The position numbers were made by a program, and so were the translations under genes. The notes beneath the pieces were generated by a model. It was not told where the DNA came from, ran no database searches, and saw nothing but the letters and a program-made list of their open reading frames with translations. A stretch of 64,000 nt of DNA from Phycobacter azelaicus (GTDB lineage: Bacteria > Pseudomonadota > Alphaproteobacteria > Rhodobacterales > Rhodobacteraceae), in NCBI RefSeq assembly GCF_014884385.1, contig NZ_WKFH01000003.1, positions 2,698,001-2,762,000 on the forward strand. Direction: 5' to 3'. Shown here one piece after another: positions 1-64,000 of the stretch. The stretch's first letter is position 1, and every line of letters begins with the position of its first letter.

Positions 1-15
1 CCCATTTAGGAGCTG

Positions 16-1785
16 TCAGAGAACGGCGGAAAGCAGGCTGTCGGCGCCCTCCAGAATGCGATCGCGCTGCGCGCTGGTATCGTTCAGGACGTGATCCGCA
101 TAGAACCGCGCGGTAGAGATCTTGGCTGTCATGAAATCGGGGTCTTCGCCCTTTTCGAGCGCTGCTTCTGCAACAAGAAGGGCACGCGCCAGTTGCCAAC
201 CTGCTACGAGATTTCCAGCGAGCATCAGATAGGGGACGCCTGCGCCAAAAGCCGCATTCGGATCATCCTTGCCGGAGGACACGAGGTGTTGCACGACGGC
301 GGCAAAGGCCTCCCGCGCGCGAGCGAGGCGGGCGCCAACGGTTTGCGCCGCACTCGAACCACTGGCCAATTCCGCTTCGGTCTGCGTGATCATCTCGGCG
401 AGCCGAAGGGCGGTCTCTCCGCCATCGCGCAGGGTCTTGCGGCCCACCAGGTCGTTGGCCTGGATGGCGGTGGTGCCTTCATAGATCGGGAGGATGCGGG
501 CATCACGGTAGTGCTGCGCGGCGCCTGTTTCCTCGATGAACCCCATACCGCCATGTACCTGAACGCCCAGCGAAGTGACATCGACGCTCATCTCGGTGCA
601 ATAGCCTTTGACGAGCGGGGTCAGGAACTCCGAAATCGCGGCCGCGTTTGCGCGCTCTTCTGGCGTGGCCGCGTGTTTGGCCAGATCCTGCCAGCCGGCG
701 GCAAAGGCCGCCATGGCACGCCCACCTTCGGTGATGGACCGCATGCGCATCAGCATCCGGCGCACATCCGGGTGGTTCACGATGGTAACCGCCTCGCACG
801 TTGAGCCATCCACTGGCGCGCTTTGAACGCGGTCCCGGGCATAGGATAGAGCCTGCTGGTAGGCGCGTTCCGAGACGGCAACCCCTTGCAAACCAACCGC
901 ATAGCGGGCGGAGTTCATCATCTCGAACATGTAGCGCAGGCCGGCGTTTTCCTCGCCGATCAGATACCCGGTTGCCTCTTCGAAGCTGAGCACCGCCGTG
1001 GGGCTGGCCTTGATGCCCAGCTTGTGTTCAATGCTGACGCAACGCACGGCATTGCGTTCGCCCACAGAGCCGTCGCTGTTCACCATGTATTTTGGCACCA
1101 GGAACAGGCTGATCCCCTTTACCCCCGCGGGCGCATCGGGCGTGCGGGCCAGCACCAGATGCACGGTGTTCCCGGACATGTCGTGCTCACCATAGGTGAT
1201 GTAGATCTTGGTGCCGCTGATCGCATAGGTGCCATCGGCGCGCGGTTCTGCCTTGCTACGTAGCAATGCCAGGTCGCTGCCCGCCTGCGGCTCGGTCAGG
1301 TTCATTGTGCCGGTCCATTTGCCGGACACCAGGTTCTCCAGGTAGGTTGCCTTCTGCTCATCCGATGCGGCGGTCAGCAGGGCTTCGATGGCGCCTTCGG
1401 TCAAAAGAGGGCACAGCGCAAAGCTCATGTTGGCGGCATTCAGCATCTCGGTTGCAGCGGCACCGACGGAGCGTGGCAAACCCTGTCCGCCGAACTCTTC
1501 CGGGTGCGGCAGGCTCTGCCAGCCCATTTCGACAAATTTCGCGTAAGCCTCGGTAAAGCCGACGGGGAGCGTCACGCGACCGTCCTCATACGTTGATCCG
1601 ACCTGATCGCCGACCGTATTGAGCGGGGCGATTTCCTCGGAAACGAAGCGCGCAAATTCTGTCAGCGCAGCGTCCACATCTTCAATCGCGACAGCGTCGT
1701 AGACGGGTAGCGCGCTGACTTCAGTCCACCCGGCCAAGTGGGCGATGTTGAAAATCATGTCCTTCACGGGAGCATCGAATGTCAT
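16..1785 (-). CDS. Acyl-CoA dehydrogenase, DmdC-like long form
   Basis: A 589-residue flavin-dependent acyl-CoA dehydrogenase, longer than the usual ~380 residues and close to the long subfamily that includes DmdC (3-methylmercaptopropionyl-CoA dehydrogenase of the DMSP demethylation pathway). It would oxidise an acyl-CoA to the enoyl-CoA, passing electrons to ETF. Visible features: the FAD/substrate loop MNLTEPQAGSD near residue 161, the catalytic-base segment ILPIYEGTTAIQ with Glu436, and a C-terminal helical extension of about 130 residues. The start is preceded by AAGGG at 8 nt. It faces an AraC-type regulator across a 103-bp gap carrying an inverted repeat. The substrate cannot be told from sequence; a medium- or long-chain fatty acyl-CoA is equally possible. 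The family call is firm, the DmdC link is inference. Confidence 0.9.
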   Translation of the reverse strand: MTFDAPVKDMIFNIAHLAGWTEVSALPVYDAVAIEDVDAALTEFARFVSEEIAPLNTVGDQVGSTYEDGRVTLPVGFTEAYAKFVEMGWQSLPHPEEFGGQGLPRSVGAAATEMLNAANMSFALCPLLTEGAIEALLTAASDEQKATYLENLVSGKWTGTMNLTEPQAGSDLALLRSKAEPRADGTYAISGTKIYITYGEHDMSGNTVHLVLARTPDAPAGVKGISLFLVPKYMVNSDGSVGERNAVRCVSIEHKLGIKASPTAVLSFEEATGYLIGEENAGLRYMFEMMNSARYAVGLQGVAVSERAYQQALSYARDRVQSAPVDGSTCEAVTIVNHPDVRRMLMRMRSITEGGRAMAAFAAGWQDLAKHAATPEERANAAAISEFLTPLVKGYCTEMSVDVTSLGVQVHGGMGFIEETGAAQHYRDARILPIYEGTTAIQANDLVGRKTLRDGGETALRLAEMITQTEAELASGSSAAQTVGARLARAREAFAAVVQHLVSSGKDDPNAAFGAGVPYLMLAGNLVAGWQLARALLVAEAALEKGEDPDFMTAKISTARFYADHVLNDTSAQRDRILEGADSLLSAVL

Positions 1786-1831
1786 GGAGTGCCCTTTCGC
1801 TGTGTTTCCTTTGCTGCCAGATAGACTTTTG

Positions 1832-1847
1832 ATTGACGGCCGTCTAT
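1832..1847. promoter_or_regulatory. Candidate operator between dehydrogenase and AraC gene
   Basis: The sequence ATTGACGGCCGTCTAT is a 16-bp inverted repeat with a perfect GACGGCCGTC core and one mismatched pair. A second ATAGAC at 1821-1826 also matches the GTCTAT at its right end. It lies 47 bp upstream of the acyl-CoA dehydrogenase start and about 40 bp upstream of the AraC-type gene, where a repressor could act on either. The shape resembles TetR-family operators; the regulator is unknown. Confidence 0.45.
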
Positions 1848-1888
1848 ATCCTCAATGGACGCAAAACTTGCAAAAAGTGACAGGTTGG

Positions 1889-2917
1889 ATGGCTGAAATC
1901 TCGCTTGAACCAGAGGTGACTGCGCCGATCCTGCCCACTGTATCGCGTGCATTCCTGGAGGACTGGCTGGAGGCCCTGCGGGTTCACTGCCCGGCCCAGC
2001 AGTTGGCGGGCTTCATGGCGCAAACGGGCCTTTCTGGCGCAGCGCAGCCGCGTGGCCGTGTGACACATGATCAGATCGTCCGGCTCTATCAACTGGTGGC
2101 AAATGAAACCGGTGACGAGATGATGGGCCTCTGGAGCAGGCCGGTGCGCTCCGGTGCGCTGAAAGTGCTTTGCGCTTCTCTGCGCGGGGCTTCGTCGCTT
2201 TCTGCGGCCCTTTTTCGGTTCACCTCCTTCTGGAACATCGTTCTCGATGACTGCCAGATGCATCTTGAGACACGGCGTGATCACCTCCGCATTGTGCTTG
2301 AGCCGCAAGGTGCTGGTGGGCAGCACCGGTTCGGGCATATGCTGCTCTTGAAGCTGGCTCACGGGATCGGATCGTGGCTTGCCGGGCGGGAATTGCCTCT
2401 GCGCGAGGTCAGTTTTGTTTTTGAACGGCCAGAGTTTGCAGAGGACTATCCGATCCTGTTTCCCGCTCCGGTGCGATTTGGGCAGGGGCGCTCCTCGGTG
2501 AGTTTTGCGGATCTGCTGGATGGAGCGCCTGTGCCGCGCAGCGAAGTCGAGATGCAGGAATTTCTGCTGCGCGCTCCGCGGGACTGGATTTTCACGGGGT
2601 CTAGGGAACACACCTTCATGCTGCGCGTGCGGGAACTGCTTTTGAGATCACACCGCATGACCTGCAACCTTGAAGAGGCTGCGCAGGCCCTGAACCTCAC
2701 ACCGCGGACGCTGATCCGGCGGCTGGATACAGAAGGCACTTCATTTCAGGAGATAAAGGATGGCCTGCGGCGGGACATCGCAATCAGAGACCTGTCTGAT
2801 GGCAGCAAAAGCATCGAGGCGATTTCGCAGGATGTCGGTTTTGCAACATCGGCTAACTTCCACCGCGCGTTCAAGCGGTGGACGGGCACGACCCCCGGCG
2901 CCTACCGGAGGTCTTGA
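1889..2917 (+). CDS. AraC-family transcriptional regulator
   Basis: A 342-residue cytoplasmic DNA-binding regulator. The N-terminal two thirds resembles the arabinose-binding-like domain found in OruR/ArgR-type AraC proteins. The last ~100 residues form the AraC double helix-turn-helix, seen in the CNLEEAAQALNLTPRTLIRR helix and the later IEAISQDVGFATSANFHRAF segment ending TGTTPGAYR. I chose the ATG at 1889 because an upstream reading would run into the divergent dehydrogenase gene. It is divergent from that gene, so it is the natural candidate to control it, probably in response to a fatty-acid or organosulfur metabolite (inference). The ribosome-binding site is weak. Confidence 0.85.
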   Translation: MAEISLEPEVTAPILPTVSRAFLEDWLEALRVHCPAQQLAGFMAQTGLSGAAQPRGRVTHDQIVRLYQLVANETGDEMMGLWSRPVRSGALKVLCASLRGASSLSAALFRFTSFWNIVLDDCQMHLETRRDHLRIVLEPQGAGGQHRFGHMLLLKLAHGIGSWLAGRELPLREVSFVFERPEFAEDYPILFPAPVRFGQGRSSVSFADLLDGAPVPRSEVEMQEFLLRAPRDWIFTGSREHTFMLRVRELLLRSHRMTCNLEEAAQALNLTPRTLIRRLDTEGTSFQEIKDGLRRDIAIRDLSDGSKSIEAISQDVGFATSANFHRAFKRWTGTTPGAYRRS

Positions 2918-2949
2918 GCGGTCTTGTTTCGGGCAATCATTCTTCGGCG

Positions 2950-4551
2950 CTATGCGGCCGACTGCGATTGTCTTTGCGACTGGGCGTGAGGCTCTGGACT
3001 GGGCGGTTCAAGTGTGATTCCGAGGCTTTCGCACAGGGGCAGGCGCTGCGCCGCAAAGGCATTGGCGCGGACGCGCAGCACGGCCAGGTTTTCTTCGGGG
3101 GTTTCCAGGATTCGGCCATCCACATGCAGGCGTTGTCCCTGCGGGGCAAGGATCTGCCAGGCCAACTCTGCCCATTCTGTCGGCGTTGAAAGACCTTCGC
3201 TGCGTGCGAGTAGGAAAAGCTGTTCGAACCTGTCGAACGCGATGCCGCTGCCCGTGACCGGTGAGGCAAGAAAACGCAGGGTTTCGCTGTCCTCGGCGCG
3301 TTTGCATACGGCCATGTTGAAGCGGCGACACTGTTCTGCCCGTTCGACAAACCCCTCGACCTGCAGGCAGGGAATCACATGGTGGGCGCCGATCAAAAGT
3401 GTCAGCATGCGGGTAATCTCCGCCCAGGTGTTGTTGCCAAACGCGCCGGAATCCAGGAGTTGGCGCACGGTTTGCGGGCCATCCTTGAGCGCCGCCAAAA
3501 GCGGTTCATACTGGTCGCGGCGTAATGGCTCTTCGCCGCTGCGCGATGCAAGGATAATGGAGCCGCCGTTGTATCGGCGCGCCAAGGCCAGCGGAACGTT
3601 GAACCAGGCTCCGATGGCCCCCCTTTCAGTGTGGCGGAGTTTTCCTCTCACAAAGATATCCGTGCGGAACTGTGCGTTCAGAAGGATGTCTCGTAGGCTC
3701 TGGCGGCGTACAGGGTCGCTTTCCCGTTCCAGCATCTCGTGCTGGCTCTGAGACAGGCAGACGTCATCCACGTGGGCCATCGGGTCTGATGAGGCCAAGA
3801 AAGACAGCTTGGCCTGAGACAGATCCTCAGCAATGTCGGCAAAGTGGAACGGTGTCCAATCCTTGTTGAAAAACTCATGAGCAAGATAGTTTTGCGACAT
3901 GCCATCCATCTTGCCCAGCCGTTTGGCAACGACCGGGTTGGCGGCAAAGTACTCTGCACCGGTCAAATTGAGTTCCTGCGCCCAGGCGATGGCTTCGCTG
4001 ATGCGCTGGTGGAGGGGACCACTGCCTTGGGCCGCGCGGTCGGTCATGATCCGGCGCAGGGGCAGGGCGGCGGCCCAGCCGGGCTGGGTGTTGTAGCTGA
4101 TATAGACCAGACCGCCGGGTTTTAGGCGCTTGGACAGAAACTCAAGAATGTATTTTTGGTTCTCTCGAGACACCCAGCTGTAAACGCCATGCAGGGCGAT
4201 GACATCGAAAGCGTCGGGCAGAGACGGCTCGGATTGGAAATCCTCGAAGGACCGCTCGTGGAAATGCATGTTCTTCAGCCCGGCCTCGGTCGCAAGCTCA
4301 CGGGCACCGGTAATGTGGGATGGGTTGAAGTCCATCGCATGAAACTGGATGTGGGGATTGGCTGCTGCCAGAAGATTGGCTGAAAAGCCCTGACCGCAGC
4401 CTAGTTCGCAATAGGTCAAGTCTTCGCCGTGAAGGCCGTGCTTCTGACCTTTGAGAGTTGCACAGAACGCAAGATGCGACGGCGCAAGCTCGCCAAAGAA
4501 ATCGTGGGTGTAATCAAGTTCGGCCACATAGCCTGAGGTCCAATCGTTCAT
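2950..4551 (-). CDS. SAM-dependent methyltransferase with regulatory domain
   Basis: A 533-residue two-domain protein. Residues ~40-180 are a class I methyltransferase fold: the SAM-binding motif ELGCGQG at 49-55 is followed by the acidic residue Asp74 in HAMDFNPSH. The middle part matches the 'methyltransferase regulatory domain' usually paired with it (PF10119 type), followed by a C-terminal domain rich in charged residues. The substrate is unknown; relatives are annotated only as methyltransferases. The 3' end is 30 bp from the convergent AraC gene. A polar tail of Gln/Ser repeats ends the protein. The gene appears to be a single transcription unit. Confidence 0.85.
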   Translation of the reverse strand: MNDWTSGYVAELDYTHDFFGELAPSHLAFCATLKGQKHGLHGEDLTYCELGCGQGFSANLLAAANPHIQFHAMDFNPSHITGARELATEAGLKNMHFHERSFEDFQSEPSLPDAFDVIALHGVYSWVSRENQKYILEFLSKRLKPGGLVYISYNTQPGWAAALPLRRIMTDRAAQGSGPLHQRISEAIAWAQELNLTGAEYFAANPVVAKRLGKMDGMSQNYLAHEFFNKDWTPFHFADIAEDLSQAKLSFLASSDPMAHVDDVCLSQSQHEMLERESDPVRRQSLRDILLNAQFRTDIFVRGKLRHTERGAIGAWFNVPLALARRYNGGSIILASRSGEEPLRRDQYEPLLAALKDGPQTVRQLLDSGAFGNNTWAEITRMLTLLIGAHHVIPCLQVEGFVERAEQCRRFNMAVCKRAEDSETLRFLASPVTGSGIAFDRFEQLFLLARSEGLSTPTEWAELAWQILAPQGQRLHVDGRILETPEENLAVLRVRANAFAAQRLPLCESLGITLEPPSPEPHAQSQRQSQSAA

Positions 4552-4803
4552 TGCTTGCCCTGTTGGTCTTTGAGATGCGTCACGGGTTGACGCTTAATTT
4601 TCCTAAAACTGGTGACAATAGAGTTAATCCGGGTGCAGTTTTCCTGGGGTTGGCTTTTGGCGCGACGCAGTGGCTGCTTCACGGTGGCTTGAGGGCGCCG
4701 CTTTCACGCTTGCCGTCGTGGCTGCGGGGCGCTTAGGTGACATCTATGTGCGGCCCAAGCGTGCTGGCTGCACGCCAACATGATGAAGAGAGAGGAGCAA
4801 GCA

Positions 4804-5196
4804 ATGCCCGTGACCCTGCAACAGATGATGGCTGAGGCGAATGCCGCCGTGGAGCGTATCTCAGTGGAAGAGGCTCAGAAGAAGTTGGAGGAGGGTGCCC
4901 TGCTGCTTGATATCCGCGATGCAACGGAGTTATCGGCGTCAGGCCGCGTTGCAGGCTCGCACCATGTTTCGCGGGGAATGCTTGAGTTTCGCGCTGACCC
5001 AGCCAGCCCGTTTCACGACAGCACGTTCAGCAAGGATCGCACCATCCTGTTGCATTGCGCCAGTGGTGGCCGGGCCGCTCTTGCGGGGAAGCTTCTGAAA
5101 GACATGGGATATGCCTCTGTTTATAACACTGGTGGGCTTTCCGACTGGGCCACTGCTGGTGCCATGATCGAAGAACCGGTTGATCCTGGGATGTAG
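4804..5196 (+). CDS. Single-domain rhodanese-like protein
   Basis: A 130-residue cytoplasmic protein made of one rhodanese domain: the DIRDATELSASGRVAGSHHV segment followed by the active loop HCASGGRAAL, whose cysteine would carry the persulfide. Single-domain rhodaneses move sulfane sulfur to acceptors such as cyanide, thioredoxin or thiolated enzymes; the real acceptor is unknown. The ATG at 4804 is preferred because AGAGAGGAG sits just upstream at good distance, whereas an ATG at 4780 would overlap that ribosome-binding site. It lies alone between the methyltransferase and a convergent hydrolase. Confidence 0.88.
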   Translation: MPVTLQQMMAEANAAVERISVEEAQKKLEEGALLLDIRDATELSASGRVAGSHHVSRGMLEFRADPASPFHDSTFSKDRTILLHCASGGRAALAGKLLKDMGYASVYNTGGLSDWATAGAMIEEPVDPGM

Positions 5197-5246
5197 CGTT
5201 TGAACATGACTGCGCAGCGGGTCCCAAGACGCTATGCCTTAATCCG

Positions 5247-6005
5247 TCAGGCGTTGAGGAAGGCGCGCGCGGTTGCTTCAAAGGCGCGTGGAGCATCGGC
5301 GTGCAGCCAATGCCCGGCCTTCGGGATCTTTGCAAAGCGGGCTGCTGGAAAACGGGCCAGGATTTCGGGGCGGTGCTCCGGGCGCACGTAGTCCGATTCT
5401 GCGCCAGACAGGAACAAGGCAAGCCCATCCCAGTGGGCGTCGGTCTTGGGAAAAGACAGAATGGTCGGCATCTCTTTTGCAAGGGTGTCGAGATTGAGGC
5501 ACCAGCGCTTGCCCCGGATGTCCAGAGATTGAGTGAAAAAGCTTTGCAGGGCAGGGTCCACCCCGAGGTCTGACAATTGCGCATGGGCATCCGACCTGCG
5601 GTTGACCTTGTCGAGATCCACAGCGCGCATTGCTTCAATGTACTGGATTTGGCTGTGCCCATAGCTGACCGGAGCGATGTCGGCCACCAAGAGGCGCCGC
5701 ACGGCGTCAGGATGTCTTAAGGCCAGCATCATGGCGGCTTTGCCCCCCATGGAGTGCCCGATCACGTCCATCCGGCCCCCGTGGGCCGCTATTACCTCAG
5801 CCAGATCGTCGGCCATCTCAGGATAGCTGTGGCTGCCATAGAAGGGGCTGTTCCCGTGATTGCGCATGTCAACGGCCACAACCAGGCGTTCGTCGGACAG
5901 GCGTTTGGCAATTACACCCCAGTTGCGCGCAGAGCCATAAAGCCCATGGGCAATAAGAAGAGGGGTCTGGTCCGTCTGGGCGCCGTGCAGGATCGTGTTC
6001 AACAT
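5247..6005 (-). CDS. Alpha/beta-fold hydrolase (YbfF-like esterase)
   Basis: A 252-residue alpha/beta hydrolase. It shows the oxyanion-hole segment AHGLYGSARNW near residue 20, the nucleophile elbow GHSMGG with Ser85, and the C-terminal catalytic histidine in KAGHWLHADAP. The short lid and the MRNHGNSP motif are typical of the YbfF/abhydrolase-11 esterases, which hydrolyse short acyl esters or thioesters in the cytoplasm. No signal peptide is visible. The physiological substrate is not known for most members. It is convergent with the rhodanese gene and its 5' end faces the small membrane-protein gene. Confidence 0.87.
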   Translation of the reverse strand: MLNTILHGAQTDQTPLLIAHGLYGSARNWGVIAKRLSDERLVVAVDMRNHGNSPFYGSHSYPEMADDLAEVIAAHGGRMDVIGHSMGGKAAMMLALRHPDAVRRLLVADIAPVSYGHSQIQYIEAMRAVDLDKVNRRSDAHAQLSDLGVDPALQSFFTQSLDIRGKRWCLNLDTLAKEMPTILSFPKTDAHWDGLALFLSGAESDYVRPEHRPEILARFPAARFAKIPKAGHWLHADAPRAFEATARAFLNA

Positions 6006-6118
6006 GGTGCAGTGTGATACCTGCCCTGCAGGGCTTGCGCCAGCCTTATTGAGCTGTTTCGGCGATCGCGCTAAGAATCCTTGAACTTAAATCATGATGG
6101 TTGAAGGAGGTCGCGGCG

Positions 6119-6484
6119 GTGTCACATACTCTGGTCGCAGAGATCGAGCAAATCCGGGGCCTGCTGAGTGAAAAAGAGCATGCTTCAGGAGATCTTTCGA
6201 ACGCCTTGACCAAGGCGCGGCGGCGTCTGCCGCGTCGCATCTATCGGCAGGGGGTGGTTCTGGCCGATGCTCTTCCGCTTCTGAATCATCCTAAACTGTC
6301 TGTGACAGTGGACGACAAGGGGCTCCATCGTGCTGCGCGCGAGGTTCTTGGCCACCTGCGCTCGATCGATATGGCAGAGCGGCGCAAGGATCGCCTGCTT
6401 GGGCTGCTGGGAAGCATGGCTTTTTCGCTATTGAGCGTGGCGACTCTCGTGATCATTGTCCTGCGGTGGCGCGGATTCGTATAG
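6119..6484 (+). CDS. Small protein with C-terminal membrane segment, unknown function
   Basis: A 121-residue protein I do not recognise. The first ~95 residues are helical and highly charged, with a basic stretch TKARRRLPRR near residue 35. The last ~22 residues form one hydrophobic span (LGSMAFSLLSVATLVIIVL) followed by a short basic tail, giving a tail-anchored layout. I prefer the GTG at 6119, since GAAGGAGG at 6103-6110 sits 8 nt before it; the TTG at 6101 would place the start within the ribosome-binding site. It is divergent from the esterase gene. Function cannot be assigned. Confidence 0.7.
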   Translation: MSHTLVAEIEQIRGLLSEKEHASGDLSNALTKARRRLPRRIYRQGVVLADALPLLNHPKLSVTVDDKGLHRAAREVLGHLRSIDMAERRKDRLLGLLGSMAFSLLSVATLVIIVLRWRGFV

Positions 6485-6657
6485 CGGCGGCAAGGTTGCT
6501 CTCCCGCCCGTCCTGCGATCATCGCAGATGATCTGGTCCCGTTGGGCCGGGCGCCGCAAGCGGCGCAGCAGCACGGACCTGTCCGGGCTGCCAGGCGTAA
6601 GGCCTGTGGCGGGGTATCTTTGATGCGGCGTCAGTGCGCGGGAGGTCCACCGAAATG

Positions 6658-6695
6658 AAAAGGCAGCCACGGTGCGGACCGTGGCTGCCTGTTTT
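6658..6695. terminator. Bidirectional terminator downstream of glyA
   Basis: A perfect 13-bp stem (AGGCAGCCACGGT at 6661-6673 with its complement at 6678-6690) closes a GCGG tetraloop. Four T residues follow on the minus strand and GTTTTG follows on the plus strand, so it can end glyA transcription and any transcript arriving from the left. Confidence 0.8.
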
Positions 6696-6714
6696 GCATG
6701 AGAGCGGAATTTGC

Positions 6715-8010
6715 TCAGAGGTTCGGATAGAGCGGGAAGCGGGCGCAGAGGGCCGCGACCTTGCCGCGCACGGCTTCCTCGACGGCGCCGTTGCCATCCT
6801 CACCGTTTGCCGCCAGCCCGTCGACGACCTCGACGATCAGGTCGGCAATATGGCGGAACTCTTCCTCACCAAAGCCGCGGGTGGTGCCCGCCGGGGTGCC
6901 AAGGCGGATGCCAGAGGTCACCATCGGCTTTTCCGGGTCAAACGGGATGCCGTTCTTGTTGGTGGTGATATGGGCACGGCCGAGCGCCTTGTCCACGATA
7001 TTGCCTGTCACGCCCTTGGGGCGCAGGTCTACCAGCATCACGTGGGTGTCGGTGCCGCCGGTGACGATATCGAGCCCGCCCTTGATCAGCTGGTCGGCCA
7101 GCGCCACGGCATTGGCGCGCACCTGCTTCTGGTAGGTCTTGAACTCGGGGCGCAGAGCCTCGCCAAAGGCCACGGCCTTGGCCGCGATCACATGCATCAG
7201 CGGGCCGCCCTGAATGCCTGGGAAGATGGCAGAGTTCACCTTCTTGGCGATCGTCTCGTCATTGGTCAGGATCAGGCCGCCACGAGGCCCGCGCAGGGTC
7301 TTATGAGTGGTGGTGGTTACCACATGCGCGTGCGGGAAGGGCGAGGGGTGCTCACCCGCCGCCACGAGGCCCGCGAAATGCGCCATGTCTACATGCAGAT
7401 AGGCGCCAACCTTGTCGGCAATCTCACGGAAGCGGGCAAAGTCGATGACGCGAGGAATGGCAGAGCCGCCAGCGATGATCAGCTTGGGCTGATGTTCGAC
7501 CGCCAGCGCTTCGACCTGATCGTAGTCGATGAGGTTGTCATCGCGGCGCACACCGTAGTGCACGGCGTTGAACCATTTGCCCGACTGGTTGGGCGCAGCG
7601 CCGTGGGTCAAGTGACCGCCCGAGGCCAGATCCATGCCCAGGATGGTGTCGCCGGGCTTGATCAGCGCGGTGAACACGCCCTGGTTCGCCTGGCTGCCGG
7701 AGTTCGGCTGCACGTTGGCAAAGCCGCAGCCAAACAGCTCCTTGGCGCGCTCGATCGCCAGGTTTTCGGCAACGTCAACGTACTGGCAACCGCCATAGTA
7801 GCGGCGACCGGGGTAGCCTTCTGCGTACTTGTTGGTCAGCACGGAGCCCTGCGCTTCCATCACGGCGGCGGAAACAATGTTCTCAGATGCGATCAACTCG
7901 ATCTCATCGCGCTGGCGGCCCAGCTCATCGGTGATTGAGGCGAACAGCTCGGGGTCGCGTTCGGAAAGGGACTGGGTGAAGAAACCGGGGTCACGGGTGG
8001 TCTCGGTCAT
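6715..8010 (-). CDS. glyA: Serine hydroxymethyltransferase
   Basis: A 431-residue PLP enzyme converting serine and tetrahydrofolate to glycine and methylene-tetrahydrofolate, the main source of one-carbon units. The family signature is plain: [10 protein letters not shown] near the N-terminus, [15 protein letters not shown], and the PLP-lysine segment [16 protein letters not shown]. Length is normal for the family. It is monocistronic, with a strong terminator after it and a near-perfect 24-nt palindrome 31-54 bp before its start, suggesting regulation of its own promoter. In marine methylotrophic or DMSP-using bacteria the enzyme also links to C1 metabolism, but nothing here shows more than the housekeeping role. 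Confidence 0.98.
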
Positions 8011-8040
8011 GCTGGCTCCGTTGGGTTGGAGGTTGGATTG

Positions 8041-8064
8041 CGAGATTTCCTATAGGAAACCTCG
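8041..8064. promoter_or_regulatory. Palindromic operator candidate upstream of glyA
   Basis: The core TTTCCTATAGGAAA (8046-8059) is a perfect 14-bp palindrome. It is flanked by CGAG on the left and CTCG on the right, extending the symmetry to 24 nt with one mismatched pair. It lies 31-54 bp upstream of the glyA start, overlapping the likely promoter or early leader. No U-tract follows, so an operator is more likely than a terminator. The binding protein is unknown. Confidence 0.55.
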
Positions 8065-8230
8065 CCAATCTAAAAGCCCGGAAAACGACGAATACCTGCG
8101 GCAGAACGGCCACTATGGCCTTTGTGGGAAAGCTGTGCTTGTTTCGGAACCGAATGCGCAGGACCGGAAACTTCCGTTTCGGTGCAGAATGAGACCAAAG
8201 CGCAAAAGAGAGCGAAATGAGAGCAGGGTC

Positions 8231-8986
8231 ATGAGAATCGCCTTTCTAGCCAGCACGGCAGAAGTTGCGCAGCGCGCTTTGACGGTCCTGACTGCGCGGT
8301 ATGATAATTGCGCGCCCGAGGAGGCAGAGGTGATCGTTGCCCTTGGCGGGGATGGCTTCATGCTTCATACCCTTCATGACACCATCGATCTGAGCGCACC
8401 TGTCTATGGTATGAACCGGGGCACCGTCGGCTTCTTGATGAATGAATATCAGGAAGATGGATTGATCGCGCGGCTTGAGGCGGCGGAGCAGGAGATCATC
8501 AATCCTCTGTCGATGACCGCGATGGACCGCAGCGGAAGAATGCACCGAGCGTTGGCCATCAATGAGGTCTCATTGCTGCGGGCAGGGCCGCAGGCCGCGC
8601 GGCTGAAAATCTCTGTGGATGGGCGACAGCGGATGGCGGAGTTGGTCTGCGATGGCGCGCTGGTATCGACCCCAGCCGGTTCAACCGCCTACAACTATTC
8701 AGCCCATGGTCCGATTCTTCCCATCGGATCGGATGTGTTGGCGTTGACGGCTGTTGCCGCTTTCAGGCCCCGGCGCTGGCGTGGGGCCTTGCTGCCCAGC
8801 AATGCAAAGGTGCGGTTCGACGTACTGGAAGCGGACAAGCGCCCGGTTATGGCCGAGGCCGATTCCGTGTCCTTTCAGGATATCGACTGGGTAGAAATCC
8901 AGACTGAGGCCAGTATTCGCCACAAGATCCTGTTCGACCCGGGTCACGGACTTGAAGAGCGTCTGATCTCGGAGCAGTTCACCTGA
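8231..8986 (+). CDS. nadK: NAD kinase
   Basis: A 251-residue NAD kinase that phosphorylates NAD to NADP. It shows the family's GGDGFML motif near residue 38, the NEVSLLR segment, and the STPAGSTAYNYSAHGP substrate loop. The N-terminal domain is short, as in other alphaproteobacterial NadK proteins. The ATG at 8231 gives the family's usual start, MRIAFLAS; the upstream in-frame reading has no such similarity. Only a weak GAGCAGGG precedes the start. It is divergent from glyA, sharing a 220-bp intergenic region, and ends in a hairpin terminator. Confidence 0.93.
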   Translation: MRIAFLASTAEVAQRALTVLTARYDNCAPEEAEVIVALGGDGFMLHTLHDTIDLSAPVYGMNRGTVGFLMNEYQEDGLIARLEAAEQEIINPLSMTAMDRSGRMHRALAINEVSLLRAGPQAARLKISVDGRQRMAELVCDGALVSTPAGSTAYNYSAHGPILPIGSDVLALTAVAAFRPRRWRGALLPSNAKVRFDVLEADKRPVMAEADSVSFQDIDWVEIQTEASIRHKILFDPGHGLEERLISEQFT

Positions 8987-8991
8987 CCGGC

Positions 8992-9020
8992 AAGGGGGGC
9001 AGGGCTGCCCCCTTTGCTTT
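8992..9020 (+). terminator. Terminator after nadK
   Basis: A G-rich/C-rich hairpin (AAGGGGGGCAG pairing with CTGCCCCCTT, one bulged G) followed by TTGCTTT just after the nadK stop. It separates nadK from the convergent amidase gene. Confidence 0.6.
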
Positions 9021-9035
9021 GCTGTTCTGGAAGGC

Positions 9036-10475
9036 TTAGCCCCGCACCTCCATCAACTCCCAAAGCGTCTTGTGCATCGGACCCACGCGGGCTTCGATGG
9101 CGGCGGCGGCATCCACGGCCAGATCCTCGCGCCAGCGGCGGGAGACGATCTGCACGTTGATCGGTTGCGGTCCTTTGTCGAGCTGGGCAAGCCGCGACGG
9201 CACACAGGCCGCGGGCAGCCCCATGAAGTTCATCGCATAGGAATAGACCGCGCAGCCCAGAACCTCGTGCACGCCCTCTGCGCCTTCGGTGTCACGGTCG
9301 GGTTTGAAGAAGGGTTGCGGCAGGAAGGGGGTCAGCACCAGCGGGTAGTCTTCCATGAACAGCGACCATTCCCGCGCGTAGTGGCTGCGCTTGGCCATCA
9401 TCTGGAGTAGCTCAGTGCCCGTGAAGGGAGGAAACTCCTGGAAATAGACTTCGAAGATATCGCGCACGGTTTGCGAGCCTGCAGCATCCACATCCTGTTT
9501 CATCATCGCATAGACTTCACCCATCAGGGCGCGATAGCCGTTGCGCCCGGCTTCAAAGACATTGGGCGGCTCGACCTCTTCGACGATATAACCTGCATCG
9601 CTCAGCGCATCGCGCGCGGTGAGCAGGGCGGCCTCCACCTCGGGGTGCAGATCATAGCCATGGGTGTTGCGGGTGAAGGCGACCTTGATCGGCCCTTGGA
9701 GGTCTTCACCGCGCCAGGGCAGGGGGACATGGAAGGGATCGCGCGGATCGGGGGCAATCATCGAGGGCATCGACAGGTGCAGATCCGCAGCCGAGCGGGT
9801 GATCAGACCCTGCACCGACATGGATTGCGCCAGCATGCCGCGCTCTGCTTTTTGGCTGGGGTTCCAGGCAGGCACCCGGCCAAGGCCCGGTTTTACGGTC
9901 ACCGCGCCATTGGCCGCGGCCGGAAAGCGGAGGGAGCCGCCGATATCATTGCCGTGGCCCAGGGCGCCGATCCCGGCCATCACGGAAGCGCCGGCGCCGC
10001 CAGAAGAGCCACCCGGTGAGATATGCGCCCCCCACGGATTGTGTGTACGCCCATGCAGGGGATTGTCGGTGTCGGCGCGAAAGGAAAACTCGGGCGTATT
10101 TGTGCGCCCGATGACCACGGCGCCGGCCTTTTGCAGGTTTTCCACCACAGGCGCGTCGGCCGGGGCAATCAGATCTTTCAGCGCCGTAACCCCGTTTGAG
10201 GTGGCATGGCCCAACTGATCCACATTGATCTTTATGGTCACGGGCACGCCGTGCAGCGGGCCTGGGGCGGCGCCAGCGGCGCGGGCCTTGTCCAGCTCCC
10301 GTGCACGTTCGAGCGCTGCAGCGCTCAGATCCTCGACCACGGCATTGAGGGCCGGGTTGACCGCGTTCATGCGGTCGATGGAACTCTGGACTGCAGCTTC
10401 GGCTGAAATCTCGCCGGTTTTGGTAAGGGCGGTCAATTCCGTAGCGCTGAGGCGCCAGATATCTGTTTTAGTCAT
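9036..10475 (-). CDS. Amidase (amidase-signature family)
   Basis: A 479-residue amidase-signature hydrolase of the Ser-cisSer-Lys type. The catalytic lysine lies in VPVTIKINVD and the Gly/Ser-rich signature in GGSSGGAGASVMAG, followed by GNDIGGSLRFPAA with the nucleophilic serine. It would hydrolyse a carboxamide to acid and ammonia; relatives act on varied aryl or alkyl amides, and GatA is excluded by context and divergence. I chose the ATG at 10475, where AGGAG sits 7 nt upstream, over an upstream ATG without a site. It is divergent from prpE across 458 bp. Confidence 0.88.
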   Translation of the reverse strand: MTKTDIWRLSATELTALTKTGEISAEAAVQSSIDRMNAVNPALNAVVEDLSAAALERARELDKARAAGAAPGPLHGVPVTIKINVDQLGHATSNGVTALKDLIAPADAPVVENLQKAGAVVIGRTNTPEFSFRADTDNPLHGRTHNPWGAHISPGGSSGGAGASVMAGIGALGHGNDIGGSLRFPAAANGAVTVKPGLGRVPAWNPSQKAERGMLAQSMSVQGLITRSAADLHLSMPSMIAPDPRDPFHVPLPWRGEDLQGPIKVAFTRNTHGYDLHPEVEAALLTARDALSDAGYIVEEVEPPNVFEAGRNGYRALMGEVYAMMKQDVDAAGSQTVRDIFEVYFQEFPPFTGTELLQMMAKRSHYAREWSLFMEDYPLVLTPFLPQPFFKPDRDTEGAEGVHEVLGCAVYSYAMNFMGLPAACVPSRLAQLDKGPQPINVQIVSRRWREDLAVDAAAAIEARVGPMHKTLWELMEVRG

Positions 10476-10933
10476 GTGCAAATCTCCTGCGCGCAGGTTA
10501 GAGGCCGCAGGTAGGGTTGCAATAGGGGCAGTGGGGAAACCACTGCAGATCTGGGGATTTGCTGCGAGAAGTGGCATGGGCAAGGCCGGCAACAATGCTT
10601 ATCGCGCGCCATGCGCACGTTTCGGGCTGAGACTTCATGGGGGCTACTTGTTTGGCTGGCCGAACGGCGCGCAGCGCTTTGGTTCGTGTCTGGTGACGGC
10701 TATGATTCGGAAAGACGGCCCGATCTTTTAGCTGCTTTGGGTTTGCAATTTTGCAGGCCTCAGTAAAAATTGCGGTTTTTCGAATGAATTCGGGGGATTT
10801 GCATATATTTGCAGTCTGATGGTGGTCGGTATTGCAAATTTTTGCCACTGCGTGACGCTGCGTTCCTATCGCAGCTTGCCGGGGCGCACAGCTTGGGCGT
10901 AACTCTTGCTCAGCAAGGAGTGAGGAGGACGCC
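10476..10933. promoter_or_regulatory. Amidase-prpE divergent region with TTTGCA repeats
   Basis: A 458-bp region holding both promoters and no credible gene. Three paired TTTGCA-type sites occur: TTTGCAATTTTGCA at 10742-10755, TTTGCATATATTTGCA at 10798-10813, and TTGCAAATTTTTGCC at 10832-10846. The half-site resembles the TTTGCAAA motif known for the short-chain fatty acyl-CoA regulator PccR (ScfR family), which controls propionyl-CoA genes in Rhodobacter. Spacing differs from the reported N4 arrangement, so the identity of the regulator is inference. Confidence 0.5.
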
Positions 10934-12826
10934 ATGTCGTATCAGGACGTATATGCCAGCTGGAAGTCGGACCCAGAGGGGTTCTGGATGGAGGCCGCCA
11001 AGGCGATTGACTGGGACAAGGCCCCGACGCGCGCGCTGAGCGATCTGGGCGATGGGCTTTACGAGTGGTTCTCTGATGGCATGGTCAACACCTGCTACAA
11101 CGCGGTTGATCGCCATGTGGAAAACGGCCGAGGCGAGCAGACCGCGATCATCTACGACAGCCCCATCACCCATACGAAGCGCGAGATTTCCTATGTCGAG
11201 CTGCGTAACCGGGTTGCCACTCTGGCGGGCGCCCTGCGCGCCAAGGGCATCGAGAAGGGCGACCGGGTTATCATCTACATGCCGATGATCCCCGAGGCAC
11301 TGGAGGCGATGCTGGCCTGCGCGCGCCTTGGCGCGGTGCATTCGGTTGTATTTGGCGGATTTGCGGCAAATGAGCTGGCCGTGCGCATTGACGATGCAAA
11401 GCCCAAGGCGATCATCGCAGCCTCCTGCGGGCTGGAGCCGGGCAGGGTGGTCCACTACAAGCCGCTCTTGGATGGGGCTATCGATCTTGCGGATCACAAG
11501 CCTGACTTCTGCGTAATCTTCCAGCGCGAACAGGAAGTCGCAGAGCTTATCGAAGGGCGAGATGTCAACTGGCACGGTTTCCAGTATGGGGTGGAGCCTG
11601 CGGAATGCGTGCCGGTCGAAGGCAATCACCCGGCCTACGTCCTTTATACCTCGGGTACCACGGGGCAGCCCAAGGGCGTCATACGCCACACCGCAGGGCA
11701 GCTGGTGGCGCTCAATTGGTCGATGAAGAATATCTACAACGTTGATCCGGGCGATGTCTTCTGGGCGGCCTCCGATGTGGGCTGGGTCGTGGGGCACAGC
11801 TACATCTGCTACGGTCCGCTGATCCACGGCAACACCACCATCGTGTTTGAGGGCAAACCGGTCGGCACCCCCGATGCGGGCACCTTCTGGCGGGTGATCT
11901 CCGAACATAATGTCAAAAGCTTCTTTACGGCCCCAACCGCCTTCCGGGCTGTGAAACGCGAAGATCCAAAGGGGGAGTTCGTCGGTAAGTACGATCTCTC
12001 ATGCCTCAATCAGGTCTACCTGGCCGGTGAGCGCGCCGATCCCGACACCATCACCTGGGCGCAGGATCAGCTGAAAGTGCCAGTGGTCGACCACTGGTGG
12101 CAGACTGAAACCGGCTGGTCCATTGCGGCCAACCCGCTTGGGATCGAGGAATTGCCGACCAAGCTCGGTTCGCCCGCCGTACCGATGCCCGGCTACGAGG
12201 TCGACATTCTTGACGAGGGCGGCAATCCGATGCCCGCCGGTGAGCTGGGCGCCATCGCAGTGAAACTTCCCCTGCCGCCCGGTACGCTGCCGAACCTGTG
12301 GAACGCCGAAGAACGCTTCAAGAAAAGCTATCTGACTACCTTCCCGGGGTATTATGAGACCGGTGATGCGGGCATGAAGGATGAGGACGGCTACCTCTAC
12401 ATCATGGCGCGGACCGATGATGTGATCAACGTGGCGGGGCACCGGCTGTCCACGGGCGGTATGGAGGAGGTTCTTGCCTCCCACCCCGATGTGGCGGAAT
12501 GTGCCGTGATCGGGGTGAGCGATCAGCTCAAGGGGCAGCTCCCCGTGGGCTTCCTCTGCCTCAATGCTGGCACCAACCGCTCGTCTGAGGAAATCGTTTC
12601 GGAGGTGGTCAAACTGGTGCGCGAAAAAATCGGGCCGGTGGCTGCCTTCAAGCTGGCCGTGGTTGTAGACCGCCTGCCCAAGACGCGCTCGGGCAAGATC
12701 CTGCGCGGCACCATGGTCAATATCGCTGATGGCACGCCCTTCAAGATGCCGGCTACCATCGACGATCCGGCAATCCTTGATGAAATCAAGGAGGCGCTTC
12801 AAGGCATTGGCTATGCCCAGGGCTGA
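10934..12826 (+). CDS. prpE: Propionyl-CoA synthetase
   Basis: A 630-residue AMP-forming acyl-CoA synthetase that activates propionate to propionyl-CoA. The N-terminal ACAS domain is followed by the AMP-binding P-loop YTSGTTGQPKG near residue 237, the VDHWWQTETGWS acyl-pocket segment, YETGDAG, and the C-terminal domain ending in the acetylatable lysine motif PKTRSGKILRG. The length and the WWQTETGW form match PrpE rather than acetyl-CoA synthetase. The upstream TTTGCA repeats fit control by propionyl-CoA status. An AAGGAGTGAGGAGG ribosome-binding region precedes the ATG. Confidence 0.95.
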   Translation: MSYQDVYASWKSDPEGFWMEAAKAIDWDKAPTRALSDLGDGLYEWFSDGMVNTCYNAVDRHVENGRGEQTAIIYDSPITHTKREISYVELRNRVATLAGALRAKGIEKGDRVIIYMPMIPEALEAMLACARLGAVHSVVFGGFAANELAVRIDDAKPKAIIAASCGLEPGRVVHYKPLLDGAIDLADHKPDFCVIFQREQEVAELIEGRDVNWHGFQYGVEPAECVPVEGNHPAYVLYTSGTTGQPKGVIRHTAGQLVALNWSMKNIYNVDPGDVFWAASDVGWVVGHSYICYGPLIHGNTTIVFEGKPVGTPDAGTFWRVISEHNVKSFFTAPTAFRAVKREDPKGEFVGKYDLSCLNQVYLAGERADPDTITWAQDQLKVPVVDHWWQTETGWSIAANPLGIEELPTKLGSPAVPMPGYEVDILDEGGNPMPAGELGAIAVKLPLPPGTLPNLWNAEERFKKSYLTTFPGYYETGDAGMKDEDGYLYIMARTDDVINVAGHRLSTGGMEEVLASHPDVAECAVIGVSDQLKGQLPVGFLCLNAGTNRSSEEIVSEVVKLVREKIGPVAAFKLAVVVDRLPKTRSGKILRGTMVNIADGTPFKMPATIDDPAILDEIKEALQGIGYAQG

Positions 12827-12839
12827 CCCTATCCGCGGC

Positions 12840-12875
12840 AGGAGGCACCAAGCGCTGCGATTGCGTGCCTCCTTT
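12840..12875 (+). terminator. Terminator after prpE
   Basis: AGGAGGCAC at 12840-12848 pairs with GTGCCTCCT at 12865-12873, followed by TT and a C-rich stretch, 14 bp after the prpE stop. The T-run is short, so strength is uncertain. The following 180 bp up to the first tRNA show no gene. Confidence 0.55.
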
Positions 12876-13058
12876 CCGCCCATTGCAGCAGCCCTACGGC
12901 CTGACCAAAGTCGGTTAGGTATTGAAATCAGTAGCTTATTCGCCAGCCTGCATTTTTTTGTCGGAAAGCGGGCAAAAAGCCAAAACACCGCTTGACCTTA
13001 CCCGAGGCCTGGGAATATTACACCCCAACGTCCCGCAGAGATGCTGGACGGGCAGCGA

Positions 13059-13135
13059 GCGGTTGTAGCTCAGTTGGTTAGAGTACCGGCCTGTCACGCC
13101 GGGGGTCGCGGGTTCGAGCCCCGTCAACCGCGCCA
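13059..13135 (+). tRNA. tRNA-Asp (anticodon GTC), copy 1
   Basis: A 77-nt cloverleaf including the encoded CCA. The acceptor stem GCGGTTG pairs with CAACCGC, the anticodon loop CTGTCAC carries GTC, and the T-loop is TTCGAGC. It is the first of three tandem copies. Confidence 0.97.
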
Positions 13136-13214
13136 CTGCTGCCTGCCTGCCTTGGGCAAAACCAAGGTCCGCCCCGGAGGGGAATTGCCGAACGGCAGAC
13201 AATGAGACCCATGC

Positions 13215-13291
13215 GCGGTTGTAGCTCAGTTGGTTAGAGTACCGGCCTGTCACGCCGGGGGTCGCGGGTTCGAGCCCCGTCAACCGCGCCA
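13215..13291 (+). tRNA. tRNA-Asp (anticodon GTC), copy 2
   Basis: Identical to copy 1 over its 77 nt, with the same GTC anticodon and encoded CCA. A 79-bp spacer separates the two; it includes a small CTTGG/CCAAG hairpin. Confidence 0.97.
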
Positions 13292-13366
13292 CTCATTTGT
13301 CTGATCCCGCCGAGGCGGGTGGCTCTGAATAAGAGTTCGATCGGACAGCCTCAGGTAGGCCCATGC

Positions 13367-13443
13367 GCGGTTGTAGCTCAGCTGGTTAGAGTACCGGCCT
13401 GTCACGCCGGGGGTCGCGGGTTCGAGCCCCGTCAACCGCGCCA
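13367..13443 (+). tRNA. tRNA-Asp (anticodon GTC), copy 3
   Basis: Same as copies 1 and 2 except for one D-loop base (AGCTGG in place of AGTTGG). It is 75 bp after copy 2. The short membrane-protein gene begins 40 bp downstream and may share the transcript. Confidence 0.97.
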
Positions 13444-13483
13444 CTCTTTCCTCTCCAATCCGTCAGGACCGGACGCCACAAAC

Positions 13484-13708
13484 ATGAATCTTTTGGACTC
13501 TATCGACTGGACGACCGCGATCGTGGTGGCGCTGCTTCTCGGGTTTGCACCTTTCTTCCCGGAACCGCATTTGTGGGAAAAGCTCAGGATGCTGTTCGCA
13601 GGCGAATTGTTCCGTGCGCTGGATTGGTTCGATCTGGTGATGCATGGCACTCCGCTTGTGCTCTTGGCGCTCAAGGGCGTGCGACACCTGCGTCAGCACC
13701 GCCGCTAG
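13484..13708 (+). CDS. Small conserved membrane protein
   Basis: A 74-residue protein with one clear hydrophobic segment near the N-terminus (IVVALLLGFAPF), the PEPHLWEKLRML motif, and a second weakly hydrophobic stretch (GTPLVLLALKGV). Short proteins with this PEPH-WEK layout are widespread in Rhodobacteraceae and sometimes carry the label 'RND transporter', which such a short protein cannot justify. The start is the ATG at 13484; reading further upstream would run through the third tRNA. Function unknown. Confidence 0.75.
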   Translation: MNLLDSIDWTTAIVVALLLGFAPFFPEPHLWEKLRMLFAGELFRALDWFDLVMHGTPLVLLALKGVRHLRQHRR

Positions 13709-13805
13709 AGGGCGGCGGGCCTTGTGCCACAAGCTTGTGCCACACGGTTGTTTAGCATCATGCAATCCGCGGGCGCCTCTCAGCGGCCTCTGAGCGGGCC
13801 CGCTC

Positions 13806-14684
13806 TCAAAGGGCAGGCAGTTCCTTCAGGAAGGCCAAAAGGGCCTCGGCCGTCTTGTCCGGGTGCTCGTCCACGAAAAAATGCCCCCCAGGAATGGTTG
13901 CGGCGCGCATATCGGCCAGACGTGGTGCCCAGGTGGCCTCCACGTCATAGTGTTTGGCCATGGCCCCGGTCGCGCCATAGAGGACCAGCGCAGGGCAGGT
14001 CACCTGCCGGTTTAGATCGGCAGCATCAAGGGCAAAGTCCACGTCGATGGCCGCGCGATAGTCATTGCACATGGTGTGGATGCAGGCCGGGTTGCGCCAG
14101 CTTTTTCGATATGCGCTCAAGGCCTCGGGCGGGAAATCTTCCAGCGTTGCGCCGCCCCAGCCCAAGAGACAGCTTTCGAAATAGCCGTCGGGGTTTGCGG
14201 CTATCATCCCTTCGGGAAAGGGCGCGGGCTGCGCCAGGAAAAACCAGTGATAATAGGCGCGTGCCACCTCCTGGCGCAATTCGCTCAGGAGCAAATGGGT
14301 GGGAATGATGTCCATCAGGGTGAGGCTGGCCACCGCCTCGGGACTGTCGAGGGCAATTCGATGTGCGGTGCGCGCGCCCCGGTCATGGCCCACAAGGTGA
14401 AATCTGCTATGGCCCAGCCAGCGCATCAGCGCTACCTGATCGGCGCCCATATTGCGAAAGCTCATGGCCTCAACGCACTCAGGCTTGCTGCTGTCCCCGT
14501 ATCCGCGCAGGTCTGCGGTCACAATGGTGAACGCCTGCGAGAGCGCTAAGGCGACCTCCCGCCACATAGCCTTGGTTTGCGGGAAGCCATGAAGAAGAAG
14601 CACGGCAGGACCAGAGCCTTGACGGGTATAGGCTATACTCTGTCCGTTGACCTCTGCGGTGCCTGTTTCGATCTGGGGTGTCAT
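13806..14684 (-). CDS. Haloacetate/fluoroacetate dehalogenase-like hydrolase
   Basis: A 292-residue alpha/beta hydrolase. Every active-site position described for fluoroacetate dehalogenase (FAcD, RPA1163) has a counterpart at nearly the same spacing: nucleophile Asp101 and Arg102/Arg105 in GHDRGAR, Asp125 in LMDIIPT, His146-Trp147 in YYHWFF, Tyr209 in CNDYR and His268 in GGHFF. The family opens the carbon-halogen bond of haloacetates to give glycolate and halide. Some close relatives are epoxide hydrolases, but these normally use paired tyrosines. The ATG at 14684 has GGGAGGAAAG upstream. No transporter or regulator for haloacids is adjacent. Family strong, substrate inferred. Confidence 0.82.
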   Translation of the reverse strand: MTPQIETGTAEVNGQSIAYTRQGSGPAVLLLHGFPQTKAMWREVALALSQAFTIVTADLRGYGDSSKPECVEAMSFRNMGADQVALMRWLGHSRFHLVGHDRGARTAHRIALDSPEAVASLTLMDIIPTHLLLSELRQEVARAYYHWFFLAQPAPFPEGMIAANPDGYFESCLLGWGGATLEDFPPEALSAYRKSWRNPACIHTMCNDYRAAIDVDFALDAADLNRQVTCPALVLYGATGAMAKHYDVEATWAPRLADMRAATIPGGHFFVDEHPDKTAEALLAFLKELPAL

Positions 14685-14742
14685 GATCTTTCCTCCCTGT
14701 CTCGTGCGTTTGTATCTCCCGGCGGGTCGCGCCGGTCCTGAT

Positions 14743-14775
14743 GCCGGGCAGCGCGCCGCAGGCGCGCTGCCCGGC
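14743..14775. repeat. Long GC-only hairpin, REP-like
   Basis: A perfect 15-bp stem (GCCGGGCAGCGCGCC and its complement) closes a GCA triloop. A second smaller hairpin, GGGCC-AAA-GGCCC, follows around 14790-14802. There is no T-run on either strand, so a simple terminator is unlikely. Extragenic palindromes of this kind are often dispersed repeats; I cannot count copies from this window. Confidence 0.5.
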
Positions 14776-14824
14776 TCAACGCGCCCGGGCCAAAGGCCCA
14801 AGGCGGGGCGGGAGCGTTTTCCTG

Positions 14825-16216
14825 TTAGGCTTTGGTCAGTGCGTCCAGCACCCGCGCCCAGGACCGGATGCCCTTGTGAAAACTCTTTAGGTCATACTTT
14901 TCATTCGGAGAATGAATCGCATCATCCTCGTTTGCAAAGCCGATCAACATGGATTCCATGCCCAGAATCGACTTGAAGAACCCGGCAATCGGGATCGACC
15001 CGCCCATGCCGCAGAACACCGCTTCGCGCTCCCATTCATCACTCAGCGCCGCGCGGGCAGCCGTGAACTCAGGGCGGGAGATATCCATCACCGAGGCGCG
15101 TGAGCCCTCAAGGTCGTTGTCCCAGATCACCTTGCAATCGGGCTTCAGTCGCTCTTCCACGTGCTTGCGGATCTTCAGGCGCAGCGCGTCAGGGTCCATG
15201 TCGCCCACCAGACGGCAGGTGATCTTGCAATGCGCTTCGGACGGGATCACGGTTTTTGAGCCGGCGCCGTTATAGCCGCCCCAAAGGCCGTTTACCTCCA
15301 GCGTCGGGCGCGCCCATTGCTGTTCCAGAATGCTGCGGTCCTTTTCGCCGTGGGCCTGGGTGTAGCCTGCATTTCCAAGGTAGTCATCGGCGTCAAAGCC
15401 GCAGCCTTCCCACTGGCGCAGCTGGTCCTCGGGCACCTCATTGACGCCCTCGTAGAAGCCCTCGACAGCGATCTTGCCGGTTTCTTCGTCATAGAAAGAA
15501 GCCACGATACGGCTGATTTCACGTAGGGGGTTGAGGCCTGGACCGCCATAGTGGCCCGAATGCAGATCGATGCGGGGCCCCACCAGGGTGAATTCATCCT
15601 TCAGCATGCCGCGCAGCTGCGATGCAATCGAAGGTACCCCGCGCGATACCATGGAGGTGTCACAGATCAGCGCGATATCCGCTTTCAGCTCTTCGGCGTG
15701 TTCCTTCATGAAGGGCACCAGTGAGGGCGAGCCTGATTCTTCTTCGCCCTCAAAGAAAAAGGTGATGCGGCAGGGCAGGGAGCCGTGGATGGCCTTCCAG
15801 GCCCGGCACGCCTCGACAAAGGTCATCAGTTGCCCCTTGTCGTCCGAAGCACCGCGGCCCCGGATCACCGTGCCGTTCTCGGTCTCTTCGAGCTGCGGCT
15901 CAAACGGGGGGGTCTTCCACAGGTTCAGGGGATCGACGGGCTGAACGTCATAGTGACCGTAGAACAGAACGTGGGGTGCGTCCTGGTTCTCTTGGCCCAC
16001 ATGGCCCACTACCATGGGGTGACCGGGAGTCGTGCGCTTTTCTGCCGCAATGCCGATGGATTTGAGGTCGGTCACCAGCCAGTCGGCCGCCTTTTCGCAT
16101 TCCGCTTTATAGGCGGGGTCGGTTGACACGGACTGAAGGCGGAGCAGCTCCAATAGGCGATCAGTGGCCACCGAAACATCCGCGTCGATACGGTCAAGTA
16201 CTTCGTTCAAAGACAT
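14825..16216 (-). CDS. M20-family metallopeptidase (dipeptidase)
   Basis: A 463-residue di-zinc peptidase of the M20 family. The metal and catalytic residues are visible in order: YGHYDVQP near residue 85, GASDDKGQ, the EGEEESGSP general-base segment, ICDTSM, and a final histidine in DDAIHSPNEKY. An inserted dimerisation domain lies in the middle. It probably hydrolyses small peptides in the cytoplasm; ArgE/DapE-type deacylase activity cannot be excluded. The ATG at 16216 has CGGAG 7 nt upstream. An upstream reading lacks similarity and is rejected. The gene is divergent from hemA. Confidence 0.92.
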   Translation of the reverse strand: MSLNEVLDRIDADVSVATDRLLELLRLQSVSTDPAYKAECEKAADWLVTDLKSIGIAAEKRTTPGHPMVVGHVGQENQDAPHVLFYGHYDVQPVDPLNLWKTPPFEPQLEETENGTVIRGRGASDDKGQLMTFVEACRAWKAIHGSLPCRITFFFEGEEESGSPSLVPFMKEHAEELKADIALICDTSMVSRGVPSIASQLRGMLKDEFTLVGPRIDLHSGHYGGPGLNPLREISRIVASFYDEETGKIAVEGFYEGVNEVPEDQLRQWEGCGFDADDYLGNAGYTQAHGEKDRSILEQQWARPTLEVNGLWGGYNGAGSKTVIPSEAHCKITCRLVGDMDPDALRLKIRKHVEERLKPDCKVIWDNDLEGSRASVMDISRPEFTAARAALSDEWEREAVFCGMGGSIPIAGFFKSILGMESMLIGFANEDDAIHSPNEKYDLKSFHKGIRSWARVLDALTKA

Positions 16217-16447
16217 TTTTTCACTCCGGAGTTTTTTGATTTTGGGTTTTTGCGGAGACCGTAACAGCGGCGTCGTAAGGATGCCAGTGGGCATGAAAAG
16301 CAGAGCTTGCGGTCCGCCTGCGCTGGTCGGTCTGCACCACTTGATGTTTCCGATCATGCGCCGCTTGCGCCTTTGTGACCGCGATCCGGGGAATTGCACG
16401 GAAAAAGGCGGTTTAGTCTGCTTGTCCGCACCGCCCCATAGGTTTAT

Positions 16448-16461
16448 TTGACCTGCATCAA
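16448..16461. promoter_or_regulatory. FNR-like box upstream of hemA
   Basis: TTGACCTGCATCAA matches the FNR/FnrL consensus TTGAT-N4-ATCAA at nine of ten defined positions. It lies about 130 bp upstream of the hemA start. FnrL sites control hemA in Rhodobacter sphaeroides, so oxygen-dependent control here is plausible inference. Confidence 0.6.
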
Positions 16462-16519
16462 TGTTGCGCGGCCTGCCTGTTGCGTAAGCAGTTGATTGAA
16501 ACCGGCGTGTGGGGTAGTT

Positions 16520-16535
16520 ATTCACAAATGTGAAT
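16520..16535. promoter_or_regulatory. Inverted repeat near hemA promoter
   Basis: ATTCACAAATGTGAAT is a near-perfect 16-bp inverted repeat (7 of 8 pairs), 56-71 bp upstream of the hemA start. It may be an operator or part of the promoter; the binding protein is unknown. Confidence 0.4.
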
Positions 16536-16590
16536 GTGGGAGCCTCCCGCGCCAGCGCCTTTGCGCCAGACCTGAGCTATGGAGATGCCG

Positions 16591-17814
16591 GTGGACTATA
16601 CCGCGAAACTCGACGCAGCGATCGAACGCCTTCATGAAGAGGGCCGCTACCGCACCTTCATTGATATTGAGCGTAAAAATGGTCAGTTTCCCCATGCGGT
16701 TTGGACTCGTCCCGATGGGGAGCAGCAGGACATCACTGTGTGGTGCGGCAACGACTACCTGGGGATGGGGCAGCATCCGGTTGTTCTGAGTGCCATGCAT
16801 GAAGCGATTGAAGCCACCGGCGCAGGCTCTGGCGGCACCCGCAATATCTCTGGCACCACTGTCTATCACAAGCGCCTGGAGGCGGAGCTGGCGGATCTGC
16901 ATGGCAAGGAAGCGGCCCTGCTGTTCACATCGGCCTATATCGCAAATGATGCGACACTTTCGACGCTGCCCAAACTGTTCCCAGGACTCATCATCTATTC
17001 CGACGCCTTGAACCACGCTTCCATGATCGAGGGCGTGCGCCGCAATGGCGGTGCCAAGCGCGTGTTCCGCCATAACGATGTCTCCCACCTGCGCGAACTG
17101 CTTGAAGCAGACGATCCCGACGCGCCCAAGCTGATCGCGTTTGAATCGGTTTACTCGATGGATGGCGATTTTGGTCCGATCGAGGAAATCTGCGATCTGG
17201 CCGATGAATTTGGCGCGCTGACCTATATCGACGAAGTACACGCCGTCGGCATGTACGGCCCACGCGGCGGCGGTGTGACCGAGCGCGACAACCTTGCCCA
17301 TAGGATCGACATCATCAACGGAACCCTGGCGAAGGCCTATGGTGTGATGGGCGGCTATATTGCAGCGTCCGAAAAGATGTGCGATGCGATCCGCTCCTAC
17401 GCGCCGGGTTTCATATTTACCACCTCGCTGGCACCTGCTGTCGCAGCAGGCGCGGCTGCTTCGGTTGCCTATCTGAAAACGGCGCCGGAACTGCGTGAGA
17501 AACATCAGGAACAGGCCAAAATCCTGAAACTGCGTCTCAAGGGGCTCGGCCTGCCGATCATCGACCACGGCAGCCACATTGTGCCCGTGATTGTCGGCGA
17601 TCCGGTTCACACCAAGAAGTTGAGCGACATGCTTTTGTCCGAGTTCGGAATCTACGTCCAGCCGATCAACTTCCCCACGGTTCCGCGTGGGACCGAACGC
17701 TTGCGTTTCACCCCGTCACCGGTGCATGGCCCCAAGGAAATCGACGGTTTGGTGCAGGCAATGGACAATCTTTGGTCCCATTGTGCGCTAAATCGTGCCG
17801 AATTGGCAGGTTAG
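16591..17814 (+). CDS. hemA: 5-aminolevulinate synthase
   Basis: A 407-residue PLP enzyme condensing glycine and succinyl-CoA to 5-aminolevulinate, the first step of heme and tetrapyrrole synthesis by the C4 route typical of alphaproteobacteria. Motifs: [26 protein letters not shown], the [10 protein letters not shown] and [10 protein letters not shown] segments, and the PLP lysine in [11 protein letters not shown] chose the GTG at 16591 because GGAG at 16581-16584 lies 6 nt before it and the protein then begins VDYTAKLD, matching Rhodobacter HemA. The ATG at 16579 overlaps the ribosome-binding site. An FNR-like box upstream suggests oxygen control. Confidence 0.97.
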
Positions 17815-17942
17815 CGCACAGATCTGTGTTCAAAACTGTTGATTGTGTTATCGTTTCATCAACGAATTCGTCTGTGTGAGTCGTTCGGGTGATTCTGCAG
17901 GCGTAAAATTCGGCCACGGCAGGTACAGATGGGACAGCAGTA

Positions 17943-19151
17943 ATGATCGGGCGCCTCACTCAGCGCAAATCGAAGGAGCAGGCTCAGCCCTCCACTCCAA
18001 AGGGATTTGACGATTTCGAGCTTCGGCTCGGCGACATGATGCGGGGAGAGAGGGCGACGATGGGCAAGTCGCTCTTGGACGTCCAGCGCGAGTTGCGCAT
18101 CAAGGCCTCCTATATCGCTGCCATCGAAAACTCTGATCCGACCGTTTTTGATACGCCCGGTTTCATCGCCGGCTATGTGCGCTCTTATGCGCGCTACTTA
18201 GGCATGGACCCGGAAGAAGCCTTTGACACTTTCTGCGAGGAAAGCGGGTTTTCCGTAGCCCACGGGATGTCGGCCGAAGCTTCGGGGCGAAAGACGGCGC
18301 CAAGTCAGAAACCTCAAAAAGCGGCTGGTGGGTTTGGGAACGATCCGTTTTCGTCGCCGAACACGCCCTTTGCGCCGACCTCGGCAAGCGTCCTGAGCCA
18401 TGTGGAGCCTCGCGCGATCGGGTCGTTGATGGTGCTTGTCGCGTTGATTTCCGGCATCGGATATGGCGGATGGAGCATCCTGAAAGAGGTGCAGCAGGTT
18501 CAATTTGCCCCCGTCGATCAGACGCCATTGGTGCTCGCGGATGTTGACTCGCTTGAGGGCGCGCGCTTGAACGCAGCAGAGTCGGAAAGCGACCCCGCGA
18601 TTGCAGCCCTGGACCGTCTCTATCGACCTCAGGCGCTTGATGTGCCGATCCTGGCCGCGCGCGATGCACCGATCGCAACGCTTGATCCGCGCACCTACGG
18701 AAATTTTGTCGAACCAGAGCTGCCCTCTGTGCAATTCGCAGAAGCGAGTTTGCCCGCAGACAGTGCAGGCCAGCAACTGACGGTGCCGCAGGTGGTGGAA
18801 GAGGCCACCCCACGCGCGGCCATCCTTGCGGTGCGCCCCGCTTGGGTGGAGGTGACTGCAGCTGACGGGAGCGTGATCTTCGAGGGGATCATGGAGCCGG
18901 GTGATCGTTTCGATATCCCGCTAACCGAGGTTCCACCGCGCCTGAAGACTGGCGAGAGCAGCGGCATCTACTTTGCTGTTAACGGTCAGCATTTTGGCCC
19001 GGTAGGGCAACGCGGTAGCGTTACACGGAATATAGATCTTGGTCCTGATGCCATTTCCGAGCGCTTTGCGGTGGCGGATCTGCAAGACGAGAACAACCAG
19101 GCGTTGGCCTCAGTCGTTGCGCAGCTTCGCCTTCAAGCAGATCAGGAGTAG
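17943..19151 (+). CDS. rodZ: RodZ-like helix-turn-helix membrane protein
   Basis: A 402-residue protein with the RodZ layout. A cytoplasmic helix-turn-helix of the HTH_25 type (residues ~25-95, LGDMMRGERATMGKSLLDVQ) is followed by a polar linker, one transmembrane segment (~158-180), and a long periplasmic part ending in a DUF4115-type beta domain (~295-375). RodZ links MreB to the elongation machinery. As in E. coli, it lies directly upstream of ispG, which supports the call. The periplasmic region is poorly conserved. A role in cell shape is inference from the family. Confidence 0.85.
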   Translation: MIGRLTQRKSKEQAQPSTPKGFDDFELRLGDMMRGERATMGKSLLDVQRELRIKASYIAAIENSDPTVFDTPGFIAGYVRSYARYLGMDPEEAFDTFCEESGFSVAHGMSAEASGRKTAPSQKPQKAAGGFGNDPFSSPNTPFAPTSASVLSHVEPRAIGSLMVLVALISGIGYGGWSILKEVQQVQFAPVDQTPLVLADVDSLEGARLNAAESESDPAIAALDRLYRPQALDVPILAARDAPIATLDPRTYGNFVEPELPSVQFAEASLPADSAGQQLTVPQVVEEATPRAAILAVRPAWVEVTAADGSVIFEGIMEPGDRFDIPLTEVPPRLKTGESSGIYFAVNGQHFGPVGQRGSVTRNIDLGPDAISERFAVADLQDENNQALASVVAQLRLQADQE

Positions 19152-19298
19152 GCGGGCGCTTCCCAGGCGTTTTCGGTTCCTAGGGGAAACTGCCATGGAT
19201 CGCTGGTATTTTTAGGCTATCTATCTCGCGGCGAGCATTGAAGCTCGTAGTTTCAGACCGTATCTAACGGGCGAGCAAGACCACACGGGACGGAGCCT

Positions 19299-20417
19299 AT
19301 GTCGCTAAATCACATCAGACCCTGGCGCCACATTGAGCGCCGCAAAAGCCGCCAGATCCACGTGGGCAATGTCCCTGTCGGTGGCGATGCTCCGATTGCT
19401 GTGCAGACCATGACAAATACGCCCACGACGGATATTGCAGCGACTGTCGCTCAGGTGCAGGCTGCTGCAGAAGCCGGGGCGGACATCGTGCGCGTCTCGG
19501 TCCCGGATGAGGCGTCCGCAAAGGCTCTGAAAGAGATCGTCCGCGAAAGCCCTGTACCGATCGTGGCGGATATTCATTTCCACTACAAACGCGGGATCGA
19601 AGCCGCCGAAGCGGGCGCGGCTTGCCTGCGGATCAATCCAGGCAATATCGGCGACGAAAAGCGCGTGGCCGAAGTGATCGCCGCCGCACGCGATCACGAC
19701 TGCTCGATCCGTATCGGGGTCAACGCGGGGTCGCTGGAAAAACACCTGCTTGAAAAATATGGCGAGCCGTGCCCCGAGGCGATGGTCGAAAGCGGTCTGG
19801 ATCACATCCGCATCCTGCAGGACCACGATTTTCATGAGTTCAAGATTTCGGTGAAGGCTTCTGATGTCTTCATGTCGGCGGCGGCCTATCAGCAGCTGGC
19901 CGATGCCACCGATGCCCCGATCCACCTTGGCATTACCGAGGCAGGTGGGTTGACCTCCGGGACCATCAAATCAGCTATTGGCTTGGGCCAACTTTTGTGG
20001 ATGGGAATCGGCGACACGCTGCGTGTCAGCCTGTCTGCGGATCCGGTCGAAGAGGTAAAAGTCGGCTTTGAAATCCTGAAATCGCTGGGGCTGCGCCACC
20101 GCGGCGTCAATATCATCTCTTGTCCGTCCTGCGCCCGTCAGGGGTTTGACGTGATCAAGACGGTTGAAACACTCGAAGAGCGGTTGGCCCATATCCATAC
20201 GCCCATGAGCCTGTCGATCATCGGCTGTGTCGTAAACGGGCCGGGAGAGGCGTTGATGACCGATGTCGGCTTTACCGGCGGCGGGGCTGGCTCTGGCATG
20301 GTCTATCTCGCGGGGAAGGCCAGCCACAAGATGAACAACGAGCAGATGGTCGATCACATCGTCGAAGAGGTCGAGAAAAAGGCTGCGGAGATCGAAGCTG
20401 CGGCAGCGGCCGAGTAA
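19299..20417 (+). CDS. ispG: 4-hydroxy-3-methylbut-2-enyl diphosphate synthase
   Basis: A 372-residue iron-sulfur enzyme of the MEP isoprenoid pathway, converting MEcPP to HMBPP. It begins with a TIM-barrel domain ([20 protein letters not shown]) and ends with the [4Fe-4S]-binding domain: two cysteines in [10 protein letters not shown] and a third in [10 protein letters not shown], which also carries the catalytic glutamate. Length is normal. It follows rodZ by 147 bp; the same order occurs in E. coli, and the two may be co-transcribed. It ends in a hairpin terminator shared with the convergent dsbA-like gene. Confidence 0.97.
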
Positions 20418-20487
20418 GTAGATACCTCTGCCTCGCTATGGGCTTCAAGCTGGCGAGAACACCACCGAGAACAAAAGATGAGAACAC

Positions 20488-20514
20488 AAAAGGGGCGCCA
20501 CAGGCACCCCTTTT
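20488..20514. terminator. Bidirectional terminator between ispG and dsbA-like gene
   Basis: AAAAGGGG at 20488-20495 pairs with CCCCTTTT at 20507-20514, with an inner GCC/GGC pair and a single mismatch. The A-run and T-run make it functional on both strands, suited to two convergent genes. Confidence 0.8.
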
Positions 20515-20544
20515 CCATTTTAGGCATCATCAGTCTTTGAGCGA

Positions 20545-21309
20545 TCAGCTGCGGTTCTTTCGGACCTCTTTTACGACGATCTCCATCTGGTCCTTGGGCA
20601 GGTAGCCGCGCAGCAGTTCGCCGCCCAGAACGAATGTCGGGGTGCCCGAAATCGAAAGCTGCTGGGCCAGAGCGCGAGTTTGGCGCAGCTCTTGCGTGAC
20701 CTCTTCGCTGTCCATGCGGGCCAGGATGGCATCGGCGTCCAGCCCAAGACCATCGGCCAGTCGGCGCAGCGCCACTTCGCCGGGCTCTCCGGTCATTGTC
20801 ATCAGGGCTTCATGGACGGATTTATAGGCATCGTCACCCGCGATCTGCTTGGTTGCTACCGCGAAGCGCGACGACAGCACAGAGGCTTCGCCCAGGATCG
20901 GGAATTCCTTGACCACCCAGCGGATATTACCATCTTCGGCCAATAGCTCGGCCACCTCTGGGGCGGCCTTGCGGCAGTAACCGCAGCGGTAGTCCATGAA
21001 TTCGACCAAAGTGATGTCGCCTTCCGGGTTGCCGCCGACCCAGGAATAGCCATCGTTTTCTATCTCGGCGATGTTCGCCGCCACCAAGGCCTCGTCCCGC
21101 GCCGCCTCATCGGCTGCCTGCCGTTGCTCAAGCAGGTTGACCGCCTCAAGGATAACTTCGGGATTTTCCAGGAGGTAGGCGCGCACCTCTTCGCCAAAGG
21201 CTGCACGCTCGGCCGGTGTCATTTCCTTGAGATCCAGCGCCTGCGCCGCGCTGCTCAACAGTCCAAAAGCCAGGGCAGCAGAGGCTGCCGCTTGTGAAAG
21301 ACGGATCAT
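20545..21309 (-). CDS. DsbA-family thiol-disulfide oxidoreductase
   Basis: A 254-residue periplasmic protein. An N-terminal signal peptide (LSQAAASAALAFGLLSSAAQA) is followed by a helical stretch and a thioredoxin-fold DsbA domain with the active site CGYC in FMDYRCGYCRKA. The cis-proline loop appears as SGTPTFVLGG. It resembles the DsbA/ScsC/BcfH-type proteins with an N-terminal extension, which can act as disulfide isomerases. The ATG at 21309 overlaps the stop of the upstream M48 protease gene (ATGA), so the two are one operon; together they fit outer-membrane and periplasmic protein quality control. Confidence 0.9.
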   Translation of the reverse strand: MIRLSQAAASAALAFGLLSSAAQALDLKEMTPAERAAFGEEVRAYLLENPEVILEAVNLLEQRQAADEAARDEALVAANIAEIENDGYSWVGGNPEGDITLVEFMDYRCGYCRKAAPEVAELLAEDGNIRWVVKEFPILGEASVLSSRFAVATKQIAGDDAYKSVHEALMTMTGEPGEVALRRLADGLGLDADAILARMDSEEVTQELRQTRALAQQLSISGTPTFVLGGELLRGYLPKDQMEIVVKEVRKNRS

Positions 21310-22661
21310 CTTCGTTTCCTTTTCTGTGATCTTTCGTAAGCCACCAGCACATCCTGCGCCCGCCGCCATCCGGGCGATCCAGTGGGCAAGAGCGCGGTGG
21401 CGCGTTTTGCGTGAAGACCGGCATCGTCGAGACGCCCCTGAAGGGCATAACGCTCGGCTGTCACCAGGGCAGCGAGGCCGGTCTGTTTCGTCTGCGCATA
21501 GGCCTGGGCCATGTCTCGCAGAAGGAATGAATTGCGAAAGTCGATCCCGCGGGATGTCTCAAGCGTCTTTATCGCGGCTTTAGGTTGACCCGCTGCCAAT
21601 TGGGCCCGGCCATAGCTGGCCAGGATCAGCGGATCGCGGGGGGCCAGAGTTACGGCTTTCTTGTAGGCGCCTAGGGCTGCGGTCCATTCGCGGTTCTCCA
21701 TCAGGAACTGTCCTTTCAGTTCCATGTAGTAAGCGTCACCAGGGCGCAGGGAAATAGCGCCGTCGATGGCCGCAAGGGCCTTTTGGCGGTTCTTCAGGCG
21801 GTGATAGGCGATGGCCTCGCGCATCAGACGGATGTCCTTATGCACTTCCTCGCCTGCGCGCCGCAGGGTCCATTTCGGTGCGCGGATGAAGCCCGACAGC
21901 TTGCCACGCAGGCGGGCAAACCAATAGTCAGCCTCAGGGTTCGGAGACGAATTGTCGCCATGGCTTGCAACATAGGCCTGTGCCGCGCGGATGCGGTCGC
22001 GGCTCAGTGGATGAGATCGCATGTAAGGGTCCTGATGGCGCGCGCTCAAGACTTCCTGACCGGCAAAGGTCTGGTGCAGATCGACCAGCCCTTTGGGTGA
22101 AATCCCGGCGCGGCTGAGATATCCGGCCGCTGATCTGTCGGCAGAGGATTCCTCTGCGCGTGTGTGGGACAGAAAGCCGCGCAAGGCAGAACTTTGGGTG
22201 CCTATCGCGATGCCGGATGCTGCCTCACCGCCTGCACCAGCGGCGGCTGCCAAGGCAGCCAGAGCGAGGCCAAGGCCCGCAGCGCTGCCCGCCGAGCGCA
22301 TGTTCTGCATGCGCCGCGCGATATGGCCGTTGGCAATATGGGCCGCTTCATGGGCGATGACCGCCTGCAGCATTTCGGGATTGTGTGATTTCAGGATCAA
22401 ACCGTAATGTATGAATATCGTTCGACTATCCAGAACGAACGCATTGTAGCTAGACTCATTGACCACAAGGGTTTTCATCCGTTTTGCATTGAGACCCGCT
22501 GCCTGAAGAATAGGCGCCGCCAAACGGTTCAGGGCGTACTCCACGTCGGCATCACGCAGCAGGCCGATGGAGGCGGCCTGCAATGTGGTCGCGGCATAGG
22601 TCAGCAGGCAAAAAGCCAGAGCCGGGATTGACGCCAGACGAGAGAAACGGTCAAAAGTCAT
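21306..22661 (-). CDS. M48 metalloprotease with TPR repeats (BepA-like)
   Basis: A 451-residue periplasmic protease. After a signal sequence (IPALAFCLLTYAATTLQA) comes the M48 domain with the zinc site AHEAAH near residue 125. The C-terminal half (residues ~290-440) has tetratricopeptide-like helices such as KALAAIDGAISLRPGDAYY. This layout is that of BepA/YfgC, which assists or degrades outer-membrane proteins. The ATG at 22661 leaves only 22 bp to the divergent aminotransferase start; nearby ATGs at 22682 and 22685 would overlap it. Translationally coupled to the downstream DsbA-like gene. Confidence 0.88.
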   Translation of the reverse strand: MTFDRFSRLASIPALAFCLLTYAATTLQAASIGLLRDADVEYALNRLAAPILQAAGLNAKRMKTLVVNESSYNAFVLDSRTIFIHYGLILKSHNPEMLQAVIAHEAAHIANGHIARRMQNMRSAGSAAGLGLALAALAAAAGAGGEAASGIAIGTQSSALRGFLSHTRAEESSADRSAAGYLSRAGISPKGLVDLHQTFAGQEVLSARHQDPYMRSHPLSRDRIRAAQAYVASHGDNSSPNPEADYWFARLRGKLSGFIRAPKWTLRRAGEEVHKDIRLMREAIAYHRLKNRQKALAAIDGAISLRPGDAYYMELKGQFLMENREWTAALGAYKKAVTLAPRDPLILASYGRAQLAAGQPKAAIKTLETSRGIDFRNSFLLRDMAQAYAQTKQTGLAALVTAERYALQGRLDDAGLHAKRATALLPTGSPGWRRAQDVLVAYERSQKRKRR

Positions 22662-22683
22662 GCGCGCACCATGGGAGAACATC

Positions 22684-23826
22684 ATGCGAAACTCAAGCCG
22701 GTCTGCGGTGGATCCCTTCATTGTGATGGATGTGATGGAGGCGGCCCGAAGGGCCGAAGAGGCCGGACGTCATATCATCCATATGGAAGTTGGCCAGCCG
22801 TCCACAGGGGCACCCAAGGCGGCGCAGGCTGCACTGGTGCAGGCGCTCGAAAAGGATGCGCTTGGCTATACGGTGGCCCTCGGTATTCCGGCCCTGCGCG
22901 CGCGCATCGCGCGTATGTATCGTGAGTGGTACGATGTGGATCTGGACCCAAGCCGTGTGGTGGTAACCTCCGGGTCCTCGGGAGCGTTCTTGCTCGCCTT
23001 TACCGCGCTGTTTGACAGCGGGGACCGTGTGGGGATTGGCGCGCCGGGCTATCCCTCCTATCGGCAGATCCTGCACGCACTGGGCCTGACGCCCGTGGAT
23101 ATCGAAACCGCGTCAGAGCATCGCTTGCAGCCGGTGCCGACTGATCTGGCGGGTCTTGACCTTGCAGGGCTCATGGTCGCCTCACCGGCAAACCCCACAG
23201 GCACCATGCTGGATCGTGGTGCCATGGGCGCATTGATCGAGGCAACCAATGACATCGGTGCCGCGTTTATCTCGGACGAGATCTATCACGGCATCGAATA
23301 TGAGGCCAAGGCCGTCACGGCGCTTGAGCTGACGGATCAGGCTTATGTAATCAATTCCTTTTCCAAGTATTTCTCGATGACAGGATGGCGTGTCGGCTGG
23401 ATGGTCGTGCCCGAGGACCACGTGCGCGTGGTGGAACGTCTGGCGCAGAACATGTTCATCTGCGCACCCCACGCAAGCCAAGTCGCGGCGCTGGCTGCGA
23501 TGGATTGCGAAGAGGAATTGCAGGCCAATCTTGCTGTTTATGCGCAAAATCGCCAGTTGATGCTCGATGGTTTGCCCAAGGCCGGGTTCAGCAAGATCGC
23601 GCCCCCCGATGGCGCCTTTTATGTTTATGCGGATGTGTCGGATCTGACGCAGGACAGCCGTGCCTTCGCCGCAGAGATCCTTGAAAAAGCCGGGGTTGCG
23701 GTGACGCCCGGGCTTGATTTCGACCCGGTGCGCGGCGCGACCACCCTGCGGTTTTCGTATGCACGGTCCACTGCCGATATCGAAGAAGGGCTTTTGCGTC
23801 TGCGCCGTTTCATGGAAAACCGCTAA
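22684..23826 (+). CDS. Class I/II PLP aminotransferase
   Basis: A 380-residue fold-type I aminotransferase. Visible motifs are the substrate loop MEVGQPSTGAP, the cofactor-binding SGSSGAF, the SPANPTGT and SDEIYHGIEY segments, and the PLP lysine in INSFSKYFSMTGWRVGW. Relatives are aspartate/alanine-type enzymes, and the exact amino donor is not evident. The start at 22684 has GGGAGAAC immediately upstream. It ends 28 bp before the likely amidase start, so it probably shares a transcript with amiC. Its 5' end faces the M48 gene 22 bp away, so the two promoters must lie inside the opposite genes' coding sequence. Confidence 0.9.
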   Translation: MRNSSRSAVDPFIVMDVMEAARRAEEAGRHIIHMEVGQPSTGAPKAAQAALVQALEKDALGYTVALGIPALRARIARMYREWYDVDLDPSRVVVTSGSSGAFLLAFTALFDSGDRVGIGAPGYPSYRQILHALGLTPVDIETASEHRLQPVPTDLAGLDLAGLMVASPANPTGTMLDRGAMGALIEATNDIGAAFISDEIYHGIEYEAKAVTALELTDQAYVINSFSKYFSMTGWRVGWMVVPEDHVRVVERLAQNMFICAPHASQVAALAAMDCEEELQANLAVYAQNRQLMLDGLPKAGFSKIAPPDGAFYVYADVSDLTQDSRAFAAEILEKAGVAVTPGLDFDPVRGATTLRFSYARSTADIEEGLLRLRRFMENR

Positions 23827-23854
23827 TATGGCGGTGAAATGGGACGAGGTTCGG

Positions 23855-25087
23855 ATGTTTGGCAGGTTTCTGGCGTTCTGCGCGACACTCCTATTTAGTA
23901 GCTGGTTCGCTGGTGCGGTGGTGGCGCAGGGGTTTTCTGCACTGGCGCGTATTGATGCGGCAAACAGCCAGATCCGCGATGCGGGGCAGGGGGCCGAGAT
24001 CGAGCTGCATCTGAGTCAGGGCGTGCCCTATCGTATCTTCACACTGGACGGGCCGCCGCGCCTCGTTCTGGATTTTCAGGAGGTGGATTGGACCGGGCTG
24101 CGGCCTGAGACCCTGTTGCGCGGTGACAACTTGCGTGATGTTCAGTTCGGCACCTATGTGCCCGGCTGGTCTCGGATGGTGGTTGACCTGGGGGCGCCGA
24201 TGCAGGTCAGCGCTGCTGCGATGGAAGTCGATCCTGTCACCTCCGGCGCGGTCCTGAACGTTGGGTTGGAAAAAACCGATGCAGAGGGTTTCGCGGCCGC
24301 GACCGGCGCTCCACAGGACAGTCGGTGGGACTTGCCCACGCCCGAGCCGCTTCAGCCGCCGGTTCCGAAGGATGAAAATGCGCCGCTCTTGGTGGTGCTG
24401 GATCCGGGTCACGGCGGTATAGATCCCGGAGCTCAGGTCGAGGGCGGCGTGGATGAGAAAACGCTGATGCTGGATTTTGCCTTTGAACTTGGTGAAATGC
24501 TGGTTCGATCCGGGCAGTTTTCGGTACAGTTGACGCGCGACGGTGACTATTTCGTCTCTTTGGAGCGGCGCATCGCCTTGGCGCATCAGGCCGGGGCCGA
24601 TCTGTTCATTTCGCTGCATGCGGATTCCCTGTCCGAAGGCGGTGCTCATGGCTCCACGGTCTACACCTTGTCCAAGGAAGCATCGGATGCGGCCTCTGCC
24701 AAACTGGCCGAACGCCACGACCGCGCTGACCTGTTGTCGGGGACGGATCTGACCGCCACGGACGATCTGGTAACGGATGTGTTGCTGGATCTGGCCCGCC
24801 AGGAAACCCAGCCCCGCAGCGAGGCCTTGGCGCAGGCCATCGTGGAGGGGCTGGCAGAACAGGGCGGCCCGCTAAACCGTCGCCCACTACGTGCTGCGGG
24901 TTTCTCAGTACTGAAATCGGCGGACATCCCGTCGGTGCTTGTGGAAATCGGGTTTCTGTCCAGTGCGCGCGATCTTGAAAACCTGATGAACCCTGAGTGG
25001 CGCACCAAAGCGGCCCGAGGCATTCTATCTGGGTTGATCGAATGGCGGATCCGGGACGAGGCGCAAAAGCCTCTGGTCAGGCAATAA
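23855..25087 (+). CDS. amiC: N-acetylmuramoyl-L-alanine amidase
   Basis: A 410-residue peptidoglycan amidase cutting the bond between MurNAc and L-Ala during cell separation. It has a signal peptide (FGRFLAFCATLLFSSWFAGA), an AMIN domain at ~25-125 for septal targeting, and an Amidase_3 domain from ~175 with zinc ligands in LDPGHGGIDPG, VDEKTL and SLHADS, and catalytic glutamate in VEIGFLSS. The ATG at 23855 with GAGG upstream is preferred; an in-frame ATG at 23828 directly after the aminotransferase stop is also possible. PBP1A lies downstream, forming a cell-wall cluster. Confidence 0.92.
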   Translation: MFGRFLAFCATLLFSSWFAGAVVAQGFSALARIDAANSQIRDAGQGAEIELHLSQGVPYRIFTLDGPPRLVLDFQEVDWTGLRPETLLRGDNLRDVQFGTYVPGWSRMVVDLGAPMQVSAAAMEVDPVTSGAVLNVGLEKTDAEGFAAATGAPQDSRWDLPTPEPLQPPVPKDENAPLLVVLDPGHGGIDPGAQVEGGVDEKTLMLDFAFELGEMLVRSGQFSVQLTRDGDYFVSLERRIALAHQAGADLFISLHADSLSEGGAHGSTVYTLSKEASDAASAKLAERHDRADLLSGTDLTATDDLVTDVLLDLARQETQPRSEALAQAIVEGLAEQGGPLNRRPLRAAGFSVLKSADIPSVLVEIGFLSSARDLENLMNPEWRTKAARGILSGLIEWRIRDEAQKPLVRQ

Positions 25088-25217
25088 GCGGTTATTGCCA
25101 ATCCGGTTCAGCCATGACCTGCCGATTACGGCAACCTTCAGCGTCGGGCCTGTTGCTTGGTTGGGGAATCCTTTATGATTACTGAGGGCCGGTGGCATAT
25201 AACCGCCGCTCCCCGTT

Positions 25218-25246
25218 TTGACCCCGGCGACGTGGCCCCCTATATA
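25218..25246 (+). promoter_or_regulatory. Sigma-70-like promoter of mrcA
   Basis: TTGACC at 25218-25223 and TATATA at 25241-25246 are separated by exactly 17 bp. The predicted start of transcription would be near 25253, about 23 nt before the GTG start of mrcA. A good match to the housekeeping consensus. Confidence 0.7.
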
Positions 25247-25275
25247 GGCGGAACCGCGCAAATGAGGCTCTATCC

Positions 25276-27777
25276 GTGCTCAGGTTCATTCTATCCTTTT
25301 TTGGCTCGATCTTCAGTACGATCACCCTTGGGATCGCTGTGATTGCGCTCACCATTGGTGCGGTTTTCTGGATTTACGGGCGCGACCTGCCCAGCCACGA
25401 ATCTCTTGCGCAGTATCAGCCGCCGACCATCAGCCGAATCTACTCGGGCGAGGGGCAGCTGATTGATGAATTCGCAGAGGAACGGCGCCTGTTCACGCCT
25501 TCCGATGAAATCCCGGTTCTGGTGAAACAGGCGTTCATCTCGGCGGAGGACAAGAACTTTTACACGCACAAGGGGTATGACGCACGCGGTATTGCGGCGG
25601 CGGCCATCGAAGCCGTGCGCTCACGTGGCTCCAATGTGCGCGGGGCCTCGACGATCACCCAGCAGGTGATGAAGAACTTCCTTTTGTCCGGAGACCGGAA
25701 GGCCGCGCGCAAGATCAAGGAAATCATCCTCGCCACCCGTCTGGAGGAGACGCTCTCCAAGGACAAGATCCTGGAGCTTTATCTCAACGAGATTTTCCTT
25801 GGCCAAAACTCCTATGGTGTGGCGGCTGCGGCGCAGACCTACTTCAACAAGACGCTGGGTGAACTTGCCCCGCATGAGGCGGCAACGCTGGCTTCGATGC
25901 CCAAGGCACCCTCGGACTATCACCCGGTCCGGCGCAAGCAGCGCCTGACAGATCGGCGCAATTATGTGCTGCGGGAGATGTTTGAGAATGGCTACATCTC
26001 CGAAGATGTCTACAAGGTCGAGGTTGAGCAGCCCTTGCGCTCGGTCCAGAACGGCGATTTTGAAAGCTTCCGCACAGCGCTTCCGCCGCGCGACTATTTC
26101 ACGGATGAGATCCGTCGTCAGCTGAGCCAGGATTTTGGCGAGGGTGAGTTCTTTACCGGCGGCTTTACCGTGCGGGCCACCATCGACGAGGAAATGCAGA
26201 CGGAAGCCGCCCTTGCGATGCGGCAGGGGCTTGAGAAATACGACCGCTCGCGCGGGATCTGGAAGGGTACAGGCGTCACCTTGACAGAGGAGGATCTGGC
26301 GAGCGAAGAGGCTTGGCGCGCCGCCTTGTCGAGTGCGGAAGTGCCGCGGGATATCACCCTTGGCGGCAAATGGCGTCCGGCTGTTGTGCTGGAGGTCGCG
26401 GACCAATCCCTGACCGTTGGCGTCGAGGACGTTGCGGAGATCGGCCGCGTGCCGCGAGCTGACATCAAGTGGATGAAGGGAAACTTCCAGGAGAACTTCA
26501 CTCGCGGTGACGTGGTGCTGGTGCGCGCCGAGATGAAGGATGATACCTTCAGCCACTGGTCGCTGCGGCAGGTGCCCGAGGTGCAGGGCGGCTTTGTCGC
26601 CATGGACGTGAATACGGGCCGTGTTCTTGCCATGCAGGGGGGCTTTTCTTACCAGCATTCGGTGTTCAACCGCGCCACTCAGGCGCAGCGACAGCCGGGA
26701 TCAAGCTTCAAGCCCTTTGTCTATGCGGCTGCGTTGGACAGTGGCTATAGCCCTGCGACGATCGTGGTCGACGCCCCGATCGAGATCGACACACCTCAGG
26801 GACTGTGGCGGCCAAAGAACTCTACCAACAAATTCTACGGCCCCACACCGCTGCGCACGGGTATCGAGATGAGCCGGAACCTGATGACCATCCGTCTGGC
26901 GCAGGAAGTCGGGATGCCCGTGGTTGCGGGATATGCCGAGCGGTTCGGCGTCTACGACAATATGGGCACCTTCCTTGCCAACTCTCTCGGGGCCGAGGAA
27001 ACCACGCTCTACAAGATGGTCGCAGCTTATGCGATGTTCGCCAATGGTGGACAGCGGGTACAGCCGACCCTCGTGGACCGGATTCAGGACCGTTTCGGTC
27101 GCACCATCTATCGTCATGATGACCGCGATTGCGTGGATTGTTCCGTGGCATCGCTCCCCGAAGGACGCAGCCCGCGCATCGTGGCGGATCGGGATCAGGT
27201 GATGGACCCGATCACAGCCTATCAGCTCACCTCGATGCTGAAAGGCGTAGTCGATCGTGGCACGGCTTCGAGCGTTATCAACCTGCCTGTACCTGCGGCA
27301 GGCAAGACCGGGACCACCAATGAGGCGCGCGATGTCTGGTTTGTAGGTTTTACCTCCAACATCGTGGCGGGCTGCTACATGGGCTTTGACCAGCCGCGCC
27401 CCATGGGACGTGGCGCCTATGGTGGCACCATGTGCGGGCCTGTGTTCCAGCAATTCATGCAGAAAGCTGTTGCCAAATTCGGCGGCGGGCCATTCACGGT
27501 GCCCGAAGGTGGGCGATTCATCAAGATCGACCGCTATACCGGCGCACCGCTGCCACTGGATGCCTCGGGAGACTATGTCGTGGCCGAATACTTCCGCGAT
27601 GGCGCCGAGCCGATCTTTGGTATGACCTTTGATGGTGGCTTCGCCATGGGCTCGAACCTTCCCTTGCTGGAAGAGGTGCAGCAGTCCGGTCGTCAGGTCA
27701 CCACTTCAACTGGCGGTACGGCTGTTCTGGGTCCTAAGGCTAGCTTTGGCACCATCAGCTCTGGCGGGCTGTATTGA
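25276..27777 (+). CDS. mrcA: Penicillin-binding protein 1A (bifunctional)
   Basis: An 833-residue class A PBP. An N-terminal membrane anchor (~4-32) precedes the GT51 glycosyltransferase domain, with the catalytic glutamate in SAEDKNFYTHKG and STITQQVMKN. An OB-like inserted domain (~300-440) is followed by the transpeptidase domain with SSFK (Ser476/Lys479), SRN in EMSRNLMT, and KTGTT. It polymerises and cross-links peptidoglycan. The GTG start is supported by GAGG at 25264-25267, 8 nt upstream, and by the promoter at 25218. It follows amiC; the 189-bp gap with its own promoter suggests a separate transcript. Confidence 0.96.
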   Translation: MLRFILSFFGSIFSTITLGIAVIALTIGAVFWIYGRDLPSHESLAQYQPPTISRIYSGEGQLIDEFAEERRLFTPSDEIPVLVKQAFISAEDKNFYTHKGYDARGIAAAAIEAVRSRGSNVRGASTITQQVMKNFLLSGDRKAARKIKEIILATRLEETLSKDKILELYLNEIFLGQNSYGVAAAAQTYFNKTLGELAPHEAATLASMPKAPSDYHPVRRKQRLTDRRNYVLREMFENGYISEDVYKVEVEQPLRSVQNGDFESFRTALPPRDYFTDEIRRQLSQDFGEGEFFTGGFTVRATIDEEMQTEAALAMRQGLEKYDRSRGIWKGTGVTLTEEDLASEEAWRAALSSAEVPRDITLGGKWRPAVVLEVADQSLTVGVEDVAEIGRVPRADIKWMKGNFQENFTRGDVVLVRAEMKDDTFSHWSLRQVPEVQGGFVAMDVNTGRVLAMQGGFSYQHSVFNRATQAQRQPGSSFKPFVYAAALDSGYSPATIVVDAPIEIDTPQGLWRPKNSTNKFYGPTPLRTGIEMSRNLMTIRLAQEVGMPVVAGYAERFGVYDNMGTFLANSLGAEETTLYKMVAAYAMFANGGQRVQPTLVDRIQDRFGRTIYRHDDRDCVDCSVASLPEGRSPRIVADRDQVMDPITAYQLTSMLKGVVDRGTASSVINLPVPAAGKTGTTNEARDVWFVGFTSNIVAGCYMGFDQPRPMGRGAYGGTMCGPVFQQFMQKAVAKFGGGPFTVPEGGRFIKIDRYTGAPLPLDASGDYVVAEYFRDGAEPIFGMTFDGGFAMGSNLPLLEEVQQSGRQVTTSTGGTAVLGPKASFGTISSGGLY

Positions 27778-27804
27778 CGCGGCAGCTTCGGGCCATTTGA
27801 GGTT

Positions 27805-29550
27805 TCATCTCGCTGTGCCGGAACCAAACGCGGCTTTGGTCTCGCGGCCGGTCAGGCACTGACGCGCCGTGGGGCCGAAGCCCTTTGGATTGCTGCGCAA
27901 GGCGGGCATGGCGCGGAACAGGCTGTCCAGCGTGGCTGCGCTCATCGCGTCAAAGGCCTGTGGGCCTGGAAAGAAGCTCTCGGTCGCTGCGCCTTCCGCA
28001 AAGATCACCTCATGCCGATCCAAAAGCAGGTGGAGGTAGGTGACCAGCTCGGTGGGTTGGCGCCGAACGCTGTGATCGTTGATCAGATGGCTGGCGGCGG
28101 CCATGACTTCGTTGCCTCCGAACAGGTATTGCGCTTCGGCACCGGACAGCAGCATGCGATGCTGGGGCGAGACGCGCAGGTCACGCTTGGTGCCAAAGGT
28201 ACCGGCCTTGATCAGGACAGGTGCCAGATCTCCACCTGCGGGCACGGTTGACCGTCCGATCCAGCGAAGTGGCTGATAGCCGTTGTCCTGTGTGGCTATC
28301 AGATCGCCGGGACAGAGGGCCTCGACCGGAACCGGGCCAGACACTGTTTCGATCAACGTGCCCTCGGCGAAACAGATGATGCCTTCGATATCCACAAACT
28401 CGACGTAGGTACCGTCCTGCAGGTAAGCGTTCCCGCTTTTTGTGCCATCGGCACTGGTGTTGGTGATGGAGAGGGTGCTCGGGTCAAGGCGACCGTTGAA
28501 GTCCAGGGTATCCCAGTCATCGCCGCCTTCACCGCCCCGAATATAGATCGTGTCGGTCGATGTGGTGCCGTCATTCGCGACACGGAAGGTATCCCGGTCA
28601 TCGCCGCCCCATAGCGTGTCGCCCTGACCTGCCAATAAGGTGTCGTCGCCAGCTTCCCCTTTGACCAAGTCGGCGCCCGTTCCGCCGATCAGGCTATCGC
28701 CATCAGCGCCGCCGAAAAGCGTGTCCTCACCCGCGCCCCCCAGCAGGGTGTCGGTTCCTTCATCACCATATAGGCTGTCGTTGCCCCCGGCGCCGTCCAT
28801 GTAATCATTGCCTGCACCGCCATGAAAGACGTTCGTGTAAGTGTCCGCAGGATCGCTGGAGGAATGATCAAAGCCAATGATCGTGTCGTCATGGTCCGAT
28901 CCGTAGACCCCATCGATCCCGCTGAAACTGTCTCCTGTCGCTTCCCCGCCAGAGGCGGCGCCAGTGGACAGGTTGATGTTCACCGCTTCTCCGGAGTTGC
29001 GGTAGTCGGCGTAATCCATGCCGCTTCCCCCTTCGAGGCGATCCGCTCCGACGCCGCCCTCCAGGGTGTCGGAGCCGCTGCCGCCTTGCAGGGTATCATT
29101 GCCTGTGCCACCACGCAGCGAGTCCGCGCCGCCGCCAGTCGACACAAAATCATCTCCAGCTCCCGCCAGAACCGTATCGGGGGTAGAGCCCCCATCTTCG
29201 ACCCTGTCTCCATCCGGATCCGTATAGCTACTGTCGATCCGGTCAGCTGCCGCGGTGCCATCTACGGCGCCAAACTCGGCAGAGTAGGTTGGTGGATTGG
29301 TTGCTGAGGCGGTCGTTAGACTGTCAACCGTGCCCGAATCCGGCACGAAGTATACGTTTCCGTCCGTCGCCACGTAGTACATGCCCGGATCCACCTGACC
29401 CACAATGCTGGTGCCGCCCAAAGTCCCACTCCAGGTCCAGCTTCCAGAACCGATCACATCCAGTGTGGAAAAGGATACGGCCGAGCCGGTGATGGCATCG
29501 GAGGTGTTCAGCGATGCATCGCCGAGTTGAACGAGGTATCCGATAGGCAT
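27805..29550 (-). CDS. RTX-repeat protein with C-terminal Hint domain
   Basis: A 581-residue protein without a classical signal peptide. Two blocks of calcium-binding RTX nonapeptides (GGxGxDxLx) lie at about 130-182 and 243-318. The C-terminal ~190 residues are a Hint_2 (hedgehog/intein-like) domain, starting at Cys393 in ICFAEGTLIET and continuing with PGDLIATQDNGYQPLRWIGR and SPQHRML. RTX proteins usually leave by type I secretion; Hint domains can self-cleave. The ATG at 29550 has AAGGA upstream. The same frame stays open through the antisense of prfB, but that extension is rejected. The protein ends 27 bp from the mrcA stop. Confidence 0.85.
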   Translation of the reverse strand: MPIGYLVQLGDASLNTSDAITGSAVSFSTLDVIGSGSWTWSGTLGGTSIVGQVDPGMYYVATDGNVYFVPDSGTVDSLTTASATNPPTYSAEFGAVDGTAAADRIDSSYTDPDGDRVEDGGSTPDTVLAGAGDDFVSTGGGADSLRGGTGNDTLQGGSGSDTLEGGVGADRLEGGSGMDYADYRNSGEAVNINLSTGAASGGEATGDSFSGIDGVYGSDHDDTIIGFDHSSSDPADTYTNVFHGGAGNDYMDGAGGNDSLYGDEGTDTLLGGAGEDTLFGGADGDSLIGGTGADLVKGEAGDDTLLAGQGDTLWGGDDRDTFRVANDGTTSTDTIYIRGGEGGDDWDTLDFNGRLDPSTLSITNTSADGTKSGNAYLQDGTYVEFVDIEGIICFAEGTLIETVSGPVPVEALCPGDLIATQDNGYQPLRWIGRSTVPAGGDLAPVLIKAGTFGTKRDLRVSPQHRMLLSGAEAQYLFGGNEVMAAASHLINDHSVRRQPTELVTYLHLLLDRHEVIFAEGAATESFFPGPQAFDAMSAATLDSLFRAMPALRSNPKGFGPTARQCLTGRETKAAFGSGTAR

Positions 29551-29823
29551 GGGGCGCAAGTCCTTGGGTTGCTGTATGGGCAAGATTTGGGGGCTCACTC
29601 GCGTATAAGGGGCGAGAGTTGCCAAAAAGTGAGGGCGGACTTGGAAAGGTAAAATTATCACAAAACAGCCTGTGCTGCACATGTGCCGCTGGTGTCGACG
29701 CCGCCGCAGCGGGCAATACCTCGGGGGTGAAAGCGGTGTTTGACACCCGAGCAGACCCACTTGTTCTGCCTTTGACAGTGGGCTATCACGCAGCCCTGAC
29801 CGTGATGACAGGAAAAACCAAAG

Positions 29824-30948
29824 ATGCGCGCTGAGACCCAGAATATCGTGACCGAGATCGAGAAGTCGCTTGAGCTTCTGGCGCAGCGTTTGAACTGGGA
29901 AACCGCTGAATTCCGCCTTGAAGAATTCAACGCCCGCGTCGAGGATCCGACCCTCTGGGACGATCCCGACGCCGCGCAGAAACTCATGCGCGAGCGGCAG
30001 ATGCTGGTTGATGCGATCAACACCTACAAGGGTATCAAGCAGGATCTCGCCGATAACATTGAGCTGATCGAACTTGGCGAGATGGAAGAGGATGAGGAGG
30101 TCGTCGCGGATGCGGAAGAGGCGCTGAAAGCGCTGAAGGACAAGGCCGCCGAAAAGGAGCTGGAAGCGCTTCTGGATGGAGAGGCCGATGGCAACGACAC
30201 CTTCCTTGAAATCAACGCAGGCGCTGGCGGCACCGAAAGCTGCGACTGGGCGTCGATGCTGGCGCGCATGTATGTGCGCTGGGCGGAAAAGAAGGGCTAC
30301 AAAGTCGAGCTGCAATCCGAAAGCGCGGGCGAAGAGGCGGGGATCAAATCCGCCTCCTACAAGATCTCCGGCCCCAACGCCTATGGCTGGCTGAAATCCG
30401 AAAGCGGCGTGCACCGGCTGGTGCGGATCTCGCCCTATGACTCGGCGGCCAAGCGGCACACGTCCTTCAGCTCGGTCTGGGTCTACCCGGTGGTGGACGA
30501 CAATATCGATATCGAGGTGAACCCGGCGGATATCCGCATCGATACCTATCGTTCCTCGGGTGCGGGCGGTCAGCACGTGAACACCACCGACTCGGCCGTG
30601 CGGATCACCCACCATCCCACCGGCATCGTTGTGACGAGTTCCGAGAAATCCCAGCACCAGAACCGCGACATCGCCATGAAGGCCCTGAAATCGCGCCTCT
30701 ACCAGCTGGAGCTGGACCGTCGCAACGCGGCCATCAACGAAGCCCACGAGAACAAGGGCGATGCGGGCTGGGGCAACCAGATCCGCTCCTACGTGTTGCA
30801 GCCCTACCAGATGGTGAAGGACCTGCGTACCGGCCATGAAACCTCGGATACCAAGGGCGTGCTGGACGGCGATCTCGATGGCTTCATGGCTGCGACCCTG
30901 GCGCTGAACGTCTCCGGCAAAAGCCGCGCGGACGCCCAGGCGGAGTAA
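29824..30948 (+). CDS. prfB: Peptide chain release factor 2
   Basis: A 374-residue class I release factor recognising UAA and UGA. It has the GGQ motif in [14 protein letters not shown] and the stop-codon recognition segment [14 protein letters not shown], where E. coli has SPF. The Phe-to-Tyr variant is usual in alphaproteobacteria. The reading frame is continuous from ATG, so the programmed +1 frameshift found in many bacterial prfB genes is absent. It is divergent from the RTX-Hint gene across 273 bp, in which I see no further feature. Confidence 0.97.
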
Positions 30949-30963
30949 TCCGGCACTTCCGGG

Positions 30964-30990
30964 GGTGACCTGAGACAAGTCACCGCTTTC
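30964..30990 (+). terminator. Probable terminator after prfB
   Basis: GGTGAC at 30964-30969 pairs with GTCACC at 30979-30984, followed by GCTTTCTTTT. The stem is short, so efficiency is uncertain. Confidence 0.5.
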
Positions 30991-31048
30991 TTTTGCAAAA
31001 ATCTGTCGCTAGGCTTTGTCTCATACCGAGAACGGAGCCTGGCCGACC

Positions 31049-32452
31049 ATGAGCGACTATCATTCAGCAAGCGATCTTCTGGCGCAATTGCACGATGGCA
31101 GCCTGACGGCCACGGCGCTGATGGAGCGGACGCTGGCGAGGATTGCGGCGGTGAATCCGGATCTGAATGCCATCGTGGCGCTCAGACGCGCGGATGAGCT
31201 AATGGAGGAGGCCCGCAAGGCCGACGCCATGCGCGCGGCCCATGTGCCGCTGGGGCCGCTGCATGGCCTGCCGATGGCGGTCAAGGATCTCGCCAATGTC
31301 AGGGGCATCGTGTCCAGCCAGGGCTCGCCGCTCCTGAAGGATTTCGTGCCCACCGAGGACGAGTTGTTCGTCGCGCGCCTGCGGGCGGCGGGGGCGATCC
31401 TGATCGGCAAGACCAATACGCCGGAATTCGGGCTGGGGTCGCATACCTTCAACCCGGTCTATGGCGCGACGCGAAACCCTTTCGATCACGGGCGCACCTG
31501 TGGTGGCTCTTCGGGTGGGGCGGCTGTGGCGCTGGCGGCGGATATGGTGGCGCTGGCGGATGGCTCCGACATGATGGGATCCCTGCGCAACCCGGCGGGC
31601 TGGAACAATGTCTATGGCTTTCGCCCCACCTGGGGCTGGGTCCCGTCGGAGCCCAAGGGCGATCTTTTCCTGCATACTCTGTCGACGCTTGGCCCCATGG
31701 CGCGCAGCCCCGAGGATATCGGGCTGCTTCTGGACGTGATGGCGGGGCCCGATGCGCGCCAACCCATGGCTTCCGGCGGAATGCCTGTGATGCCGCTGCC
31801 GGAACCGGACCGGATGCGGATCGGCTGGCTGGGCGATTGGGGCGGAGCCTTCCCCATGGAGGCAGGCATTCTGGACACTTGCGAAGATGCTCTGAAGACC
31901 TTCGCGGATCTGGGCCACAGCGTGGAAGCCGTGGCGCCGCCATTCCCGGCGGAAAAGATCTGGGAGTCCTGGATCACCCTGCGCTCCTTTGCGGTGGCTG
32001 CGGGCCTGCGCGTCTTTGAAGGGCGCCGCGAGCATCTGAAGGAAACTGCCATCTGGGAGCTGGAGCGCGGCCTTGCCATGACCGCCCAGCAGGTGCAGGA
32101 GGCATCGGACCTGCGATCAGACTGGCAACGTGCGGCGGCGCGGCTGTTTTCGGACTATGACGCGCTGGTCCTGCCCACGGCCCAATGCTGGCCCTTCCTG
32201 GTTGAAATCGACTACCCGCGCGAAATTGCAGGCGTACAGATGGATACCTACCATCGCTGGATGCAGGTAGTGCTGCCGGTCAGCCTGTTGGGACTGCCCT
32301 GCCTAGCCGCACCGGCAGGGTTTGGGGACAACGGCCTGCCCATGGGCATTCAGATATTTGGCGCCCAGGGGCAGGATCAGAATTTGCTGGGCCTTGGCCA
32401 ACAGTATCACGGGGTCACGCAGTGGTCTCAGAAAGCGCCTCCAGCGGGGTGA
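31049..32452 (+). CDS. Amidase (amidase-signature family), second copy
   Basis: A 467-residue amidase-signature hydrolase, related in family but not close in sequence to the one at 9.0-10.5 kb. The catalytic lysine is in [11 protein letters not shown] and the serine-rich signature in [16 protein letters not shown], followed by [14 protein letters not shown] with the nucleophile. It would hydrolyse an unknown carboxamide. The ATG at 31049 gives the usual family start [11 protein letters not shown]; a TTG further upstream is rejected. A DUF2189 membrane-protein gene starts 47 bp downstream, so the two may be co-transcribed. Confidence 0.87.
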
Positions 32453-32499
32453 GGAGCGCCTCGGGAGGAGGAGAGACGTTTCGGGGAGGAAACGGATCC

Positions 32500-33267
32500 A
32501 TGACAGACAAGGCCTTTGGCGTACCAGAACTGCAGCCCATGCGGGGAGAGATCCTGCGCGATGCGTTGAAATGCGGTTGGAAAGACTTCCTGGCGCGGCC
32601 CGGCTACGGGCTATTCTTTGCCGGTTTCTACGTGCTGGCAGGCTGGGCAATGACTTGGCTCACGGTCCAGACCGGCACCACCTTTTGGCTGGTCCTAGCG
32701 GCCATCGGCTTTCCGCTGATCGGTCCCTTCGCGGCCGTGGGGCTTTACGAGGTGTCGCACCGGCTGGAGCAGGGCGAAGAGATGGATGCGCGTGCCATCC
32801 TTGGCGTGGTCCTGCAGCAAAGCCGCCGCCAGCTGCCATCGATCTGCGCAATCATCATCGTCGTATTTCTGTTCTGGTTCTTCTTGGGACACATGATCTT
32901 TGCCCTGTTTCTGGGGCTATCCACTATGACCAATATCTCGACCTCGCTGGATGTGTTTCTGACGGTGGAAGGCCTCAGCATGCTGGCGGTGGGCTCCGTG
33001 GTCGGGGCGCTCTTTGCGCTGCTGCTTTACATGATCACGGTGATATCCCTGCCGCTCTTGCTGGACCGCGAAGTGGACTTTGTGACGGCGATGATCACCA
33101 GCTTTTCTTACGTCCAGCAGAACTTCATTCCGATGATCCTTTGGGGGATGCTGATTGCAGTCCTGACATTTGCAGCCATGGTGCCGGGCTTTGTCGGTCT
33201 ATTTATCGTTCTGCCCCTGTTGGGGCATGCGACCTGGCATATATACCGCATCATCGCACATAATTAG
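32500..33267 (+). CDS. DUF2189 integral membrane protein
   Basis: A 255-residue membrane protein with about six hydrophobic segments (for example [56 protein letters not shown]). The pattern and the [20 protein letters not shown] start match the DUF2189 family, common in alphaproteobacteria and of unknown function. It may be linked to respiration or membrane stress, but that is unsupported here. A strong GGGGAGGA lies 10 nt before the ATG. It converges on the helix-turn-helix gene with a 16-bp gap. Confidence 0.85.
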
Positions 33268-33283
33268 CAACGAGAAGGAGCAG

Positions 33284-34114
33284 TTACGAGAATGGCTCTC
33301 CAGTGCGCAACAATCTGCGGTGATAGGGAAGCAGGCTCTCTTCGGTAACGAAACCTGTGCCGCGCGCAGCCGCTATGGCCGGAGCGATGTTTTGTCCGAG
33401 GTATTCGTAGACCATACGGGTCACGCGTTCGCCGCCTCCTTCGCGTACCGTTCGGGCCACATAGCCGACCCAGTAATTGTTCTCCAAAGATGCAACCCGC
33501 GCCAGGTAATTGAAGGAATAGGTCATGGAGCGGCGCTTTGAAATCAGGAATGCGACACCATCCTCGTGACAGCTTACAACTCCGCGAAATTCTCGCGAGG
33601 CAGGCGTTTCAGGCAAGCCTTGATTTCTCATGGCCTCCTTGGCTTCGAAACCTTTGATGAACGTTGCACCCGCTTCACCCCGGAATACCTGCACAAGACC
33701 GACAACAAAGCGGTCCTCATTGATGAAACTCCGGCGGGTGAATCGGTAGAAGCCGGATGCGAAAATCTGCTCACTCAGGTGTTGAAATCCGTGACCCAGA
33801 AAATCCGACAGGAATGGCCCCGTTATGATCTTTCCGTGCTGTCCAAGTGTGTCGACCGGCTCAAGGAGGATGCGCGCATCCACGTCAAAGAAGCAACAGA
33901 TCCGGTCCAGCACGTCCGGACGCGGAAAACTCTCGCCGGACATGTATCGGTTGAACTGCGTGCGGTTGATGCCAAGGCGCCGCGACAGCTCAGATACAGA
34001 GGGGTATTGCTGGGCAAGATGACGCAAATTCGCACCAAACATGTCCCGCAATTCCGCAGGAGAGCGTGATTGACGCGCGCCGTTTGAGGGATATCGCGTT
34101 CCTGATTCCGCCAT
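33284..34114 (-). CDS. Helix-turn-helix regulator with uncharacterised sensor domain
   Basis: A 276-residue protein. Residues ~25-85 form a Cro/CI-type helix-turn-helix (SVSELSRRLGINRTQFNRYM then ESFPRPDVLDRICCFFDVD). The remaining ~190 residues are a mixed alpha/beta domain I do not recognise, resembling a ligand-sensing module. No peptidase (LexA-like) or cupin motif is visible. The start at 34114 is chosen because the upstream reading is unlike protein; its ribosome-binding site is weak. It is divergent from the small cold-shock-like gene at 34319, which it may regulate (inference). Confidence 0.75.
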   Translation of the reverse strand: MAESGTRYPSNGARQSRSPAELRDMFGANLRHLAQQYPSVSELSRRLGINRTQFNRYMSGESFPRPDVLDRICCFFDVDARILLEPVDTLGQHGKIITGPFLSDFLGHGFQHLSEQIFASGFYRFTRRSFINEDRFVVGLVQVFRGEAGATFIKGFEAKEAMRNQGLPETPASREFRGVVSCHEDGVAFLISKRRSMTYSFNYLARVASLENNYWVGYVARTVREGGGERVTRMVYEYLGQNIAPAIAAARGTGFVTEESLLPYHRRLLRTGEPFS

Positions 34115-34318
34115 TATCCGAGTGTTCGCAGACAAATTTTTCCTGTCATTCGAAGTGATTTCATCTGTTTGTCGCTTAATCGCGTCAAGTATGGTTCCAT
34201 ATGGCGTCACATGATCGTTGTATTTGACACAAAATGCAATAGCCCGACGCAGTATTAGCCATGTTGGTGCCCCCACAATTGTCCCAAAATTGAGCGATAA
34301 ACGAACGAGGCTAGCACG

Positions 34319-34720
34319 ATGATTGGATACGTACTTTGGAGCGACAGTAACGCAGGCAAGGCGATCATCTGGTGTGAAGATCAAGGTGACCTTGCCTACT
34401 ACTGCAAGGCGCATGACAGCTCGCGTACTTCCGTTTGCAAGGGCGACTGGGTGCAGTTCGATCTCGAGGAGGACGGCAACCTGAGGTTGGCTGCAAATAC
34501 ACGCATCCTTGAAGGTCAGACATACCCGGCATTGTCTGAGATGCTGTTGGATTGCGGCTCTGCGCAGCCCACAGAGGCTCGTGTTTCCTCAAAAGACAGT
34601 GGGTTGACTGCGCAAGCCGCTGGCTCAAGCATGACAGAGGTGCGTCGCCCGGCCAACGACAGCAATGTGATTCCATTCCCAGACCGCTCAAGCCGCGGAA
34701 AGCCCGCTCGCTACGGCTGA
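34319..34720 (+). CDS. Small cold-shock-like (OB-fold?) protein, unknown function
   Basis: A 133-residue protein I cannot name. The first ~65 residues (IGYVLWSDSNAGKAIIWCED, then GDWVQFDLEEDGNL, then AANTRIL) echo the order of a cold-shock domain: G-x-V-x-W at the start, a G-D-x-V-x-F strand, and a final AAN. The RNA-binding aromatic motif is not conserved, so the resemblance is only suggestive. The tail is polar and probably disordered. GAGG lies 8 nt before the ATG. It is divergent from a regulator gene with 204 bp between them. Confidence 0.6.
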   Translation: MIGYVLWSDSNAGKAIIWCEDQGDLAYYCKAHDSSRTSVCKGDWVQFDLEEDGNLRLAANTRILEGQTYPALSEMLLDCGSAQPTEARVSSKDSGLTAQAAGSSMTEVRRPANDSNVIPFPDRSSRGKPARYG

Positions 34721-34827
34721 GCGAGCGTTCAACATGAAACGGTGGGCTCTTCGCCCCCGCCGCCTGGGACAGCGTCTCTACGCATATTCGTGACGAGAAC
34801 TGCAGTAGCCCATACGCAATAACGCAC

Positions 34828-34854
34828 AAAGGCCGACACCTGGTCTCGGCCTTT
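34828..34854. terminator. Hairpin downstream of ilvH
   Basis: AAAGGCCGA at 34828-34836 pairs with TCGGCCTTT at 34846-34854. The T/A runs are short on both sides. It stands between the convergent small gene and ilvH and probably serves both. Confidence 0.6.
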
Positions 34855-34908
34855 CGGTGTTTTGGGCGAAGGCGATTCCGCGGGATCGCGCGGTGGAGCC
34901 TCGGCGTA

Positions 34909-35469
34909 TCAGGTGCCGCGCAGCAGGGCGGCAACCCCGGTCCGTGCGATTTCGATCAGGCCAAGCGGGCGCATAAGGTCGGCAAAAGCGTCGATCTTGT
35001 CTGGCGCGCCAGTGATTTCGAAGATGAAGCTCTCGAGCGTGCTGTCCACCACGTTGGCGCGAAAGATATCGGCAAGGCGCAGGGCTTCGACACGCTTGTC
35101 GCCGTCACTGACCACCTTGAGGATTGCCAGTTCCCGCTCGACCGAGGCTCCTTCGACGGTCAGGTCATGCACTTCATGAACGGGCACGATACGGCCAAGC
35201 TGCGCCTTGATCTGCTCGATCACCTGCGGTGTGCCGGTGGTGACAACGGTGATGCGGCTAAGGTGGCCGGTGTGATCCACCTCGGCCACGGTCAAGCTTT
35301 CGATGTTATAGCCGCGGCCCGAGAACAGGCCGATGACACGGGCCAGAACGCCCGGTTCGTTTTCGACCAGAAGGGCGAGCGTGTGCCTTTCCTGAACGTC
35401 GGAGAACGTGGGACGTAGGTTATAGGCCGAATGTTTGGTGGCGCCTTTTTTGATGTGTAGGGCAGACAT
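34909..35469 (-). CDS. ilvH: Acetolactate synthase small (regulatory) subunit
   Basis: A 186-residue regulatory subunit of acetohydroxyacid synthase. The N-terminal ACT domain (HTLALLVENEPGVLARVIGL, then GYNIESLTV) binds valine for feedback control, followed by a C-terminal ALS_ss-type domain. It partners the large subunit encoded just upstream; 75 bp separate them. Length is that of the IlvH class rather than the short IlvN. The ATG at 35469 has AAAGGA upstream at a good distance. It controls the first shared step of valine, leucine and isoleucine synthesis. Confidence 0.95.
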   Translation of the reverse strand: MSALHIKKGATKHSAYNLRPTFSDVQERHTLALLVENEPGVLARVIGLFSGRGYNIESLTVAEVDHTGHLSRITVVTTGTPQVIEQIKAQLGRIVPVHEVHDLTVEGASVERELAILKVVSDGDKRVEALRLADIFRANVVDSTLESFIFEITGAPDKIDAFADLMRPLGLIEIARTGVAALLRGT

Positions 35470-35544
35470 GGTGTTGTCCTTTTTCCTATTGGTCCTCAGT
35501 CGTTTGGTCGGACCAGTCAATTTCGTGAAGAGGAGCGAACCGGA

Positions 35545-37296
<1,752 letters not shown>

Positions 37297-37335
37297 CTGC
37301 TTTTGCTCCAGTTGGCGGCAACGTCCATTCCGCAT

Positions 37336-37366
37336 AAAAAAAGCCCCCGATTTTCTGGTCGGAGGC
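37336..37366 (-). terminator. Attenuator terminator of the ilv operon
   Basis: On the minus strand an 8-bp stem (GCCTCCGA with TCGGGGGC, one G-U pair) is followed by seven T residues, 40 nt before the ilvI start. Its 5' arm overlaps by two bases the 3' arm (37365-37373) of a competing 9-bp hairpin, GCGCATGGG/CCCATGCGC, whose other arm (37399-37407) lies inside the leader peptide. Confidence 0.8.
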
Positions 37367-37391
37367 GCATGGGTCAGATTATGGTCTACCG

Positions 37392-37439
37392 TTACCGGCC
37401 CATGCGCTTGGTTCCTACAATGACGACTAGGGAAGTCAT
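37392..37439 (-). CDS. ilv leader peptide (attenuation)
   Basis: A 16-codon frame encoding MTSLVVIVGTKRMGR, then a stop. Five consecutive codons specify Leu-Val-Val-Ile-Val, the three end products of the pathway. It precedes a hairpin pair and a U-tailed terminator before ilvI. Stalling at these codons would leave the GCGCATGGG arm free to form the alternative hairpin, while reading to the stop would cover it and allow the terminator. GAGGAG lies 11 nt upstream of the ATG. Attenuation of ilv operons is known in proteobacteria; this instance is read from the sequence. Confidence 0.75.
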   Translation of the reverse strand: MTSLVVIVGTKRMGR

Positions 37440-37678
37440 TTGCCGTGAGGCTCCTCTTTTGCGTTGCAGCGCAGACTAGGACTGGCGGACAGGGGCGTCA
37501 ACCGGCAAACCTGTGGAAAATGCCCTTCTGGAGACATTTTCTTGCGCTGGCCGGGGTTGGTTGCGACATTTCCGCAAAACAAATGCGCGCCTACCATGTA
37601 GCCCCTGCCGTGAGGCCTGCGCGGTCCGCTGCACCGCGACATGACAACTTTGGGGCTGAGCGGGGCAGTGTCTTGGGC

Positions 37679-38398
37679 CTAAAGGCCGACACCTGTGCCC
37701 TGCAGCACCCCGTGCTCCAACGCATAGCGCGTCAGACCGGCCGTGCTGGAGATGCCAAGCTTGCGCTTGATGTTCTTGCGGTGGGTCTCCACCGTGCGCA
37801 CCGAGATGTCGAGCGTCAGAGCCACTTCCTTGTTGGACTTACCCTGCGCAAGTTCCAGCAGGATGGTCTGTTCCCGGCCCGTCAGGGCTTCGCGGGCAGC
37901 GCTGTCCTTTGGTTTGAGCGAGCCTTCGGCGCCAGTGCAGAGGTATTGCTCGCCGCGCATGACGGCATCTATGGCGTCCTTGATGGCCTGGGTCGGGACG
38001 TCCTTCAGAACATAACCCATCGCGCCATGGCTGAGCGCAGTAGAGATGTATTCTGGGCTGTCATGCATTGACAGGATGAGAATGCGGGTCTTGGGGCAAC
38101 GTTCCAGGATGATCTCTGTGGCACTGAGCCCCCCAAGACGCGGCATGTTGAGGTCCATCAGAATGACATCGGGCGTCAGTTCGCCCGCCAGTGCGACAGC
38201 TTCCTCCCCGTCTGTCAAAGACCCGACCACCTCGATGTCGTCATAGCTTTCCAGGATCGACTGGATGCCTTCGGCCACCATCGGGTGATCGTCAACGATC
38301 AGGACCTTCACGGGTGAGTTTTGAGTGTCTTGCAACAGAACGCCATCCCCAACAGTCTGTTTGTCACCAAACGCAGCCCCGCTTGACTGCCTCCTCAC
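37679..38398 (-). CDS. NarL/LuxR-type response regulator
   Basis: A 239-residue two-component regulator. The receiver domain (~30-150) has VLIVDDHP and the phospho-acceptor Asp82 in ILMDLNMP. The C-terminal LuxR-type helix-turn-helix (~170-230) shows ALTGREQTILLELAQGKSNK and SVRTVETHRKNIKRKLG. The GTG start overlaps the stop of the histidine kinase gene (GTGA), so the two are translationally coupled. A CTACGCAGTAG inverted repeat in the nearby dctP promoter region is a candidate target. It most likely controls the TRAP genes (inference). Confidence 0.93.
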   Translation of the reverse strand: MRRQSSGAAFGDKQTVGDGVLLQDTQNSPVKVLIVDDHPMVAEGIQSILESYDDIEVVGSLTDGEEAVALAGELTPDVILMDLNMPRLGGLSATEIILERCPKTRILILSMHDSPEYISTALSHGAMGYVLKDVPTQAIKDAIDAVMRGEQYLCTGAEGSLKPKDSAAREALTGREQTILLELAQGKSNKEVALTLDISVRTVETHRKNIKRKLGISSTAGLTRYALEHGVLQGTGVGL

Positions 38399-39834
38399 GA
38401 CACCCGTTGCGGTGTCGCCTCATTGCCCGGCGGCAGGAGGTGGCTCAAGGGGAGTGTTGCCTCGATCACCGTGCCGCTTTGGGTGCCCCCTGATGACAGA
38501 ATCCGCAAGGTGCCGTCAAGCTGATCGATCCGTTCCTGCATATTTCGCAGGCCGATTCCGGATGCTTTCGCGGTGGTTCTCGGCGCAAGGCCGCGCCCGT
38601 TGTCGCTGATGCGCATGGTGGCCCCGCGTGCATGTCCACGCAAATCGATGCTGACGCGGGTGGCCTCGGCATGGCGTTCGATATTGGTGAGCGCCTCCTG
38701 CGCGATGCGATAGAGAGCGATTTTGGCATCTTGGTCGAGCCGGTTGCGGAAGACCACGGTGGAAAATTCAGTCTCGATGCCGGTGCGAGCGGCAAAATCG
38801 TCGGTCAGTGCTTTCAGCGCCGGGCCAAGGCCAAGATCATCAAGAACGCCCGGGCGCAGATCCCGGCTGATGCGGCGCACTTCGGCGATAGCCGTTCCAA
38901 GGTGTTCGATCCCCTTGTCCAAAGGCGCCGAGGCGCCATCATGATCTCCGCGCATCAGGCGGCGGCGAGCGTTGTCCAGAGCATAGCGCACCCCCACTAG
39001 AATCTGGCTGATCCCGTCATGAAGTTCCCGGGCCACCCTCCCGCGCTCTTCTTCCTGAGCGTCAAAGACGCGCTGCGTAAGTTCCTTGAGCTTGGCATCC
39101 GCCAGGCGCCGCTCGCGAATGTTCAGCCCCATGCCGGAGCCAAACACCAGCAGGATCGCCACCAGCGTGATCCCGCCGATGTAGAAAAAGGTGCGCTGCA
39201 CACGGTCTTCAACCTCGGCTCGCGCAGTCGCGACGGAGGCGAGAATGTCATCGATGAAAACGCCGGTCCCGACGGCCCATTGCCAATCCTGAAGGCCGAC
39301 CACATAGGTGATCATCTGTGCCTCTTCGCCGGTGGAGGGTTTTTCCCATATGAAGCTGTGCCAGCCGGCCCCTTGCCGGGCCTGATCGATGAATGTGTCA
39401 ACCACAGGCGTGCCCTGGCTGTCGGTGAGCCCGCGCCAGTTCTGGTTTATGAACTCGGTCTGGCGTGGGCTGACGAGGTTGTTGCCGTCGTAGTCGTAGA
39501 CAAAGAAGAACCCGTCCTGTCCGTAGATCATCGCGCTCAGGATCTGGCTCACCTGTTCCTTGGCTTCTGCGTCATCGGGGGCGGCAAGACCGTAGATATG
39601 CGAAAACCCGTTGCGGGCTTGCGTCACATAGTTACGCAACTCGGCCTTTTTGGCCTCGATCAGCTGTTGTTCCAGAGCGCGGATCTCCCGGTCGGCCAGA
39701 GCACGCGATTGATAAGCGACCAGAACCGCGATGGCTGTCACTGCAATCAAAAGTGGAAACGCAGCCAGCAGCGATAGTTTCTGCGCGTAGTTCGGGCGAA
39801 AGAGGCTTTGAAACAGGCTGTTGAACAGGCGCAT
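38395..39834 (-). CDS. Membrane sensor histidine kinase with cache domain
   Basis: A 479-residue NarX/UhpB-class kinase. Two membrane segments (~20-42 and ~216-237) enclose a periplasmic single-cache domain containing GQDGFFFVYDYDGNNLVSP and LQDWQWAVGTGVF. The cytoplasmic part has the HisKA_3 box with His272 in RVARELHDGISQILVG, and an HATPase domain with DNGRG and GIGLRNM motifs. Cache domains of this type bind small organic acids. GGAG precedes the ATG. It is divergent from the TRAP transporter genes and overlaps its cognate regulator gene, so it probably senses the TRAP substrate. Confidence 0.93.
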   Translation of the reverse strand: MRLFNSLFQSLFRPNYAQKLSLLAAFPLLIAVTAIAVLVAYQSRALADREIRALEQQLIEAKKAELRNYVTQARNGFSHIYGLAAPDDAEAKEQVSQILSAMIYGQDGFFFVYDYDGNNLVSPRQTEFINQNWRGLTDSQGTPVVDTFIDQARQGAGWHSFIWEKPSTGEEAQMITYVVGLQDWQWAVGTGVFIDDILASVATARAEVEDRVQRTFFYIGGITLVAILLVFGSGMGLNIRERRLADAKLKELTQRVFDAQEEERGRVARELHDGISQILVGVRYALDNARRRLMRGDHDGASAPLDKGIEHLGTAIAEVRRISRDLRPGVLDDLGLGPALKALTDDFAARTGIETEFSTVVFRNRLDQDAKIALYRIAQEALTNIERHAEATRVSIDLRGHARGATMRISDNGRGLAPRTTAKASGIGLRNMQERIDQLDGTLRILSSGGTQSGTVIEATLPLSHLLPPGNEATPQRVS

Positions 39835-40000
39835 GAGGCGCTCCGCGGTTTGGAAAAGGGCAGGGGCGAATCGTCACGCAAACATAAATCGAAAGCAAGA
39901 GCCGCGAGAGGGCGTTTTACAAAGAGAATGGGCAACAAAAGAAGCCTCAGCCCAAAATCAATGCAGCTTTCTGACTGAATTTGGTCAAAAAACCTGTGAT

Positions 40001-40011
40001 CTACGCAGTAG
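40001..40011. promoter_or_regulatory. Candidate response-regulator site upstream of dctP
   Basis: CTACGCAGTAG is an 11-bp inverted repeat (CTAC-GCA-GTAG), followed at once by a related GTAGGTA. It lies about 104 bp upstream of the TRAP binding-protein gene and 167 bp from the divergent kinase gene. Short TAC-N3-GTA half-sites suit LuxR-type regulators such as the one encoded next door; the link is inference. Confidence 0.45.
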
Positions 40012-40114
40012 TAGGTATTCACAACTTCGGAGGCGTGGCTAGGGTAACGCCACTCGAACCGATCCGCCTGCGGCATGTCCGTGGGCAATCCATATACTTT
40101 GGGAGGAAAAACAC

Positions 40115-41197
<1,083 letters not shown>

Positions 41198-41218
41198 CTC
41201 GCTTCACTTGCATTCATC

Positions 41219-41251
41219 GGATCCTCCGCCACCCGTGCGGGGGGTCCCTTT
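41219..41251 (+). terminator. Leaky hairpin between dctP and dctQ
   Basis: GGATCCTCCGC at 41219-41229 pairs with GCGGGGGGTCC at 41237-41247 through two G-U pairs, followed by CTTTT. A partial terminator here would give more binding protein than permease, a common arrangement in such operons. Confidence 0.5.
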
Positions 41252-41338
41252 TCCATTGTGGCCGGTCAAGAACTACACTGTCGCCTGCGACATTTCTGGT
41301 TCTGTTGATTAGGCACAATCCATGATCCCGGGGGAACA

Positions 41339-42286
41339 ATGCAGGACGACACTGGCATTTCCTTTTTCGGCGCCCTTGGGGGTGGTCTGCTCTGGCTCGC
41401 TCAGAACATCGCCGGCGCCTTCTATAATCTCGGCTATGCACTTTCCAACACCAGCCAGTGGCTGGCCTGGACGGGAGGGCTGGAAACCCTGGAGGACAAA
41501 CAGTCGCTCATGCGCTTTGTCTACTATGGTGGTTCGGTCGAGTTCTTCTTTGTTGTGTTCACCGCGTTCCTGGTCCTGACCGGGGTTGGCCTTTACCGGC
41601 GCCAGGTCATGTGGGGCGTCGTGCGCGGGCTCGAAGGTTTTGCGAACGGAACCGGGCGTTTGTTCGCCTGGGCGGGCCTGATCATGGTGATTCAGCAGAT
41701 CATCATCGTGTTCATGCAGCGCGTCTTTGCCCGGCCTGACATGAGCTTTGGTCTGGGCATCGACCTGCAGATGGACATTTCCTGGTTTGCTGAAGAGCTG
41801 AAGCTTTATAACGCGCTCGTGGTCTGCATGTGCGTGTCCTACACATTTGTGCAGGGCGGACATGTGCGGGTGGACCTGATCTATTCGGGCATCAGCTTCC
41901 GCGCCAAGAAGGTTGTGGACATGGTTGGCTCGCTTATCTTCATGATGCCTGCTGCGGTTCTGACCTGGATGTATGGCTGGTTTTTCCTGTGGCGCCACCT
42001 GATCGTGCCCAAACCCTCGGCTTCGGATACGCTGGATCGTCTGGTGATGAAGGCGCGCGCCCTGCGCTGGAACGTCGAAACCATCGGCTTCAGCCCGAAC
42101 GGGTTCAACGGGTATTTCCTGTTCAAGATCTTGCTTGTGGCCTTTGCCGGCATCGTCTTCCTCCACGCCATCGCCTTCTTCTACCGCTCTTTGCTGGAGT
42201 TCATCGAAGGCCAGGGAAGTGAAAACAAATACCTCGACAAGGATAGCCTTGGAGAGGGCGAAGAAGCCTATGAAGGCGCGCATTAA
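41339..42286 (+). CDS. dctQ: TRAP transporter small permease, enlarged DctQ
   Basis: A 315-residue membrane protein, longer than the usual ~160-200 residues of TRAP small permeases. The DctQ core lies in the C-terminal two thirds, with the ARPDMSFGLGIDLQMDISW and VQGGHVRVDLIYSG segments and four hydrophobic helices. About 110 extra N-terminal residues add one or two further membrane spans, and a ~60-residue hydrophilic loop (near 225-255) is inserted before the last helix. It would form the membrane complex with the DctM subunit. Its stop is 17 bp before dctM. Confidence 0.9.
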   Translation: MQDDTGISFFGALGGGLLWLAQNIAGAFYNLGYALSNTSQWLAWTGGLETLEDKQSLMRFVYYGGSVEFFFVVFTAFLVLTGVGLYRRQVMWGVVRGLEGFANGTGRLFAWAGLIMVIQQIIIVFMQRVFARPDMSFGLGIDLQMDISWFAEELKLYNALVVCMCVSYTFVQGGHVRVDLIYSGISFRAKKVVDMVGSLIFMMPAAVLTWMYGWFFLWRHLIVPKPSASDTLDRLVMKARALRWNVETIGFSPNGFNGYFLFKILLVAFAGIVFLHAIAFFYRSLLEFIEGQGSENKYLDKDSLGEGEEAYEGAH

Positions 42287-42303
42287 CCTAAGGGACAGCT
42301 GAC

Positions 42304-44658
42304 ATGCTATTCGGTCTTGATGGCGTCGAAATCGGCCTGATCATCGTATTCTTCTGCCTTTTCGGAGGCATTCTGTCCGGCTTCCCGGTGGCTTTTGCCA
42401 TCGGCGGCGCCGGTGTGATCTCCTTCGGGATCATTGCCGCACTGGATAGTGCGGGCCTGTTGATCCACCAGGCGATCGACACCTCTTCGCAGGTCTACCG
42501 CGATCTGGTGAACTCGGGGGTTAAACCCGATACAATCTCAATCTTCCGATACCCGGAGTTGCCCCGCATTGGTGAACCGGTCTTCCCGCAAGGGTGGGAA
42601 ACCGCACTGGATCGGAACGTGTCATTCATCGTGAACCGCATGAACGAGCGGGTTCTGGCGGGGGCGTCCATCGAGACGTTGCTCGCGGTGCTGATGTTCG
42701 TTCTGATGGGCATCACGCTGGAGCGCTCTAAGATCGCCAACGATCTTCTAACCACCATGGCGCGCGTCTTTGGCCCGCTGCCCGGCGGTCTGGCGGTTTC
42801 CATCGTGGTTGTGGGCGCTTTCCTGGCGGCCTCCACCGGGATCGTGGGCGCGACCGTGGTGACCATGGGCCTTCTGGCCCTGCCAACCATGTTGCGCAAC
42901 AACTACAGTCCCGAACTCGCCACAGGCGTGATCGCGGCCTCTGGCACATTGGGGCAGATCATTCCGCCCTCGATCGTGATCGTTCTTCTGGGCACGCTGG
43001 CCGGGGATCTCTACTCCACTGCTCAGGAAACCCGTGCGCAGGAGGCAGGCTGCACAGACGCGCTGACCTTCCTCGGAGAACCTGCGGTCGTCTCGGTCGG
43101 TACACTGTTCCAGGCGGCGCTTCTGCCTGGCATCATGCTGGCCCTGCTTTATGCACTTTATGCTTTTGGCTTCGCGCTGTTGAACCCGGAGAAAGCACCG
43201 GCGGTTGAACTGGGCACTACAGGCGATGAGCCGATTACTCGCAATGAAGCACTGACCTGGTTCCTGGGTGTGCCTGCTGCGATCATCGGCGGTGCCATGC
43301 TGCTTGGCTCGGTAAACGTTATCGGTTCGCAGAATATCAATGTCTCCAGCTTCTCGGACGCGGGTCAAACCGCTTCCTTGCGTACCTCGGTTGGGCCTGA
43401 GTGTAAGGCTTCAATGATCGAGCTGCACGGCCAAGAGGCCTGGGATGCAGCCGTTGAGGAGCAAAAAGCCATTGATGCCGCTGGCGGTGTCGCATCTGCA
43501 GAGCGTCTGAACGAAGATCAGATCGCCGAAGCCCGTGCTGCAAAGATCGCCAACGCGGCACCGCTGGGCACCGGGATCACAGTGATCATTGTTCTGCTCG
43601 GTCTGGTTCTTGCAGTTGGGCGCGGTGTTGCCCCGTCGCGGGATGGCAAACCGCTGATCGTGGGCGCCATAGGCCTGCTGCTCTTGGCGCTGGTCGATAT
43701 CCTGATGATTGCGCCGACAACTTCGTCCGGGACGACGGTTCTGTTGATCCTGATTCCTGTGGCCATCGCTCTTTATGGCTGCAAAGAAGCGGCGATCCGC
43801 TGTGCGCGCAACGATCTGATCCGCGTGGTCTTCCCACCGCTGGTTCTGATTGTTGCTGTGCTGGGCTCGATCCTTGGCGGGATCACCAACCCGACGCCTG
43901 CTGCGGCGCTTGGGGCGGGTGGTGCCATCATGTTGGCGGCTTATCGTCGCCTGCAGGACGAAGGACGTTCGGGCAAGATCATCATCGGGTCGACCTTCGC
44001 GGTGATCATCTGCATCCTGATCGGAATCAACTTCGATCTGCGGATCAATCAGGACAACGTTTCCTTTGAAAGCTGGGTGGCCTTCTTCTTTGCCTATGGC
44101 GCTTATCTTTACGCGCTGTTCGGTCTGCTGTTTGGCTGCTTTGTGCTGTTCAAGGGCGGGGTGCTGACACCGATCGTACGGGAAACCGCCAAGGTGACCT
44201 CAATGGTCTTCACCATCCTGATCGGCTCGCAGCTCTTGAACCTGGTGGTGATTTCCTTTGGTGGCGAGCACTATATTCAGCAGTTCCTGAAGAGCTTTGA
44301 CAACGAGATGACGGTCTTCCTGATCGTGATGCTGGTTCTGTTCTTCCTGGGATTCGTTCTGGACTTCCTCGAGATCATCTACATCGTGATCCCGATTGTC
44401 GGGCCGGTTATCTATGGTGGCTCATTCGATCCCAAGTGGGTGACCATCATGGTTGCGGTGAACCTACAGACGTCGTTCCTGACACCGCCCTTCGGCTTTG
44501 CGCTGTTCTACCTGCGCGGTGTGGCGCCGAAAGAGGTGACAACGGGTCACATCTATCGCGGGGTTCTGCCCTTCGTGCTGATCCAGGTTGCGGGTCTGGC
44601 GATCCTCTGGCTGTTCCCGTCTATCGTGACCATCGTTCCGTCCCTGATGCCGAACTGA
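42304..44658 (+). CDS. dctM: TRAP transporter large permease, extended DctM
   Basis: A 784-residue transporter subunit, nearly twice the usual ~430 residues. DctM signatures are present (SGFPVAFAIGG, ASTGIVGATVVTMGLLALP, ASGTLGQIIPPSIVIVLLG, and TPPFGFALFYLRG near the C-terminus). The extra length lies in a hydrophilic stretch at about 58-115 and in a large middle part from ~290 to ~500 combining extra membrane spans with a charged loop (~345-415). It uses an ion gradient to move the ligand delivered by DctP. The insertions are unexplained. It ends at a strong terminator. Confidence 0.93.
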   Translation: MLFGLDGVEIGLIIVFFCLFGGILSGFPVAFAIGGAGVISFGIIAALDSAGLLIHQAIDTSSQVYRDLVNSGVKPDTISIFRYPELPRIGEPVFPQGWETALDRNVSFIVNRMNERVLAGASIETLLAVLMFVLMGITLERSKIANDLLTTMARVFGPLPGGLAVSIVVVGAFLAASTGIVGATVVTMGLLALPTMLRNNYSPELATGVIAASGTLGQIIPPSIVIVLLGTLAGDLYSTAQETRAQEAGCTDALTFLGEPAVVSVGTLFQAALLPGIMLALLYALYAFGFALLNPEKAPAVELGTTGDEPITRNEALTWFLGVPAAIIGGAMLLGSVNVIGSQNINVSSFSDAGQTASLRTSVGPECKASMIELHGQEAWDAAVEEQKAIDAAGGVASAERLNEDQIAEARAAKIANAAPLGTGITVIIVLLGLVLAVGRGVAPSRDGKPLIVGAIGLLLLALVDILMIAPTTSSGTTVLLILIPVAIALYGCKEAAIRCARNDLIRVVFPPLVLIVAVLGSILGGITNPTPAAALGAGGAIMLAAYRRLQDEGRSGKIIIGSTFAVIICILIGINFDLRINQDNVSFESWVAFFFAYGAYLYALFGLLFGCFVLFKGGVLTPIVRETAKVTSMVFTILIGSQLLNLVVISFGGEHYIQQFLKSFDNEMTVFLIVMLVLFFLGFVLDFLEIIYIVIPIVGPVIYGGSFDPKWVTIMVAVNLQTSFLTPPFGFALFYLRGVAPKEVTTGHIYRGVLPFVLIQVAGLAILWLFPSIVTIVPSLMPN

Positions 44659-44680
44659 TCGGATCTCTAAAGCAATTGAA

Positions 44681-44707
44681 AAAGGGCCCTTTGCGGGGCC
44701 CTTTTTT
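44681..44707 (+). terminator. Terminator of the TRAP operon
   Basis: AAAGGGCCC at 44681-44689 pairs with GGGCCCTTT at 44696-44704, followed by three more T residues. A classic intrinsic terminator 22 bp after the dctM stop; the A-run lets it also act on the convergent gene. Confidence 0.9.
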
Positions 44708-44730
44708 GTGATCAGCGACTTAAAACCAGG

Positions 44731-45828
44731 TTAGCCCATGGACAGGGTCCAAGCCTTGTCGGCGGGTATTCGGCCTTCCAGTACCTCTCGGTAGGCAGCG
44801 GCCACGCTCTCAGCGCCGACGCCGTGAGATAGCGACAGCCATTTTGAGCTTGTCTTGGCTGCGCGCTCCCAGAAGGCGGCGGACCGGCGGTCGAATTCGC
44901 CCGGCCCCCAATCCTTGCCACGCTTTGCGATATGGCCGGGGGCAAAGAACATGGCACTGCGCTCCCGGATATAATCTTCGCCCATGCCAGCCTCGTCGTA
45001 GTGGGTGAGTCCAACGTGGCTGGTATAGCGCATCGCCGATCCAAGGTTCCGATGCAGGTGGCTGATGACAGGACCTGAGCCAGACATGTCGATGATCAGG
45101 GTAGGGCAGTGCGCTTTGAGCGCAGTTTCGATATCGTCATAGGTCAAAACTTGATCATAGAGGGCGAGCGCTCGAACCTTATGTGCATTCCCGCGGGAGG
45201 TCAGCGCCAGAACGGGCGGGGCGCCCCGGTCTTCCTTTATCGCGTAGGCGGTGCCGATCCCGGTCTTGGAGGATGCCGAGACGATCAACACCTGCTCGGC
45301 TCCGAACCAGTCGTTGTCCTTGGAAAAGTCATAAAGGCAGTAAGAGGTCGCATATAGCGGCCAGAGCACCATGCGCAGATCATCCATGGCGGCATCATAA
45401 TCCGGGTCCTTGGACAGGCGCACATAGCGGTTATAGACCGCAGGCAAATCTTGCCGGTATGCGGCACCGTCCAAGAAGCGTTTCTCCTTAACTTGCTGCG
45501 GTTCAAGCGTGACGTGGGAGGCCATGGGCCAATATCCAAAAAGTCGTTCTCCTGCAAAGACGCCCTCTGCGGCGCTCTCTTCGACAATGCCAATCCCCCA
45601 GACCGGGAGCACGCCCCAGTCTTGGTCGTTGGGAGGGAAGAACTTCCAGTATCCGATCCGCTCGCCCACCACGCCGTAGGTGATGTTGTTGGCCGTCAGG
45701 CCAAAACGCTCGACCCTGACCCTTATCTCACCGGGGGCAGGCGGGCGCTGTTCCTCAGATGTCAGACGATATCTGGCCAAATCCGTTTTGCAGACCTCAA
45801 AGGTCTGCGCCGTGTGCTCTGATGTCAT
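44731..45828 (-). CDS. DUF2855 protein (MDR-like)
   Basis: A 365-residue protein of the DUF2855 family. It resembles medium-chain dehydrogenase/reductases in order: an N-terminal GroES-like part (GEIRVRVERFGLTANNITYG), a Rossmann-like region (VLIVSASSKTGIGTAYAI), and a C-terminal helix. The zinc ligands of alcohol dehydrogenases are absent, suggesting a quinone-reductase-like activity if any. Function unproven. I chose the ATG at 45828 with GGGAGAG upstream; the longer reading begins in unlikely sequence. It lies downstream of bpt on the same strand with a 123-bp gap. Confidence 0.85.
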   Translation of the reverse strand: MTSEHTAQTFEVCKTDLARYRLTSEEQRPPAPGEIRVRVERFGLTANNITYGVVGERIGYWKFFPPNDQDWGVLPVWGIGIVEESAAEGVFAGERLFGYWPMASHVTLEPQQVKEKRFLDGAAYRQDLPAVYNRYVRLSKDPDYDAAMDDLRMVLWPLYATSYCLYDFSKDNDWFGAEQVLIVSASSKTGIGTAYAIKEDRGAPPVLALTSRGNAHKVRALALYDQVLTYDDIETALKAHCPTLIIDMSGSGPVISHLHRNLGSAMRYTSHVGLTHYDEAGMGEDYIRERSAMFFAPGHIAKRGKDWGPGEFDRRSAAFWERAAKTSSKWLSLSHGVGAESVAAAYREVLEGRIPADKAWTLSMG

Positions 45829-45951
45829 GAATGATGCTCTCCCTTTGGGAAAAGCGTAGTCGGGCCACGGCGGCAAACAAAGTCGCACTATCAGTCCGGG
45901 ACGTTGCGTCAGGTCTCATCAAGCGAGATAAGTCGACATTCCGGGCGCGGC

Positions 45952-46776
45952 TCAGCGAGATTTGTGAATCGGCTGCTGGGGAAGCTGGATATTCGCAACC
46001 TGCTCGGAGATTGTGGTGCTGGCCGTCTCGGACGGGCTGCCGGTGGTGGCCTGCAGCTCTTCAAAGCGTTTCCATTTGCCCCCATGGTAAAGCTCCAGCC
46101 CTGAAAATCGGGTCTTGTAGCCCATTTTGGGGCTGCCTTTGACCCAATAGCCCAAGTAGACATAGGGCAGTCCTGCGTCACGGGCGATCTCGATATGATC
46201 GAGGATCATGTAGGTGCCGAGGGAGTTCTGAGGCTGATCGGGCTGGTAGAAGGAGTAAACCATGCTCAGCCCGTCCTCCAGCACATCTGTCAGCGAAACG
46301 GCTGACAGCGTGTTTTCTTCGCGGCTGCTGTATTCCACCACCCGGCTGCGGATCGGCGTTTCTTCAATCATAGCAGCGTATTCGAACACATCCATATCCG
46401 CCATGCCGCCATCAGAATGGCGACTGTCCAGATAGTGTCGGAACAGCTGGTACTGATCTTCGGTCGCCCAGGGCGATGTTGCGCGCCGGATCAGATGGCT
46501 GTTGCGTTTGAGGGTGCGTTTCTGGCTGCGACTGGGGGCGAAACGCGCAACATCGATACGCGCCGACAGGCAGGCTGAGCAGTCTGAGCACGATGGACGG
46601 TAGAGCACGTTTTGCGAACGCCGGAACCCTTGCTGCGACAGGCTGTTGTTTAACTGTTCCACGCCGTCCCCTTGCAGGGCGGTGAACAGTTTGCGCTCCA
46701 TCCGGTCCTCCAGATAGGGACAGGGCTGGGGAGCCGTCACATAAAACTGAGGAGCGATGGGAAGAGTGTGGCGCAT
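45952..46776 (-). CDS. bpt: Aspartate/glutamate leucyltransferase
   Basis: A 274-residue aminoacyl-tRNA-protein transferase of the N-end rule pathway. It adds leucine to proteins with N-terminal Asp or Glu, marking them for ClpS/ClpAP. The N-terminal cysteine cluster in [17 protein letters not shown] and the [18 protein letters not shown] segment are typical; the C-terminal domain has the N-acetyltransferase-like fold. It is shorter than eukaryotic ATE1 but normal for bacteria. Upstream lie two inverted repeats (46821-46865) in the gap to the RDD gene. Confidence 0.93.
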
Positions 46777-46820
46777 AGGGGTGGGCTAAGGTCCAGAACG
46801 GATGTCTCAAGAGAAAGTCT

Positions 46821-46865
46821 TATCCTTAAGGATAGCAACGAGCACCCTTCGCGCCAAGGGTGCTC
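46821..46865. repeat. Two adjacent inverted repeats upstream of bpt
   Basis: TATCCTTAAGGATA (46821-46834) is a perfect 14-bp palindrome, and GAGCACCCTT (46840-46849) pairs perfectly with AAGGGTGCTC (46856-46865). No T-run follows on either strand. The second may still end the RDD transcript; the first, 45-58 bp before bpt, looks like an operator. Confidence 0.45.
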
Positions 46866-46911
46866 GGTCAAAATGGTTTCACAGTGGTTTCCCGAGGCGG
46901 GTCAAAGGCGT

Positions 46912-47352
46912 TCAGCGCACCGTGCTCCGCCGATTGAGCATGACCGTGCCCAACAGGGCATCGCCCAAACCCTGTCCTCTGGCAGAAGTCATCATCATGA
47001 TGATCGACACGATCTGCAAAGGCGGCAGAGCCAGAGCCATCGTATAGGCGCCGGTGTGCAGCGCTGCCATCTGTGTGTCGAGGCGCCGACCCGAGAGATC
47101 GCGCAATTCGATTCCGGCAAACCGCATGCCCCAGGTGGCAGACCCGTTCGCAATGGTGATGGTGCGATAGGCAAAGCCGATCATCAGGTACAGCAGTGGC
47201 CAGAAAAAGAAGCCGATAAAGGCCGTTAGGATCCCGATCGCCACACAAAGAGCTATGATGATCGCGCTGTCTACGATCCAGGCGATCAGGCGCTTGGGCG
47301 CTACAGAAGCATAGAACTCTGATTGATAGTCGGGGTCGGGCAGGGCGGTCAT
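46912..47352 (-). CDS. RDD-family membrane protein
   Basis: A 146-residue integral membrane protein. The RDD pattern is visible in RLIAWIVDSAIIIALCVAIG near the N-terminus and in the aspartate-containing GLGDALLGTVMLNRR near the end, with two long hydrophobic segments between. RDD proteins have been linked to ion or solute transport, but the family is little characterised. The ATG at 47352 has AGGA 8 nt before it; an upstream reading through the gap to the DUF2852 gene is unlike protein. It is probably co-transcribed with the DUF2852 gene 91 bp upstream. Confidence 0.85.
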   Translation of the reverse strand: MTALPDPDYQSEFYASVAPKRLIAWIVDSAIIIALCVAIGILTAFIGFFFWPLLYLMIGFAYRTITIANGSATWGMRFAGIELRDLSGRRLDTQMAALHTGAYTMALALPPLQIVSIIMMMTSARGQGLGDALLGTVMLNRRSTVR

Positions 47353-47443
47353 CTGTGCATCCTGTGATGTCAATTGAATAGGGGATGTAACGCGAAAATG
47401 GAATGCCCCCGCCCCATTGGGGGCGAGGGAGGTGGTGGAAGGA

Positions 47444-47896
47444 TCAGGCCCGCTTGGGCTCCTCTTCCGATTCGTCTGCCTCTTCGGCGGCCGCGGCGGC
47501 GCGCTGCTCCATGAATTCATCGAATTCGGCCTTGTCCTTGGCTTCGCGCAGGCGTTGCAGGAAGGCGTTGAAGTCATGCTGCTCCTGTTCGAGGCGGCGC
47601 AGGGTGTCAGCCTTGTAGGCGTCAAAAGCGCTGTTTCCGCTGGACCGCATGGCGGACATGGCGTGATGGGCCCAGGGTTTATGACTGCGGCAGGATTTGT
47701 TGAACATGCGTTTGCTCCAGATCATGTAGAACAGAAGGGCGAGGCCAATCGGCCAGAAGAAAACAAAGCCAAGCACCATGGCAGCGATCCAGGCGCCTTT
47801 GCCTTTGCTGTCGAGCCAGGCTTCGCTGCGTGAGAACCACCCCTGCGGATGGCCCGGGGCATGGGGTGCAGTTGCGGTTTGGGTATAACTCGTCAT
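47444..47896 (-). CDS. DUF2852 protein
   Basis: A 150-residue protein. The DUF2852 signature includes the GKGAWIAAMVLGFVFFWPIGLALLFYMIWS membrane region (single span, ~33-60), then SAFDAYKADTLRRLEQEQHDFNAFLQRLREAKDKAEFDEFM as a long coiled-coil-like helix. The tail is acidic (ADESEEEPKRA). Function unknown; restricted mainly to alphaproteobacteria. Two related inverted repeats upstream (47918-47938 and 47977-47995) indicate specific control of this promoter. Confidence 0.85.
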   Translation of the reverse strand: MTSYTQTATAPHAPGHPQGWFSRSEAWLDSKGKGAWIAAMVLGFVFFWPIGLALLFYMIWSKRMFNKSCRSHKPWAHHAMSAMRSSGNSAFDAYKADTLRRLEQEQHDFNAFLQRLREAKDKAEFDEFMEQRAAAAAEEADESEEEPKRA

Positions 47897-47917
47897 CGGG
47901 ACCTCCGGTTGCGGGTT

Positions 47918-47938
47918 GATGTAAATCTCTTTTACATC
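47918..47938. promoter_or_regulatory. Operator-like inverted repeat upstream of DUF2852 gene, site 1
   Basis: GATGTAAA-N5-TTTACATC, a perfect 8-bp inverted repeat with a 5-bp centre, 22-42 bp before the start. It probably overlaps the ribosome-binding or promoter region of the DUF2852 gene. Confidence 0.6.
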
Positions 47939-47976
47939 CTCAATATCGAGAGTGAGACCCCGCCTCGCAAGAGGTC

Positions 47977-47995
47977 ATGTGAATGTTTTTTACAT
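47977..47995. promoter_or_regulatory. Operator-like inverted repeat upstream of DUF2852 gene, site 2
   Basis: ATGTGAA-N5-TTTACAT repeats the design of site 1 with one base changed; the two centres are about 58 bp apart. It lies between the DUF2852 gene and the MarR gene. Confidence 0.55.
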
Positions 47996-48035
47996 TTTTA
48001 TCTTATGTGATTGATTTAGTGAGAAATATTTCCCG

Positions 48036-48518
48036 CTAGAATCCGGAGGCGTGTTTAATGTCGCCGGTTGCCAGCACAGGGGAGGCATCGATCTCGTCCG
48101 CATCGAGCATCGCTGCCACACGTTCGAGGCTGGCGACCAGCATGGCCTGTTCCCAGTCCTCCATCGCGTTGAACTTGCGCACGAAGCGCTGCTGTAGCGG
48201 GTCTGGAGCTTCCTCAAGGATCTGTCCGCCCTTGTCGGTCAGGGTGATATTGATCTGACGGCGATCCTGGCTGGACTTTTCACGGGTCACCAGGCCGTCG
48301 CGCACCAGTTTATCGACCAGTGACGTGATCGTCCCCTGTGAAACACGCATGCGCAGAGAGATCGCCTTGGCCGTCGCATAGCCCTGTTCGCTGATGATCT
48401 GCAGTACCCGAAACTGAGCTGGCGTTACGCCGGTGGTCTGGCGAATCTCGCGTCCAAACAATTCGGTTGCCCGCACAATACGGCGGAGCGCGATCAGGCT
48501 ACTGTCGATGCGGTCCAT
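48036..48518 (-). CDS. MarR-family regulator, EctR/CosR-like
   Basis: A 160-residue MarR-type winged-helix regulator, divergent from ectA. The recognition region reads AKAISLRMRVSQGTITSLVD, followed by the wing KSSQDRRQINITLTDKG. The APDPLQQRF and EDWEQAMLVASLERVAAML segments recall the C-terminal part of the EctR/CosR repressors of ectoine genes. It is therefore the likely regulator of the ect operon (inference from family and position). The ATG at 48518 has GGAG upstream. A TTTGACT-containing motif lies 15-38 bp before it and a similar one before ectA. Confidence 0.88.
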   Translation of the reverse strand: MDRIDSSLIALRRIVRATELFGREIRQTTGVTPAQFRVLQIISEQGYATAKAISLRMRVSQGTITSLVDKLVRDGLVTREKSSQDRRQINITLTDKGGQILEEAPDPLQQRFVRKFNAMEDWEQAMLVASLERVAAMLDADEIDASPVLATGDIKHASGF

Positions 48519-48532
48519 GAGGTCTCCATTAC

Positions 48533-48556
48533 TTTGACTTAGGAAGTATATGGCAG
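48533..48556. promoter_or_regulatory. EctR-type candidate operator, marR side
   Basis: Begins TTTGACTTAGGAAGTATATGG and contains the inverted repeat ACTT-AGG-AAGT at 48537-48547. It overlaps the likely promoter of the MarR gene and resembles the motif at 48671-48692. Confidence 0.4.
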
Positions 48557-48670
48557 TTTGTCGCATCTATCAAAACAAAACACACTTCGTATATTAAAGC
48601 AATAAGGCGTCGTTTTTTGCTCATAATGGCGAAATGCGACGCCGAATCCGGCAAAATGCATAAAACTTGC

Positions 48671-48692
48671 TTTGACTATTGAAATGTATGGT
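48671..48692. promoter_or_regulatory. EctR-type candidate operator, ectA side
   Basis: TTTGACTATTGAAATGTATGG shares TTTGACT, GAA and GTAT-GG in the same order with the motif at 48533. It contains a -35-like TTGACT and lies 45-66 bp before ectA. Confidence 0.4.
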
Positions 48693-48736
48693 GCGCCATG
48701 ATACTTCACCCATCGAAGCGAAAGGAGATCAACACG

Positions 48737-49267
48737 ATGCAGAACCCCGCTGACCCGAGGCAGATTGCCCTTCCGGCCCTGCGCACGCCTTCATCCGAAG
48801 ACGGTGCGCGTATCTGGGAGCTGGTACGCAGCTGCAGACCGTTGGATGAAAACTCCATGTACTGCAATCTGCTGCAATGCGATCACTTCGCGGATACCTG
48901 CGTCATTGCCGAGCTGTCTGGCGAAGCTGTCGGGTGGATCTCTGCCTACGTGATGCCGAATGATCCGGAAACGCTGTTCGTCTGGCAGGTGGCCGTGTCT
49001 GAAAAAGCGCGCGGGCGCGGCCTGGGTGCGCTGATGTTGCAGTCGATCCTGCGCCGTTCGGCGTGTCGGGGTGTCAAACGGATCCAGACGACGATCACGG
49101 CTGACAACGACGCCTCCTGGGCGCTTTTCGGCAAGTTCGCCAAGCTTCAAGACAGCCAGATGGATATTCAGCCCTACTACACGCAGGCGCTGCACTTCCA
49201 GGATCGGCACAAGACCGAAAACCTCGTGACCATCGCTCTGCGAGCGCGCGCACGTTTGGCCGCCTGA
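48737..49267 (+). CDS. ectA: L-2,4-diaminobutyrate N-gamma-acetyltransferase
   Basis: A 176-residue GNAT-fold enzyme acetylating diaminobutyrate, the second step of ectoine synthesis. Motif A of the GNAT fold is visible in WQVAVSEKARGRGLGALMLQ, and the ectoine-type N-terminal part contains DENSMYCNLLQCDHFADTC. The ATG at 48737 has AAAGGAGATC 7 nt upstream. It heads ectABC-ask; the 67-bp gap to ectB keeps them in one transcript. Ectoine is a compatible solute, fitting a marine lifestyle. Confidence 0.96.
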   Translation: MQNPADPRQIALPALRTPSSEDGARIWELVRSCRPLDENSMYCNLLQCDHFADTCVIAELSGEAVGWISAYVMPNDPETLFVWQVAVSEKARGRGLGALMLQSILRRSACRGVKRIQTTITADNDASWALFGKFAKLQDSQMDIQPYYTQALHFQDRHKTENLVTIALRARARLAA

Positions 49268-49334
49268 TCGCGGTCGCCCACGGTTTTCACCCGTTCATTC
49301 CTCCCAAAATCAAACAACACGGAAAAGAGGTCGT

Positions 49335-50621
49335 ATGTCTACGAACACCTCCATCACACCTATTTTCAAACGCCGTGAGTCCGAGGCGCGCAGCTATTGC
49401 CGGGGCTTCAACACGGTCTTCACCTCCGCGTCGGGTTCTGAAATGGTGAGCGAAGACGGCCAGCGCTATATTGACTTTCTGGCCGGCTGCTCATCGCTCA
49501 ACTACGGGCACAATGACCCGGACATGAAAGCGGCGCTGGTCGAGCACATCCAATCTGATGGCGTTGCGCATGGCCTGGATATGCACACGGACACCAAGGC
49601 GGCCTTCCTTGAGACCTTTGAGAACGTAATCCTCAAGCCTCGTGGCATGGACCACAAGCTGATGTTCACCGGCCCCACCGGCGCCAACGCTGTTGAAGCG
49701 GCGATGAAGATCGCCCGAAAGGCGACGGGTCGCACCAACGTGATCGCGTTCACCAATGGTTTTCATGGCGTGACCCAGGGCGCTCTGGCTGCGACCGGCA
49801 ATGGCTACCATCGCGGCGGCGCAGGCGTGAGCCTGAACAACGTCACCCGCGTTCCGTTTGATGGCTACATGGGCGGTGACAACGATACGGCTGATTATCT
49901 CGAGGCGATGCTGAACGACCCCTCGTCGGGAGTCGACGCGCCTGCTGCGATCCTTCTGGAAATCGTTCAGGGCGAGGGCGGTCTCAATGCGGCCAGCGCT
50001 GCATGGGTGCGCCGCGTTGCCAAGCTTGCAAAAGAAGCCGGAGCGCTGCTGATCATCGATGACATTCAGGCCGGCTGCGGCCGGACGGGCACATTCTTTT
50101 CGTTCGAGGACATGGGCGTGACCCCTGACATCGTCACGCTTGCGAAATCGGTGTCCGGCTTTGGGCTGCCGATGGCGCTGGTTCTGGTGAAGCCGGAATA
50201 TGACGTGATGGGCCCGGCCGAGCATAACGGCACCTTCCGCGGCAACACACATGCCTTTGTGACGGCACGTGTGGCGCTGGAAAAATTCTGGTCTGACAAG
50301 TCCTTTGAACAGGACATCGCGCGTCGGGCGCTGATGGTGGAAGAGGCCTTAAACGAAATTGCCGATATGGTGCCGGGCGCCCGCCTCAAGGGGCGCGGCA
50401 TGATGCGCGGCGTTGATGTGGGGTCCGGCGATCTGGCTGGAGACATCTGCGCGCGGGCCTTTCAGAACGGCCTCATAGTCGAAACCTCCGGCCCCGAAGA
50501 CGAGGTGGTCAAGATCTTGGCTCCGCTTACCACACCGGATGAAGAACTGGCGGCTGGCCTCAAGATCCTGACGGATGCGGCACGCGGCGTTTTCGAAACA
50601 ACCAAAGTGGCAGCGGAGTAA
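49335..50621 (+). CDS. ectB: Diaminobutyrate-2-oxoglutarate aminotransferase
   Basis: A 428-residue class III PLP aminotransferase forming diaminobutyrate from aspartate semialdehyde and glutamate, the first committed step to ectoine. Motifs: [19 protein letters not shown], the [13 protein letters not shown] metal/PLP region, and the PLP lysine in [12 protein letters not shown]. Length is normal. AGAGG precedes the ATG. It lies between ectA and ectC with short gaps; the stop is 4 bp before the ectC start. Confidence 0.97.
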
Positions 50622-50625
50622 GACC

Positions 50626-51027
50626 ATGATTGTCCGTGATTTCAACGATATTTTGAAAAACCAGCGCGACCGCGTGGTCAGCGATGCCAAGTGGACCAGC
50701 GTGCGGATGCTGTTGGCCGACGACAAGATGGGCTTCTCCTTCCACATTACCTTCCTGGAAGCGGGCTCGGAGCACACTTTCGAGTACAAGAACCATTTCG
50801 AAAGCGTCTACTGCATGCAAGGCACCGGCTCGATCACCGATCTGGCCACGGGTGAGACGCACCTGATCCGCCCGGGTGTGATGTACGCGCTGGACAAGCA
50901 CGACCGTCACGTCCTGCGCGCCGAGGAAGAACTGGTCATGGCCTGTTGCTTTAATCCGCCGGTGACCGGCACCGAGGTGCACCGTGAAGATGGCTCTTAT
51001 GCGGCGCCTGAGACTGTCGAGGCATAA
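50626..51027 (+). CDS. ectC: L-ectoine synthase
   Basis: A 133-residue cupin enzyme that closes the ring of N-gamma-acetyl-diaminobutyrate to give ectoine. The cupin barrel shows [21 protein letters not shown], the conserved [10 protein letters not shown], and the metal/ligand segment [17 protein letters not shown]. The start [10 protein letters not shown] matches the family. It is followed after 3 bp by the aspartate kinase gene. No ectoine hydroxylase (ectD) follows, so the end product here is ectoine unless ectD lies elsewhere. Confidence 0.97.
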
Positions 51028-51030
51028 GCC

Positions 51031-52449
51031 ATGGCACATACAGTGGAAAAGATCGGCGGGACGTCAATGTCCCGCCTGAATGAATTGCGCGATACGCTGT
51101 TCATCCAAAACGGGAAGGCCGAATATGGCCGGATTTTTGTCGTCTCTGCCTTTGGGGGGATCACCAACCTGCTCTTGGAGCATAAGAAAACCGGCACGCC
51201 GGGTGTTTATGCTCGCTTTGCCAATGCCGAGGATGACCATGGCTGGCTCGATGCGCTCAACGAGGTTTCTTCGGCGATGATAGCGGCCCATGAGGTCGTG
51301 TTGGAGCACCAGGGTGACATAGATCAGGCCACTGCATTCGTGCAGGAACGCATCGAGGGCGCTCGCAACTGTCTCATCGACCTGCAGCGCCTATGCTCTT
51401 ACGGACATTTCCGGCTCAACACGCATCTCTTGCAGATCCGCGAGTTGCTGTCGGGCCTCGGCGAGGCGCACTCGGCACTGGTTGCGGTGCTGATGCTTCA
51501 GCGTGCAGGCGTGAACGCGCGGCTGGTGGACCTTTCCGGCTGGCGCGGTGACGCGGACTTGTCGCTTGAGGCACGGATTTCTTCCGGGATGGACGGTATT
51601 GATCCCGCCACTGAAATGCCGATCGTTACCGGTTATGCGCAATGCGCCGAAGGGTTGATGCGCGAATTCGACCGTGGCTATTCGGAGGTGACCTTTTCGC
51701 AACTGGCGGCCCAGACCGGCGCGCGGGAGGCGATCATTCACAAGGAATTCCACCTGTCTTCCGCCGATCCCAAACTTGTGGGCGAAGGCAATGCCCGCAA
51801 ACTGGGTCACACCAACTATGACGTTGCAGACCAGATGGCCAACCTCGGCATGGAGGCGATCCACCCCTCGGCGGCAAAGACACTGCGCCAGTCGGGTGTA
51901 CCTCTGCGCGTTACCAATTGCTTTGAGCCCGAGGATCCTGGCACCATAATCGACGACCAGCCCGCACCGAAACCGGCGGCAGAGATCGTCACCGGCCTCG
52001 ATATCATAGCGCTGGAGCTGTTCGAGCAGGACATGGTCGGCGTCAAAGGCTATGATGCTGCGGTTTTGGAAATCCTGACCCGTCACGATGTGCGGATTGT
52101 CTCGAAAGTGACCAACGCCAATACGGTGACGCACTATCTGGACGCCTCGCTCAAATCGATGCGCCGGGTCGAGGCGGATCTGTCCAAGCGCTACCCGCAG
52201 GCAGAAATCAACAGCGAGAAACTGTCGCTCATATCGGTCGTGGGGCGTGACCTTAGTGGCCTGCACGTCCTGGCTCGAGGTATGAATGCTTTTGCCAAGG
52301 ACGATATCCTGCCACGCGGTGCAACGCAGGGTCCGCGCAACGTTGACACTCAGTTCATCCTGCAGCGCGAGGACAAGGACAAGGCGATTGCCTTGTTGCA
52401 CGAAGAGTTCTTCTGCAGTTCAGAGGCCGAGACCCGCATGGCTGCGTGA
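51031..52449 (+). CDS. ask: Ectoine-type aspartate kinase
   Basis: A 472-residue aspartate kinase of the Ask_Ect class, which supplies aspartyl phosphate to the ectoine pathway and is usually less feedback-inhibited. The N-terminal KIGGTSMSR motif is present, and the kinase domain is followed by two ACT domains toward the C-terminus (VTNANTVTHYLDAS; LISVVGRDLSGLHVLARG). It lacks the separate regulatory pattern of lysine-sensitive LysC. It starts 3 bp after ectC and ends the operon 30 bp before a convergent MarR gene. Confidence 0.93.
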   Translation: MAHTVEKIGGTSMSRLNELRDTLFIQNGKAEYGRIFVVSAFGGITNLLLEHKKTGTPGVYARFANAEDDHGWLDALNEVSSAMIAAHEVVLEHQGDIDQATAFVQERIEGARNCLIDLQRLCSYGHFRLNTHLLQIRELLSGLGEAHSALVAVLMLQRAGVNARLVDLSGWRGDADLSLEARISSGMDGIDPATEMPIVTGYAQCAEGLMREFDRGYSEVTFSQLAAQTGAREAIIHKEFHLSSADPKLVGEGNARKLGHTNYDVADQMANLGMEAIHPSAAKTLRQSGVPLRVTNCFEPEDPGTIIDDQPAPKPAAEIVTGLDIIALELFEQDMVGVKGYDAAVLEILTRHDVRIVSKVTNANTVTHYLDASLKSMRRVEADLSKRYPQAEINSEKLSLISVVGRDLSGLHVLARGMNAFAKDDILPRGATQGPRNVDTQFILQREDKDKAIALLHEEFFCSSEAETRMAA

Positions 52450-52479
52450 GCGGTCAGTTTCTAACCGGGCGCTGCGCGT

Positions 52480-52977
52480 TCAGCTTTTGCGGGACGGGCG
52501 GCGCATCGGCGCGCGGCTGCGCTCATTTCCGGCCGAGGTAGCCTTTTGTAGCAGCACCAGGAACTGGTGCTGCTCTTCCTTTGTGAGACCTGTGAGAATC
52601 TCGCCTTGGACCGCATCCACCAACGGTTGGACCCTGTCGAGGATCTGCTGACCGGCCGCAGTGAGGTCTAGTTGCTTCGCGCGGCGGTCTTTTGGGCTGA
52701 CGCTGCGGTCGATCAGCGCTTTTGCCTCGAGCCGGTCGATGACCTTGCCAAGTGTCGCCTTGTCATAGGCAATCAGCCCCGCCACGGAGGCCTGATCGAC
52801 ACCCGGATTGGCCTTGATCGCCTTGAGCGCAGCATATTGAACCGGCGTCAGGTCGATATCATGGGATGAAAGCATTTCGGCAAATTGTGCCACAGAGATC
52901 TGGTGCAGGCGCCGGATCAGATGACCAGGAAACCTGTGGAGATCCAGATCGTAACTATCGGCGTTCCGGGCTGTCAT
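52480..52977 (-). CDS. MarR-family regulator downstream of the ectoine operon
   Basis: A 165-residue MarR-type winged-helix regulator, convergent with the ectoine aspartate kinase gene. The DNA-reading part is SVAGLIAYDKATLGKVIDRL and the wing SPKDRRAKQLDLTAAGQ. It is distant from the other MarR gene at 48.0 kb, being of the type found near aromatic-acid or stress genes. Its target is unknown; its position behind the operon rather than upstream makes direct control of ect less likely. The C-terminus is basic (APMRRPSRKS). Confidence 0.87.
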   Translation of the reverse strand: MTARNADSYDLDLHRFPGHLIRRLHQISVAQFAEMLSSHDIDLTPVQYAALKAIKANPGVDQASVAGLIAYDKATLGKVIDRLEAKALIDRSVSPKDRRAKQLDLTAAGQQILDRVQPLVDAVQGEILTGLTKEEQHQFLVLLQKATSAGNERSRAPMRRPSRKS

Positions 52978-53131
52978 TTTGTTGTGTCCAGGATCGAGGT
53001 ATCTTGTTTGATCTTGGGCTCATCTTAATCAGAATACTGGGCAAATGACCATATCGCCCTGGTGTGAGTTCGTGCAGAGATCCGCGCATTTCCGGCTTTT
53101 CCTGTCTTCGGTCCCAAGCTAGATCAATACC

Positions 53132-54205
53132 ATGTCACTTACGTTCTCCTCCCTTCAGGACATGTACGATCATGGTCACGATACGGTGATCGATGTGCGC
53201 AGCCCTGCCGAATTTGCCGAAGATCACGTGCCCGGTGCCATCAACCTGCCGGTTCTCAGCAACGAAGAGCGCGCCAGGGTGGGCACCATCTATGTGCAGC
53301 AAAGCCCGTTTCTGGCGCGCAAGATTGGCGCTTCCATGGTTTTTCGAAATGCCGCTGAACATATCGAGAATTCTCTCAGACAGTATGAGGGAGGCTGGCG
53401 TCCTTTGGTCTATTGCTGGCGGGGGGGACAGAGATCCGGCAGTTTTACCTACCTGCTGCAGCAAATTGGCTGGCGGGCCGAAGTCATAAAGGGCGGCTAT
53501 CAGTCCTACCGTCGTCTTGTGCATGCGATGCTGTATGAGACCGAGCTGCCTTATCGGTTGGTCCTTCTGGATGGCTACACTGGCACGGCAAAGACCGATT
53601 TGTTGCAGTATGTAGAAGATGCGGGTGGTCAAGTGCTTGATCTTGAAGGACTAGCCAACCATCGCGGATCTCTGTTGGGGGATTTGCCCGGGGATCAGCC
53701 CAGTCAGAAGGGGTTTGAATCGGCCTTGGCTGGTGCCTTGGTGCGATTGGACCCGTCGCGCCCGGTTCTGGTCGAGGCAGAATCGAGCAAGATCGGCGCG
53801 CGTATCATCCCACCCAGCCTGTGGAGCCTGATGAAAGAGGCGCAGCGGATTGAGGTCAGCGCCCCGCTCAATGCCCGCTGCACCTATCTGCTCGACAGCT
53901 ATGGAGACAACCTGCCACCGCCCGATGCCCTGGCCGAGACCTTGGACCGCCTGCGTGTCCACCGCTCGAACGCTGTGGTGGATGGTTGGCTCGGAATGAT
54001 CAAGGCGGGCGACATGGCGGGGTTGGCCGAGGCTCTCATGGTTGAACACTATGATCCAGCTTATCAAACTTCCCGGCGCCACATTGGGGCTCAGGTGATG
54101 GCGTCCTTCACGCTCGATCGGCTGGAGCCTCATGCGTTGCGGGCAGCCGCATCCCAGATATGCGATCGGCTTGAACAGATCGCTCAAGGTGGGGCCACCC
54201 GTTAA
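53132..54205 (+). CDS. mnmH: tRNA 2-selenouridine synthase
   Basis: A 357-residue enzyme that replaces the sulfur of 2-thiouridine at the wobble base of certain tRNAs with selenium, via a geranylated intermediate. The N-terminal rhodanese domain has Cys95 in YCWRGGQRSGSF, and the C-terminal P-loop domain has DGYTGTAKTDLL near residue 150. It needs selenophosphate, made by the SelD encoded opposite; the two genes are tail to tail with stop codons overlapping in one TTAA. The pair shows that the organism uses selenium at least for tRNA. Confidence 0.94.
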   Translation: MSLTFSSLQDMYDHGHDTVIDVRSPAEFAEDHVPGAINLPVLSNEERARVGTIYVQQSPFLARKIGASMVFRNAAEHIENSLRQYEGGWRPLVYCWRGGQRSGSFTYLLQQIGWRAEVIKGGYQSYRRLVHAMLYETELPYRLVLLDGYTGTAKTDLLQYVEDAGGQVLDLEGLANHRGSLLGDLPGDQPSQKGFESALAGALVRLDPSRPVLVEAESSKIGARIIPPSLWSLMKEAQRIEVSAPLNARCTYLLDSYGDNLPPPDALAETLDRLRVHRSNAVVDGWLGMIKAGDMAGLAEALMVEHYDPAYQTSRRHIGAQVMASFTLDRLEPHALRAAASQICDRLEQIAQGGATR

Positions 54206-56364
54206 CGTAGCACGATCTGTCCTGCGCCGTGGGTGATTTGACCGATCACTGCAGCCCTATGGCCTGCGTCCTGCAGGGTTCTTACTGCCGTGTCCGCCTT
54301 CGTGCAGGGCAGGGCGGCCAGCAGGCCGCCAGCGGTTTGCGGATCAAATAGAAGATCCTGCGCGCCCGCCGTTCTCCACTCGGGCAAGAGAGCCGCGTTT
54401 TCCGGGAATAGCGACGAGCGCACGCCGCTTTCGGCCAGTACTGCCGCGCCCTCCATGAGGGGAACGGCTGCGAAATCCAGCTCGGCACTGACACGTGAGG
54501 CCTCGCAGATGCCCAACAGGTGTCCGGCCAGACCAAAGCCCGTGACATCGGTCATCGCATGCGCATCGGGAGCCAGCACTTCTGATGGAAGCGCCTGAGA
54601 GCGCTGCATCTGCTCCAGGGCGGCAGCGACCCAGGTGCCCTCGGCCTTTGCGGCCATCTCGGCGGCCATGATCACGCCAGATCCAATGGGTTTTGTCAGC
54701 ACCAGCGCATCGCCTGGACGCGCTCCCGCCAGTGTGATCGGATCGCGTGCGCAGAGGCCCGTAACAGTAAAGCCTATGGTCAATTCATCCCCAAGCGAGG
54801 TATGCCCGCCGACGATATCGGCGCCAGCCTCCGACATTATGCTGCGCGCGGCGCTCATGATTTCTACCAGAGTGCGCTGTTGCAGGGCAGGCGCCAGGCG
54901 CGGCAGGATCAGGTTCGCAGTGGCGGCCTGCGGGGCGGCGCCCATGGCCCAGACATCTCCCAGTGCATGGACCGCGGCAATACGTGCCATCACATATGGA
55001 TCGAGCGTAAAGGCACGCAGGTGATCTGTAGTGATCACCTGCCGCGTTGATCCCATGGTCAACAGCGCCGCATCATCGCCTGGCAGTGGAGTGACATCAT
55101 CCCGTGTGCTGGCGGCGGCATGCCCCAAAGCGGCACGCAGCGCGCTGCGTCCGGCCTTGGCACCGCAACCGCCACACATGGGTTTGTCACCGAGGATCTC
55201 GGGCAGATCCTTGGTATGTTCTGCAGGCAGGTCTGGGGCGTCCATCTCGGGCAGGGCCCGAAACTGCTCCATGAAACTCTGGTCAATCCGGTCCTTCCAG
55301 CGCCAGACCATTTTCCCGGTAAAGAGCATTCCGAACCGTTCGCCAAGCGCTTCTTTGTCGCCCATTGAGATGAGTTTCAGGTAGTCTTTCTGCGGCTTGT
55401 AGCGACGCATGGGATCGCCAGTTATGGCCGCGCGCAGGTTGTGCAGCAGGATCGGCGCCTGACGGACCGCGTAGACACCGGCCTTGGGGCGCGGCTCATA
55501 GCCGAGGTGCGCACAGTCTCCTGTTGCAAAGACTGCGGGATCCGAGGTTTGCAGCGTATCGGAGACGGTCAGAAACCCCTCGTGCAGGTCCAGACCGCTG
55601 CATGCCAGCCAGTCATGCGGACGCGCGCCCGCAGCTCCGGTGGTGAAATCTGAGAGTACCTCGCGCCCATTTTTCAGTTTCACGTGATCCGCGTGAAGGC
55701 TGTCAACCGATGCATTTTCGATCAGCGTGACGCCATGCTCGGCAAAGGCACGTCGCATGCGGTCTCTCACACCGGCGCTGGCCGTTCCAAGCACCGAGCC
55801 GCTGTCGATCAGGGTTGCCTGTTGCAGACGCCCCCGCGTGCGCAAGGCGTGAGCCATGGCCAAGACCAACTCGGCACCCGCAACACCGCCGCCGATCACC
55901 GAGATACGCGCCGGGCCGTCGCCTTCGCGGAAGGCATCCCATTTCTGCGCGAAGGTCCCAAGCGGTTTGGCAGGTACGCCGTGTTCTGAGAAGCCGGACA
56001 GATCTGGCATGTCGGAGGTGATGCCCACATCTACAGAGGCCACATCAAATGCCACATCCGGCCGCCCCGCCACCTGAACCGTTCGCGCATCGGGATCCAG
56101 CCCCTCAGCGGCACCCAGGATCAGCCGCGCCCCTGCGTGCCGCGCGAGCCGCACCAGATCAATATCAAGGTCTTGGCGGCTGTAGTGGCCTGCGACAAAC
56201 CCGGGCAGCATCCCGGAATAGGGAGCGGTAGGGCCCGGGTTTATGAGGGTCAGGCGCGCGCCGGATAGGGGGCGCATCGCCCATTTTAGGAGCACCAATG
56301 CATGGGCGTGTCCGCCCCCGATCAGAACCACATCCTTGGTCTGAGGCAGGCGGGGCGTGTCCAT
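54202..56364 (-). CDS. selD: NADH-dehydrogenase-like/SelD fusion protein
   Basis: A 720-residue fusion. The N-terminal ~370 residues are a two-dinucleotide FAD/NAD(P) disulfide-oxidoreductase-type domain (LIGGGHAHA; ISVIGGGVAGAELVLAMA; DPAVFATGDCAHLG). The C-terminal part is selenide, water dikinase, with the catalytic Cys400 and Lys403 in PMCGGCGAKAG and downstream ATP-binding segments (PGDDAALLTM, DITGFGLAGH-like DVTGFGLAGHL). SelD makes selenophosphate from selenide and ATP. The fused domain, known from other bacteria, might reduce selenium for SelD. Overlaps mnmH by 4 bp at the 3' ends. Confidence 0.95.
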   Translation of the reverse strand: MDTPRLPQTKDVVLIGGGHAHALVLLKWAMRPLSGARLTLINPGPTAPYSGMLPGFVAGHYSRQDLDIDLVRLARHAGARLILGAAEGLDPDARTVQVAGRPDVAFDVASVDVGITSDMPDLSGFSEHGVPAKPLGTFAQKWDAFREGDGPARISVIGGGVAGAELVLAMAHALRTRGRLQQATLIDSGSVLGTASAGVRDRMRRAFAEHGVTLIENASVDSLHADHVKLKNGREVLSDFTTGAAGARPHDWLACSGLDLHEGFLTVSDTLQTSDPAVFATGDCAHLGYEPRPKAGVYAVRQAPILLHNLRAAITGDPMRRYKPQKDYLKLISMGDKEALGERFGMLFTGKMVWRWKDRIDQSFMEQFRALPEMDAPDLPAEHTKDLPEILGDKPMCGGCGAKAGRSALRAALGHAAASTRDDVTPLPGDDAALLTMGSTRQVITTDHLRAFTLDPYVMARIAAVHALGDVWAMGAAPQAATANLILPRLAPALQQRTLVEIMSAARSIMSEAGADIVGGHTSLGDELTIGFTVTGLCARDPITLAGARPGDALVLTKPIGSGVIMAAEMAAKAEGTWVAAALEQMQRSQALPSEVLAPDAHAMTDVTGFGLAGHLLGICEASRVSAELDFAAVPLMEGAAVLAESGVRSSLFPENAALLPEWRTAGAQDLLFDPQTAGGLLAALPCTKADTAVRTLQDAGHRAAVIGQITHGAGQIVLR

Positions 56365-56421
56365 GGGTTTGCTCTTTCTATGTTAGGCAGTCGGCGCGAA
56401 TAATGATTTTCAGTTCGGCGT

Positions 56422-56793
56422 CTAGGCCTGTTCGTCGCTTGCAGGGGTGTTGTGCGTTGCCCAGATCCCATCCTTTCCGGCTTCTGGCAACGTACCTGTT
56501 TCCTCGCGACGGTGAATGTGGACCTTGGCGATGAAGTGGGCTGTCACCGGAGCGGTAAGGAACAGGAACAGCGTAATCATCAGCTCATGAAGGGACAGGT
56601 GCCCCTCAACCGCGATGGCATGCGCCATCGACGCCAGGAGTACCCCGCCAACACCAAGGGTTGTCGCCTTGGTCGGAGCATGAAGACGCGACATGGGGTC
56701 GTTCAGCTTCAACAGGCCGAAGGATCCGACAATGCCAAAGATGCCGGCCATTACCAGAAAGACTGTTATCAGGAGGTCGATAAAAAGTTCCAT
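56422..56793 (-). CDS. mnhG: Mrp cation antiporter subunit G
   Basis: A 123-residue membrane subunit of the Mrp/Mnh Na+(K+)/H+ antiporter. The MnhG signature appears as GIFGIVGSFGLLKLNDPMSRLHAPTK, with three membrane spans. It begins at 56793 with GAGGAA close upstream, 7 bp after the mnhF stop. It is the last gene of the operon. The soluble tail is short and polar. Confidence 0.93.
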   Translation of the reverse strand: MELFIDLLITVFLVMAGIFGIVGSFGLLKLNDPMSRLHAPTKATTLGVGGVLLASMAHAIAVEGHLSLHELMITLFLFLTAPVTAHFIAKVHIHRREETGTLPEAGKDGIWATHNTPASDEQA

Positions 56794-56800
56794 GGGTTCC

Positions 56801-57070
56801 TCACTCGATGATGTTGCCGCGCAGGATGAAGCGCGCATAGGCCACAGTGGAAATGAACCCGAGCATTGCAATCAGCATGGCTGCCTCAAAGAAAATCTCG
56901 GTCCCGAGCGCCATACCATAAAGCACCATCAGGGCGATCGCGTTGATGAACATGGTATCAAGCGCCAGGATACGGTCAGCCATGGTGGTACCGAACATCA
57001 CCTTCCAGAGGTTCATCAAGAGCGCCAGACCAAAGCAGACGAAGGCAAAAAGAGCCGCAGTCTCAATCAT
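56801..57070 (-). CDS. mnhF: Mrp cation antiporter subunit F
   Basis: An 89-residue membrane subunit with three spans and the conserved TMADRILALDTMFINAIALM segment. The ATG overlaps the mnhE stop by 4 nt, so the two are translationally coupled. Confidence 0.93.
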   Translation of the reverse strand: MIETAALFAFVCFGLALLMNLWKVMFGTTMADRILALDTMFINAIALMVLYGMALGTEIFFEAAMLIAMLGFISTVAYARFILRGNIIE

Positions 57071-57564
57071 TCGAAAATCTCCATCAGGCGGCGCTCGTAG
57101 CGCTGTTTGATCTCGTCACGCACCGCATCAGTGTCCTCACAGTCGAGGCAATGCACCAACAAAGCGTGCCCCTCAGCCGACAGGTCAGCCGAAACTGTGC
57201 CTGGGGTCATGGTGATTGTTCCTGCCAGCACGGTGATGGCCTCGGGTGTGCGCAGATCGAGCGGGATTGTCACCCAGGCGGGCTGGCGTTTGGCGTTCGG
57301 TTTGAAAAGAACGATACGCGCAACCGTAATGTTTGCCACGACGATGTCCCAGATAACCAGCAGAATGTAGGCAACGATCTTGACTGGGTGCTTCATGCGC
57401 AGTTGCTGCGGCCAGAAGGGCTGTGTGACGAAGGGGATCAGCAGGCCCAACAGGAAACCAAAGACCAGCGAGTTCAGCGTGAAGCTGTTGACGGTCAGAA
57501 CCCAGGTAAGCGTCAGCAAAAGGGTCAGAACGGGATGAGGAAGAAGTCGGCGCATCAGTTTCAT
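57067..57564 (-). CDS. mnhE: Mrp cation antiporter subunit E
   Basis: A 165-residue subunit. Membrane spans lie in the first ~60 residues (TLLLTLTWVLTVNSFTLNSL), and the soluble C-terminal part holds the conserved VTMTPGT-like TITMTPGTVSADLSAEGHAL segment. It overlaps mnhD and mnhF by 4 nt on each side, a sign of tight coupling. Confidence 0.93.
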   Translation of the reverse strand: MKLMRRLLPHPVLTLLLTLTWVLTVNSFTLNSLVFGFLLGLLIPFVTQPFWPQQLRMKHPVKIVAYILLVIWDIVVANITVARIVLFKPNAKRQPAWVTIPLDLRTPEAITVLAGTITMTPGTVSADLSAEGHALLVHCLDCEDTDAVRDEIKQRYERRLMEIFE

Positions 57565-59108
57565 TTATCCGCCCTTTCCAACACGGTTTCGATATAATCC
57601 TGTGGCGCAAAGAGTTGCGCGGCCGTGGCTTCGGCGTAGCCCATCATTGGCCCGGCAAAGACGGTCATAACGACCAGCCCGCCGAGAAGACCGAAACAGG
57701 CTACAAAGGGGAGTGCAGAGCTTCTGCCTGCTTGGTCATGCTCAGGAGAGACGTCGGTTCCAGACTCTTCGGTCTCGGTGGCTGTTTCCAGCCCATGGCT
57801 CTTCCAGAAGATCAGGCTGCCGGCCCGCGCAAGACCGATGATCGTGATCAGCGAGGAAACCAGAATAACGCCCCAGATCCACCATACAAGCTCATGACCG
57901 CGCGCCGCATCCATGACCAACAGCTTGCCCAGGAACCCAGACAGCGGAGGCATCCCGGCAAGGGCGATGGCGCCTGCAAAGAACAGTGCAGCAATCAGCC
58001 CGCTTTGCGCCATGACGGGTTTGGGGGTAATGTCGCCTCCCTGGCGCTCCATCACCATATCGGCGATCAGGAACAGCAATGCAGCGGCCAGCGTGGAGTG
58101 CACGGTGTAGTAAAGCGCTGTTGCAACGGCCTCGGGTGTGAAGAGTGCGACGGCGGTCAGGAGTGTGCCCATGGAGGTGATTGCACCGAATGCGATCAGT
58201 CGACCGATCTCACGCGCGCCCAAGACCCCGATGGCCCCCACGGCGAGTGTGATCAAGGCTGCGGGCAAGAGCCACTCTCCGGCTAGGCCTGCGGTGATCT
58301 CGACATCAGGGCCAAAGACCAGAGTGTACATGCGCAGGATCGCGTAGGCCCCCACTTTGGTCATGATGGCGAAGAGGGCGGCGACCGGCAGCGGCGCATT
58401 GGCATAAGAGGCCGGAAGCCAGAAATGCAGCGGCAGCACAGCGGCCTTGATCGCAAAGACCAACAGCAGCAGAACAGCGCCAACGCGGATCAGGGCCGTC
58501 TCTTCGGCTGGAAGCTCGGCGACGCGCACGGCAAGATCGGCCATGTTGAGCGTACCGGTCACTGCATAAAGCGTACCCAGTGCAAACAGGAACAGGGTCG
58601 AGCCCAAGAGGTTATAGACCACATATTGCACGCCCGCCCGGAACCGGGTTGCGCCGCCTGCGTGGATCATCAACCCGTAAGAGGCGATCAGCAGTACTTC
58701 GAAGAAGACGAAGAGGTTGAAGGCATCTCCGGTCATGAAGGCGCCGATAATGCCCATCAACTGGAACTGGAACAGCGCATGGAAGTTCGCGCCGCGCGCA
58801 TCCCAGCCGGTGCCGATGGCATAGAGCAGCACGGCAAGAGCCAATGCCGCCGTCAGCACGATCATCATTGCTGACAGACGGTCCAGGACCAGAACAATAC
58901 CAAAGGGCGCGGGCCAGTCGCCCAGCTCGTAGACCTGAACCGTGCCGTCAGCGGCCTGCGACGCCAGGACCAGCGTGATCACGGCAATGGCCACCGTGCT
59001 TGCGATGGAAAAGATGCGCTGCAGGTCCAGATGATAGCGCACCACCATGATGATGAAGGGGGCAACGAGCGCCGGCAGCAGGATCGGCGCAATCAGAAGG
59101 TGGTTCAT
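57561..59108 (-). CDS. mnhD: Mrp cation antiporter subunit D
   Basis: A 515-residue membrane protein related to complex I NuoN/M subunits and to MrpA. The proton-translocating core holds the conserved glutamate/lysine region FVFFEVLLIASYGLMIHAGG and FAIKAAVLPLHFWLPASYA, with about 14 membrane spans. A charged loop near the C-terminus (ETATETEESGTDVSPEH) is unusual in length. It overlaps mnhC and mnhE by 4 nt at either end. Confidence 0.95.
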   Translation of the reverse strand: MNHLLIAPILLPALVAPFIIMVVRYHLDLQRIFSIASTVAIAVITLVLASQAADGTVQVYELGDWPAPFGIVLVLDRLSAMMIVLTAALALAVLLYAIGTGWDARGANFHALFQFQLMGIIGAFMTGDAFNLFVFFEVLLIASYGLMIHAGGATRFRAGVQYVVYNLLGSTLFLFALGTLYAVTGTLNMADLAVRVAELPAEETALIRVGAVLLLLVFAIKAAVLPLHFWLPASYANAPLPVAALFAIMTKVGAYAILRMYTLVFGPDVEITAGLAGEWLLPAALITLAVGAIGVLGAREIGRLIAFGAITSMGTLLTAVALFTPEAVATALYYTVHSTLAAALLFLIADMVMERQGGDITPKPVMAQSGLIAALFFAGAIALAGMPPLSGFLGKLLVMDAARGHELVWWIWGVILVSSLITIIGLARAGSLIFWKSHGLETATETEESGTDVSPEHDQAGRSSALPFVACFGLLGGLVVMTVFAGPMMGYAEATAAQLFAPQDYIETVLERADK

Positions 59109-59464
59109 GCGTCTTCTCCGGTTTTGGCGGCATTGCCGTCTTCCAGCATGTCGATGCGGTCATCTCGTGCCGACAGAAATGCGCCTAGGGCGATCATCAC
59201 AACCACGGCCGTCATGCCGAAAGAAATCACGATCGCAGTCAGAACCAGCGCCTGGGGCAGCGGGTCCGTGTAAGCGATCTCCTCGTATTTGTTGAGGATG
59301 GGCGGCGCGTTGACCATCAAACGGCCGCTTGCGAACAGAAAGACGTTCACCGCGTAAGTGACCAGCGACAGGCCCAGGATCACCGGGAAGGTGCGCTTGC
59401 GCAGGATCAGATAGACCCCGGCAGCCGTCATCAGGCCAACAGCCGAAGCAACCAGAATTTCCAT
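59105..59464 (-). CDS. mnhC: Mrp cation antiporter subunit C
   Basis: A 119-residue subunit homologous to complex I NuoK. Three membrane spans are visible, and the TDPLPQALVLTAIVISFGMTA segment is the family's hallmark. It starts 2 bp after mnhA(B) and overlaps mnhD by 4 nt. Confidence 0.94.
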   Translation of the reverse strand: MEILVASAVGLMTAAGVYLILRKRTFPVILGLSLVTYAVNVFLFASGRLMVNAPPILNKYEEIAYTDPLPQALVLTAIVISFGMTAVVVMIALGAFLSARDDRIDMLEDGNAAKTGEDA

Positions 59465-59466
59465 GC

Positions 59467-62328
59467 TCAGACCTCGTTCTCTTTTTTGGGCTCGTCATCA
59501 CGGGCCGGGTTGATGTCCATGGCGTATTCCGAAGAAATCCCGGGCTGCCAGGCAAAGCGCGACAGGCTTTCCAGTGCCAGCAGCACCGCGCCGACCACGG
59601 CGAGGAAGACGCCCAGATCGAAGAGCGCTGCGGTGGCCCATTCGAACTCGTTCAACGGAGGCCAGTGGATGTAGCCAAAGGCGGAGGTCAGGAACGGCAT
59701 GTCATTGAACCAGGCGCCGATCCCGGTGGCTGCGGCGATCAATACGCCAGAGCCAATGATGCCATGGTAGTAGAAGCGCTGCCGCTCGGACGTCCAGGAA
59801 AAGCCCGACGCCATGTACTGCATAATCACCGCAATTGCCGCCACGAGGCCGGCGATGAAACCGCCGCCTGGCAGGTTGTGACCGCGGAAGAAGATATAGG
59901 CAGCCACCATCAGCGCCAGCGGCATCATCACGCGGGTGGCGACCACCATCATCATCGGGTGTGAGTCGCCGGCCTGCGGCAGATCCGGCTTTCGGTTCAG
60001 CAAGTAGGCGCGCACGCGCGTTCCCAGGACGGCTTCGGTCAGCGCGTAGATGACCAAGGCAGCAATCCCCAGTACGATGATCTCGGCAAAGGTGTCAAAG
60101 CCGCGGAAATCCACAAGGATAACGTTCACCACATTGGTGCCGCCCCCGCCCTTGTAGGAGTTGGCGAGGTGGAACTCGGAAATCGTTGGGGCTGCGAAAT
60201 CGCGGGTCATCAGCGCATAGATAAGTCCACCGGAGCCGAGCCCCGCAACCACCGCAATCGCGCCATCGCGCAGGCGGGTCAGGGCCGGGGTCTCGACCGG
60301 AGTCTCCTTGGGCATGAAGTTAAGCGCCAGCAGCATCAGGATGATGGTGACAACCTCAACCGACAACTGCGTCAGGGCAAGGTCCGGCGCCGAAAGATAG
60401 TTGAACGACATGGACACCACGAGACCCACAACACCGATCAGGATCAATGACAAAAGGCGATTGTGATGGCGCAGCACGATCAGCACGGTTGCCAGCACCA
60501 GGCTCAGCCAGCCAAGGGCCGGGATGGGTTGGATGGCTTGCACGGACCGGGTTGCCGGGCCGATGTCGCCGCTGCTGTAAGCATACCATCCCAGAGCCAC
60601 GGTGAAGGCGACCATGATTGCGCCATAACGGGTGATGGCACCATTGTGCAGCCCGTCGGTGATCCCCTTGGCAAGACGCGCCAGGGCCTCCATCAGGGCA
60701 TCGAAGATCTCCTTGGCCTCGGGGCGTGGCGCGGCATTCCAGGCACGCATCACCGGGCCATGGGCGGCCAGCAAAAGCGCGCCGCCGACAACCGCTGCGA
60801 TCGACATGTAGAGCGCAGGGGTAAAGCCATGCCAGAGTTTCAGGGAATAGTACGGAAGCTCGCCGCCGCCGATCACTGCACTCGCCGCCACGGCAACCAG
60901 CGGTCCCACCATCTTGGCCGAGAACAGGCCGATCAGGATCACCAGTGTGATCAGGAACGCAGGCGCCAACCACATGCCCGCACCCGGATCATGTGGTTGG
61001 GAGGGATAGTCATCGCGCTTGGGGCCAAAGAAGACATGGACGATGAAGCGGAAGGAATAGGCGGCAGAAAACAGCGCTGCGACCAGAGCCAGACCGGGGA
61101 CAAGGTAGGGCGAGCCAGCCCAAACCGTTACCGCTGTTGCGTCTAGCATCATTTCTTTGGATAGGAAGCCGTTGAAGGGCGGAATGCCGGCCATCGACAG
61201 GGCCGCAACCAGTGCGATGGTAAAGGTCACAGGCATCAGGTGGCGCAGCCCGCCCAGGCGCTTGATGTCGCGCGTGTGCGCTTCGTGATCGACGATACCG
61301 GCCGACATGAACAGCGCGGCTTTGAACGTCGCATGATTGATAATGTGGAAGACTGCGATCACCGCCGCGAGCTTGGTGCCAAAGCCCAAAAGCATGGTGA
61401 TCAGGCCCAGGTGGCTGACGGTGGAAAACGCCAGCAGCCCCTTTAGATCGTCCTTGAACAGGGCAATCACCGCGCCGATGACCATTGTCACAAGACCGGT
61501 GGTGGCAACGATATAGAACCACTCGGGCGTGCCTGCCAGAACCGGCCACATGCGCGCCATCAGGAACAGGCCCGCCTTTACCATCGTGGCCGAGTGCAGA
61601 TAGGCCGACACGGGCGTCGGCGCAGCCATGGCATGGGGCAGCCAGAAGTGGAAGGGGAACTGCGCCGATTTGGTGAAACAGCCCAGAAGGATCAGGATCA
61701 GTGCGGGCAGGTAAAGCGGCGAGGCCTGGATCAACTCCTTGTTCTGCAAGATCACGCTCAGATCGTAGGACCCGGCGATGTTGCCGAGGATCAGCATGCC
61801 CCCGATCATCGCAAGCCCGCCCGATCCGGTGACGGTCAGTGCCATGCGCGCGCCCTGACGTCCTTCGGGCAGATGCTTCCAATAGCCGATGAGCAGGAAG
61901 GACGAAAGGGAGGTCAACTCCCAGAAAATCAGCAGCAGTAGAATGTTGTCCGAAAGAACGATACCCACCATCGCGCCCTGAAAGAGCAGCAAATAGGTGT
62001 AGAACTGCCCCATCGGATCCTCGCGCGAGAGGTAGAACCGGGCATAAAGAATGATCAACAGACCAATGCCCAGGATCAGTGTCCCAAAAAGAAAACCCAG
62101 ACCGTCAAGGAAGAAGTTGGCATTGAGCCCCAGTCCCGGCAGCCAGTCGAAGCGCGCCGTGATGACCTCTCCGGAAAAGACAGCTGGTGCGTGCAGCAGC
62201 AGGCCAACGAACGCAAGAAAGGTGGTAAGCCCTGCGGCCGATGCCGAGGCATTGCGCCCGGCGCGGATCAATAGAGCTGGAAAAACGGCGCCGAGGAAGG
62301 GAAGGGCCGCAATCAAAAACAGGGACAC
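59467..62328 (-). CDS. mnhA: Mrp cation antiporter fused subunits A and B
   Basis: A 953-residue fusion. The N-terminal ~500 residues are the NuoL-like proton-pumping module (FWELTSLSSFLLIGYW; FPFHFWLPHAMAAPTPVSAYLHS; HIINHATFKAALFMSAG). A middle MrpA-specific part follows. The C-terminal ~150 residues match subunit B, with RVMMPLALMVAAYIFFRGHNLPGGGFIAGL. A and B are separate in Bacillus but fused in many proteobacteria. The GTG start has GGGAG 8 nt upstream. It heads the operon, exchanging cytoplasmic Na+ or K+ for H+ and aiding salt and pH tolerance. Confidence 0.95.
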   Translation of the reverse strand: MSLFLIAALPFLGAVFPALLIRAGRNASASAAGLTTFLAFVGLLLHAPAVFSGEVITARFDWLPGLGLNANFFLDGLGFLFGTLILGIGLLIILYARFYLSREDPMGQFYTYLLLFQGAMVGIVLSDNILLLLIFWELTSLSSFLLIGYWKHLPEGRQGARMALTVTGSGGLAMIGGMLILGNIAGSYDLSVILQNKELIQASPLYLPALILILLGCFTKSAQFPFHFWLPHAMAAPTPVSAYLHSATMVKAGLFLMARMWPVLAGTPEWFYIVATTGLVTMVIGAVIALFKDDLKGLLAFSTVSHLGLITMLLGFGTKLAAVIAVFHIINHATFKAALFMSAGIVDHEAHTRDIKRLGGLRHLMPVTFTIALVAALSMAGIPPFNGFLSKEMMLDATAVTVWAGSPYLVPGLALVAALFSAAYSFRFIVHVFFGPKRDDYPSQPHDPGAGMWLAPAFLITLVILIGLFSAKMVGPLVAVAASAVIGGGELPYYSLKLWHGFTPALYMSIAAVVGGALLLAAHGPVMRAWNAAPRPEAKEIFDALMEALARLAKGITDGLHNGAITRYGAIMVAFTVALGWYAYSSGDIGPATRSVQAIQPIPALGWLSLVLATVLIVLRHHNRLLSLILIGVVGLVVSMSFNYLSAPDLALTQLSVEVVTIILMLLALNFMPKETPVETPALTRLRDGAIAVVAGLGSGGLIYALMTRDFAAPTISEFHLANSYKGGGGTNVVNVILVDFRGFDTFAEIIVLGIAALVIYALTEAVLGTRVRAYLLNRKPDLPQAGDSHPMMMVVATRVMMPLALMVAAYIFFRGHNLPGGGFIAGLVAAIAVIMQYMASGFSWTSERQRFYYHGIIGSGVLIAAATGIGAWFNDMPFLTSAFGYIHWPPLNEFEWATAALFDLGVFLAVVGAVLLALESLSRFAWQPGISSEYAMDINPARDDEPKKENEV

Positions 62329-62585
62329 GTGTCGTTCTCCCGGGTTGGGCTAGGCGAATTTTGATGTTGCCTAAGCAATTTTTCGCTTCTGTGCCAGCCC
62401 CGCAGGCCCATTCTGGAGGTGTTTGGGCCATTGAAACTGGAATTTTTGGATATCGCGGCTCTAAGTGGGGCTGCGGTGCGGCGTTGACAAGATTTTGAAT
62501 GGTCAAAATTTTTGTCCTGTGCAGAACTGTCACGCACTCGCTGGTACGGGGCGCGCTATAGCCAAGGCGGGAGCAGCGCTGCCGT

Positions 62586-63128
62586 ATGCTAAAAAGGCCA
62601 AAACAGAGGGCGGAAAAAGAAATGCAGGGAGAGCAAGACCCAAAGGCGCAAACTTCCCGGCAGGAGGCTGATCAGCCGTTGCGCCGCAGGCTTCTACTGT
62701 TTGCAGCTATAGGAGGCGCTGGTGTCGCCATTGGAGCGACCGCCTGGTTGCTGCGACCTGCAACGGACCATGATCAACCGCGCCTGACCGCATTTGAAGC
62801 GTTCTCAAGGGCTGCTGCGGGGGAGATAACCCTCGTTGATATTCGCACCCCTCGAGAGTGGCGCAGTACGGGGGTGCCGGTTGGAAGCGTACAGATTGAC
62901 ATGCGCCGCGAAGATTTTGGTGACGCGCTTGCCGAGGCACTCAACGGAGATCGCTCGGCTCCTGTGGCCCTTATCTGTGCGCGTGGCGTGCGGTCGGCGC
63001 GCATGGTGCGGGCGCTCTCCGAGGCCGGTTTTTCGGGTGTTTCGGATGTGCCAGAGGGCATGATGGGTTCGCGTGCAGGGCCGGGTTGGATCGCAGGCAA
63101 TCTGCCGGTTGCCCGGTGGCAGGGGTAG
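62586..63128 (+). CDS. Membrane-anchored rhodanese-like protein
   Basis: A 180-residue protein. A polar N-terminus and one membrane span (RLLLFAAIGGAGVAIGATAW, ~34-55) precede a rhodanese domain with the active loop LICARGVRSARM. The domain would face the periplasm. The substrate is unknown; sulfur oxidation or respiratory maturation are possible roles. The ATG at 62586 has GGGAG at 11 nt; the ATG at 62622 is an alternative that keeps the membrane span. It is divergent from the mnh operon and convergent with opgH. Confidence 0.8.
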   Translation: MLKRPKQRAEKEMQGEQDPKAQTSRQEADQPLRRRLLLFAAIGGAGVAIGATAWLLRPATDHDQPRLTAFEAFSRAAAGEITLVDIRTPREWRSTGVPVGSVQIDMRREDFGDALAEALNGDRSAPVALICARGVRSARMVRALSEAGFSGVSDVPEGMMGSRAGPGWIAGNLPVARWQG

Positions 63129-63204
63129 TCGACTTCGCTGCGCCTCGGGCGTGGCGAGGCACCATTCTGTGCCCCGCTGTCAGGAATGCGACGCGGACCA
63201 CCAG

Positions 63205-64000
63205 TCACTCGGCGGCAGAGCGATCCGCGCCATGTCCGGACCAAATCTTGACCAGATCCTGTCGATAAGAGAGCGCAGCTAGCAAGACACGCGGCTGGGC
63301 GAAAGTCTCTTTCGAGCCCATCCAATCGCGGATCAAGCCAGGCAGAGGCATTCCCGACAGTGCTGACAGAGGAATGGCAAGGCACAGTGATAGCGCGATC
63401 GGTAGGAGCCAGAGCGAGACGATACCTGCAAGCATTCCAGCGCCTAGCATCAGACCACAAACACTCTCCAGGGCATGGCATCGCGCAATCTGACGGAACC
63501 GGTAGCGTCCTGCGCTGCGCACCTGCGGTGCCCAGCCCTTTTGCAGGCCGATGAGGCAGCGCAAGACCGCTATGACCTGCTGAACCATCAAGATCGGCGC
63601 ATAGAGTATGGCGAGGAGAATTTCCGACAGCAGGGACAGGAAAAACTGTACTGGACCTCCATATTCGGCAAGTCGTCTGCTGCTGAGTGGCAAGGCTAAA
63701 AGCGCAAGCAGTTTCGGCGCCAACAGCATCCCGTAGATGACGACAATGACGGCAACGTGACTTGGCTCGGTCATATCGGGCCAGGACGGGTAGAGCGGAT
63801 TGGTCGGATTGAAGTAGGCAAGGGCTGAGGTTTCGTTTCCTTTTCCAATCAATGCCCAGATCACCAGCAGCGCAAACCAGATCGGGGCCATCAGATACCC
63901 GACGGCACCATGCAAAAGGTGAAAACGTGAAAGATGAGAGAAGCCGCGTGCGCCAAGCAGCCTCAAATGCTGCAGGTTCCCCTGGCACCAGCGTCTGTCC
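63205..64000 (-). CDS. opgH: Glucan biosynthesis glucosyltransferase H, C-terminal part
   Basis: The 3' part (about 264 codons) of a large membrane glycosyltransferase; the 5' end lies beyond the window's right edge. The window begins within the conserved DRRWCQGNLQHLRLL segment of the catalytic region, followed by the C-terminal membrane spans (GYLMAPIWFALLVIWALIG, AVIVVIYGMLLAPKLLALLA, GMLAGIVSLWLLPIALSL). OpgH (MdoH) builds osmoregulated periplasmic glucan from UDP-glucose. Start not determinable here. The opgG partner, if present, also lies outside. Confidence 0.9.
   Translation of the reverse strand, partial: DRRWCQGNLQHLRLLGARGFSHLSRFHLLHGAVGYLMAPIWFALLVIWALIGKGNETSALAYFNPTNPLYPSWPDMTEPSHVAVIVVIYGMLLAPKLLALLALPLSSRRLAEYGGPVQFFLSLLSEILLAILYAPILMVQQVIAVLRCLIGLQKGWAPQVRSAGRYRFRQIARCHALESVCGLMLGAGMLAGIVSLWLLPIALSLCLAIPLSALSGMPLPGLIRDWMGSKETFAQPRVLLAALSYRQDLVKIWSGHGADRSAAE

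Follow-up and report, generated by a model that had tools for sequence, protein, structure and literature searches.

The leader that precedes ilvIH in the marine bacterium Phycobacter azelaicus can be assigned with considerable confidence as a ribosome-mediated transcription attenuator, through which, to judge from its sequence, an ample supply of leucine, valine and isoleucine very probably turns the operon off. It lies on the minus strand of the window, a stretch of 64,000 nt (NZ_WKFH01000003.1, 2,698,001–2,762,000). An attenuator had been proposed here by an earlier sequence-only reading, and the proposal is supported by the anatomy of the leader, its conservation and the covariation of its two antiterminator arms (A and B), to which the position before ilvI and a bias in the control codons can be added. 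Comparison with a second order yields a natural series for a mechanical question, namely how little two hairpins must share for one to disable the other. As one order has two or three common bases and the next has none, strand competition and proximity become directly testable.

All parts of the leader are on the minus strand and are given in the order of transcription. A −35 element (TTGACG, 37496–37501) is followed after 17 nt by a −10 element (TAGTCT, 37473–37478), both assigned from sequence and from conservation of the promoter pattern; a sigma-70 scan of the leader region did not report this promoter. By position, transcription would start near 37466. A Shine–Dalgarno-like GAGGAG (37451–37456) stands 11 nt 5′ of the ATG of a 15-codon leader peptide ORF, MTSLVVIVGTKRMGR, which ends in TAA (37392–37439) and whose frame is kept in relatives. 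The ORF contains the control codons CTA GTC GTC ATT GTA (Leu-Val-Val-Ile-Val, 37416–37430), recognized by sequence and codon bias, and, within its K-R-M-G codons, arm A of the antiterminator (GCGCATGGG, 37399–37407). The 3′ arm of the antiterminator, arm B (CCCATGCGC, 37365–37373), forms nine perfect pairs with A, and covariation supports both arms. Between them, a mini-hairpin that is conserved in Rhodobacterales, CCG-GUAA-CGG (37389–37398), has the stop codon in its GNRA loop. The intrinsic terminator, GCCTCCGA-ccagaaaa-TCGGGGGC (37343–37366), was found by a terminator scan and is kept in relatives; its stem has eight pairs, six of them G-C and one G-U, and runs into a T7 tract (37336–37342). 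Sequence and the terminator scan place two bases, GC (37365–37366), in both antiterminator and terminator. The element thus spans 37439–37336, its first base being the A of the leader's start codon and its last the final T. The sequence-only reading had described three of these parts: the 15-residue leader is present exactly as claimed (37439–37392), the perfect 9-bp hairpin whose first arm lies in the last codons of the leader is correct to the base, and the terminator with seven T residues does have two bases (37366–37365) in common with that hairpin. Its remark that all three branched-chain amino acids occur in the control run is true in the window, and 54 of 63 Rhodobacterales leaders contain all three.

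The ilvI gene, encoding the large subunit of acetolactate synthase 3 (35545–37296, minus strand; NF006581, 1134.7 bits against a cut-off of 974), starts 40 nt past the last T of the T7 tract and is followed by ilvH, encoding the small subunit (34909–35469, minus strand; NF008864, 222.4 bits against a cut-off of 119). The starts chosen are the ATG at 37296, which follows GGAG, and the ATG at 35469; the ORF lister had placed them at 37335 and at a TTG at 35520, respectively. The gene upstream of ilvI (37679–38398, minus strand) encodes a NarL/UvrY-type response regulator that scores 277.2 bits against the MctR model, close to but under the cut-off of 300.

The ordered combination of leader, stem and terminator is not a product of chance. 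Defined as a terminator before a tract of at least six T, a short ORF with at least four Leu, Ile or Val in five residues, and a perfect stem of 8 bp or more, it is present once in the window, at the ilvI leader, and in none of 60 first-order Markov copies of the window searched on both strands; these copies contained seven terminators, one with a leader and none with leader and stem. The single measures are weaker. The terminator scan found one terminator against a mean of 0.6 in shuffles of the 431-nt region, which is weak alone, and the free folding energy of the leader is only modestly under that of shuffles (z −1.71, matched by 7 of 200 shuffles). The evidence therefore consists of the ordered combination and its conservation rather than of energy.

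Conservation was assessed with the best 80 of 592 named ilvI loci, of which 73 were aligned with the window. Among the 72 loci of the Rhodobacterales set (the window, L031–L100 and L103), drawn from these best 80 of 592, an automatic detector found leader, stem and terminator upstream of ilvI in 64. The sequence-only reading had staked itself on conservation in close relatives, and the leader frame, the Leu/Val/Ile run, both stems and an overlap of two or three bases are indeed kept across the Rhodobacterales. Arm A begins 13–14 nt 5′ of the stop codon in 56 of the 64 leaders. Eight loci went undetected. One (L043) is cut off by a contig end, and three (L076, L081 and L100) have an element that is visible by eye with few control codons; in these three the stems are intact and the control run is degenerate (VDDV in L076, for example), and the amino acids sensed may have changed or control may have been lost. 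By eye, no such element was seen in L088, L092 and L096 (Paracoccus) or in L103, a MAG. The three Paracoccus loci still have a TTGACC promoter-like site near ilvI, and with no leader seen there the attenuator has apparently been lost in them. The near-identical L031 was omitted from counts of pairing, codons, shared letters and mini-hairpins. A stop codon in a GNRA tetraloop (GUAA or GUGA) with three closing pairs was observed in 53 of 63 Rhodobacterales leaders and in 1 of 75 leaders of the Rhizobiales set described below; the closing pairs occur as CCG/CGG, CGG/CCG, UCG/CGG and UCG/CGA, with pair changes on both sides in four, and the mini-hairpin perhaps serves as a nucleus for folding of A:B.

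The Rhizobiales set comprises 99 loci: 90 ilvI upstream regions, taken from 116 listed places, together with nine named loci (L101, L102 and L104–L110). The order of the 90 regions was taken as Rhizobiales because their ilvI genes reach 92% identity with the one in Mesorhizobium L104; three of the named loci do not have a Rhizobiales label (L101, Neomegalonema; L106, a ‘Rhodobacteraceae’ MAG; L109, an ‘Alphaproteobacteria’ MAG). The attenuator was detected in 75 of the 99 loci, 67 of them among the 90 regions, and one of the 24 undetected loci (L304) has the element by eye. The 69 leaders compared for their arms contain 60 distinct arm pairs, a diversity that makes covariation testable in this set. 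A stricter Leu/Ile/Val filter was applied to a further 98 ilvI loci, nearly all of them belonging to other alphaproteobacterial families, and called the element in four. Two of these calls (L252 and L275) are not convincing as the ilvIH device, and L240 belongs to the Rhizobiales-like order; the filter missed L161 and L168, both visible by eye, and L284 provides only 130 bases. L252 (G375), from another alphaproteobacterial family, has a different Val-rich ORF (…NILINSLVNVVVVLLVEVRRA) and a terminator before ilvI, possibly an independent attenuator.

Promoter and control codons are conserved together with the stems. In the 120 nt that precede the leader start, the pattern TTGAC-N17–19-TA is present for 63 of 64 leaders from the Rhodobacterales, compared to 20 of 1280 mononucleotide shuffles, and for 71 of 75 from the Rhizobiales set, compared to 11 of 1500. 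Codon choice in the leaders departs from that in the ilvI genes: CTA makes up 36% of Leu codons in leaders and 1.3% in ilvI, GTA 46% and 4.2% of Val codons, and ATT 56% and 14.5% of Ile codons. The codon bias of attenuation leaders is treated in PMC1183508, according to which rarity alone is no full explanation.

Compensatory change, the other check suggested by the sequence-only reading, is observed in the A:B stem and is strongest in the Rhizobiales set. Windows anchored solely at the stop codon and the T tract were used to compare the pairing of each leader's own arms with that of re-paired partners in 2000 permutations. Own pairing was superior in the Rhodobacterales (z 5.4, 63 leaders) and in the Rhizobiales set (z 19.4, 75 leaders), with none of 2000 permutations as good in either; in control windows, own pairing did not exceed re-pairings. 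The first Rhodobacterales test had been non-significant (z 1.4, 169 of 2000 permutations as good) because its B window omitted part of B, and the value of 5.4 was obtained with a window widened after that result. In alignment A1, six of the nine A:B pairs are changed on both sides (14 cells versus 2.4 in shuffles), and the A:B score was reached by none of 500 shuffles and is above all six slid versions. Covariation of the terminator is weaker (three of eight pairs with two-sided changes, a level reached by 12 of 500 shuffles) and mixed, a slide of −1 scoring equally on several measures.

Other partners were sought for both arms. Arm A pairs with the upstream 60 nt no better than in permuted leaders (1320 of 2000 permutations as good), and pairing of the Rhizobiales terminator arm with the 25 nt before A, with the A–B loop or with the whole leader never exceeded permuted pairing. 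In fixed windows, too, no covarying partner that could act as another antiterminator was found for the Rhizobiales terminator arm. The alternative-partner test kept 60 and 67 leaders (stem of at least 7) and omitted helix calls outside −6 to +9 nt; as arms chosen by complementarity bias its A:B and terminator rows, these are replaced by the fixed-window and alignment tests.

The two orders differ in how the stems are placed. In the Rhodobacterales, 56 of 64 leaders have two or three bases common to antiterminator and terminator, and another three leaders have four or five; among 63 leaders the overlapping letters are GC in 32 and GCC in 23 (55 together), and longer in 3. In the Rhizobiales set, no base is common to both stems in 74 of 75 leaders. 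The gap there measures 0–9 nt in 68 of the 75 and 2–7 nt in 64, with a mode of 4 nt, the value also found in L101 and L106, two of the loci without a Rhizobiales label; in six leaders (L110, L306, L313, L329, L335 and L371) the helix was called 18–20 nt upstream. This contrast of gap and overlap between orders, and the apparent absence of any other covarying partner for the terminator arm, are new from the present sequence comparison.

A known RNA family can be connected to these leaders. RF02502 (Atu_C8, ‘Rhizobiales sRNA’) matches the window leader over its full length at 23.3 bits, under the gathering cut-off of 50 bits. Of 14 ilvI loci from the Rhizobiales set, seven (L104, L105, L294, L295, L296, L298 and L302) give a score above cut-off, each time directly upstream of ilvI; of five Rhodobacterales loci, none does. 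Atu_C8 and the window leader have the same GCGCATGGGC…ACCCATGCGC stem, although the two stems of Atu_C8 are separated by a gap and those of the window leader overlap. At least in those seven loci, Atu_C8 is the terminated ilvIH leader, suggesting that the ‘sRNA’ of Rfam had this origin. A strictly filtered search of relatives with RF02502 at E values up to 10 returned mostly sub-threshold matches, with matches in 6 of 14 control genomes, and was not used as evidence. A literature search for Atu_C8 found a single paper, on an unrelated topic. In all five genomes searched of one genus (L169:1501–1620 and L384–L387, in G254 and G447–G450), a leader was observed away from ilvI, at 70.7–98.8 bits for RF02502 and directly before a gene for a Bcr/CflA-like MFS transporter; the transporter family model was checked at L169 only, and no ilvI place was found for G450. 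These leaders encode Val-rich peptides such as MRMMQVSVVVGRRMGKAA and look like relocated attenuators, which hints that the transporter handles branched-chain amino acids.

We infer that the leader is translated, that ribosomes stall on it in response to amino acid supply, and that A:B stops termination as follows. The sigma-70-type promoter would give a transcript whose first ORF is the 15-residue Leu-Val-Val-Ile-Val peptide. With ample branched-chain aminoacyl-tRNA, the ribosome would reach the stop codon and mask arm A, B would remain single-stranded, and the terminator would form with its full eight pairs adjoining the T tract, so that transcription would stop before ilvI. When Leu, Val or Ile is scarce, the ribosome would stall at the control codons and leave arm A free. 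As B is transcribed earlier than the 3′ arm of the terminator, A:B would form first and capture the boundary GC at the terminator foot; the terminator would then either be without its last pairs by the T tract or be obstructed by the adjoining helix, and read-through by RNA polymerase would follow. From its position, and with an assumed footprint, arm A would lie under a ribosome that has reached the stop codon and be exposed during a stall. For Val8 in the A site, an assumed ribosome lead of 10 nt would already cover the foot of A, which counts against this scheme.

Predicted folding places limits on how the switch could operate. The folding set excluded the near-identical L031 and leaders with helix calls outside −6 to +9 nt, keeping 61 Rhodobacterales and 69 Rhizobiales-set leaders. 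In the window, the two conformers are only 1.3 kcal/mol apart (−23.5 for the fold that keeps A:B whole, −24.8 for the one that keeps the terminator whole), and with the ribosome at Leu4 to Ile7 and A free, the two lowest terminator pairs still have equilibrium probabilities of 0.83–0.90. Equilibrium folding is predicted to let A:B and the terminator coexist. With a stalled ribosome, the predicted probability of the terminator is 0.85 in the Rhodobacterales, compared to 0.97 with the ribosome at the stop codon; for the Rhizobiales set, the values are 0.97 and 0.96. The terminator is thus favored at equilibrium even with A free, and the switch would have to be kinetic, steric or both. Until the 3′ arm is made, essentially no pairing is predicted for the 5′ arm of the terminator: more than half of its unshared bases are paired in none of the 61 Rhodobacterales leaders and in one of the 69 of the Rhizobiales set.

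These data also bear on whether base sharing matters at all. A helix of A and B that abuts the terminator foot could block the terminator by itself, in the exit channel or by stacking, in which case sharing would be irrelevant and the two- to three-base overlap of the Rhodobacterales incidental. The Rhizobiales-set stems share nothing yet stay close, their terminator 5′ arm has no covarying alternative partner, and their predicted terminator probability is the same whether the ribosome is stalled or at the stop codon; competition for a shared base therefore cannot switch them, and the guess of the sequence-only reading that the antiterminator may work by stacking or steric blocking gains weight. 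The argument is nevertheless one from absence, and with a terminator arm rich in G and C, generic GG:CC pairing would be invisible to covariation. The overlap moreover persists in Rhodobacterales where the arms themselves change (L044, L048 and L074), suggesting that it matters. We regard blocking by proximity as a serious minority explanation for the window leader. Somewhat more speculative is an extension in which the leaders of both orders form one homologous family, the helix near the foot disables the terminator by proximity and not by base-pair competition, the overlap is one end of a range of about −3 to +7 nt, and one genus has moved the device before its Bcr/CflA-type transporter.

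Two further roles for the RNA can be weighed against antitermination by A:B. In trp-type leaders, the hairpin before the terminator serves as a pause or coupling hairpin, and A:B might likewise synchronize ribosome and RNA polymerase; the predicted coexistence of A:B and terminator would permit this. A:B ends at the terminator, however, where a pause would presumably come too late for coupling, no other antiterminator emerged from covariation, and arm A is so placed that a ribosome would mask it on reaching the stop codon and leave it free on stalling, all of which makes a pause hairpin improbable. Slightly less probable again is that the terminated leader acts mainly as a free small RNA of the Atu_C8 type, with a secondary effect on ilvIH, comparable to rnTrpL of Sinorhizobium, which acts in trans according to PMC7143759. 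The classification of RF02502 as an sRNA, its identity with the ilvIH leader in half of the 14 Rhizobiales-set loci, and the genus with the leader away from ilvI would fit such a role, but the leaders retain their control codons and their place before ilvI, and the relocated copies also directly precede a gene and retain a Val-rich leader. We know of no target of the ilvIH leader as a free sRNA, and a role in trans would in any case be compatible with attenuation in cis.

Attenuation of ilvIH by the Rhodobacterales leader is ordinary in kind. Vitreschak et al. (2004) reportedly predicted alphaproteobacterial ilvIH/ilvB attenuators. Attenuation of ilvIH by ilvL is stated for Caulobacter (PMC4117421), and both an alphaproteobacterial ‘ilvB leader peptide’ (PMC1273637) and a Sinorhizobium ‘ilvIH cis regulatory’ element (PMC2573895) are credited to that study. 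As far as these sources describe them, such attenuators match the window leader in operon, leader peptide, attenuation and bacterial class; the comparison covers these features, and the Rhodobacterales geometry and the covariation across orders were worked out here. Among the matches listed by a literature search, with most subscription journals outside its scope, neither the Rhodobacterales leader nor the Rhizobiales gap was described.

In models of E. coli ilvBN, ilvGMEDA and leu, the antiterminator and terminator have a long segment in common. These operons, listed as attenuated in PMC1183508 with leu as the rare-codon example, resemble the present leader in stalling at control codons and in biased codon choice. 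The small overlap had been called unusual by the sequence-only reading; it has a precedent in the ‘fast attenuator’ of Corynebacterium glutamicum ilvBNC. There, the feet of the hairpins compete for a boundary GCC at which switching takes place, and mutations in the boundary region raise expression seven- to eight-fold (PMC11857589). The two systems are alike in acetolactate synthase operon, adjacent feet, boundary GCC and low-energy switch; C. glutamicum, from a different phylum, has a leaderless mRNA and an antiantiterminator hairpin, whereas the window leader has a predicted 5′ UTR with a Shine–Dalgarno-like site and no covarying partner of A upstream. The letters shared by the Rhodobacterales stems are mostly the GC or GCC of an ilvBNC-type boundary, for which the two hairpins may compete in the same way.
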